Source: Phycisphaerae bacterium (GTDB taxonomy: Bacteria; Planctomycetota; Phycisphaerae; SM23-33). Taken from it: a stretch of DNA of 41,043 nucleotides. The notes beneath the pieces were generated by a model. It was not told the DNA's origin. It was given only the letters and a program-made list of their open reading frames with translations, and ran no database searches. Shown piece by piece: positions 1-41,043 of the stretch (position 1 is its first letter; the number at the start of each line of letters is the position of its first letter). Position numbers and translations under genes: made by a program. The DNA is taken from positions 1-41,043 of the forward strand of contig JAFGEJ010000058.1 of NCBI GenBank assembly GCA_016931655.1, read 5' to 3'.

Positions 1-276
1 GCGTCGGTGTTCATCAACGACAACGAATCCGGCCTGCACCACGATTACGAAGTCTGGCTGGAGAAACTCGCCCCCGAAAAACCGCACAGCCAGTATCGTC
101 ACAACGGCTACGAGGACAACGCCGACGCCCACATGAAGCGGCAGGTCATGGGCCGGGAGGTCGTCGTGGCGATTACCGACGGACAATTGCACCTCGGCCC
201 GTGGGAGCATATCTTTTATTACGAATTTGACGGCAAGCGACGCAAACGCATCCTGGTGAAAATCATCGGCGAATGA
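1..276 (+). CDS. YjbQ/UPF0047 family protein (secondary thiamine-phosphate synthase-like), 5' truncated by the window edge
   Basis: In-frame from base 1 ([25 protein letters not shown]...[45 protein letters not shown]), which resembles the YjbQ family C-terminal region. Confidence 0.85.
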
Positions 277-680
277 CCATGACTCCGAACGACCCCGACG
301 AGGACGGCCTGATTCCGCTTTCACCGCTGGACGAGGACGAGGAACGGCGGCGGCGCGACGCTCTGCGTGAGGATCTGCAGGCCAACCGCGATCTGCTGGC
401 CGCCATGACGCACCAGCCTTCCGTGCCGCTGGAGCATCGGGAAAACCTCACCACCGCCGACCTGGAGCACTTCGTCATCAACTATTGTCTCGATACGTAC
501 GACGGACGCCCCGACCGGGCCTTTCAAAACGTCCTGCAACTCCGCCGCTTCGCCGCACTGGGAATTCAAACGGTGCAGGAATTCCTCGACGGCAAGGAAG
601 ACCCGGCCTTGAAGCACATCCCCTCCGATCAACTCCCAAAACTCCTCCGCACACTCCAGGACGACATTCGCGATGGGTAA
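273..680 (+). CDS. Hypothetical protein
   Basis: 135-aa ORF with ATGA overlap to the upstream gene on the same strand; no recognised family. Confidence 0.65.
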
Positions 681-711
681 GTCCCAAGCCGACAAATTGC
701 TGCGTACTTTG

Positions 712-737
712 CCAGGCGGAGCACCTGCTCCGCCTGG
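712..737. repeat. 26-nt hairpin, 11-4-11 (ccaggcggagc-acct-gctccgcctgg), first member of pair 1
   Basis: Perfect 11-bp inverted repeat with 4-nt loop ACCT. Confidence 0.9.
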
Positions 738-756
738 TCGAGGAAAGTGAGCTTTA

Positions 757-782
757 CTTGGCGGAGCTGGTGCTCCGCCAAG
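757..782. repeat. 26-nt hairpin, 11-4-11 (cttggcggagc-tggt-gctccgccaag), second member of pair 1 in opposite orientation
   Basis: Perfect 11-bp inverted repeat; loop TGGT is ACCA on the other strand. Confidence 0.9.
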
Positions 783-790
783 CATATTTC

Positions 791-810
791 CAAGCTCGAA
801 GACGAGCTTG
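791..810. repeat. 20-nt hairpin (caagctcg-aaga-cgagcttg)
   Basis: Perfect 8-bp inverted repeat just after the paired hairpins. Confidence 0.75.
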
Positions 811-945
811 AAGGCGCCGCGATCAAGGATCACTCTAAAGGCGCCACAAACCTTTCCGGAAAATTCGTCGCGGGCGGGCGGGGGATTTCGTATTCTAGTC
901 GGTGTTCCGTCGCGGCGACGGAGGCGAAGGAGACGCGAAGCGCGG

Positions 946-3282
946 ATGAAACCCGTTCTGACGGACAGAATGGCCGTCATCGGCATCCTGGCGGGGCTGG
1001 TGTTGTGGGCCTGCTGCCTGACGGTGCTGTGGGGCTGGGCGTATGACTCTGCCGGCTCGTTCAGCCTGTACGTGCTCTTTGCCCTGCTGCTGACGAGTTG
1101 GCTGTGCTTCCGGCGGCGGAATCGCCTGGCGCGATGGGCTTTGCGGGTTCTGGGCTGGTGTCGCCTGCGCCGCTGGGCGCCGCTGGCCGCGGCGCTGCAC
1201 CACACGCTTGGCTCGGCGAAGGAGGACGTGCGCATGCGGATGCGCCTCCTCTCGGCCGGCGCCGTCGCGGCGGTGATCGGATTTATTCTCTCGACGCTGT
1301 GCGTTCCGCTGGCCCGGCTGGCGGCGGCGCTGCTGGGGCAGTGGTTCCTCCTGGACGATTTCACCTGGCGCTGCATCGAGACGGTCACGCTGCTGGTCGG
1401 CTCGCTGCCGGCGGCGGTCGGGCTGGTGTGCGTGCTGTACGCCTCCACGGTTGTGCGGGCCTCCGGCGGGCGGGACACGTACGCCTCGGCCTATCGCGAC
1501 TGGCTGTGGGGGGCGGCTGTGGGATTCGCCGCCTTCGCCGTGAGCTGGTGGTTCGGGGCGAACCTGATCTACCTCGTGTTCGCCGTGGCGGGGTTGATAT
1601 TGGCCGCGGCGCTGACGGCTGTGGCGCGCATGGAGCTTTCGACGCACCCGCGCAAGGAGCTTTTGCCCTTCGGCCCGCCCTCGCGGTGGGCGGCCTGGCG
1701 CATCGCAGCCGGGCACGCCGTGCTGACGGCGGCGCTGCTGGTGCAAACCCGCCTGCTGGCGGACGTGTTCGGCCTGAGCCTGACGCGCCGCGCGTTCTGG
1801 GCGTTTCTCTCGCTGGCGATTCTGGCGTCTTTTCTTTCGCGGATCGACCGGAAAGGCCGAGCCGCCGGCGCGAAGCAGATCAGCGGCGCCGCCGTCGGCG
1901 TGGCTGTGGCGCTGCTGATACAGGCGGCGGAATTCATTCTCGGCGGCGCGCTGCAGGCTGGGCGCGGCTGGATGCTCCTGTTCGCCGTGGCGACGCAGAT
2001 TCCCCTCGCGGCGCTGGGGGCAACGTTGATTTCGCATCAGCGGCGCACTTTCGCCCAGGCCGGCGGATCGGCGGGGGCGTATCTCGCCGCCGGCTTCGGC
2101 GGGCTGCTGGCGGCGGTGGTGGTCTATGGAATCCTGGGCGTTCTGGCTGACGGCGAATACATACTGGTAATCCTGGCGGCGGGAATGGTTCTGGGCGGCG
2201 GAATCGACGGCGTGCGTCACAGCCGGGAATGGTCACACCGCCTCCAGTGGCTGGGCTTCTCGGCGGGTCTGTGCGCCGCGGCGCTGCTACTGATATTCTC
2301 CGCCGTCGCAGCGGCGGTTCCGGCGAATCGCGTCGTTCAGCCGGGGGTATGGCTGACGGCTGAGGGACAGCGCAACCGGGCGCTGCAGCAGTATCGCCAG
2401 GACGGCCTCTGGCCGCGGGAAACCGTCCACCGCTCGGACATCATTACCGACTGCCTCTACGAATCCTGGACGAAGGACGGCCTGCCGCAGGAGGCCGGCG
2501 TCTTCGCGCTGCGTCGCGGACGATGGTGGATCGTCAGCACCGCCGCCGAAGACCTGCCCGAAACGCTGCCCCATCGTTTTTACGTCACCGGCGCCCAGCC
2601 CGAACCGCCCCCCCAGCCGCGACGCTACAAACGCTTCCCGCCCCTGGCGCATACGGCCCCGGAATTCTTCCGCTACGCCCGGCTGAATTTCAATGCCTAC
2701 CAGGGCTGCGACTATTACGACGGCGTAATGCTCGCGCCCCTGCCGGCGGACCATCCGCAGGCGTGGCGATGCTACAACGAAACCGTGATGCGCCGCTGCA
2801 AACGCCTGGCCGAGATGCGCAATCCCGACGGCTCGGTCGCCCTGGGGCTGATGGTGCTCCGCACGCAGGCGGCGGCGGACCACGTGCGCCAGGCGCTGGC
2901 GGTGGCGCGCACGTTCCATCAGACCGTCCGCGGCGGATGGGCCGTCGTGGCGATCCAGCGAAGCGGCATCGACATGCTGCTGCTGGGGCCGAACGAAGCC
3001 CTCAAGGCCCATGTCCTGAAAACCGGCGAAAAAACAACGGTGTTGATGGAAGACGTCGTGGCGGAATTGAAGAAAAAACTTCGCCGCGTGCATGACGACG
3101 TGTACTTAATCCCCATCGAGACCCTCTGGGAGGTGTATTCCGACGTTACTTCGGTGCAGTTGGCCAGCCCGCCGGGCGAGCGACTCTCCGGCACGCCGCC
3201 GCTGGAAGGTCTGCGAAACTACCTCGCCACCAAACGCCGCATCCAACGCCTCGAACAGGATGCTGAAGAAAGTAGTCAGTAG
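946..3282 (+). CDS. Large multi-pass membrane protein of unknown function
   Basis: ORF 808..3282; the upstream part is basic low-complexity sequence, so the start is placed at ATG 946 (MKPVLTDRMAVIGILAG). Multiple hydrophobic segments in the N-terminal half and a soluble C-terminal domain. Confidence 0.75.
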   Translation: MKPVLTDRMAVIGILAGLVLWACCLTVLWGWAYDSAGSFSLYVLFALLLTSWLCFRRRNRLARWALRVLGWCRLRRWAPLAAALHHTLGSAKEDVRMRMRLLSAGAVAAVIGFILSTLCVPLARLAAALLGQWFLLDDFTWRCIETVTLLVGSLPAAVGLVCVLYASTVVRASGGRDTYASAYRDWLWGAAVGFAAFAVSWWFGANLIYLVFAVAGLILAAALTAVARMELSTHPRKELLPFGPPSRWAAWRIAAGHAVLTAALLVQTRLLADVFGLSLTRRAFWAFLSLAILASFLSRIDRKGRAAGAKQISGAAVGVAVALLIQAAEFILGGALQAGRGWMLLFAVATQIPLAALGATLISHQRRTFAQAGGSAGAYLAAGFGGLLAAVVVYGILGVLADGEYILVILAAGMVLGGGIDGVRHSREWSHRLQWLGFSAGLCAAALLLIFSAVAAAVPANRVVQPGVWLTAEGQRNRALQQYRQDGLWPRETVHRSDIITDCLYESWTKDGLPQEAGVFALRRGRWWIVSTAAEDLPETLPHRFYVTGAQPEPPPQPRRYKRFPPLAHTAPEFFRYARLNFNAYQGCDYYDGVMLAPLPADHPQAWRCYNETVMRRCKRLAEMRNPDGSVALGLMVLRTQAAADHVRQALAVARTFHQTVRGGWAVVAIQRSGIDMLLLGPNEALKAHVLKTGEKTTVLMEDVVAELKKKLRRVHDDVYLIPIETLWEVYSDVTSVQLASPPGERLSGTPPLEGLRNYLATKRRIQRLEQDAEESSQ

Positions 3283-3305
3283 TCGGGAGTCCGTAGTCAG
3301 TAGGA
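3271..3305. repeat. Heptamer array (AGTAGTC AGTAGTC GGGAGTC CGTAGTC AGTAGGA)
   Basis: Five in-register 7-mers, beginning inside the last codons of the upstream CDS. Confidence 0.75.
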
Positions 3306-3324
3306 AAAGATTACGGAAAGAAAA

Positions 3325-3384
3325 ACACAACGCGAAACGGCAAGCCGGTTCGCGTATCGGCTTGCCGTTCCGCGTTGTTTCTTT
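3325..3384. terminator. Bidirectional intrinsic terminator between convergent genes
   Basis: acaacgcgaaacggcaagccg / cggcttgccgttccgcgttgt, about 20 of 21 bp paired around a 10-nt loop; A-rich on the left, T-rich on the right. Confidence 0.8.
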
Positions 3385-4338
3385 TTATCGGATAACGGAT
3401 CCAGGAACCGACAATAGCGCGAAGGGGTAACATTTCCAAAAACCCGGACGGAATTTCAGCGCTTTTGTGAAGCGCCTCAGCGCTTTGCGACATTGAAACC
3501 GCTGCAAGAACAATTTTCCGGCGCTGTAGTTCACCTTCGCCAGGCGGCGCATGGCCGCGGCGCGAGGAATCCTATCTTTGCCCCCTTTGTGAAAATAAAA
3601 CTCTTCCAGCATATCGGCTTTGATCCGCCGGCCGCGAAGGCGATTGGAACGTGTCAGGCTCGTTTCACTCCAGCGTCGCAGCGCCAGCGGCTCGTCGATC
3701 AGGCCGAAGGCGAATTTCGTCGAAACGCGCAGCCAGAATTCGTTCCCGACGCTCACGGGCAGCGATTCGTCGAAACCCCCGCATGTTTCGATCACGCGCT
3801 TGTGGAACACCGCGGCGGGATCGTGCACGAAGATGCTCAGGAACAGTTTTTCCGTCAGCCAGCCGGCGTGGCAGGGCTTGGAATGCCCCGTCATCTCCCG
3901 GCCTGTCCTGCCGTCGAACGGCGTCATCGGCGTGTAGACGATGGACAGGTCGGGATGCTCCTTCAGGAAGGTCATGCAGCGGGCGAGCTTTCCCGGCCGC
4001 CATAAATCGTCGGCGTCCAGCAGTGCGATGTATTCTCCGCGCATTTGCGCGACGGCGGCGTTGCGCGCTGCGGCCAGGCCGGCGTTGGGCTGATGGATCA
4101 CGCGCATCGCGGGGAATTTCCGGGCCAGTTCGTCGAGAATTTCGCCCGTGCGGTCGGCAGAGCCGTCGTTCACGGCGATCAGCTCGTAATCGGTGTACGT
4201 CTGTGCGCGGACGGATTCGACGGCCTGGGCGACGAAGGCCTCGGCGTTGTACGCCGGCAGGATCACGCTGACGGTGGGGGAATTCACGGGAGGGATTATA
4301 GCACAACTGTTCCGCCAGGCGATTCGCAAATAAACCAT
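3385..4338 (-). CDS. Glycosyltransferase family 2
   Basis: SPTVSVILPAYNAEAFVAQAVESVRAQTYTDYELIAVNDGSADRTGEIL...GEYIALLDADDLW; GT-A fold with DxD. The true start may be the internal GTG before NSPTVSV. Confidence 0.93.
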   Translation of the reverse strand: MVYLRIAWRNSCAIIPPVNSPTVSVILPAYNAEAFVAQAVESVRAQTYTDYELIAVNDGSADRTGEILDELARKFPAMRVIHQPNAGLAAARNAAVAQMRGEYIALLDADDLWRPGKLARCMTFLKEHPDLSIVYTPMTPFDGRTGREMTGHSKPCHAGWLTEKLFLSIFVHDPAAVFHKRVIETCGGFDESLPVSVGNEFWLRVSTKFAFGLIDEPLALRRWSETSLTRSNRLRGRRIKADMLEEFYFHKGGKDRIPRAAAMRRLAKVNYSAGKLFLQRFQCRKALRRFTKALKFRPGFWKCYPFALLSVPGSVIR

Positions 4339-4430
4339 CCACGGATTTCACGGATATTAATGAAGATTCCACGGATTTCCTGAAAATCATCTTCCGTGAA
4401 ATCCGTTTTTTAATCCGTGGAATCCGTGGA
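4337..4430. repeat. CCACGGATT-family inverted repeat unit (copy 1)
   Basis: Left arm atccacggatttcacggat and right arm aatccgtggaatccgtgga, with internal partial copies. Confidence 0.85.
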
Positions 4431-4463
4431 CGATTTTACTCATTCGGTCAAGCCACACGCGCG

Positions 4464-5033
4464 TTACATCGCCACCCGCCCGCCGGTCAGCAGGTGAATC
4501 GCCTCGGCCCGCGTGGCGATGTTCGTGCGGAACAGGCCCTTCATCGCGGAGGTCACCATCACCGAGCCGGGCTTCTTCACGCCGCGAATGGTCATGCAGG
4601 TGTGCGTGGCTTCGAGTATCACGCCGGCGCCGCGGGCGCCGAGCTTGTCCATAATCAGATCGGCGATCTGGCTGGTGAGGCGCTCCTGCACCTGGGGCCG
4701 GTGGGCGAACGCCTCCACGACGCGCGCCAGCTTGCTCAGGCCCACGACCTTGCCGTTCGGCAGATACGCCACGTGGGCCTTGCCCATGAACGGCAGCAGG
4801 TGATGTTCGCACATCGAATGAAACGGAATGTCGCGCAGGACGACCATCTCGTCGTACTCTTCGGTGAAGTGCACGTCCATCAGCGCCGCCGGGTCGGAGT
4901 TCATGCCGCCCAGCAATTCCTCGTACATGCGCGCGACGCGACGCGGCGTTTCCCGCAGACCCTCGCGCGAGGGATCTTCCCCGACGGCCTGCAAGATCGT
5001 CCGAACCGCGTCTTCAATTTTCTGTGTGTCCAT
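4464..5033 (-). CDS. folE: GTP cyclohydrolase I
   Basis: [41 protein letters not shown]...[32 protein letters not shown]; start at ATG 5033 preceded by GGAGGAAC. Confidence 0.96.
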
Positions 5034-5094
5034 GATTCCCTGTTCCTCCACATGGCGGGAAAACCTTCGCGTTGTATGCAATCACCGACGAGAA

Positions 5095-5188
5095 CTCCAC
5101 GGATTTCACGAATGAAATACGAATTCCACGGAAACGTTACAATATAATATCCGTGGAATCATCCTGAAAATCCGTGGAATCCGTGGAG
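5095..5188. repeat. CCACGGATT-family inverted repeat unit (copy 2)
   Basis: ctccacggatttcac ... aatccgtggaatccgtggag. Confidence 0.85.
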
Positions 5189-5212
5189 AATTCCAGCCGC
5201 ACAAAATAACCA

Positions 5213-6241
5213 TTATTGCCTTCCGGCAGCCAGTATCTGTTTTGTCGCCCAGGCGAAATACGGCTGTAATGTTTCGTCCGCCTGATGGGATTCCAGCAAC
5301 GGCAGGAGCGATGGATCGCCCGAATTGCCCGCCGCCAGGATCGCGTTGCGCAGAAACATGCGATGCGTCGCCCGTCGCAAGGCCCGGCCTCGCGTGAGGC
5401 GGTCCCGGTCAGACTCGCTCCAGGTAAGTATTTCCTTCAATGTCAGCGGTTTTTCCCCGGCGGAACCGGTCAGTTCCGCGTCGCCGGAAACGGCACGGCG
5501 ATTGTGCGGGCAGATCGCCTGGCAGGCGTCACAGCCGAAGACGCACAGCCCCAGCAACGGCCAAAGGTCGGCTGGAATATCCCCGCGATTTTCGATGGTC
5601 TGATAGCTCAGGCAACGGCGGGCGTCGATAACGCCTTCGGAAATAATCGCGCCGGTGGGGCAGGCGGCCATGCACTTTCTGCAATCCCCGCAGCCGGATT
5701 GGCGTGAATCGTCGGGACGCAAAGGAAGATTACAGACAATTTCCGCCAGCAGGACGTAACTGCCCAGGCCGGGCACGATCAGCGAGCCGTTTCGCCCGAT
5801 CCAGCCCAGCCCCGCCGCGGCGGCCAGGCTTCGCTCGGCGACGGGGGCGGAATCCACAAACACCCTGCCGACAAACGAAGCCTCAACGGCGCGAACGAGA
5901 TCGCACAACGCCTGGGCGCGTTTTTTAAGGACCCTGTGATAATCCCGCCCGCGGGCGTAGCGGGCGATGAAGGCGTCGGTGTCGGGTTCGTCGCGTCCCG
6001 GGGAGTACGAAACGGCCAGGCAAATTACCGACCGCGCACCGTCGAGGAGTTTGGCGGGGTTGAAGCGCGCCTCAACGTTCCGCGCGAGATACGTCATATC
6101 GGCGTGGAATCCGCTTGCCAGCCAGGCGCGGAAGGCCTCGGCGCGTTCGACAGGCCCAGCCGGCGCAACGCCCACGCGCGCAAAACCGCACTCCAACGCC
6201 AGTTCCTTCACACGCGATGTCAGGGCGTCGTCAAATTCCAT
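5213..6241 (-). CDS. queG: Epoxyqueuosine reductase QueG
   Basis: Two 4Fe-4S clusters (CGDCRKCMAACPTGAI and CVFGCDACQAICPHN), RSVICLAVSY and SRQSGCGDC motifs. Confidence 0.93.
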   Translation of the reverse strand: MEFDDALTSRVKELALECGFARVGVAPAGPVERAEAFRAWLASGFHADMTYLARNVEARFNPAKLLDGARSVICLAVSYSPGRDEPDTDAFIARYARGRDYHRVLKKRAQALCDLVRAVEASFVGRVFVDSAPVAERSLAAAAGLGWIGRNGSLIVPGLGSYVLLAEIVCNLPLRPDDSRQSGCGDCRKCMAACPTGAIISEGVIDARRCLSYQTIENRGDIPADLWPLLGLCVFGCDACQAICPHNRRAVSGDAELTGSAGEKPLTLKEILTWSESDRDRLTRGRALRRATHRMFLRNAILAAGNSGDPSLLPLLESHQADETLQPYFAWATKQILAAGRQ

Positions 6242-6251
6242 AATCTATTAT

Positions 6252-6383
6252 TGTCATCCTGAGCGGAGCGAAGCGGAGCCTGCCTGCCGGCAGGTCGAAG
6301 GACCATACGGCCAATTATGCGTAAGGTTCTTCGACTTCGTCGCATGTTCGTTCCACTCACATGCGACTTCGCTCAGAATGACA
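6252..6383. repeat. TGTCATCCTGAGCG-family inverted pair, unit A (no ORF)
   Basis: Left arm from 6252 (tgtcatcctgagcggagcgaagcgg...tcgaaggacc), inverted right arm ending 6383 (ggttcttcgacttcg...cgctcagaatgaca). Confidence 0.85.
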
Positions 6384-6395
6384 TTCTATAATGAT

Positions 6396-7595
6396 TCACT
6401 TCACCAGCCGTGCGTCGGCCAGGTCAACGTGATCGGAGGCGTCCAGTTTGTCCGGGCCGAAGTCCAGACGGATCGTGAGCGTCTTTGCGCCGCGCACGGA
6501 AAGGCGGATCAACATTGGTTCCTCCCTGCCGGTAAGCGTCGTGGCGGGAAAGATCGCCTTGCCGTCGGCGAGAATCATCAGCGCGGCTGCGCCGTTGGGA
6601 CGCACGGCGTCGTCGATCCCCGCCGTCGCAATGAACACGCGATACGTCCCGCCAAGATCGTACGTCAGTTCGCAGAAGCTGTGCAGGCCGAGGCCCGTTT
6701 TGTATTCCCGCCCGCCGAGGCGCAGCGGCGAGCCGCCCGCGGAATAATTCACACGATAGGGAATCGCCTTGTCAAACAGGCCGTGCTGGCGCACGTTGCT
6801 TGGCTCCAGGTCGGCAAGGTACACCAGCCGATCTGAATGGAACGTGATGTTCGCCGTTTCGTCCCTGGGTATGTTGATGGAAGTGCTCTGCGGACGCTGA
6901 AGCGTGTAAAACGCGTCGGCTTGTTCGATTTCGCTGAACGTATACACGCAGCCGTCGGTGGTTTTCAGCCAGCCCCTCGCCGCCGGAGGCGCCTTGGCGG
7001 GCCGGGCCAGCAGGATCGCGCGAAGGCGATCCGCCTTTACGGTTCGTTCTTTCCCGTGATAGGAAAATTGAATTTTCCTTTCCGCGATGCCCAGAAGCGA
7101 GCCGACAACGGTTTGCGGCTTGCCGTCCTTGCGCTCAATGACCAGAACGTCGTTCGCGCCAGGCTCGGATTTGATCTCGTCACACAGCCGCAGGACGTCC
7201 TCCGGCGACTGATCCGCCGCGGGGAAAAGAATTGCACGAAGATGCCTGAGGGGCAGTTTCATGGGCTTTCCGATTTTCCCCGGTTCAATGCGAAGTTGGT
7301 CCTTTTCCATGCGCAGCGATTCCACCTGCGCGGGTACTACATCTCCCGCCCGCGTGAGAACCACAGCCTGGCTGCGGGTTTTGAGCAGGTCGGGCAGATC
7401 GGCCACGTCGTTCAAAACAAGTTTCGACAAATCCTCCGCCGCGAAGGTCTTTTCGCCGCCAGCCGTTTTGATCGTTGTGCCTTTCGCGTCCAGGCGCGTG
7501 ATTTCGCCCTGATACGTTTGGGCGTCAATCGTTTCGACGACGGCGGCGGAGGCGAGAGATACGGGTAAAATAAAGACAAAACACAATATTGTCAT
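6396..7595 (-). CDS. Secreted NPCBM/NEW2 domain-containing protein
   Basis: Signal peptide MTILCFVFILPVSLASA; C-terminal LGGREYKTGLGLHSFCELTYDLGGTYRVFIATAGIDD...DHVDLADARL. The ORF extends to 7724, but the upstream part is repeat translation (CHPERRGEQREPRS...). Confidence 0.82.
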   Translation of the reverse strand: MTILCFVFILPVSLASAAVVETIDAQTYQGEITRLDAKGTTIKTAGGEKTFAAEDLSKLVLNDVADLPDLLKTRSQAVVLTRAGDVVPAQVESLRMEKDQLRIEPGKIGKPMKLPLRHLRAILFPAADQSPEDVLRLCDEIKSEPGANDVLVIERKDGKPQTVVGSLLGIAERKIQFSYHGKERTVKADRLRAILLARPAKAPPAARGWLKTTDGCVYTFSEIEQADAFYTLQRPQSTSINIPRDETANITFHSDRLVYLADLEPSNVRQHGLFDKAIPYRVNYSAGGSPLRLGGREYKTGLGLHSFCELTYDLGGTYRVFIATAGIDDAVRPNGAAALMILADGKAIFPATTLTGREEPMLIRLSVRGAKTLTIRLDFGPDKLDASDHVDLADARLVK

Positions 7596-7697
7596 CCTGA
7601 GCGGAGCGAAGCGGAGTCGAAGGATCTCACGGGATCGTTGGTTTGGGATCCTTCGACTTCGGGGCTCGCGTTGCTCGCCCCTTCGCTCAGGATGACA
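7590..7697. repeat. TGTCATCCTGAGCG-family inverted pair, unit B (no ORF)
   Basis: tgtcatcctgagcggagcgaagcggagtcgaaggatct ... ggatccttcgacttcggggctcgcgttgctcgccccttcgctcaggatgaca. Confidence 0.88.
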
Positions 7698-7727
7698 GAC
7701 AAATGATGTTTTTCCTGAAACCAAGAA

Positions 7728-9053
7728 TTATTCTCCTTCCGCCAGTTTCTGGTGATAGTCTCGCACCATTTGCCCGCGTCGTTCGGCGAGGCGTTGCCGC
7801 ATGAGATTGCGGACGGCCTCTTTCTGGCGCGGGGGCAGCTTGGCCCAGACGTCGGCGTCGCCGGCGGCGTGAATGTTTGCCAGTTTGTTCGGCCGGGATA
7901 CCGGCCCGGGCACCAGCACGGATCGGGTCGCGCCGACGGTGGGGTTGCGCGGCACGCCGGCGGGACGGCCCGCCTTGGAACCGCTGCCCGCCTTGGCCTG
8001 CTTTTTCTTGCCCTGCCCCGAACGCGGCTTCTTCGGTTGGGGCTTGGCGTTCTTATTCGGGCGCTGTTTTTCCTCCGTGGTCTGAATCAGGTCCTCCAGC
8101 AGCGCGATCGCCTCCTCCTGCCGCTGTTGCGTACCGGTTCCAACGTCCTTCTTCGCCAGCCGTTCGTGAATGTGCGCGAGCATTCCCGTCAGGCTGCCCA
8201 TCGGGTCTTGATACACGTCCGCCAGGGCTTCGTAGCGGTCGGAGAGTTTTGTCAATTCGTCCTTGTTCATTGTCAGGGCGTAGTTGTTCAGGGCGTAGGC
8301 GTACATCTGCATGGCGTAGAGCCCTCGGCCCATGCGTTCGTACGTCTCCGCCGCCCGCAAGGCCGCGTCGGTGGCGAAACTGATTCGGCCGGGAAGGTTC
8401 ACCAGCAGATCGGTGTAGGCCTCCACGCCGGGCCAGAGCTTTTTCTGACGGATCATGCAGTCGGCGTAAAGAGAGTGCACCGCGGCGCTGTAATACGAGG
8501 CATCTTCGGGATTCAGGCTGTTTTTGAGGCGCTTGGCGGCTTCGGCAAACTGTTTCTCCCGATAGAGCCTGTAGGATTCGGTGAAGCGGGCGTCTACTGT
8601 TGCCAGGGCCTGGCAGATGCGCTGGATGTTTTCCCGCCGCGTCGGGACGGCTGCGTCGGGAGCGTTGAGCATTTGCAGCGACTTTTTGACGTCGGCTTCG
8701 TCATAGAGCAGGTTTTCCCGAATTTCCGCAGCCGCCTGGTCGCGTTCCACTTCCAGGCTTCGCCTGGCGGCCGCCTGAACGAGCTTCTCCACGTCTTCGG
8801 GAGACATGTCCTTCAGGAGCGTCTCGATATCGACTTCGCCGGACTCCACGGCCTCTTCCCGTTCCGCCGGCGCGGTCGCGGGAACCCCTTGCGCGAAAAG
8901 CGCCGAAATTATCAGAAAGACAACAAATAAAAATGGTGCCGTGGTTCGCAAAGTCCCGAAGGGACGAAGCAACCACGATATTCGATGAACGTGGTTGCTC
9001 CGCTGCGCTTCGCAAACCACGGCACCCGGATGTTTTTTATGGGTTACGTTCAC
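7728..9053 (-). CDS. Secreted/periplasmic repeat-rich protein (TPR-like), unknown function
   Basis: Hydrophobic segment APFLFVVFLIISALFAQG followed by a long helical domain. GTG start at 9053 overlaps the upstream TGA (GTGA); the ORF extends further in frame. The start is uncertain because a hairpin repeat precedes the signal peptide. Confidence 0.65.
   Translation of the reverse strand: MNVTHKKHPGAVVCEAQRSNHVHRISWLLRPFGTLRTTAPFLFVVFLIISALFAQGVPATAPAEREEAVESGEVDIETLLKDMSPEDVEKLVQAAARRSLEVERDQAAAEIRENLLYDEADVKKSLQMLNAPDAAVPTRRENIQRICQALATVDARFTESYRLYREKQFAEAAKRLKNSLNPEDASYYSAAVHSLYADCMIRQKKLWPGVEAYTDLLVNLPGRISFATDAALRAAETYERMGRGLYAMQMYAYALNNYALTMNKDELTKLSDRYEALADVYQDPMGSLTGMLAHIHERLAKKDVGTGTQQRQEEAIALLEDLIQTTEEKQRPNKNAKPQPKKPRSGQGKKKQAKAGSGSKAGRPAGVPRNPTVGATRSVLVPGPVSRPNKLANIHAAGDADVWAKLPPRQKEAVRNLMRQRLAERRGQMVRDYHQKLAEGE
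8935..9026. repeat. Double-hairpin palindromic element
   Basis: Outer arms ggtgccgtggtt...aaccacggcacc enclose two sub-hairpins: gtggttcgcaaagtcccgaagggacgaagcaaccac and cgtggttgctccgctgcgcttcgcaaaccacg. Confidence 0.85.
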
Positions 9054-10597
9054 GGTGTTTCCTCCGGCTGGGCGATGGGATTGACGTCCCTGTTTTCCCG
9101 CTTTAGTTTTGCGCGCATTTCCCGCACCAGCTTGAGTACCTGCTCCTGCCGGCCGGCGAGCTTGTCGTATTCCGCCTGGTCCCTGGGGACGGACAATTCG
9201 CCCGCCGCGGCGAGCTTGTCCAGCCGCCGCGTGGTTCGGTTGACGCGCAGTTGCTTCATGCGGAGCATGCGCAATTCCGCCACGGGCGGAATCAGGGGCG
9301 GTTTGCATTGTCCGCCGCCACCGCCGCCCATGCCGCGGCCGGGGCCTTTGGACAATTCCTTTCGCACCGCCTCCAGCAGTTCCTCCAGCGTGCGCTGAAT
9401 CTCTTCCTGCGTTGCCTGGGTAAGCGGGCCGGGGTCGAAATCCGCCAGGCGCTTCTGCACGTCCGTCAGATCGCGTCGCACGTCGCTCAGGACGGCGGGG
9501 AAGACCACCGTTGTGCCTTCCTTTTTCAGCAGGCTGCGGACGGCCCGGACCTCCTCGGCCAGTTCGCCCTCCACGCCGGCGAGTTCCACGAGCTTCTGCT
9601 GCGCGGGACGGTCATAGGGCGGGTCGGCCTTGGCGCGGGCGTCGTACGTGATGCGCGTCTGCTTCGTGCAGGCCTTCTGCTTTCGGAGCACCTTCTGGAG
9701 CCGTTCGGAAATATCCGCGAGCGTCTCGGCCTTGCTGCGGCGCTGAAGTTTTTCGATCTCCTCATCCAGCGATCGTATCGCGTCGCGGAGGTGATCCATG
9801 GTCTGGTTCTGGCGACGGTTGGCCCCGGTCGCGTCGTTGCCGCAAAGGCACTGGCCGGCTTTTCCGGAGCATCGGCCCGCCTTGGCGGCGGAGGCCCGGC
9901 CGGGCATGGGTTTCCCGTCACTCGGTTTTTTCATTCTCTCAGCGGTTTTGTGGATGTTTTTGGTGATCTCCTTCTGCTCGGCGTCGTCGAGGGGTTTGCC
10001 GGCTGCGTCACGGGTTTTGACTTCCTCGGCGGCCTGGCGCTTGAGCAGAGTGGCAAGGCGGTTTCGAATCGCACGCAGCCGGGCCGCCCGCTCGTCGATC
10101 TCGGACAAATCGCTCCGGGCGCCCTCCAGCAGGCGGAGCATGTACGTCAGGTCGCGGATCACCTCGGACTGGCCGGCCTGGGCGGCCTGGTCCAGCCCGC
10201 GACGCAGCAGGCGCTTGACGTCGTCGATTTTGTTGACCACGTCCTCCTGCTGGGCGTACATGACGGTCTGGCGGAGAATCTTCGCCGTGTCGGGGTCGGT
10301 TTTCTCCAACAGGGCGGCCACGTCCGACATGGCCGCAAGAAGTTCGTCCAGTTTTTTGCGAATGAAGTCCGCGGAGTGGACGAGATCCTCGCTTTGCCTG
10401 GCGCCCGGTTGGGTGGTCTGCGCCGTCGCGGCGCCCGGCGAGGCAATCGCCGCCGCCAGCAGGAACAGAAACACAAGGCGCACAAGGCCACTGCGTGGTG
10501 CAGCACCTGCTGCACCACGTTGAAATCGTTTTTTATACACCGTCGCCGTGGCGGAGCGGGTGCTCCGCCACGCAGGTATCTTATAATTCATATTCAT
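9050..10597 (-). CDS. Secreted coiled-coil protein of unknown function
   Basis: Start MNMNYKIPAW at 10597 overlaps the upstream stop; signal-like VRLVFLFLLAAAIASPGAATA, then long charged helical sequence. Confidence 0.72.
   Translation of the reverse strand: MNMNYKIPAWRSTRSATATVYKKRFQRGAAGAAPRSGLVRLVFLFLLAAAIASPGAATAQTTQPGARQSEDLVHSADFIRKKLDELLAAMSDVAALLEKTDPDTAKILRQTVMYAQQEDVVNKIDDVKRLLRRGLDQAAQAGQSEVIRDLTYMLRLLEGARSDLSEIDERAARLRAIRNRLATLLKRQAAEEVKTRDAAGKPLDDAEQKEITKNIHKTAERMKKPSDGKPMPGRASAAKAGRCSGKAGQCLCGNDATGANRRQNQTMDHLRDAIRSLDEEIEKLQRRSKAETLADISERLQKVLRKQKACTKQTRITYDARAKADPPYDRPAQQKLVELAGVEGELAEEVRAVRSLLKKEGTTVVFPAVLSDVRRDLTDVQKRLADFDPGPLTQATQEEIQRTLEELLEAVRKELSKGPGRGMGGGGGGQCKPPLIPPVAELRMLRMKQLRVNRTTRRLDKLAAAGELSVPRDQAEYDKLAGRQEQVLKLVREMRAKLKRENRDVNPIAQPEETP
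10494..10519. repeat. 26-nt hairpin, 11-4-11 (cgtggtgcagc-acct-gctgcaccacg), pair 2 member
   Basis: Perfect 11-bp inverted repeat, loop ACCT. Confidence 0.9.
10547..10572. repeat. 26-nt hairpin, 11-4-11 (cgtggcggagc-gggt-gctccgccacg), pair 2 member in opposite orientation
   Basis: Perfect 11-bp inverted repeat; loop GGGT is ACCC on the other strand. Confidence 0.9.
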
Positions 10598-12933
10598 TTT
10601 TCGTTCTCCGAGTTCTCGTCTTCGAAAATGTCTTCCACGCCCCGTTCGACGCGCTGGCGGAGAAGGGCGTCCAGTTCGACGGACATTTTGAGCAACCCTT
10701 CCAGTCGGCGGGCCAGTTCCAGGCGATTTTCGAGCTTGTGCATATTCGCGAGGATCGCTTCCAGTGCGTCGTAGATATCCTGCTGTTTTGCCGCGATGGT
10801 CTTTGCGCCGCGGGCCATCGCCGCCGCGTCCGTCATTGCGGCGGCGTCGTCGAGATCCGCCGCGGCGGTGCGCATTCGGCGGATGAGCTTTCGCAGCGGC
10901 GCGACGACGTTGTCGCGCAGGGCGGCGTGTTCTTCGGGTTGTCCGAGGCGGTTGAGTTCCATTTCCGTCGCGACGGCGGCCGTGGAGTCGGCAACTTTTG
11001 TCGATTCGTTTATCACCTGGCGCTGGCGGGCGGCCGCGTCGGCGAGTTTTCGGAGGCTTTCGGGGGGAATGGTCCCGCCGGCCAGTTCGCTCGCCGCCGA
11101 GGCGCACCGGCCCTGCGAAAACGCCTGCTGCCCCGTCGCCTGGAACAGTTCCATGCGGGCCTCTTTCTGCAATCCGATCAATTGGGCCAGAAGCTTTTCC
11201 CGCGGGATGATTTCAAAAGACAGTTCGGCGCTTCGGGCGGTGTTCGGGCCGTCCAGAGGTTTGGGCAATGTGTCGCGGGCCTCAGCCCGGACAATCAACC
11301 GGCCGCCCGGCGGGAGTTTCAACGGCAGCAAATCCAGCGTGCGCCGGCCGGTTTCCTGGCGAGGTGCGTCGGGTGAAATCGCGATGGGTTTCCCCACCGT
11401 CTGCCACGCCGGTTTAGCCGTCGGCTGGGTCTCGGCGGCGACGGATTCGCTGAGGCGATATACCACGCGCATCGACGCCAGGCCGTGATCGTCCTTCGCC
11501 TCGGCGAAAAGAGGGACGCGGGCCGAGGGGCAAATGACGTTTCGCACGCCCCGGCTTTGCAGGCGCACCGCCGGCGGCAGGTCGGGCAGGATTTGAAGAA
11601 GAAACGTTTCCCCCCGCCGATTGGTATAGCCGGCTGTGTCCCGCAGAACGAAGGACAGCGTACGAGTTGCCGGCGCGTTCTTCCCTTCGGGTTTCAGCAC
11701 GCCAATCAGCCGGCGGCGCGAGGCGTCGGTAGTTTCGTCATCCGTTTCGACGTTCATCTCCACCGCGTCCCGGCCGTTAAGTTGCATCCGGGCTGAGGCA
11801 ATCGGCTTGTTCGCTTCCGCCGAGACGTGCACCGTCGCGCCGTGGGGAATCGGCAGTACGCCCCGGCTGCCCGGCAGGACCGTCGGGTGCGGCTGGCGCA
11901 TGTAAGCCGGCGCAACGACGGTGAATCGCACCTCTCTCAGCGCCGGGGCCTCAACGAGCACAACCCGGTGAGGCCGGCGGGCGTCGCGGCGGTCGTCGCC
12001 GCCGACGGCGTAAAATTCGAAGGCCTCGTTCACACCGGCAAATCGCTTGCGATACCACGTGCGAGTATGTGTCGCGGGCATCTTGCCCGCGTAAAGAACG
12101 GTATTTTGATATTGCGCCGCCTGGTCCGGCGGCAGGGGGGTGAGGGTTTCTTCCGTATCGCCCACGGAAGGATATTGCGCGTGCAACGTGACGGCCTCCG
12201 GGGCGCTCGGGCCTTCCTGCGAGGCAACAAGAACCTCCAGCGTCTCGCCGCGCAAGACCTCCGCCGTCTCGTGGACCTGCAGAATCGTCCCAGCCCCGTC
12301 GGTCTGAAGCAGCGGGCGAAGTTGTCCCGTGTGATCCATATAGTATACGCTCAGGTACGTTTGCTGCGGCCAATCGACGTCGGCCAGCAGAACGTTCCGC
12401 TGAAACCACAATTGCATCACGTCAGGTTTCAGGATTGCGAAGCCCGTCAGTAACACGCCGACGGCGACGGCCAGGGCGACGATGCGCCGCAGGCGGCGCG
12501 TCTCGACGATTTTCCCGACCGGCAGCGGCGGAACGATTCGCTGGGCTTCGGCGGCGGTTTGAGCGAGCATGGCCTGGCTGACGCTCTCGCCGGTCGTCTC
12601 CAGTGCGGTCATCAGCCGATCGTTGATCTGGGGAAACCCCCGTTCCAGCAATAGCGCCAGGGCGTGAGGGTGCATCGGCGCGAGCATCGGCCTGACGACG
12701 CGCCGCCACAGCACGTAGAGCATAAACAGGGCGAAGAGAAACAGCGCCGCCGCCCGCAGCGGGCGGTCCAGGCGGAGGGAATAATCCAGCCCCAGCGTAA
12801 CGGCTACTCCTGCCGCCGCCGCCAGCGCCAAACGCGAAAGACCCTCGACGAGCAGCCGGCTGCGCAGCATCCGCCGCAGCAAATCCAGCTTGCCCCATAC
12901 CGCGGACGACAATAATGTGCTCTTGTTCTTCAT
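10594..12933 (-). CDS. Large membrane protein with N-terminal transmembrane helices and coiled-coil C-terminus (DUF4175-like)
   Basis: 779-aa ORF; two N-terminal hydrophobic segments (LALAAAAGVAVTLGL, AAALFLFALFMLYVLW). Position in a MoxR/DUF58/VWA cluster. Confidence 0.75.
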   Translation of the reverse strand: MKNKSTLLSSAVWGKLDLLRRMLRSRLLVEGLSRLALAAAAGVAVTLGLDYSLRLDRPLRAAALFLFALFMLYVLWRRVVRPMLAPMHPHALALLLERGFPQINDRLMTALETTGESVSQAMLAQTAAEAQRIVPPLPVGKIVETRRLRRIVALAVAVGVLLTGFAILKPDVMQLWFQRNVLLADVDWPQQTYLSVYYMDHTGQLRPLLQTDGAGTILQVHETAEVLRGETLEVLVASQEGPSAPEAVTLHAQYPSVGDTEETLTPLPPDQAAQYQNTVLYAGKMPATHTRTWYRKRFAGVNEAFEFYAVGGDDRRDARRPHRVVLVEAPALREVRFTVVAPAYMRQPHPTVLPGSRGVLPIPHGATVHVSAEANKPIASARMQLNGRDAVEMNVETDDETTDASRRRLIGVLKPEGKNAPATRTLSFVLRDTAGYTNRRGETFLLQILPDLPPAVRLQSRGVRNVICPSARVPLFAEAKDDHGLASMRVVYRLSESVAAETQPTAKPAWQTVGKPIAISPDAPRQETGRRTLDLLPLKLPPGGRLIVRAEARDTLPKPLDGPNTARSAELSFEIIPREKLLAQLIGLQKEARMELFQATGQQAFSQGRCASAASELAGGTIPPESLRKLADAAARQRQVINESTKVADSTAAVATEMELNRLGQPEEHAALRDNVVAPLRKLIRRMRTAAADLDDAAAMTDAAAMARGAKTIAAKQQDIYDALEAILANMHKLENRLELARRLEGLLKMSVELDALLRQRVERGVEDIFEDENSENEK
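12073..12091. repeat. Palindrome cgcgggca-tct-tgcccgcg inside a CDS
   Basis: 8-bp perfect stem, encoding YAGKMPATHT on the minus strand. Confidence 0.7.
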
Positions 12934-12978
12934 CCCGTTACATTTTTAACAACAAGATATTCACCACAGAGGCACAAA

Positions 12979-13266
12979 ATTTTGCATAACTCAAATGAAA
13001 AGAACGTAGTGTTCTATTTTCATTGTTGACAATGTCTTTGATAGTAGCCCCGGGCACAAGCCCGGGGAATGGAACCGTTTCATATTTCCGAGTCCCGTCA
13101 GGGACGATTGAATTTTCAAAAATATTTCAATCGCCCCGATGGGGCTCTGAGAAAAAAAAACACGTGTTATCCCCGGGCTTGCGCCCGGGGCTACTTTCAA
13201 TCAACGCAATACACATAAACTATTTTTTAAGCAGCACGTTAGTAATTCACGAGAGTTATGCAAAAT
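12979..13266. repeat. MITE-like nested palindromic element
   Basis: Outer 14-bp inverted repeats attttgcataactc (12979-12992) and gagttatgcaaaat (13253-13266); inner 12-bp gtagccccgggc (13044-13055) and gcccggggctac (13183-13194); central cgattgaa/ttcaatcg. Confidence 0.75.
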
Positions 13267-13305
13267 CCTGCATCTCAGTGTCGGTTTTCATATCCGTTAT
13301 TTTTT

Positions 13306-13333
13306 TCCGGCTCCTGTCTTCTGACTCCTTCTC
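13306..13333. repeat. Degenerate heptamer array (TCCGGCT CCTGTCT TCTGACT CCTTCTC)
   Basis: Four in-register 7-mers abutting the stop codon of the minus-strand CDS. Confidence 0.5.
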
Positions 13334-15985
13334 CTACGTCATATTCACGCGTTTCCGTATGATCCACTCCGCCGTCAGCAGCACGGCGATGAGAATCCAC
13401 ATGGCCTTGGTGTCCCAGAGCGTGAATTGCCGTTCTTTGACCGTCTGCAATCGCCCGGCGGGGATGAGTTCCGCCAGCCGGTCCACGTCACCGGCGTGTA
13501 AGGCGAAATCGTCTTTGGAGGCGATGGCCCGCATCGTGCGTGCGTCGGCTTCGCGGCGGCGCAACTCCGCCCGCGGCGGCTGAACGACGATTTGTTTGCC
13601 TGCCACGCTGGAGGCGTCGACGAATTTCGGATCGCACGTCAACTCGTACGTGCCCGTGTGAGCGGGCGTGATCTCGGCGCGGAATCGGCCCGGTTTGCCC
13701 TTCCGGGCCGGCAGGGAATGTTTGACGGCCTTACCGGTCTTCCGGTCGATCATGCGAATCGTGAACGCCCTGGCCTTGAAGGGACGATAGTCCCGATCGT
13801 AGACCTCGGCCTCCACGGTGATCTTCTGTCCCGCGTCGAAGCGGTCGCCGCCGGTGGTGATGACGACCCGTCGCGCGTGCAGCGGCGCGAGATAGCGCAC
13901 CACGTTGCCCCAGAACCGCTGGTGATACGACCCGTCGGCGAGGAACCGCCATCGCCAGGTTTCGTCGGTTCCGACGTACACCACGCGCCCGCCGCCGACG
14001 GTGTGCACGGCGATCAGCGGAATCGCGTCGTCCTGCGCGTGCATTTTCCGCGACGGATCGGAATGTTCCGCCAGTACGCGGGCGGCGGGCTTGCGACGGG
14101 CGACGGCCTGGTGACCGAAAACGCCCGGCAGCACGTCCCAGATTTTTTGATTCTCCTCACCGGAGCTTTCCAGCATCGTCACCGGATGATCCAGGCCGTA
14201 GCCCGTCAGGTGAATCGGCCAGGCGCGTGGTCGCGTTTCCTGAATCAGCCTCGCCACGTCCACTTCGTTTTGCGCCACCGCGACGGGCAGAAGGTCGGCG
14301 AGTTTCTTCGCAGCCGGGTCGCTCAGCACTTCGGCGGTGTTCCGCGAAGAGGCGATGTAGCACAGCCCGCCGCGATGCCGCGCGACGAACTCCCACAGGT
14401 TGTCGATGAACGTTTTGTCAAACCCTTCCTTGGTCGGCAAGGGATCGTAGAGGATCACAACGTCGTATCCCGGAGGTATTTCAGGGGAATCCGTTTTCTC
14501 GGCTGGTTGCGTGGTCGGCTGGGTCGTCGGCGCTCCGGCAGCGGCCCGGCCGTCGGAGTCGATCAGTTCGCGCAGCGTTCGCGGCAGGCGGGTGAGCTTC
14601 ATGCCCGTGGAGGCGGACTGGTTGACGTCCGGGTCGGCGTCCTGCTGCCAGACGCTCAGGCGATACAATTCCGGCTGGCGGAGGAAATAATTTCGCAGGT
14701 AGCGGAACTCCCATCCGGCGTCGCCGCTGAGGAGCAACACGCGAATCTTCCGATCCGAGACGCGGAGAAAAGCCTCGGCGGAATCGTCGTCGTCCGCGCG
14801 CTGGCCCGTCGGCGGAAGAACCACGGCGCGATAGACATACTCACCGAGTTGACCCGTCGGCGGGGTGGTCTGGAGCTTTACGCTCCGGGTTTCGTCGCCT
14901 TCGCCTCCGTTCGGGGCGGGCGATTTCAGCGTGACGGTTTTTTTCGTCAGCGGCGGAGTATCGGTGAGATTCGCGGGCCAATCCTTACCGACCTTTCGGC
15001 GATACAGGCGTACCTCGACGTTTTGCCCGGCGAGATTGCGATGGCGCAGCAGGGCCGTGCACTCGACCTGCCCGCCCGCCCGCACCTCGCGCGGAGCGCG
15101 GAGCGCGACGACGGCGACGTTTCGCGGCGGCGTCGGATCGCCCACGAGCACGGTGTAGCGCGTCGCGCCGAGACGGTCGGCGAAATCCAGGGCGGCCCGG
15201 AGACGCTCCTCCGCGTCGTCCCGCGTATCCTGGCCGTCGCCGAGAAACACCACGCCCCCGATCCGACGACCCTGAAATCGTTCCAGCGCGTCACGCAGGG
15301 CGGCGGAGTGATCCGTTTCATATCCCGCCGCCGTCAGATCACCCAGAATGTCCGTCATCGCGGCATGTTCCATCTTCGCCGGCTGCGTCGCAGCGGGAGC
15401 GGTTTCTCCAAGCGCCCCGACGGGAATCACGCCCAAAAGGGCGACGTAGGAATCCTCCGCCGGGCGGGACGTGGAGAAGCGAAGAATCTCGATGGGGTGG
15501 TCTTCGTTGAGCTTCCGCCACACGTCGTGGTTTTCCAACAAACGTTTGAGAAGATCGGATCGGCTGAACGTCTCCAGTTGTGTTTCTTCCACGCCGACGG
15601 CGGCGGCGAGTTTCGCGCGTTTGGCCGGCCCGGCCTGAACATACGAATCCTTGAACGACATCGAAAGACTCTCGTCGATCAGCACCAGCAGCGAACTGTG
15701 CAGCGTGTCGGTGACGCGCAGGAGAATGGCCGGCTGAAACAGCGTCACGATCAGCAGCAGGAGCGCGGCGATGCGCAAGGCCGCCAGTGTGCGCTTGACC
15801 GCCGGGCGGGTTTGGCCTTCGCGACGGTAGTTTCGCACGACCAGCCAGACCAGTCCCGCCGCCAGAAGCCCCAGGCCGAGGCGCACGTAATTGCCGTGGT
15901 CCGCCGCCAGGCCGACGCTCCAGCGCCCGCCGGTAAGCTCCTCCGGCGAGAGATTCAGCAGCCATTGCAAAATTGCGTTCATCAC
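13334..15985 (-). CDS. Membrane protein with VWA-like and glutamine-amidotransferase-like regions
   Basis: N-terminal transmembrane helices; LLVLIDESLSMSF (DxSxS-like); VVYVGTDETWRWRFLADGSYHQRFWGNVVRYLAP typical of planctomycete VWA/GATase-like proteins. Confidence 0.8.
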   Translation of the reverse strand: MMNAILQWLLNLSPEELTGGRWSVGLAADHGNYVRLGLGLLAAGLVWLVVRNYRREGQTRPAVKRTLAALRIAALLLLIVTLFQPAILLRVTDTLHSSLLVLIDESLSMSFKDSYVQAGPAKRAKLAAAVGVEETQLETFSRSDLLKRLLENHDVWRKLNEDHPIEILRFSTSRPAEDSYVALLGVIPVGALGETAPAATQPAKMEHAAMTDILGDLTAAGYETDHSAALRDALERFQGRRIGGVVFLGDGQDTRDDAEERLRAALDFADRLGATRYTVLVGDPTPPRNVAVVALRAPREVRAGGQVECTALLRHRNLAGQNVEVRLYRRKVGKDWPANLTDTPPLTKKTVTLKSPAPNGGEGDETRSVKLQTTPPTGQLGEYVYRAVVLPPTGQRADDDDSAEAFLRVSDRKIRVLLLSGDAGWEFRYLRNYFLRQPELYRLSVWQQDADPDVNQSASTGMKLTRLPRTLRELIDSDGRAAAGAPTTQPTTQPAEKTDSPEIPPGYDVVILYDPLPTKEGFDKTFIDNLWEFVARHRGGLCYIASSRNTAEVLSDPAAKKLADLLPVAVAQNEVDVARLIQETRPRAWPIHLTGYGLDHPVTMLESSGEENQKIWDVLPGVFGHQAVARRKPAARVLAEHSDPSRKMHAQDDAIPLIAVHTVGGGRVVYVGTDETWRWRFLADGSYHQRFWGNVVRYLAPLHARRVVITTGGDRFDAGQKITVEAEVYDRDYRPFKARAFTIRMIDRKTGKAVKHSLPARKGKPGRFRAEITPAHTGTYELTCDPKFVDASSVAGKQIVVQPPRAELRRREADARTMRAIASKDDFALHAGDVDRLAELIPAGRLQTVKERQFTLWDTKAMWILIAVLLTAEWIIRKRVNMT

Positions 15986-18279
15986 CAGTGTCCGAATCGT
16001 CGTGCGAGATAGGTTTCCATCGCCATCGCCGCGATCAGCGCGACGATGAAATAGATCCAGTACGGTTTTTCCATGCCGGCGTCGGCAAGTTCCGCTCCGC
16101 CGGTTTCGGCGCGGCTGACGTAGGCAAACGCGTCGCGTCCCCAGGCCGCCGCGAGCGTTTCCTTCCCAGCCGGTGCGAGCCGGCCTTCGCGGCCGTCCAC
16201 GTTACGCGCCAAAAGCAGGTGACGCTCCAGCCCGTCCGGGCGAAGCAGACGAAGTCGATACAACCCCGCTTCCTCGGCGTCGTTGGAAAAAAGTTCCAGC
16301 CGGCCGGTCGCGTCGCGTCGCGGCGGAAACGAAACGATTTCCGCCCCCACGCCCGGCGGCGTGAGTTTTGCCGTCGCGTCGCGCAGATCCTCGTCCAGCG
16401 GCAGGCGGATCGGCCGACCCGCGGTATGCGTGTACAAATTTTCCCGCGGCCGGGCCAGGCGATCAGTCAGGTCCGCCACGAATAACACGTACAGACCCTG
16501 CACGTCGGCGACGGCGTCCATGGCCCAGTCGTTCCAGGCCATCGACGCGGTGCTCGTGATCAGCACCACCCTGCCGCGGCCGAGCCGACGCGACACGACG
16601 GCGGGGGTGTGGTCGCGGTCGTCGTATCGGGCCTCCACGACCGCCGCCGAGGCGGAGGCGTCGGCGGGGGCCAGGCCCTGCTCGTCGCCCGGCGTGAAAG
16701 CGAAAAAGCGGATCAGTTTCGTCAGCGCGCCGCCCTCGCCGGCGAAAAAGCTCATCACACCGCCGGGTAACATGCTCGACGGATCCAGCCGCACGTATCG
16801 GTCGGATCGAGCGGCGTCGCCGGCGGGCGAGCGAATCGGCAGCGGCAGCAGGCCGGCGCCTTTGTGGTACAGGCGGTCGTTGTAAAAATTCGTATCCACC
16901 CGATCGCCGGTGCAAATCACCAGCCCGCCGCCGTCGCGGACGTATTGCTCCAGTGCGGCGATGGAGGCGTATCGCTCGAACGACGCCTCATCGCCGACTT
17001 GCTTTTTCTGCACGGGCTGAATGGGCGCGTCCGAGACGTTCAGGAGAAAAACCACGTCGTATTCGTCGAATTGCGTAACGGGCAGGTCGTTTCGGCCGAT
17101 CACGTCCACCGCGAATCCGTGCTCGCCGCGCCCCGTCGGGTCCAGGGCCGTCCGGAGAAAATAGGACTCCGCCTCCTCGGGCGCAAGGAGGTTGGGCTTG
17201 CCGTCCACAAGGAGCACCTTCGTAGCCGGCTGCACGTCGAAGGCGAGCGTCGCGCGGTTGTCGGCGGCCAGGGCGTCGGCGGGCAGCTCGGCTGTCACGG
17301 CGACGAATCCTTTCTCGCCCGGCGTGAAGGCAATCTCCCGCCGCCAGGTCTCGCCCGGACCAAGTGAGGAAATGATCTGCGGCGGTAAGGTGACCGTGTG
17401 TGACGCGTCGTCGTTCTGGAGCACGGCGCTGAGTTTCACGGCGGCGTTTTCCGCTCGCGTCAGGCCGTTATTGCGAATGCGCAGGGCGATTCGCGCCGGC
17501 TGGTGGGCGACGGCCCCTTTTCCGACCTGTTCGATTTTCTCCAGCGTCAGGTTCGTCCTGGCCGCCAGGCCGTAGTCCAGAATCGCCACGTGCGCTCCGG
17601 AGGCCTTCAGGTCGGCCAGGGTTTTTTGCAGCGCGTTGCGCTGTTCGGCGTCGTTAACGTCTTCCTGCCGGCAATCGCTCAGGAGGTACAGGCGTTTCTC
17701 GCCTTCGGCGCCGGCCAGGACGTCTCGCGCGGTTTGAACCGCCTCGGCCGGCGTGGTTCGCAGGTCGCTTGGTTCCAGCGCGTCCAGCCGGCCGAGCAAC
17801 GCGTCGCGGTCGGTGATCTCGCCCAGGCGGAAGAACGCCTTTTCTTCCGTCGGTTTTGACGTAAGCAGAATCGCGGCCCGGTCCTGGTTTCGCAGCTTCG
17901 CCAGCCGATGTTTCAGATCGGCCTTCGCGGCGGCAAAAAGCGTTTCGTCGCCGCGACGCTGGCCCATCGAGGCGCTGTCGTCCAGAACGAACACAAACGT
18001 CCGCGGGCCGTTCAGGCCCGGCAAAGCGCCCTCGCCGCCGCAGCCGACGAATCGCGCCAGGGCAACCCCCAACAGCAACATCACCAGACACCGCAACGCC
18101 AGCAGCAGCAGTTCCTCCAGTTGCAGGCGGCGGCGATTCTTCCGCAACGCCTCCAGCAGAAAGCGCATAGCCGCCCATTCGACGACGCGAAACCGGCGGC
18201 GATTCAAAATGTGGATGACGACCGGAATCGAAATCCCAGCCGCACCCAGCCAGAACAGAATAGGATGAATGAACGGCAT
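15982..18279 (-). CDS. BatA-domain / VWA-domain membrane protein
   Basis: N-terminus MPFIHPILFWLGAAGISIPVVIHILNRRRFRVVEWAAMRFLLEALRKNRRRLQLEELLLLALR (BatA N-terminal double TM) and VFVLDDSASMGQ (MIDAS). Confidence 0.9.
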   Translation of the reverse strand: MPFIHPILFWLGAAGISIPVVIHILNRRRFRVVEWAAMRFLLEALRKNRRRLQLEELLLLALRCLVMLLLGVALARFVGCGGEGALPGLNGPRTFVFVLDDSASMGQRRGDETLFAAAKADLKHRLAKLRNQDRAAILLTSKPTEEKAFFRLGEITDRDALLGRLDALEPSDLRTTPAEAVQTARDVLAGAEGEKRLYLLSDCRQEDVNDAEQRNALQKTLADLKASGAHVAILDYGLAARTNLTLEKIEQVGKGAVAHQPARIALRIRNNGLTRAENAAVKLSAVLQNDDASHTVTLPPQIISSLGPGETWRREIAFTPGEKGFVAVTAELPADALAADNRATLAFDVQPATKVLLVDGKPNLLAPEEAESYFLRTALDPTGRGEHGFAVDVIGRNDLPVTQFDEYDVVFLLNVSDAPIQPVQKKQVGDEASFERYASIAALEQYVRDGGGLVICTGDRVDTNFYNDRLYHKGAGLLPLPIRSPAGDAARSDRYVRLDPSSMLPGGVMSFFAGEGGALTKLIRFFAFTPGDEQGLAPADASASAAVVEARYDDRDHTPAVVSRRLGRGRVVLITSTASMAWNDWAMDAVADVQGLYVLFVADLTDRLARPRENLYTHTAGRPIRLPLDEDLRDATAKLTPPGVGAEIVSFPPRRDATGRLELFSNDAEEAGLYRLRLLRPDGLERHLLLARNVDGREGRLAPAGKETLAAAWGRDAFAYVSRAETGGAELADAGMEKPYWIYFIVALIAAMAMETYLARRFGHW

Positions 18280-18325
18280 ATTTTTTTGACCACAAAGGCA
18301 CAGTGTCGGCTGCGCCTACATTCTT

Positions 18326-18425
18326 ATTGCGGATTGCGAAATGCGGATTGCGGATTGAAACAGAACACATACAACGGGAACCGTGTTTTCTTCCAATCCG
18401 CAATCTGAAATCCGCATTCCGCAAT
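18326..18425. repeat. Inverted heptamer array (ATTGCGG)n ... (CCGCAAT)n
   Basis: Left ATTGCGG ATTGCGA AATGCGG ATTGCGG ATTGAAA; right TTCCAAT CCGCAAT CTGAAAT CCGCATT CCGCAAT; 30-nt spacer. Confidence 0.9.
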
Positions 18426-18428
18426 TCT

Positions 18429-19400
18429 TCATCGTTTCGCGCTTGCTTTGCGGGCCGCGGCGGCGCGGGCGGCCAGGAACGCGCACAACGCAACGTCCAG
18501 ACTGTCCGACGTTGAAATCCGCTTGTAGTCGATCCGGCCGGCAATGCATTTTCGCTGCACTTCGTGACAGAATTCATGTACCTCTTTCAAATACGCCTCG
18601 CGCAGCGCCCGCGGCTGAACGTTTACCCGGCCGAGGCCCTCCAGGCCCAGAAACTGCGTGTTGCCCTGGAAGGGAAATTCCAACTCGTCCTCGTCGAGGA
18701 TGTGCAGCACGAGCACCTCGTGGCCGCGATGCCGGAAATGCTCCAGCGCCCGGATCACGCCTTCCGTCTCGGCAAACAGGTCGCTGATGAGACACACCAG
18801 TCCGCGGCGGGAAATTTTCTCCGCCATCGTGTGGGCGACGGATTCCAACGACGTTTTTCGCGTTGTTTCTGCGGCGCTCATCGCGTGGATCATGGCCCGA
18901 AGCTGCTGCGGCGAGGTGGAAGGCGGCAGGTGCGTGACCAGTTCCTCGTCGAAAATGCCCAGCCCCACGGCGTCCTGCTGTTGCTGGAGCAGAAACGCCA
19001 GCGACGCCGCCGCCGTCGCGGCGTATTCGTATTTGGACATCGATGGTGTTCTGATTCGGTTTTGGCTTGCCGTTCCGCCGTAGCGCATGGACTCGGACGC
19101 GTCGAGCAGGAACATGGCTTTTAGGTTTGTTTCCTCCTCGTATTGCTTGATGTAGAACCGGTCGGTGCGGGCCTGGACTTTCCAGTCGATGTGGCGGATG
19201 TCATCGCCCCAGACGTACTCGCGGTGCGAGGCGAATTCGACGCTGAAGCCGCGGAACGGGCTGCGATGCAGGCCGCTGACAAACCCCTCCACCACATGCC
19301 GCGCGCGGATGTCCAGGCGCGTAATCGCCGCCAGCACCTTCGGATCGAGATACTGCAACAGTTCGTTCGTGTTGTTACCGTTGGTTGGCATTATTTTCAA
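18429..19400 (-). CDS. DUF58 domain-containing protein
   Basis: GFSVEFASHREYVWGDDIRHIDWKVQARTDRFYIKQYEEETNLKAMFLLDASESM. Confidence 0.93.
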   Translation of the reverse strand: MKIMPTNGNNTNELLQYLDPKVLAAITRLDIRARHVVEGFVSGLHRSPFRGFSVEFASHREYVWGDDIRHIDWKVQARTDRFYIKQYEEETNLKAMFLLDASESMRYGGTASQNRIRTPSMSKYEYAATAAASLAFLLQQQQDAVGLGIFDEELVTHLPPSTSPQQLRAMIHAMSAAETTRKTSLESVAHTMAEKISRRGLVCLISDLFAETEGVIRALEHFRHRGHEVLVLHILDEDELEFPFQGNTQFLGLEGLGRVNVQPRALREAYLKEVHEFCHEVQRKCIAGRIDYKRISTSDSLDVALCAFLAARAAAARKASAKR

Positions 19401-19422
19401 TTTTTCCCATAACTCTCTATAC

Positions 19423-19823
19423 TGTCATCCTGAGCGAAGCGAGTCTTCGAGCGCAGTCGAAGGACCTTACTCCCAGGTTCGGGTCAGGTTGTCCCAGTTC
19501 GGGTTCATGCTTTCAATCAGTTGATTTTTCTTCTCCCTTCGCCAGCCTTTAAGTTGTTTTTCGCGTCGAATAGCGGATTCGACTTCCGAATAATGTTCAT
19601 AATACACGAGTTTGTTCACCTTGTATTTTCTCGTGAAGCCGGGAAACTCGCCGCTTTGATGCTCTGACACGCGGCGTTCCAGATTGTTTGTCATGCCGAT
19701 GTATAACACCCGATTGGTTCGGTTGGCCATCATGTACATGTAATAGTTGTGGTCTCTCATAACGCAAAACCCAAGATTAGGTCCTTCGACTGCGCTCGAA
19801 GACTCGCTCCGCTCAGGATGACA
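19423..19823 (-). mobile_element. Candidate autonomous GIY-YIG repeat element (unit C)
   Basis: 45-bp terminal inverted repeats 19423-19467 and 19779-19823 (44/45 identical) bracketing one ORF whose stop codon overlaps the end of one repeat. Confidence 0.75.
19467..19760 (-). CDS. Small GIY-YIG nuclease family protein
   Basis: NYYMYMMANRTNRVLYIGMTNNLERRVSEHQSGEFPGFTRKYKVNKLVYYEHYSEVESAIRREKQLKGWRREKKNQLIESMNPNW; YIG, conserved Arg and Glu present. Confidence 0.95.
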   Translation of the reverse strand: MRDHNYYMYMMANRTNRVLYIGMTNNLERRVSEHQSGEFPGFTRKYKVNKLVYYEHYSEVESAIRREKQLKGWRREKKNQLIESMNPNWDNLTRTWE

Positions 19824-19827
19824 AAAT

Positions 19828-19987
19828 TGTCATCCCGAGCGGAAGCCTGAAAGGCTGAAGTCGAGGGATCTCACGTGTTCGATCATGTATTCATCATTCT
19901 TACGTTTCCTTATTTTCGTATCGATCTTCCTTCCTGCGCGTGGGTTCCTTCGACTTCGCTCGAAGACTCGCTCCGCTCAGGATGACA
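19828..19987. repeat. TGTCATCCTGAGCG-family inverted pair, unit D (no recognisable ORF)
   Basis: tgtcatcccgagcggaagcctgaaaggctgaagtcgagggatct ... ggttccttcgacttcgctcgaagactcgctccgctcaggatgaca; 4 bp from unit C. Confidence 0.85.
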
Positions 19988-20034
19988 AAAATATTGCGCC
20001 CAGGAAGACAATAAGTTGGTTATGTATATATGTA

Positions 20035-21096
20035 CTATTCCTCCACCGCGTTACTCGTAGCCGGGTTGGCGGCGATGGGGGATTCCTTGGCGGGGATGAG
20101 TTCCAGCAGCTTGTCGATAATCGTATCGGTGCTCAGGCCGTCCGCGTCGGCATTGAAGTTCGTCACGATGCGGTGGCGCAGCACGGGTTTGGCGACGGCC
20201 TGCACGTCTTCGGTGCTGACGTGGAATCGCCCGTGCAGCACGGCCCGGACCTTTCCGCCGAGGATGAGGTACTGGCAGGCCCGCGGCCCGGCGCCCCAGG
20301 AAATGTAATCCCGCACGATCTGGGGCGCCTGGCCCGCTTCTCCCGCCAACGGCCCGACGCGCGTCGCGCGCACCAGCTTCATCGCGTACTGGATCACGTG
20401 GTCGGCTACGGGCACGCGGCGGATGATCTGCTGGATTCGCAGGATATCCTCGCCGCTGAGTACGTGCGTCAGTTGCGGTTCCTCGCCGGCCGTCGTACGG
20501 CGGATCACGTCGAACTCGTCGTCCCAGCCGGGGTAGTTCACGAGAATTTTGTACATGAACCGGTCCTGCTGGGCTTCGGGCAGCGGGTACGTGCCCTCCT
20601 GCTCGATGGGGTTCTGCGTCGCCAGCACGAAGAACGGGTCGGCCATCGGCATACGTTCGCCGCCGACGGACACCTGCCGCTCCTGCATCGCCTCCAGCAG
20701 CGCCGCCTGCGTCTTGGGCGGCGTGCGGTTGATTTCGTCGGCCAGGATGATGTTGTGGAAGATCGGGCCCTGCAGGAATTTAAACTCCCGTTGCCCGGTC
20801 GCGCGGTCTTCCTGGATCACTTCCGTGCCGGTGATGTCCGAGGGCATCAGGTCGGGCGTGAACTGGATGCGGGCGAAGCGCAGGTCGAGACACTGGGCCA
20901 GCGAGCTGACCATGAGCGTTTTGGCCAGGCCGGGCACGCCCTCCAGAATCGCGTGGCCGCGGGCGAAAATGCACGTCAAGAGTTGTTCAAGCACGTCGGT
21001 CTGTCCGACAATCACGCGGGCCAGTTCCCGGCGGATCGTCTGATAGGCTTCGGTGAGTTTTCGAGCGGCCTGAATGTCGTCATGTTCTTCCGTCAT
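20035..21096 (-). CDS. MoxR-family AAA ATPase
   Basis: [43 protein letters not shown]...[40 protein letters not shown]. Confidence 0.96.
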
Positions 21097-21109
21097 GTTG
21101 TATCTCCTA

Positions 21110-21165
21110 TCAGCGTTCAGCTTTCAGCAGTCAGCTTTCAGCGGTCAGCTTTCAGCGGTCAGCCT
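21110..21165. repeat. Heptamer array (TCAGCNN)8
   Basis: TCAGCGT TCAGCTT TCAGCAG TCAGCTT TCAGCGG TCAGCTT TCAGCGG TCAGCCT, followed by a C/T-rich stretch of similar period. Confidence 0.92.
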
Positions 21166-21225
21166 TTCTTTCCTGCTGCCTTCTTTTCTTCTCTTCCTTC
21201 TGCCTGCTTCCTGCTGCCTGTTTTC

Positions 21226-22362
21226 TTACCGTTGCATTACCGGCAGGTAGCCGTAGGGCAGTTGCAGGATCATGCAGGCGATGGCGGTCCCGTAGATCGG
21301 GCCGATACCGTCGCCGTTCCAGTTGCCGTCGGGGGCCTGCATCCCCGCGAGGCGGTCGCGAATGCGGGGGTAATAGTCCCGCCAGTCTTTTCCGCCGCGC
21401 TGGTACATGCCCTGGGAATAGTACAGTTGCGTGTAGAAATAATGTCCCGCACCGCCGTCGACGCGAACGTTCTTTTTGCAGTATTCGATGAGCCGTTCGA
21501 CCATTTTCGCCTCGACGCCGGCCCCGCCCGTGCGCGTGTCATAGATACCGGCCGAATAGAAGCACGCCACCGCGGCTGCCGAGATGGCCGGCAGGCTATT
21601 GCCCCGGCTACGGGCGGAGTAACAGATGCCCCCGTCAGCCTGCTGGCAGGATTTCAGGTACAGCACGGCTCGCTGGATGGTGCTGCGGGGCACCTTGATT
21701 CCCACGTTGCGGCAGGCGCGCAGGGCCTGGAGTTGCGTAACGGTTACCGACCCTTCATCGCTTCGGCCGTCGGGCGTGTAAATCCATCCGCCGGCGTGTT
21801 TCTGGGCGGCTCCCAGGTCGGACTGCGCCCGGGCGGTTAAATTCACGGCCCCTTCCAGGACGGCCCGGATGCGCTGGGCGCGATCGGAGGTTTTGTCCCC
21901 CTCCATGCCGTAACATTCCGCGAGGAACAACATGCCGAAGCCATGCCCGTACATGCTTCGGGATTCCGATCCCTCCCCGGCGATGAGGATTTCCTTCCGG
22001 TTCCGCTGTTGTCCCGCCTCCGCGACGTTGAGCACGAAATTCAGCGCCCGCGAGACGCTTCGCTGGTACGGCCCGGATTCCGGCGTCGAGCCGTTGGCGA
22101 GGAACGCCAGCCCCGCCAGGGACGTCATGACCACCGGGTAAATGCCCCATCCGCCGCTGTTGAGCCAGCTTCCGTCCTGTCGCTGCGTGCGTTCCAGGTA
22201 GCGCAGGGCTTTGTCAATTCGGCTGGCGGTGTCGCGCGTGACCATCTCCGGCAGGATGCGCGAGGGCGTCGCCGCCGTAGTGGCCGCGGGCCAATGCACC
22301 GCCGGCCAAAATACCAGGGTTGCTATCAGCATCGCCGAGATGATCGTGTTTCGCGTGGTCAT
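21226..22362 (-). CDS. Prenyltransferase/squalene-oxidase-repeat (terpenoid-cyclase-like fold) secreted protein
   Basis: Repeats ALRYLERTQRQDGSW, AVLYLKSCQQADGGICY, DRLAGMQAPDGNWNGDG; N-terminal signal. Confidence 0.85.
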   Translation of the reverse strand: MTTRNTIISAMLIATLVFWPAVHWPAATTAATPSRILPEMVTRDTASRIDKALRYLERTQRQDGSWLNSGGWGIYPVVMTSLAGLAFLANGSTPESGPYQRSVSRALNFVLNVAEAGQQRNRKEILIAGEGSESRSMYGHGFGMLFLAECYGMEGDKTSDRAQRIRAVLEGAVNLTARAQSDLGAAQKHAGGWIYTPDGRSDEGSVTVTQLQALRACRNVGIKVPRSTIQRAVLYLKSCQQADGGICYSARSRGNSLPAISAAAVACFYSAGIYDTRTGGAGVEAKMVERLIEYCKKNVRVDGGAGHYFYTQLYYSQGMYQRGGKDWRDYYPRIRDRLAGMQAPDGNWNGDGIGPIYGTAIACMILQLPYGYLPVMQR

Positions 22363-22366
22363 GTAA

Positions 22367-25300
22367 TTATTCGCCGTACACCGCGATTCCTTTGCCCGTT
22401 TCCATCGCCAGTCGCCCAGCCGTCATCGCCAAACGCCGCGAAAACGCCGCCGGTTTTTTCCCGGCGGCATCCGCCAGGGGCAGATGCTGCACGACCTTTC
22501 CCGTGGCCTTGTCCATCAGCACGCAGGTTCCGCCGGCATTGTCCTGACGGGACAAACTCACGGCGAGATAGTTTTCACCCTGCGTAAAGGAATACAACGA
22601 AGGAGCGTCGCCCACCGCCGCCGGCTCCTCCTGCCAAAGGAGCTTGCCCGTAACCGGATCGAAGGCCGCCACGACCAGCCGGCGGGTCGTCGAAGTGGAC
22701 GAACCGCCTTGCGCCGCCGCTTCGGCGGCAAAGACGTACACGCGATGTTCGTCGAACACCGCATTGGCCGGCTGGATTGTCGGCCCGCCGGAGGAGGAAT
22801 TCCAGCGGAGCGTCGTCGTTTTTTGCGTGGGCGCCCGGAACGGATGCAGCAGTACCGTTGCGTCCGGCCCCCGGACCGCCAGGAAGTACCGATTCCCGCC
22901 CAGCAGCTCGCCGGCACTTTCGGGGGAGGATATGGTTTGTTCCCGAACGGGCCGACTGGTACGCCGCACGTCGTAAACGGTAGCGGCGTCGCCGCCGACA
23001 ATCGCCAGCAGGCCGGCGCCCAGAGATTTCACGTCAACGGCGCCCGCGGGGCGCCTCGGCGCGAGTTTGGGAAGAATCGTGTGCGAAAGGAGCTTTTTCC
23101 CGTTTCTGGCGTCGAGAACAACGGCGGAAAGACCCGCGGCGCATTCGGGAACCACAACCACGTCGTCAACGACAACCGGCGTGAACGCGGAAACAACGTG
23201 ATCTTCGGACAAATCTGAACGACGTATCATCCTTCCGCCTTGGAGCACTACTCCGGGCGGACCGCCGATAATAATATTGGGTGGAGGGGATTCGGATTTC
23301 CGCGGCCTTGACTTTGACGCATATTCCCATCGCACCTTATTGGCGACGATGTCGAAGGCGACGACGGAATTGTCGCGTCCCCAGGCAATAACAAGCCCCT
23401 CGCCTACGGCGACGCCGCCGACATTCGGACAGCCGAGAGTCTCCCACTCCGTCTGCCGGAGCAGTTTGCACGTATCGACCCGAAAGACACTCAGGCCCTG
23501 CAGGTTCGCGACAGCCGCGATGGTTCCGTCCCGGCTGAGACCGGCACAAAGAGGTTGATTGGGCTGGCGGCGAATTTTTGTCAAAGCAACACCACGGACG
23601 GCTTCCTCGGCGTTGCTGGCGGACGTGTCCACCAGGAGCGTTTTGTCCCCAGCCTGCACGAACAGAAGCTGCCCCAGGCGAAGGGGAGTGCCCTCGGCGT
23701 CGAAAAGCAACGCCGCGCCGGGGGAAGAGAGCGTAAAAATCGGACGCAGCGGCGGACGAATATAACTCGGCGTTGTGTCCGTGGTTTGGGCCGATGGGGC
23801 GCCGCCGGGTTTGATTTTTCCTTCGTCCATGTTGCGCAATACCTTCTCCAGCGGTCCGCGAATGTCAGCGAAGGCGATGGGAGTATCGGCGGGAAGCTCA
23901 TCCAGATCGATGCGTGCGTGACGGGCCGGGACGAGTTGCCCGGCGGCGGTGTAGATTGCCGCCAGGGCCGCCAGTGCGGAAGGCCGATGCGAACTGTCCT
24001 GTCGGCAGGTTACCTCTCGCAGCAGTTCCTCGCAGTGGCGAAGGTGTTCATCGGCCCGGGCGGCGTCATTCGTCTTGCAGGCTCGATAGAAAAATATCTC
24101 CGCCGCGGCAAAACACGCCTCGTCCGCGTACTGACTTAACGGCCAGCGTTTTTGAATGGACAGATAGGCTTCGGGTGTGTTTTCCCGCCGCGCTTGTTGC
24201 AGCGCCCGGAGGGCTTGGGCGTCGAATTCGGCGTATACCTTCTGCCCGTGGACCTGGATCAGCCGATGGATGAACTGGTACGCCCACGCCCGGCCGGGCA
24301 GTGTGGGATCCTTCGACCCGAAGGTCCGTTGCGGGTCCACGTCCGCCCCGATGCGCACGTCCACAACCTCCTCTTCGGGAAACTGCTCGCCCAGCACGTG
24401 GGCCGTCGCCACGGCTTCGTTGAATCGCCCGACGTGCTCCAGGACCCTGGCGGTGCGGATTTGCATATGGGCCCGCTCCTGATTCGTTTGCGCCAGGTCC
24501 CGCGCCCGATCAAACCACGCCAGGCTTTTCGTCGCGTCTTTTTCGCGGTTCCCCAGGGCGATACAGGTCCGGTAACGTCGCTGGCGAAGCCGGGCGCAGC
24601 GGAAGCGTTTTTCCTCGCCGGCGGGCAGAGTATTCGCCAGGCTCTCCGCCGCGACGTAATCCTTCAAGGCGGTTTCATATCGGTCGCAGTGAAAGGAAAG
24701 ATCGCCGCGCTGGGTCAGCAGGTCGATGCACGTTTGGGACGGTGCGTTTTTCATGCGCTCGGTCAGGCCGGCGAAGGTCTGGTCGTAGTCGAAATAGGCG
24801 CACAGGCCCAGGGCGCTGGCGGCGATGAGCTTGCCGCCCATGCTCACCAGGTTGCCCAGCCATCCGTCGGCCTGCAGGGGCTCGGAGGCGACGGCGTAAT
24901 CGCTCAGCCGCACGCGCCACAGCTTGCCCTCCCCCGCCAGCAGCAGATGTTTTTGTGTGACGGCGGGGTCGCCGAAACATTCCATTGCCCCGTTCCGCCA
25001 GAGTTCCTTTCCGTCGCTCGCCCGCAGGATGCTCACCCCTTCTCCGGCGAGGCACACCCGGCCGCCGTCGAGGGCGGCCAGGTGGCGATTCCGCACGCGG
25101 CGCCACAGCAGCGTTCCGTCGTCGGCGCGAAAGGCCAACACTTCGTCATCGTCGGCGGGCATGGTAATCACCACGCCGTCGCTGACAATAACGGGACTGA
25201 CGCCTCCCGAATTCGTTCCGGCGGACGGTTGGATGGACGAGGACGTTATCACCGGTGTCGGAACCGAACCGGGATTTGCCGTCGCCTCGCCGTACTGGTA

Positions 25301-27076
25301 CGCCCAGAGGGCCCGGCTGGTGTGGGCGTCGAAGGCCGCCGTCACGCCCGCGTTGGTGGTGACGAACACCCGATCCTCCGCCACCGCCGGCGGCGCCGCG
25401 GGCGTGCTATGCCACGTCAGCGCCGGCAGGCCGTACATCGCCCCTTTGAAGACGGGCGTCTGGGCGATCTGCGTCTTCCATTGCAGCCGGCCCGTTGCGG
25501 CGTCCAGACACACCAGGTAAAACATCTCGCCGTACAGAACCGTCGTATACAATCGCCCTTCGTTTTCCCGATCGGCTGTGGACAGGTACGTCGGAGGCGA
25601 AAGAAACGTGCAGTCGCGCAGGAACGGATCGCCGCCGCCGGAAGCGTTTTCCGACCATCCGACAATCCATTCGAGCTTGCCCTGGCCGTGTAACGACAAC
25701 GCCGCCAGGGACGACGCTTCCGTGGGCGGTTTTTCCGTGTTCCCGAAGGCAACGTGAGCATACTGAATCGTCTGTGGGGCAAACCGGCAGACGGTGTAGA
25801 CGCGCCCGCCGCCGACGGTCAGGCTGTACCGACCCCGGTCGAGCAGGAATAACGAGGGAAACCGGGCGTAATGGCTCGAATGTATCGCCATAATTCGAGC
25901 GTTTCTTTCGTCGGACGATTTTGCGGTTCGTTCCATTGGCAGGGGTTGGGACTGCCAACCGTGATCGGAATCGTTTTGCCCGGTTTGTGCGTCCACCGCC
26001 ACGACGCGCTCGTCGTCGCGATACAGGATCAGGTCTCCCACGACGACGGGACGAATCAGCGGCGCCAGGGGCAGTGTAAGGCGGCGATTGCCCTGGCGGA
26101 TGCGCAGGGAGACGCGCCCGCCGAGAAGTTCCACGTCGCTGACCTGGCCGAGGATGTCCGGGCGAATTTGCAATCCCCGGGCGGGGTCATCCGCGGAGTT
26201 GTCCGCGGCGGGATAGCGCCAATAGGGGCGAAGGACCGCGCGGGTGTCGGGCATAACGCCCAGGCCCGTCGGCAGGCCGCCCCAGCCGGGATAGGTGGTT
26301 TTCAGAACTGTCGCGGCGGGGCGCGACGGACATGGAATGGCGAGATAGGCCTTAAGGGCGGCGGGGAGATTCTGCTCGCGCCCCGCCAGTGTTGCGCGGG
26401 CCTGGGGATATTTTGTGCGAAGCTCTTTGGCCAGCGTCTTGGCCTGCTCGGTTTGGCCGGCGAGATGATACGCGACGGCGGTTTTCAACAGCAGAAGCGG
26501 TACGCGGGTTTTGTCCGCCTCGGCAAGAAGCGCCCGCCAGGTTCGCCCCGCCTGGGCAAACTGGGCATGGTCGAACTGCCAGTCTCCCATCGCCTCTTCG
26601 GCCTTCGGCCCGACGCGAGTGTACTTGTACCGTTTTGCGACGTTTTTGATCCCCCGCGGGTCGCCCGCCGCAAGGGCGTCGTCCAGTTTCCGTTGGGCCT
26701 TGGGGTCGTACAGGCGACGATATCGCTCCAGGCCTTCGGGCGGAATTTCACCAAGCACTCGCAGGGCTTCATCGCGAAGGGGAAGAAAACGTCGTTGTTC
26801 TTTTCCCGCCGGAACAAAGCCGGCGTCGGGTTTGTCGATGAGGGCCTGGAGAATTTTAATCGCTTCGGCGTAGTCCTTTTTCTTCACCGCCGCCCGGGAC
26901 CTGGCGAGCCAGTCCGTCATGTCCGGATCGCACTTGACCAGGGGAGAAACGCCGGCGGAGGCGGCGCCGCCGCGATGAGCGGTGGCTACTCTTCTCTGGG
27001 CAGACGCCGCCGAGGCGGCGCAGAAACACAACGCCGCGATCATCGTCGCTCGAAATTCCCTTCGCCCGAACTTCAT
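22367..27076 (-). CDS. Large secreted PQQ-like beta-propeller protein with TPR-like regions
   Basis: ATG 27076 (MKFGRREFRATMIAALCFCAASAASA signal). Propeller-type motifs such as VYVFAAEAA...VVAAFDPVTGKLLWQEE, VCLDAATGRLQWKTQI, AAFDAHTSRALWAYQYG, LAFRADDGTLLWRRV. Confidence 0.85.
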   Translation of the reverse strand: MKFGRREFRATMIAALCFCAASAASAQRRVATAHRGGAASAGVSPLVKCDPDMTDWLARSRAAVKKKDYAEAIKILQALIDKPDAGFVPAGKEQRRFLPLRDEALRVLGEIPPEGLERYRRLYDPKAQRKLDDALAAGDPRGIKNVAKRYKYTRVGPKAEEAMGDWQFDHAQFAQAGRTWRALLAEADKTRVPLLLLKTAVAYHLAGQTEQAKTLAKELRTKYPQARATLAGREQNLPAALKAYLAIPCPSRPAATVLKTTYPGWGGLPTGLGVMPDTRAVLRPYWRYPAADNSADDPARGLQIRPDILGQVSDVELLGGRVSLRIRQGNRRLTLPLAPLIRPVVVGDLILYRDDERVVAVDAQTGQNDSDHGWQSQPLPMERTAKSSDERNARIMAIHSSHYARFPSLFLLDRGRYSLTVGGGRVYTVCRFAPQTIQYAHVAFGNTEKPPTEASSLAALSLHGQGKLEWIVGWSENASGGGDPFLRDCTFLSPPTYLSTADRENEGRLYTTVLYGEMFYLVCLDAATGRLQWKTQIAQTPVFKGAMYGLPALTWHSTPAAPPAVAEDRVFVTTNAGVTAAFDAHTSRALWAYQYGEATANPGSVPTPVITSSSIQPSAGTNSGGVSPVIVSDGVVITMPADDDEVLAFRADDGTLLWRRVRNRHLAALDGGRVCLAGEGVSILRASDGKELWRNGAMECFGDPAVTQKHLLLAGEGKLWRVRLSDYAVASEPLQADGWLGNLVSMGGKLIAASALGLCAYFDYDQTFAGLTERMKNAPSQTCIDLLTQRGDLSFHCDRYETALKDYVAAESLANTLPAGEEKRFRCARLRQRRYRTCIALGNREKDATKSLAWFDRARDLAQTNQERAHMQIRTARVLEHVGRFNEAVATAHVLGEQFPEEEVVDVRIGADVDPQRTFGSKDPTLPGRAWAYQFIHRLIQVHGQKVYAEFDAQALRALQQARRENTPEAYLSIQKRWPLSQYADEACFAAAEIFFYRACKTNDAARADEHLRHCEELLREVTCRQDSSHRPSALAALAAIYTAAGQLVPARHARIDLDELPADTPIAFADIRGPLEKVLRNMDEGKIKPGGAPSAQTTDTTPSYIRPPLRPIFTLSSPGAALLFDAEGTPLRLGQLLFVQAGDKTLLVDTSASNAEEAVRGVALTKIRRQPNQPLCAGLSRDGTIAAVANLQGLSVFRVDTCKLLRQTEWETLGCPNVGGVAVGEGLVIAWGRDNSVVAFDIVANKVRWEYASKSRPRKSESPPPNIIIGGPPGVVLQGGRMIRRSDLSEDHVVSAFTPVVVDDVVVVPECAAGLSAVVLDARNGKKLLSHTILPKLAPRRPAGAVDVKSLGAGLLAIVGGDAATVYDVRRTSRPVREQTISSPESAGELLGGNRYFLAVRGPDATVLLHPFRAPTQKTTTLRWNSSSGGPTIQPANAVFDEHRVYVFAAEAAAQGGSSTSTTRRLVVAAFDPVTGKLLWQEEPAAVGDAPSLYSFTQGENYLAVSLSRQDNAGGTCVLMDKATGKVVQHLPLADAAGKKPAAFSRRLAMTAGRLAMETGKGIAVYGE

Positions 27077-27172
27077 ATCACTGCTGTTGTTCCGTATACG
27101 GCCAATAGGTATGAAACCCACGTATTGGACGCGAGTTTCGGCGTTTTGTTTCCTAAGAAAATCAAGATTTTC

Positions 27173-27310
27173 TACCACAGAGACCTGCCTACCGGCAGGC
27201 AGGCACAGAGGGCACAGAGTTTTTTGAGTTCTGGCTTTTAGCTGTAAACGTTCAGTATTTAGCTTCTAACTTCCAGCTTCTTCCTCTGTGATCTCTGTGT
27301 CTCTGTGGTA
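27173..27310. repeat. Composite repeat: inverted CACAGAG nonamer arrays flanking a heptamer array, with a nested palindrome
   Basis: Left ACCACAGAG...GGCACAGAGGGCACAGAG, right CTCTGTGATCTCTGTGTCTCTGTGGT; heptamers at 27229-27284; CCTGCCTACCGGCAGGCAGG at 27184-27203. Confidence 0.85.
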
Positions 27311-27319
27311 AAAAATATG

Positions 27320-29179
27320 TTATCCGTTTTTCCGCAGCCATTGCAAAAACACCCACAGCTTGTACCCGCGCGAGCCGGTCAGAACCGCGGCGTGCTTCTC
27401 CAGATCACCCGCCAACCAGGCCCGGGCCAGGTCGGGCTTTTCGGCCCGCACGTCGGCAAGGAGTTTCCGCAGGTCAGCCGGCGTGAACCACTGCTTCACC
27501 GGCGCGCTGAAGCCCTTTTTCTTTCGCGTGCGAATATCTTCCGGCAGGCGGTCTTCCACCGTCCGTTTGAACAGGCCCTTCAGTTCGTCGCCGCCGTTGC
27601 GCACGGACTGCTGCAGGCCTATCACGTATTCGACCAGCCTGTGGTTTAAAAGCGGCACGCGCAGCTCCAGTCCCACGCGCATGGACGTTCGGTCGGCGCG
27701 GGTGAGGTTCAGGTCCGGCAGGAACGTGCAGAGGTCCACGTACTGCATCCGGGCCATGGGGGGAAGGTCGTCGCGCCAGTGCTGGCGGAAATAGGCGGCG
27801 TTGTCCCGGTGTTGCATGTGCTCGGCCAGCTCCGCGGAGAAAATGCGCCGCTTGTCCTGGCCCGTCACCGCGCCCATGAGCTGGGCATACAACTCGACCG
27901 ACTCCAGGGCCGCTAAGCGCCATTTTTTCTTCCGCCGACCGAAAAGTGTTTCAAACATTTTACAGGCGCTTTTTCCAAACGGGCTTTTCCAGAAACTCGG
28001 CTTTTGAAACTCCAGCCAGCTTCGATACCAGCTATACCCGCCGAACGTTTCGTCGCCGCCCTCGCCGCACAGGGCGACGGTGGCTTTCCGCCGGGCCAAC
28101 GCTGCCAGGAAGGTCATGGGGATCGTGCTGCTGGCCGCGAAGGGTTCGTCAAACAGGTCGAGAATCGTCTCGTCGTGCTCGTGGGCCATCTCACGCGAGA
28201 CGATCAGTTCCGTGTGTTCCGTTCCGAACCGCTCCGCCGCGGCGCGGGCCTGCGGCGCCTCGGAGTGCTCCTCCACGTCGAAGCCGATGGTAAACGTGTG
28301 CAGGTTGGCCCCACCGAGACGGTGCGTGGAGGCCTGTTCGCGGAAAATCGCCGCCGCCCGCTGCGTGACAATGCTGCTGTCCACGCCGCCGGACAGATAC
28401 GCACCCGTCGGCACGTCGGCGACGAGGTAGTCCTCGACGGCCCGGTCAATGTGCTCGCGAAGTTTCCCAGCCGCCGTTTCGGGCGAATCGCCGAGGCACT
28501 CGAATTGCGGCGCCCAGTAGTTCGCCAGTTCCACCTCCCCGGCCTGATAGCGCAACATCGTTGCCGGCGGCAACTTGAAGACCTTCCGGTAGATCGTCGC
28601 GGGCGTGGGCACGTAGCCGTAGCTGAAGAAGTCCCACGCGGCCTCGGGCGATAAATCCCGGCTGATGCACTCCGATGCCAGGACCGCGCGGATTTCGCTG
28701 CCGAAAATTATCCCGCCGCCGTCCAGTGCGTAGAACAAGGGCTTGATCCCCAGCCGGTCGCGCACCAGCAACAGCTTGCGATTCGGCACGTCCCACAGGG
28801 CAATGGCGAACATGCCCTCCAGGTGGTCCACGAAGGTTTCGCCCCAGGCGAGGTAGGCCTGGAGAACGACTTCCGTGTCGGTGTCGGAATGGAAAACCGC
28901 CCCGCCGGCCTGTAGCTCACGGCGGAGATCGGCGAAGTTGTACACCTCGCCGTTGTAGACGATCACTGCCCTGCCGAGATCGTCGGCCATCGGCTGCCGG
29001 CCTTTCTCGGACAAATCGAGAATGCTCAGACGACGATGGGCCAGGCCCGCGCCGCCGTCGGGCGAAATCCACAGCCCCGCGTCGTCCGGCCCGCGGTGAG
29101 ACAGCGTGTCGCGCATCTGCGTAAGAACGGCGCAGTCCACGCCGCCGGCGGATAATACCATGCCCGCAATTCCACACAT
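27320..29179 (-). CDS. asnB: Asparagine synthase (glutamine-hydrolysing)
   Basis: MCGIAGMV N-terminal nucleophile, SHRGPDDAG, YLSGGVDSSIV, GEGGDETFGGY. Confidence 0.95.
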   Translation of the reverse strand: MCGIAGMVLSAGGVDCAVLTQMRDTLSHRGPDDAGLWISPDGGAGLAHRRLSILDLSEKGRQPMADDLGRAVIVYNGEVYNFADLRRELQAGGAVFHSDTDTEVVLQAYLAWGETFVDHLEGMFAIALWDVPNRKLLLVRDRLGIKPLFYALDGGGIIFGSEIRAVLASECISRDLSPEAAWDFFSYGYVPTPATIYRKVFKLPPATMLRYQAGEVELANYWAPQFECLGDSPETAAGKLREHIDRAVEDYLVADVPTGAYLSGGVDSSIVTQRAAAIFREQASTHRLGGANLHTFTIGFDVEEHSEAPQARAAAERFGTEHTELIVSREMAHEHDETILDLFDEPFAASSTIPMTFLAALARRKATVALCGEGGDETFGGYSWYRSWLEFQKPSFWKSPFGKSACKMFETLFGRRKKKWRLAALESVELYAQLMGAVTGQDKRRIFSAELAEHMQHRDNAAYFRQHWRDDLPPMARMQYVDLCTFLPDLNLTRADRTSMRVGLELRVPLLNHRLVEYVIGLQQSVRNGGDELKGLFKRTVEDRLPEDIRTRKKKGFSAPVKQWFTPADLRKLLADVRAEKPDLARAWLAGDLEKHAAVLTGSRGYKLWVFLQWLRKNG

Positions 29180-29245
29180 ATCAGGCTAGTATAGTCGATT
29201 CCGCCGGCGGATTCGATCCTTTCGGGAAGCATCTCTCGTAAACGC

Positions 29246-29647
29246 TTACGAGCTTTCACCGCCGCCGGTGGTGGGTCCCGCCGCCGAGAGATATTTGGCG
29301 GAGCCGAAACCAAGGATGGGGTAGAAGATCACCGGCAGCAGCCATAAGCCGATGCCGAACCCGCCGCCTTTTCCGAAATTCTCAGCGATCTTGATGCTGA
29401 TCATGATCGTCGCCACGAGGTTCGCCACCGGAATGAACAGCAGGACGAACCACACCACGCTTAGCTGGGCTACCTCCGTCGCGACGTACATGTTGTAGAA
29501 CGGAATAATCGCCGCCCAGCCGGGACGCCCCGCTTTTTTGAACGTCGTCCACATCCCGGCGATGGTAAGAATCACAACCGCCGCCCAGAGAATCACGACA
29601 AATACGGGGAACTCTCCACTGCTCTGCGAATACTCTTCCGTGGGCAT
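29246..29647 (-). CDS. DUF5684-like small membrane protein
   Basis: GMWTTFKKAGRPGWAAIIPFYNMYVATEVAQLSVVWFVLLFIPVANLVATIMISIKIAENFGKGGGFGIGLWLLPVIFYPILGFG. Confidence 0.85.
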   Translation of the reverse strand: MPTEEYSQSSGEFPVFVVILWAAVVILTIAGMWTTFKKAGRPGWAAIIPFYNMYVATEVAQLSVVWFVLLFIPVANLVATIMISIKIAENFGKGGGFGIGLWLLPVIFYPILGFGSAKYLSAAGPTTGGGESS

Positions 29648-29961
29648 ATTGCGTCTCCTTGTGCTATCCAGCCGTCAATCCATTGCTGGCGGACATGCAC
29701 CCCCCGGGCATCCGCACCCGGAGCCGCCGAAACGAGAGTAGTCCGTAACATGCGGGAGGTCAAAGAGAATTTCCAGGTTTCCACGTGTGGGCCTCCGTGC
29801 GGAAGGTCGATCCCGTCGGCGAAGTCCCGCCGGTCGGGGACTTGCATTCATTCAAGGGATATCAGAAGATACTCGCTGTCGCGCCGATCCGCTCCATGCG
29901 GACCGCCGGGACGCCGACGGAAGGCGAAATACATAACCACCAACGACAAAGGAATAAACTC

Positions 29962-31179
29962 ATGGCGGTAAAAACCCTTGCCGATTTGACGAAAACGGAC
30001 CTCGCCGGAAAGGTCGTGCTGATGCGTGTGGACTTCAATGTCCCGCTGAAAAATGGGACCGTCACCGATGACACGCGGATCACCGCCGCCTTGCCGAGCA
30101 TTCAAAAAGTTCTCGCCGACGGGGCAAAACTCGTCCTGATGAGCCACCTGGGACGCCCCGACGGACAGGCGAAGCCCGAATATTCCCTCAAACCCGCCGC
30201 GGATCGACTGGCGGAACTTCTCAAGAAACCCGTGACGCTCGGACCGGCCGACGTCGCCGGCGCGGAGGCGAAACAGATGGTCGCCGCCCTGCAGGGCGGC
30301 GAGGTGCTCGTGCTGGAAAACGTCCGGTTCGACAAGCGCGAAGACAGCAAGGACGAAGCCGCCGTCAAGGCCTTCGGTGAGGAATTGGCCGCCCTGGGCG
30401 AAGTCTACGTCAACGACGCCTTCGGAACCTGCCACCGTAAACACGCCAGCATGTGGGCCGTCCCGCGGGTGATTCTCGCCAAAGGCGGCCGGGCCGTGGC
30501 GGGCTATCTCGTGGAAAAGGAAATCAAGTACCTTCACGACGCCGTCGCGGAACCCGCCCGGCCTTTTGTCGCCATCCTCGGCGGGGCAAAAGTCAGCGAC
30601 AAGATCAAACTCATCAGTTCGCTTCTGGGCAAGTGCGACAACATCCTCATCGGCGGGGCGATGGCCTACACGCTGCTCAAGGCCCGCGGCGTGAAAGTCG
30701 GCAAGAGCCTCGTCGAGGAAGACCAGGTCGAGGCGATGAAAGACCTGCTCGCCAAGGCCGGCGGAAAGATCGTCCTGCCTGCCGACCACCTCGGCGCGAC
30801 GGAATTTACCAGCGACGACGCCCAGGCCGTCGACGAGGAAAACATTCCCGACGACCTGATGGGCATGGACGTCGGCCCGAAGACCCGCAACGCCTTCGGA
30901 GATATCATCGCGGCGGCGAAAACCATCGTCTGGAACGGTCCGATGGGCGTCTTTGAGCGCCCCGCCTACGCCGCCGGCACGAAGGCGATCGCCGAAGCCG
31001 TTGCCCAGGCTACCGACGGCGGCGCCATCAGCGTCATCGGCGGGGGCGACTCGGTAGCCGCCGTCGAACAAATGGGACTCAGCGAGAGAATGACCCACGT
31101 TTCCACCGGCGGCGGCGCGAGCCTGACCTACCTCGAAGGAAAACCCATGCCTCCCATCGAGGTGCTGGAACAAAAGTAG
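29962..31179 (+). CDS. pgk: Phosphoglycerate kinase
   Basis: MAVKTLADLTKTDLAGKVVLMRVDFNVPLKNGTVTDDTRI...LMSHLGRP...VNDAFGTCHRKHAS...GGDSVAAVEQ; start at ATG 29962 after AAAGGAAT. Confidence 0.97.
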   Translation: MAVKTLADLTKTDLAGKVVLMRVDFNVPLKNGTVTDDTRITAALPSIQKVLADGAKLVLMSHLGRPDGQAKPEYSLKPAADRLAELLKKPVTLGPADVAGAEAKQMVAALQGGEVLVLENVRFDKREDSKDEAAVKAFGEELAALGEVYVNDAFGTCHRKHASMWAVPRVILAKGGRAVAGYLVEKEIKYLHDAVAEPARPFVAILGGAKVSDKIKLISSLLGKCDNILIGGAMAYTLLKARGVKVGKSLVEEDQVEAMKDLLAKAGGKIVLPADHLGATEFTSDDAQAVDEENIPDDLMGMDVGPKTRNAFGDIIAAAKTIVWNGPMGVFERPAYAAGTKAIAEAVAQATDGGAISVIGGGDSVAAVEQMGLSERMTHVSTGGGASLTYLEGKPMPPIEVLEQK

Positions 31180-31298
31180 GCAATAGGGAATAGGAAGAAA
31201 AGAAAGAAAGCAATAGGATTACCAAAAGGACTTGCCGCTTTAGCGGCAGGTTTATGGCTATGCTGAAAACTGACTGCTGATCGCTGACTGCTGATCGC
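31180..31298. repeat. Two heptamer arrays and a hairpin between pgk and rpe
   Basis: GCAATAG GGAATAG from 31180; hairpin cttgccgct-tt-agcggcagg 31231-31250; TGAAAAC TGACTGC TGATCGC TGACTGC TGATCGC 31264-31298. Confidence 0.8.
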
Positions 31299-31302
31299 TA
31301 AA

Positions 31303-31989
31303 ATGAATTATCCCGGCAAAAATCCCTGGCCGGGCCTGACGGGCCCGGCGCTGATCGCACCCAGCCTGCTGAGCGTGGACTTCGCGCGGGCCGGCAAACA
31401 GATCGACCAGGTGCTCAAAGCCGGCGCGGAAGTGCTACACGTCGATATCATGGACGGGCATTTCGTGCCGAACCTTTCCATGGGCCCGCCGGTCGTCGAG
31501 AAGATTCGCCGCTATACCCGCGCCCCGCTGGACGTGCACCTGATGGTCACCGATCCGGAGTTTTTCCTCGAACCGTTCGCCCTCGCCGGCGCGGACAGCC
31601 TGAATTTTCACGTTGAGGCGACGGACAAGCCGGTGGAACTGATCGGCCGAATCCGCCGGATGGGTCTGGGAGTGGGCGTGACCGTCAAACCCGCCACGCC
31701 CGCCGAAGCGATCGCGCCTGTGGCGGACCTGATCGACCTGGTGCTGGTCATGACCGTCGAACCCGGATTCGGCGGGCAATCGTTCATGGAAACCATGCTG
31801 CCCAAGATCGAAGCCATCCGCGCCATGCTCGCGGAAACGCAACGCCTGGAAGTGGACGGGGGAATCAATCCCCAAACCGCCCGGCGCTGCCGCGACGCCG
31901 GCGCGGACGTGCTCGTCGCGGGAAACAACGTCTTCGCCGCCCCCGACCCCGCCAAGGCGGTAAAGGAATTGCGCTCGGCGATTGATTGA
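31303..31989 (+). CDS. rpe: Ribulose-phosphate 3-epimerase
   Basis: IAPSLLSVDFARAGKQIDQVLKAGAEVLHVDIMDGHFVPNLSMGPPVVEKIR...VMTVEPGFGGQSFMETMLPKI...LEVDGGINPQT. Confidence 0.96.
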   Translation: MNYPGKNPWPGLTGPALIAPSLLSVDFARAGKQIDQVLKAGAEVLHVDIMDGHFVPNLSMGPPVVEKIRRYTRAPLDVHLMVTDPEFFLEPFALAGADSLNFHVEATDKPVELIGRIRRMGLGVGVTVKPATPAEAIAPVADLIDLVLVMTVEPGFGGQSFMETMLPKIEAIRAMLAETQRLEVDGGINPQTARRCRDAGADVLVAGNNVFAAPDPAKAVKELRSAID

Positions 31990-32050
31990 ATGATTATACC
32001 CATATTGAAAAAATACAACCATATTTCAAGGACGACAAGGTTAGGAAATT

Positions 32051-32143
32051 ATCCACGGATTCCACGGATTTCTTAGGAATTCCACGGATTTTTCTTTTCA
32101 ATAAATCCATGAAATCCGTCTTTTATCCGTGTAATCCGTGGAT
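32051..32143. repeat. CCACGGATT-family inverted repeat unit (copy 3)
   Basis: atccacggattccacggatt ... tatccgtgtaatccgtggat. Confidence 0.85.
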
Positions 32144-32186
32144 GATTTTATAACAGTGCGATAGAAAATTGATTGTCGGCGTAATT

Positions 32187-32765
32187 ATGCAACTGTATGT
32201 GGTACAAACCGGCGAGACGATCTGGGAGCTTCAGCAGCGGATGGACTCCCTGGCGGGCGTTTCGCTCAGCGAAGCCGGGCGGGCGAGCATTGAGCAGGTC
32301 GCAGAGGATCTCGCGCCCCACAAGCCGACGGTGATTTACGCCTCGCAAGGCCAGGCGGAGAAGGAAACCGCCGATCTGCTGGCGGCTGGGCTGGGGCTGA
32401 AGGTTCGCACCGAGTCGCGTCTTGACGAGCTGGACTTCGGACTTTGGCAGGGCCTGACGATCTCCGATATCAGGCACCGCCAGCCCAAGCTCTACAAGCA
32501 GTGGCTCGAGGCGCCCGCCGATCTTCGCCCGCCGGGAGGCGAATCACTCCAGGAGGCGTACAAGCGCCTCAGCCAGGCCGTCGACGAAATTTTGAAAAAA
32601 GGAAAGAAAAAAGATAAAATCGATGCGCCGATTCTGGTCCTGCGCCCGACGATTCTGGGCGTGCTGCGCTGCCGGCTGGAACGGGCTGAACTGGACGACG
32701 TCTGGAAATTCGTCGGACGCGAATTTACCTGGAAAAGTTACGAAGTGAATGAAAAAGAATTCTAA
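32187..32765 (+). CDS. Histidine-phosphatase superfamily protein with degenerate catalytic motif
   Basis: Fold cues LYVVQTGETIWELQQRMDSLAGVSLSEAGR...LDELDFGLWQGLTISDI...RPPGGESLQEAYKR; RHG is QTG. Confidence 0.8.
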   Translation: MQLYVVQTGETIWELQQRMDSLAGVSLSEAGRASIEQVAEDLAPHKPTVIYASQGQAEKETADLLAAGLGLKVRTESRLDELDFGLWQGLTISDIRHRQPKLYKQWLEAPADLRPPGGESLQEAYKRLSQAVDEILKKGKKKDKIDAPILVLRPTILGVLRCRLERAELDDVWKFVGREFTWKSYEVNEKEF

Positions 32766-32784
32766 CCCCCTTCCCCCAAAAACC

Positions 32785-34125
32785 ATGTCAAAACGTTGTA
32801 AGATCGTATTTGTCGGCGGAGGCAGCAACGCCTGGACGCCGAATATCGTCAAGGACATGTTCCTGACTCCGGACATCAGCGACGCGGAGTACGTGCTGCT
32901 GGACATCAACAAACCCGCCGCCGACCTGAACAAGGCCTACCTTGATAAACTCGCCCACACGCTGGAAGTCAAACCCAGGATCGTGGCTACCAACCACCAG
33001 GCCCAGGCGCTGAAGGGCGCGAACTACGTTGTGATCACCATCTCCACGGGCGGATTGAAAGCGATGGCCCGCGACCTGGCGATTCCGGAAGACTACGGCA
33101 TCTATCACACCGTGGGCGATACCAGCGGCCCGGGCGGATGGGCCCGCTTCCTGCGCAACTTCAACGTGTTCAGGAAACTGGCCGACGATATTGGCCGTTA
33201 CGCACCCGGCGCGGTGGTGCTGAACTACACCAACCCCATGGTCACGCTGACGGACGTTCTGTCGCGCGTCTACGACGGGCCCGTCGTCGGCCTGTGCCAC
33301 GGCCTGTTTGAAAACCTGCGATTTCTCCAGAAGTTCTACAAGGCCAAAAGCGAAGACGACATCGTCGTCAAATACGCCGGCTTGAATCATTTTTTCTGGA
33401 CCACCGAAGCAAAGATCGGTAATCGCGACCTCATTGCCGATCTGAAACGCCGCATCCGAACCCAAAGCTTTACGGACATGCTGCGAAGCGCTCTTAAAGA
33501 CGCGTTCGGCTTCAGCAGCCATCGGGAAGTCGCGACGGAACTGTTCCGGCGGACGGGCGTGCTGCCGTATCTCGGCGACCGGCATACGTGTGAGTACTTC
33601 CCGTGGTACATCACAAACAAAAAGAACATGCGGGAGTACAGAATCGTACGTACGTCCGTCAAGGAACGGCAAAAGCAGTTTGTCAACCGGACGAAGGGGT
33701 TGCGAAGGCTTGTACGCTTACAAAAACTCGACCGGGACCAAATCACACGCAGCCGGGAGACGGCGGCGGACATTATCGAAGCGCATTGGAGCGGCAAAAC
33801 GTTTATCGACGTGGGCAACGTTCCCAACGTCGGGCAGGTGTCGAACCTTCCCATGGGCGCGGTGCTGGAAACAGCCGTGCGCGTGGACCGAAACGGTTTT
33901 TCCCCCATTTCCTTCGGCGCCCTGCCGCCGGTGGTGCAGGGAATGTGCGAACCGTGGACGAGAGTGTATACTATGGTCGTGGACGCCTGCTTCCGAAAGG
34001 ATCGGAACCAGGCCTTCCAGGCGTTGCGGCTGGATCCCGTCTGTTCGCATCTGAACGGAAAACAGGTTGAAGAACTGGGAAATCGCCTGCTGAAAGCCCA
34101 TAAACCATTCATCAAAGTATTCTAA
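32785..34125 (+). CDS. Glycoside hydrolase family 4-like NAD-dependent glycosidase
   Basis: KIVFVGGGSNAWTPNIVKDMF...YVLLDIN...VVLNYTNPMVTLTDVLSRVYDGPVVGLCHG...YAGLNHFFW. Confidence 0.87.
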   Translation: MSKRCKIVFVGGGSNAWTPNIVKDMFLTPDISDAEYVLLDINKPAADLNKAYLDKLAHTLEVKPRIVATNHQAQALKGANYVVITISTGGLKAMARDLAIPEDYGIYHTVGDTSGPGGWARFLRNFNVFRKLADDIGRYAPGAVVLNYTNPMVTLTDVLSRVYDGPVVGLCHGLFENLRFLQKFYKAKSEDDIVVKYAGLNHFFWTTEAKIGNRDLIADLKRRIRTQSFTDMLRSALKDAFGFSSHREVATELFRRTGVLPYLGDRHTCEYFPWYITNKKNMREYRIVRTSVKERQKQFVNRTKGLRRLVRLQKLDRDQITRSRETAADIIEAHWSGKTFIDVGNVPNVGQVSNLPMGAVLETAVRVDRNGFSPISFGALPPVVQGMCEPWTRVYTMVVDACFRKDRNQAFQALRLDPVCSHLNGKQVEELGNRLLKAHKPFIKVF

Positions 34126-34158
34126 AGTGGATCAGGATTCCCACGCGGGAATTGAATC

Positions 34159-35034
34159 ATGGCGGAAGAAACCACACAATCCGAAGAAATCACCACCCCC
34201 TACGACGTGGCCAAGCTCGCCCCGCCGCCGCGAAAAAAACGCGACGTGCCGGACGGCCTGTGGATGCGATGCCCCGGGTGCGAGGCGATGCTCTATCGAA
34301 AGACCGTCGCGGAGAACCTGGACGTCTGCCCCGAATGCGGCGAGCATTTCCGCGTGGGCGGACGGCGGCGCATCGAGCAATTGGCCGATACGGGCAGTTT
34401 CGAGGAGCTTTTCACCGACGTCGCGCCCGCGGACCCGCTGGAGTTCCACTGGTCGGGCAAAAGCTACGCCGAGCGGCTTTCCAAGGAGCAGAAAGACACG
34501 GGCGAAACCGAGTCCATGCTGACCGGGGCCGCGTACATCAAAGGGCGGCGCGTCGCGCTGGGCGTGATGGCCGGCGATTTCCTCATGGGCTCGATGGGCT
34601 CGGTACTCGGCGAAAAACTCACCCGCCTGATCGAATACGCCACGCGGGAGCATCTTCCCCTCGTGGTCGTGTGCATCTCCGGCGGGGCGAGGATGCACGA
34701 AGGCGCGCTGAGCCTGATGCAGATGGGCAAGACCTCCGCCGCCCTGGCGCGATACGACGACGCCGGCGGCTTGTACATCGCCGTTCTGACCGATCCGACC
34801 ACCGGCGGCACGACGGCCAGCTTCGCCATGCTGGGCGACGTGATTATCGCCGAACCCAAGGCCCTGATCGGCTTTGCCGGCCCGCGCGTTATCGCCAATA
34901 CCATCAAGGCCGAGCTGCCCGAAGGATTTCAGAGAGCGGAATTTCTCCTGGAAAAGGGCTTCGTGGACATGATCGTCCCGCGCCACGAGCTTCGCAGCGA
35001 AATCGCCCGCCTGATCGACTACTTCCAGGCCTGA
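34159..35034 (+). CDS. accD: Acetyl-CoA carboxylase carboxyltransferase subunit beta
   Basis: [36 protein letters not shown] zinc finger; [36 protein letters not shown]. Confidence 0.96.
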
Positions 35035-35044
35035 CCCCGCGGGT

Positions 35045-36319
35045 TTATTCCGCACCCGTGATGGTAATGGTCAGCGTATTGCTGTCGAGATCGCCGGACC
35101 AGTTGGCGTCCCGGCCCGGCCGAGCGGCGTAGCGGAAAAAGACTTCATACCGCCCCACCGAGCCGAACCCGAACCGTACCGGCGTATCGAGCGTCCTGCC
35201 GGGGGCGATTTCGGCCACCTTGGGCAACTCAAACCCTTCCGGTGGAGACGCGCCGTCCCATCGTTCTTGCCCCACCTTCCGATAGCGCACAAACAGCGTC
35301 ATGCCGTGTTTCGGCTGGGGCAGGCGGATCGGTTTTTCGCCGGTGTTTCGCAGGCGGAAGATCATTGTCACCGGCGTGGTTGTTTTTTCCACCATTCCTT
35401 TGACGCGGAGGGAGCAAAGCAGGTGGTCCTTTTCCTGGCCGTGGGGAGTGCCGGGGGCGGTTTCGTCATACGGTTTTGTCACAGCCGGCGGCGTCGAGTC
35501 CGCCGGCGAGGTACTCGGCGCGGCGGTTTCGGGTTCGTCCAGGGGACCGGCGAGAATTACGGTCCGCCGGGTTGGACCGGCGGAGACGTCCGGCAGGGAT
35601 GTTTCGGAAGATTCCCCGCCGTTTTCGCCGTCGGTGAGGGGTTCGGGAATCGAGCGGTCCGGCAGATACGCCTTGGCGCGGATGGATCGGTCGATGCGCC
35701 CAGCCAGGTCCTCGTCTTCGCCCAGCGGAACGATGTAGGCGCGCAGTCCCTTCGGTTTTTCCCCCCGCCGAAGGCGACGCATCTCCAGATCACTGAACCG
35801 GAGATCCGGCAGTGTATGGACGCGCATGTTATTCACTTCCACCGTATTGGTCAGCTGAGGCTGAGGGCGGGTCGTGCGGGCCATTCGCACTTCCACCTTG
35901 AAATCAAACTCGTCGGGGTGATCCGGCAGGCGGCGGATCGCCACCCGAGCGGCCCGAAGGATGTTCTGGGCGGTATTTTCCTGGAAGTAGAAGGAATTGG
36001 AGGCGTCTTTTCGCCACAGGGCCTCCAGGCCGTGCCCACCGGAAACGGTGTAGGTGGTAATCACACCGTCCCGCCGATCCTGCCGATCCAGCGAGAAACC
36101 ATACTGCTTGAGAACCGCGCAGGAGGCGTTCCACAGGTCACGGAAATTTCGTTCCGCCTGGGTGGCAGGCTCGCGTTCGGCGGGTTTGGTGTACATCGGC
36201 TGGCAGCCGACGCACAACGCCGCCGCCAGGAGCAGTCCACCCCACAGCCGGACGCCGCCGAGCGCCGTATGCCCTCGCCGGGGTTTGCCCGCGAGTGGAT
36301 TGTATCCTACCTTTCTCAT
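35045..36319 (-). CDS. Hypothetical lipoprotein
   Basis: Signal with lipobox LLLAAALCVGCQP; start ATG 36319. Confidence 0.7.
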   Translation of the reverse strand: MRKVGYNPLAGKPRRGHTALGGVRLWGGLLLAAALCVGCQPMYTKPAEREPATQAERNFRDLWNASCAVLKQYGFSLDRQDRRDGVITTYTVSGGHGLEALWRKDASNSFYFQENTAQNILRAARVAIRRLPDHPDEFDFKVEVRMARTTRPQPQLTNTVEVNNMRVHTLPDLRFSDLEMRRLRRGEKPKGLRAYIVPLGEDEDLAGRIDRSIRAKAYLPDRSIPEPLTDGENGGESSETSLPDVSAGPTRRTVILAGPLDEPETAAPSTSPADSTPPAVTKPYDETAPGTPHGQEKDHLLCSLRVKGMVEKTTTPVTMIFRLRNTGEKPIRLPQPKHGMTLFVRYRKVGQERWDGASPPEGFELPKVAEIAPGRTLDTPVRFGFGSVGRYEVFFRYAARPGRDANWSGDLDSNTLTITITGAE

Positions 36320-36430
36320 AGCGAGTCGTGTCCGGAATGGTTCCGGGCACCCCATCGTTCAGGCAAGCGCCCGTCCGACAGCCGCTTTGGCTGCCGAGCG
36401 GGCCGCTTTTTTAAACACGGATTGCAGGGA

Positions 36431-37669
36431 TTATTTCTTCGTCTTTCGTTTCGTCGCCGAGGGGGCTTTTTTCCCCTTGTTCAGGGCGCCGTCCATCTGG
36501 CGGATCGCCTGGCGGAGGCGTTGTTCGTTTTCCACCAGGGCGATGCGCACCCAGCCCTCGCCGTTCTCGCCGAACGCGCGCCCCGGCGAGACGGACACCT
36601 CGGCCTCGTCCATCAGGCGCAGCGAAAAGTCGATGCTTCCCTGCCCCGCCAGGTGTTGTTCGGCCACCTTCGCCCAGACGAACATGCCCGCACGCGGCGA
36701 TTCCACCTGCCAGCCCAGTTTGCGCAGGCCGTCCACCACCACGTCCCGCCGGCCCTGGTAGACCCTGTTCTGGGCCGCAATGTCACCCTCGCACTCGCGC
36801 ATGGCAATGATCGAGGCGATCTGGATCGCCTGGAAGATGCCGTAATCGTAGTATCCCTTGATTGTGCCCAGCGCGCGGATCATCTCGGCGTTGCCCACGC
36901 AGAATCCGATGCGCCAGCCGGCCATGTTGTACGGCTTGGACATCGTGATAAATTCCACGCCCACGTCTTTCGCGCCGGCGGCCTGGAGAAAACTCGGCGC
37001 CTTGTAATCGTCAAAGCAGGTCCGCCAGTAGGCAAAGTCGTGGATCACGTAAATGCCCGTGCGCTTGGCGAGGTCCACGACGGCCTCGTAAAACGACACG
37101 TCGTCCACCGTGCTGGCCGTCGGATTGTGCGGATAGTTCAGGATCAGCACCTTCGGCCTGGGGTAAAGATGCTCCACGACAAAGCGGACGCGGTCGAGGA
37201 AGGCCTGGTCGTTGCCCATCGCCACGTTGATCACGTTCGCGCCGGCCAGCGCCACGCCGTAGACGTGAATCGGGAAGTACGGGTCGCCCACGACGGCGGT
37301 GTCGCCCGGGCCCATCAGCGCCAGGCACATGTGCGAGAAGCCTTCCTTCGAGCCGATGGTGGCGATGACTTCCTTGTCCGGGTCGAGGGAAACGTTGTAG
37401 ACGCGCTCGTAGAGCTTCGCCAGGTCGCGGCGCAGGTTGAACACGCCGGCTGAGGCGCTGTAGCGATGGTTGCGCGGATCACGGGCCGCCTCGCAAAGCT
37501 TCTCCACCACCACGCCGGGCGTCGGGTCCATGGGATTACCCATGCCCAGGTCGATGATGTCCACGTCCGCGCGACGCTTTTCATACTTCATCTGGTTAAT
37601 GCGGCCGAACAGATACGGCGGCAGCCGACGCAGACGGTCGGCAACGTTGAGCGTCCATTCCTGTGTCAT
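36431..37669 (-). CDS. Class I/II pyridoxal-phosphate aminotransferase (AlaC / LL-DAP-aminotransferase-like)
   Basis: [18 protein letters not shown]...[20 protein letters not shown]...[12 protein letters not shown]...[21 protein letters not shown]. Confidence 0.92.
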
Positions 37670-38670
37670 GATGTTGCGCCTCGCCGAACCCTCGAGCGGA
37701 TCACGGGATCCACGTATTCGATCTGGGCCTTGTTAATGAGTTCCTTCATAATCACCGGCTGCAGCCGGTCAATCTTTTTATCGCGCACGATAAAGCGAAG
37801 TTTTCCCTTCACGTCGGAGAATTTCACCTTTTCGGGCGGAACGATTTCTTCCAGTTTCAGCACGTGAAAATTGCTGCCGACCTGGACGATGTTGGATACG
37901 TCGCCGGGTTTCTTCAAGGCCCGGGCGGCCTGGATAATCGGAGGCGGAACGGTTTCCGGCGCGGTGCGCGGGCCGATGTCCGGCAGCCAGCCGCCCGTCT
38001 TGCCCGAGGGATTCGTGGAATACTGAAACGCCAGTTGGGCGAAATCCTCGCCGTCGCGGGCCTTCTCCGTCACTTCCTGGGCAATGACCATCGTCGGCGC
38101 CTGCACGTGGCGCACCTTGAGCTTTCCGTCGTATTCCTCAAAGAACGCCCGACGGATATCCTCGTCGGTGACGTCCACACGTGGATCGTGCTCCGCCAGA
38201 CGGGTCAGCAGGACGTTGCGGGTCATCGTCGCGTCCCACGTGCGTCGCGTGATGTTTTTCTGGGCCAGCAGCTGGTTGAGCAGGCCGTCGAGCTGCTCCG
38301 GCGTGGGAGTCTCGTCGAACTGGAAGACCTTGGTCAGGGCACGGCGGTTTTCGATTTCCCTGTCCCGGTCGGTCACATTCGCGGGCAGTCCGCGGGCCTG
38401 GAGCTCCTGGCGGACGAGCTCGTCGGCGATAAGCTGCTGGGCGACGCGCAGACCGTTGTCGCGCAGAAGGGCGTCATACAGCGCGTCCATCGGAATGGCC
38501 CGGCCGTTCACGCGCGCCAAAACGGACGCCGCCTCGCTGTGGGGCGCCTCCGGCGACTGGACCGGCTGCCGCGGTTCAACGGTGGTTCGCCTCGCGTCCA
38601 TTTCGCAGCCCGGCGCCGCAACGACGGCCAGCAGACACAATCCCGTTCGCCATAGAGTGGTTCGTTTCAT
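37666..38670 (-). CDS. PpiC-type peptidylprolyl isomerase (parvulin/SurA-like)
   Basis: [49 protein letters not shown]...[15 protein letters not shown]-terminal lipoprotein-like signal. Confidence 0.9.
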
Positions 38671-38753
38671 GTCAGATCATCCATGTGGGAAGAAATCGAG
38701 TCGCTATAGCCTAGCGTTGGAATCGCGCAACGTCAACGCCCCGGTCCCGCCTG

Positions 38754-40070
38754 TTATATCCCGCTTCGGTCGAGAATGGCTACGTCGTTTCCGAACTGAC
38801 GGAGTTGTTCGAGTTTGGTCGCCGCCATGACGGCCTGGATGCACGCGACGGCGTCGTCGTAGGTCTGGTTCTCAACGTCCGCGTGTTGAGCGATGTACTG
38901 CATCAGTCGGCCGTTGCGGTAATTGGCGTGCAGTTTCACCCGGACGGGCCGGCCGCCGGCCTGTTGCCGGACGGCTTCGATCAGTTCCTCCGCTCCCTGG
39001 CCGGTGACGGCCGAGAGAAACAGCGCCCCGGAAAACGCCTGCCGCAGCACCGTGTGAATCGTCGGATCGACGATCCGGTCGATTTTGTTGAGCACGAGCA
39101 GCAGGCGTTCGCGGTCGCAGCCGAGTTCGTCGAGAACGACGTTCACGGCGCGGATTTCCTCGTCCACCCGTTCGTGCGAGGCGTCGGCGACGTGGATCAG
39201 CAGGTCGGCGTGGATGGCCTCTTCCAGCGTTGCGCGGAAACTCGCCACCAGATGGTGCGGCAGGTCGCGCACGAACCCCACCGTGTCGCTCAGCAGCACG
39301 TCGCGGTCGCCGTCGAGGTTCCAGCGGCGGGTTTTGGTCTCCAGCGTGGCGAAAAGCTGATCGGCGACGTACGCGTCCGCGCCGGTCAGCAGGTTCAGCA
39401 GCGTGCTCTTGCCGGCGTTGGTGTAGCCCACGAGGCAGATGCAGAAGGCTTCGGAACGGCTGCGCACTTCGCGGAGTTTTCGGCGGTCGATATCCGTGAG
39501 CTTTCGCTTGAGCATACTGACGCGCTTCTGCACCAGGCGGCGGTCGGTTTCGATCTGCGTTTCGCCCGGCCCCCGCGTGCCCATGCCGCCCGAAGACGCC
39601 GCCGCCCCGCCATGCCGGTCCAGGTGCGACCACAGGCCCGTCAGGCGAGGGTACGTGTATTCCAGTTGCGCCAGTTCCACCTGCAGGCGGCTTTGATGGG
39701 TCTGGGCGTGCGTGGCGAAGATGTCGAGGATCAGCTCGCTGCGGTCGAGGACCTTACAGCCGACGATCTTTTCCAGGTCGCGGATCTGCCCCGGCGAAAG
39801 ATCGTTGTCAAACACAACGCATTCGACCTCGTTTTGCTCGACGCGCTGGGCGATCGTCTCGGCCTTGCCCGTGCCGATGTACAAACCCGGATGGGGTTTT
39901 TCCCGTTTGGCGAGAATTTCGTCCACCACCTCCGCACCGGCGGTGCGGGCCAGCGAACGCAATTCCCCCAACGGGTCCATCGGATCGGCGGCCCCCCCGG
40001 GAAGAAGAACGCCCACCAGCATCGTTCGCTCTCGCTGAACAGTCAGTTCCTCGCGCCTGGTTTGATTCAT
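38754..40070 (-). CDS. hflX: GTPase HflX
   Basis: VVFDNDLSPGQIRDLEKIVGCKVLDRSELILDIFATHAQTHQSRLQVELAQLEY...GTRGPGETQIETDRR...LVGYTNAGKSTLLNLL...DTVGFVRDLPHHLVASF. Confidence 0.97.
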   Translation of the reverse strand: MNQTRREELTVQRERTMLVGVLLPGGAADPMDPLGELRSLARTAGAEVVDEILAKREKPHPGLYIGTGKAETIAQRVEQNEVECVVFDNDLSPGQIRDLEKIVGCKVLDRSELILDIFATHAQTHQSRLQVELAQLEYTYPRLTGLWSHLDRHGGAAASSGGMGTRGPGETQIETDRRLVQKRVSMLKRKLTDIDRRKLREVRSRSEAFCICLVGYTNAGKSTLLNLLTGADAYVADQLFATLETKTRRWNLDGDRDVLLSDTVGFVRDLPHHLVASFRATLEEAIHADLLIHVADASHERVDEEIRAVNVVLDELGCDRERLLLVLNKIDRIVDPTIHTVLRQAFSGALFLSAVTGQGAEELIEAVRQQAGGRPVRVKLHANYRNGRLMQYIAQHADVENQTYDDAVACIQAVMAATKLEQLRQFGNDVAILDRSGI

Positions 40071-40168
40071 CGGTTTGACGAACGTCTCCTTTGCACCCGC
40101 CAGCCGGGCCGGCCTGTTATCTGACGGGTTTCAAATACCTTATTATTATAAGCGAATTTCAAAAAATA

Positions 40169-40271
40169 CTCCACGGATTTCACGGAGGAAAGACGGATTC
40201 CACGGAATAAGGATTTTTAAAGAAGAAAAAAAATCCGCGAAATCTTTATGAAATCAGAGTAATCCGTGGAT
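40169..40271. repeat. CCACGGATT-family inverted repeat unit (copy 4)
   Basis: tccacggatttcacgga ... gtaatccgtgga. Confidence 0.82.
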
Positions 40272-40436
40272 GGTTTCTTGTCGGGGTGGTCTGACGAACA
40301 AGGGCACACGGTTCAAAAATGAAAGCCCCGGAAAAACCCTGAATAAGGCTCTTGACGCCGAAAGGAGAAGTCGGTAAAGAAGGACCTTCTTTTTCGGGGA
40401 TGGACGTTCAGAAGGCCCCATTTGGGAAAAGAACCC

Positions 40437-40889
40437 ATGATACAGGACATTTTTGATTGCGCTGGTTTATACACCTGCTGCTGTGAGAAACTCCATCAGG
40501 CGGTCGAGTTCGCCCGCAGACTCCCTGCCGATACGCTGGCTGGGAGAATCGAAATCGACGGCGAAGCGATGTTCGGCATGGTCAGTACGTACACCACAAA
40601 ATCCCCGGAGGAGCTGGCTTTCGAGGCCCACCGAAAGTACATCGACGTACAGGTCCTGCTGGCCGGCCGGGAGCGAATCGATGTGACGCAGCGAACCGAT
40701 CTGCCGGTTCTTCAGCCTTACGCGGAGAATACGGACGTGCTGTTCTACGCCTCCCCGCCGGCCTTCACTTCGGTTCTGCTGGAACCGGGACAATTTCTTG
40801 TTCTGTTCCCGCAGGACGCCCATCGGCCCTGCCTGGCCGTCGGCGAACCGGCCAGGGTGCGAAAACTCGTTGTCAAAATCCGCGTCTAA
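40437..40889 (+). CDS. YhcH/YjgK/YiaL family protein (DUF386)
   Basis: EFARRLPADTLAGRIEIDGEAMFGMVSTYTTKSPEELAFEAHRKYIDVQVLLAGRERIDV...FLVLFPQDAHRPCLAVGEPARVRKLVVKIRV. Confidence 0.92.
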   Translation: MIQDIFDCAGLYTCCCEKLHQAVEFARRLPADTLAGRIEIDGEAMFGMVSTYTTKSPEELAFEAHRKYIDVQVLLAGRERIDVTQRTDLPVLQPYAENTDVLFYASPPAFTSVLLEPGQFLVLFPQDAHRPCLAVGEPARVRKLVVKIRV

Positions 40890-41043
40890 ATAAATAAGAC
40901 CCTATGGTTTTTTCACCGTCGGACCTCTGGCCGCCGCGAGGGGACGCCAAGATCGGCGTGTATGACATTTTTTTCTGGCGGCGACTTCGTAATCGCCCTA
41001 AACCCTATGGCCGGATAAAATCCTACACAGAGAGACAGAGGAA

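Follow-up and report, generated by a model that had tools for sequence, protein, structure and literature searches.

The usual explanation of REP palindromes invokes RAYT transposases and a GTAG foot. Most REPs fall into the GTAG and CGTC superfamilies, they have already been reported in Planctomycetes, head-to-head dimers and heterodimers have been described among them, and REPs of the CGTC superfamily are found without a transposase (PMC3733652). A further atypical foot, CnGA, is that of class 3 (PMC6006769). The doublet has been argued to be the mobile unit (PMC3116915), and biochemistry shows that RAYTs read the foot together with features of the hairpin (PMC8266576).

We analyzed a window of 41,043 nucleotides, contig C127 of the draft genome of a Phycisphaerae bacterium (G000; 2.82 Mb, 90% complete), in which the first-pass annotation had seen a REP doublet (BIME or REPIN), with a RAYT link implied. 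GTGFQPV-type repeats are among the features of the sequence that suggest a planctomycete. Several observations speak strongly for the anatomy of a REP doublet: the number of copies, their orientation and preferred spacing, the compensated stems, the fixed unpaired foot, the bias toward intergenic DNA and the restriction to one lineage. The link to a RAYT did not hold up. The pair is best read as a single copy of a mobile, non-autonomous, REPIN-like doublet, a reading to which we assign a probability of roughly 0.78.

The doublets of the window

The two hairpins lie exactly where they had been placed, ccaggcggagc-ACCT-gctccgcctgg at 712-737 on the forward strand and cttggcggagc-TGGT-gctccgccaag at 757-782 in inverted orientation. 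Both have a perfect 11-4-11 geometry, with loops ACCT and ACCA read on opposite strands, and are separated by a spacer of 19 nt (738-756), the mode of the family being 27 nt. Outside the doublet, the first hairpin is preceded by the 5' foot (tag) TTG at 709-711, the foot of the family being mostly ATTG, AATG or TTTG, and the second by ATG on the minus strand (783-785, cat on the plus strand). The region folds more stably than its shuffled versions (z = -7.4). A second doublet of the window has a forward hairpin with the stem cgtggtgcagc and an ACCT loop (10494-10519), a spacer of the modal 27 nt (10520-10546) and an inverted hairpin on the minus strand with an ACCC loop, GGGT on the plus strand (10547-10572).

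A different hairpin family also occurs here. A partial copy of it, with variable arms, abuts the first pair at 791-830. Its frame is GCACCCA-CAAG...CTTG-AAGGTGCCAC, the arms again variable, and it was also seen at L035, L074, L082, L116 and other loci; its right end was matched 41 times in 1.18 Mb, and the copies often form inverted pairs separated by about 100 nt. The complementary strand resembles a REP with a GTGG foot and a bulge in its stem.

Copy number and structure of the ACCN family

The pair is not isolated in its genome, as it would be had no further copies existed. The pattern GGYGSAGC-ACCN-GCTSCRCC gave 186 exact cores genome-wide (101 + 85), and the core GGCGGAGC-N4-GCTCCGCC 110 occurrences; the reversed-pattern control was 0 in both cases. 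Direct reading covered 1.18 Mb of the genome (42%), in contigs partly picked for carrying copies, so that density there is inflated, which does not apply to the whole-genome count. Within the 1.18 Mb, hairpins with a 4-nt loop and a stem of at least 9 bp numbered 109 for ACCN loops and 30 for all other loops. A first-order Markov sequence of 1 Mb, allowing any 4-nt loop, held 10 hairpins with stems of at least 9 bp and 0 with at least 11. The ACCN hairpins are therefore not due to chance. They are mostly intergenic: 40 of 99 copies fell inside greedy ORFs, although these ORFs, which are rough gene calls, cover 88% of the sequence.

The inverted arrangement and the compensation of the stem differences, both claimed for the first pair, recur across the family. 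Among 33 close pairs in the 1.18 Mb, 31 had the ACCN loop first and NGGT second, that is, head-to-head. Compensation was assessed on copies picked by left arm and loop only, which avoids selecting for pairing, with at least 6 pairs required (n = 116); the right arm was fully Watson-Crick in 106 of them and 98% of cells were paired. Hence orientation is not random and stem changes are not left uncompensated. In hairpins selected for pairing, positions 2, 3, 6 and 8 of the stem are variable, and the two partners change together.

The spacer is exactly 27 nt in 17 of the 31 head-to-head doublets. The commonest feet among the 109 ACCN hairpins were ATTG (31), AATG (20) and TTTG (13). At the outer ends of doublets, G is found at -1 in 60 of 60 and T at -2 in 50 of 60; beyond these, A or T is more weakly preferred as far as about -8, with little conservation farther out. 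The two halves tend to differ: stem position 6 was unlike in 28 of 33 doublets, against 16.3 expected, a value that none of 2000 shuffles reached. Such a preference for heterodimers is also known for many REP families (PMC3733652).

BLAST matches among copies were most commonly 80-100 nt long, which is the length of the doublet. By strict rules 43 of the 76 units in the 1.18 Mb were single hairpins, but for 16 of these 43 a variant partner lies at the spacing expected of a doublet, which leaves 27 singles. In about 20 partners the loop is expanded (consensus AGGTCCCGNAGGGATGCCATAGGTAGG), a motif that a comparison of 100 genomes showed in G000 alone. The idea that this long-loop motif was an original transposon end was rejected, the motif being confined to that genome. 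Two paralogous loci of 84% BLAST identity, L044 (7356-7430) and L068 (4007), carry the same doublet; one of its hairpins has the short loop in one locus, while in the other locus this loop is 21 bases longer.

RAYT genes pair with another hairpin family

A RAYT gene flanked by the same hairpins was searched for, and 0 of 13 RAYT loci were bordered by ACCN hairpins. The genome has nine matches to PF01797 (Y1 transposase). One protein, encoded in C74, is a RAYT by the NCBIfam equivalog model NF047646 (166 bits, cut-off 80), and it is flanked by GTAG-tagged hairpins (GCGTGCAACTTGTTGCACGC) whose stem and loop are unlike those of the ACCN family. Such GTAG-tagged hairpins also occur elsewhere in the genome, the search giving 16 matches when as many as 2 mismatches were allowed. 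The RAYTs of five relatives (G012, G016, G019, G024 and G028) likewise lie beside GTAG hairpins. At the other RAYT loci among the 13, no hairpins were recognized under the criteria used; two isolated matches to the short ACCN core (L223 and L229) were away from the RAYT gene. GTAG-REP copies coexist with the ACCN family in C74, C126, C234 and C272 of G000, several as head-to-head pairs.

Matches to the RAYT model were present in 16 of 17 genomes tested of the bacterial family, most of them without an ACCN hairpin. The presence of RAYTs and that of ACCN hairpins do not track each other. The REP-RAYT pairing here concerns a different hairpin family. A canonical pairing thus exists in this genome, for hairpins other than ACCN.

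Search for another mobilizing enzyme

No transposase gene flanked by ACCN hairpins was found in the assembly, which lacks about 10% of the genome. An HUH gene beside a doublet in C96 (L025) was considered and rejected: the enzyme is an IS200-like TnpA bounded by ends of its own (CCGGGGG...CCCCCGG), and its adjacency looks fortuitous, because the corresponding site of G001 has a TnpA of this kind but no doublet. At L025, L026, L033 and L153 we saw small genes for IS200-like TnpA proteins, with the palindromes CCGGGGGTGAGCG...CCCCCGG and TCCCGAAGGGAC. A class-3-like HUH gene was also discarded; G001 has two, without ACCN flanks, while G000 has one short degraded fragment and G019 none. By eye, the ORFs between neighboring ACCN hairpins were housekeeping-like or spurious frames, among which no transposase was recognized. 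Some ACCN copies have beside them a dispersed repeat about 230 nt in length.

HUH domains were also noticed inside other genes. A RAYT-type HUH domain lies in frame inside an apparent valyl-tRNA synthetase (ValRS, recognized by reading the sequence) at L031 (G000:C245), L162/L235 (G001:C90), L168 (G028:C52), L233 (G021:C12) and L232 (G003:C1). The insert occupies the identical place, before VATTRPETMLGDTAVA, in G001, G003, G021 and G028; in G000 the left border matches and the contig ends within the insert. Its borders contain hairpin-encoded peptides such as GTGVSPV and GRDARATT. A second HUH domain of G000 is inside an apparent leucyl-tRNA synthetase (L029, G000:C242), and in G007 (L234, G007:C211) the domain is close to the C-terminal portion of a ValRS. 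That a mobile nuclease should be kept in an open frame within essential genes merits separate study.

Distribution and signs of movement

Among the genomes searched, the ACCN doublets are confined to two genera of a single family. More than one copy was present in 3 of 150 genomes: G000, its sister species (38 copies) and another genus of the family (21). The tagged pattern gave no match in 393 genomes of the phylum, a set that overlaps partly with the first 150. The foot G, the loop ACC and the 11-bp stem are common to G000, the sister species and the second genus.

Between the sister species, which have about 80% coding identity, copies are present or absent at orthologous intergenic sites in both directions. 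Locus L148 of G001 holds a doublet and the orthologous genes of the window have none between them; at L025/L153 the situation is the reverse. The intergenic DNA around the empty sites is diverged, so that exact element boundaries cannot be read off. Target-site duplications were not in excess in 29 doublets (2-nt matches were 2, with 3.9 expected from shuffling), the absence that is typical of IS200/IS605-type elements.

Nature of the doublet

We regard the ACCN hairpins, the anatomy of whose doublets is directly observed, as a new REP-like family, probably mobilized by a single-strand (HUH) transposase. The unit is about 80-90 nt long and consists of the foot (A/T)TG, a hairpin, a spacer (typically 27 nt), an inverted hairpin and an inverted foot. 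In single-stranded DNA, for instance the lagging-strand template, each side could fold into its hairpin. A HUH/Y1-type transposase would recognize the hairpin by loop and foot, cut at a site chosen by the foot, and insert the unit elsewhere. The enzyme may have been lost, may be encoded in the unassembled 10% or so of the genome, or may act from a distance.

The nearest candidate would be the RAYT of C74, if it mobilized both GTAG and ACCN hairpins. It is a bona fide NF047646 RAYT of the same genome, and an ACCN doublet stands at the start of its contig, 3.5 kb away. However, its immediate neighbors are GTAG-tagged and differ in stem and loop, none of the 109 ACCN hairpins has that foot, and RAYTs are common in family members devoid of ACCN hairpins. 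Characterized RAYTs, moreover, recognize and cleave by the GTAG foot and hairpin features (PMC8266576), and we regard this double role as unlikely. Less likely still, and by a good measure, is that the hairpins are terminators or mRNA-stability elements, multiplied by recombination and kept for a role in RNA. Their strong folding (z = -7.4) and mostly intergenic position would fit such a role, yet the first pair has no terminator-like T run, the orientation of flanking genes is near background, with 16 of 83 between divergent genes, and no Rfam match came near the gathering score. The fixed inverted geometry, the strand-specific loop and the outer foot would all be unnecessary for RNA hairpins. 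Searches for terminators, Rfam families, phages and plasmids gave nothing meaningful. A classical miniature transposon of the DDE type (MITE), with TTGC...GCAA as its terminal inverted repeats, would account for the inverted ends and the defined unit of about 84 nt, but not for target-site duplications at chance level, nor for ends that are each a perfect hairpin with a strand-specific loop; this is the most improbable of the three.

We return thus to the REPIN-like mobile doublet. A broader proposal, which we advance tentatively and at less than even odds, is that it represents an additional class of REPs, characterized by the foot (A/T)TG and by an invariant ACC in the loop, moved by an enzyme other than a RAYT, that coexists with the GTAG-REP/RAYT set and is about ten times more numerous. 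The ACCN doublets are abundant and apparently recently mobile beside a canonical GTAG-REP/RAYT set, so a direct comparison within one genome is possible. The question of what moves REPs without GTAG, which also applies to the CGTC class, becomes testable.

Comparison with known systems

Class 3 hairpins, which are associated with TnpA in Planctomycetes and Acidobacteria and have the foot CnGA (PMC6006769), share with the ACCN family a high copy number and an atypical foot. The foot itself is different, and the class-3-like genes found in this bacterial family are not bordered by ACCN hairpins. The CGTC superfamily (PMC3733652) is similar in its loops of 4-5 nt, in the predominance of head-to-head dimers and in having no dedicated transposase. 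However, it is defined by a CGTC foot and a stem of 8-9 bp; the ACCN stem has 11 bp and does not start with AT, there is no CCA tail, and the foot was CGTC in 0 of 109 hairpins, with 0 GACG on the 3' side. With the GTAG superfamily and its RAYTs (PMC3733652, PMC8266576) the family has in common a hairpin with an unpaired 5' foot, head-to-head dimers and heterodimers. It differs in that this foot is never GTAG (0/109; GTAG or GT[AG]G in that superfamily) and in that the RAYTs of the genome adjoin other hairpins.

The closest likeness is to REPINs and BIMEs (PMC3116915), in which inverted palindromes with a spacer also form a repeating, mostly extragenic unit. As in them, the ACCN palindromes exist in many dispersed copies, form inverted pairs with a preferred spacing and are predominantly extragenic, and doublets predominate once variant partners are counted. 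The differences are that no cognate RAYT flanked by the same palindrome was found and that the foot is (A/T)TG instead of GTAG. The ACCN family therefore fits the REP kind, and belongs to neither the GTAG nor the CGTC superfamily.
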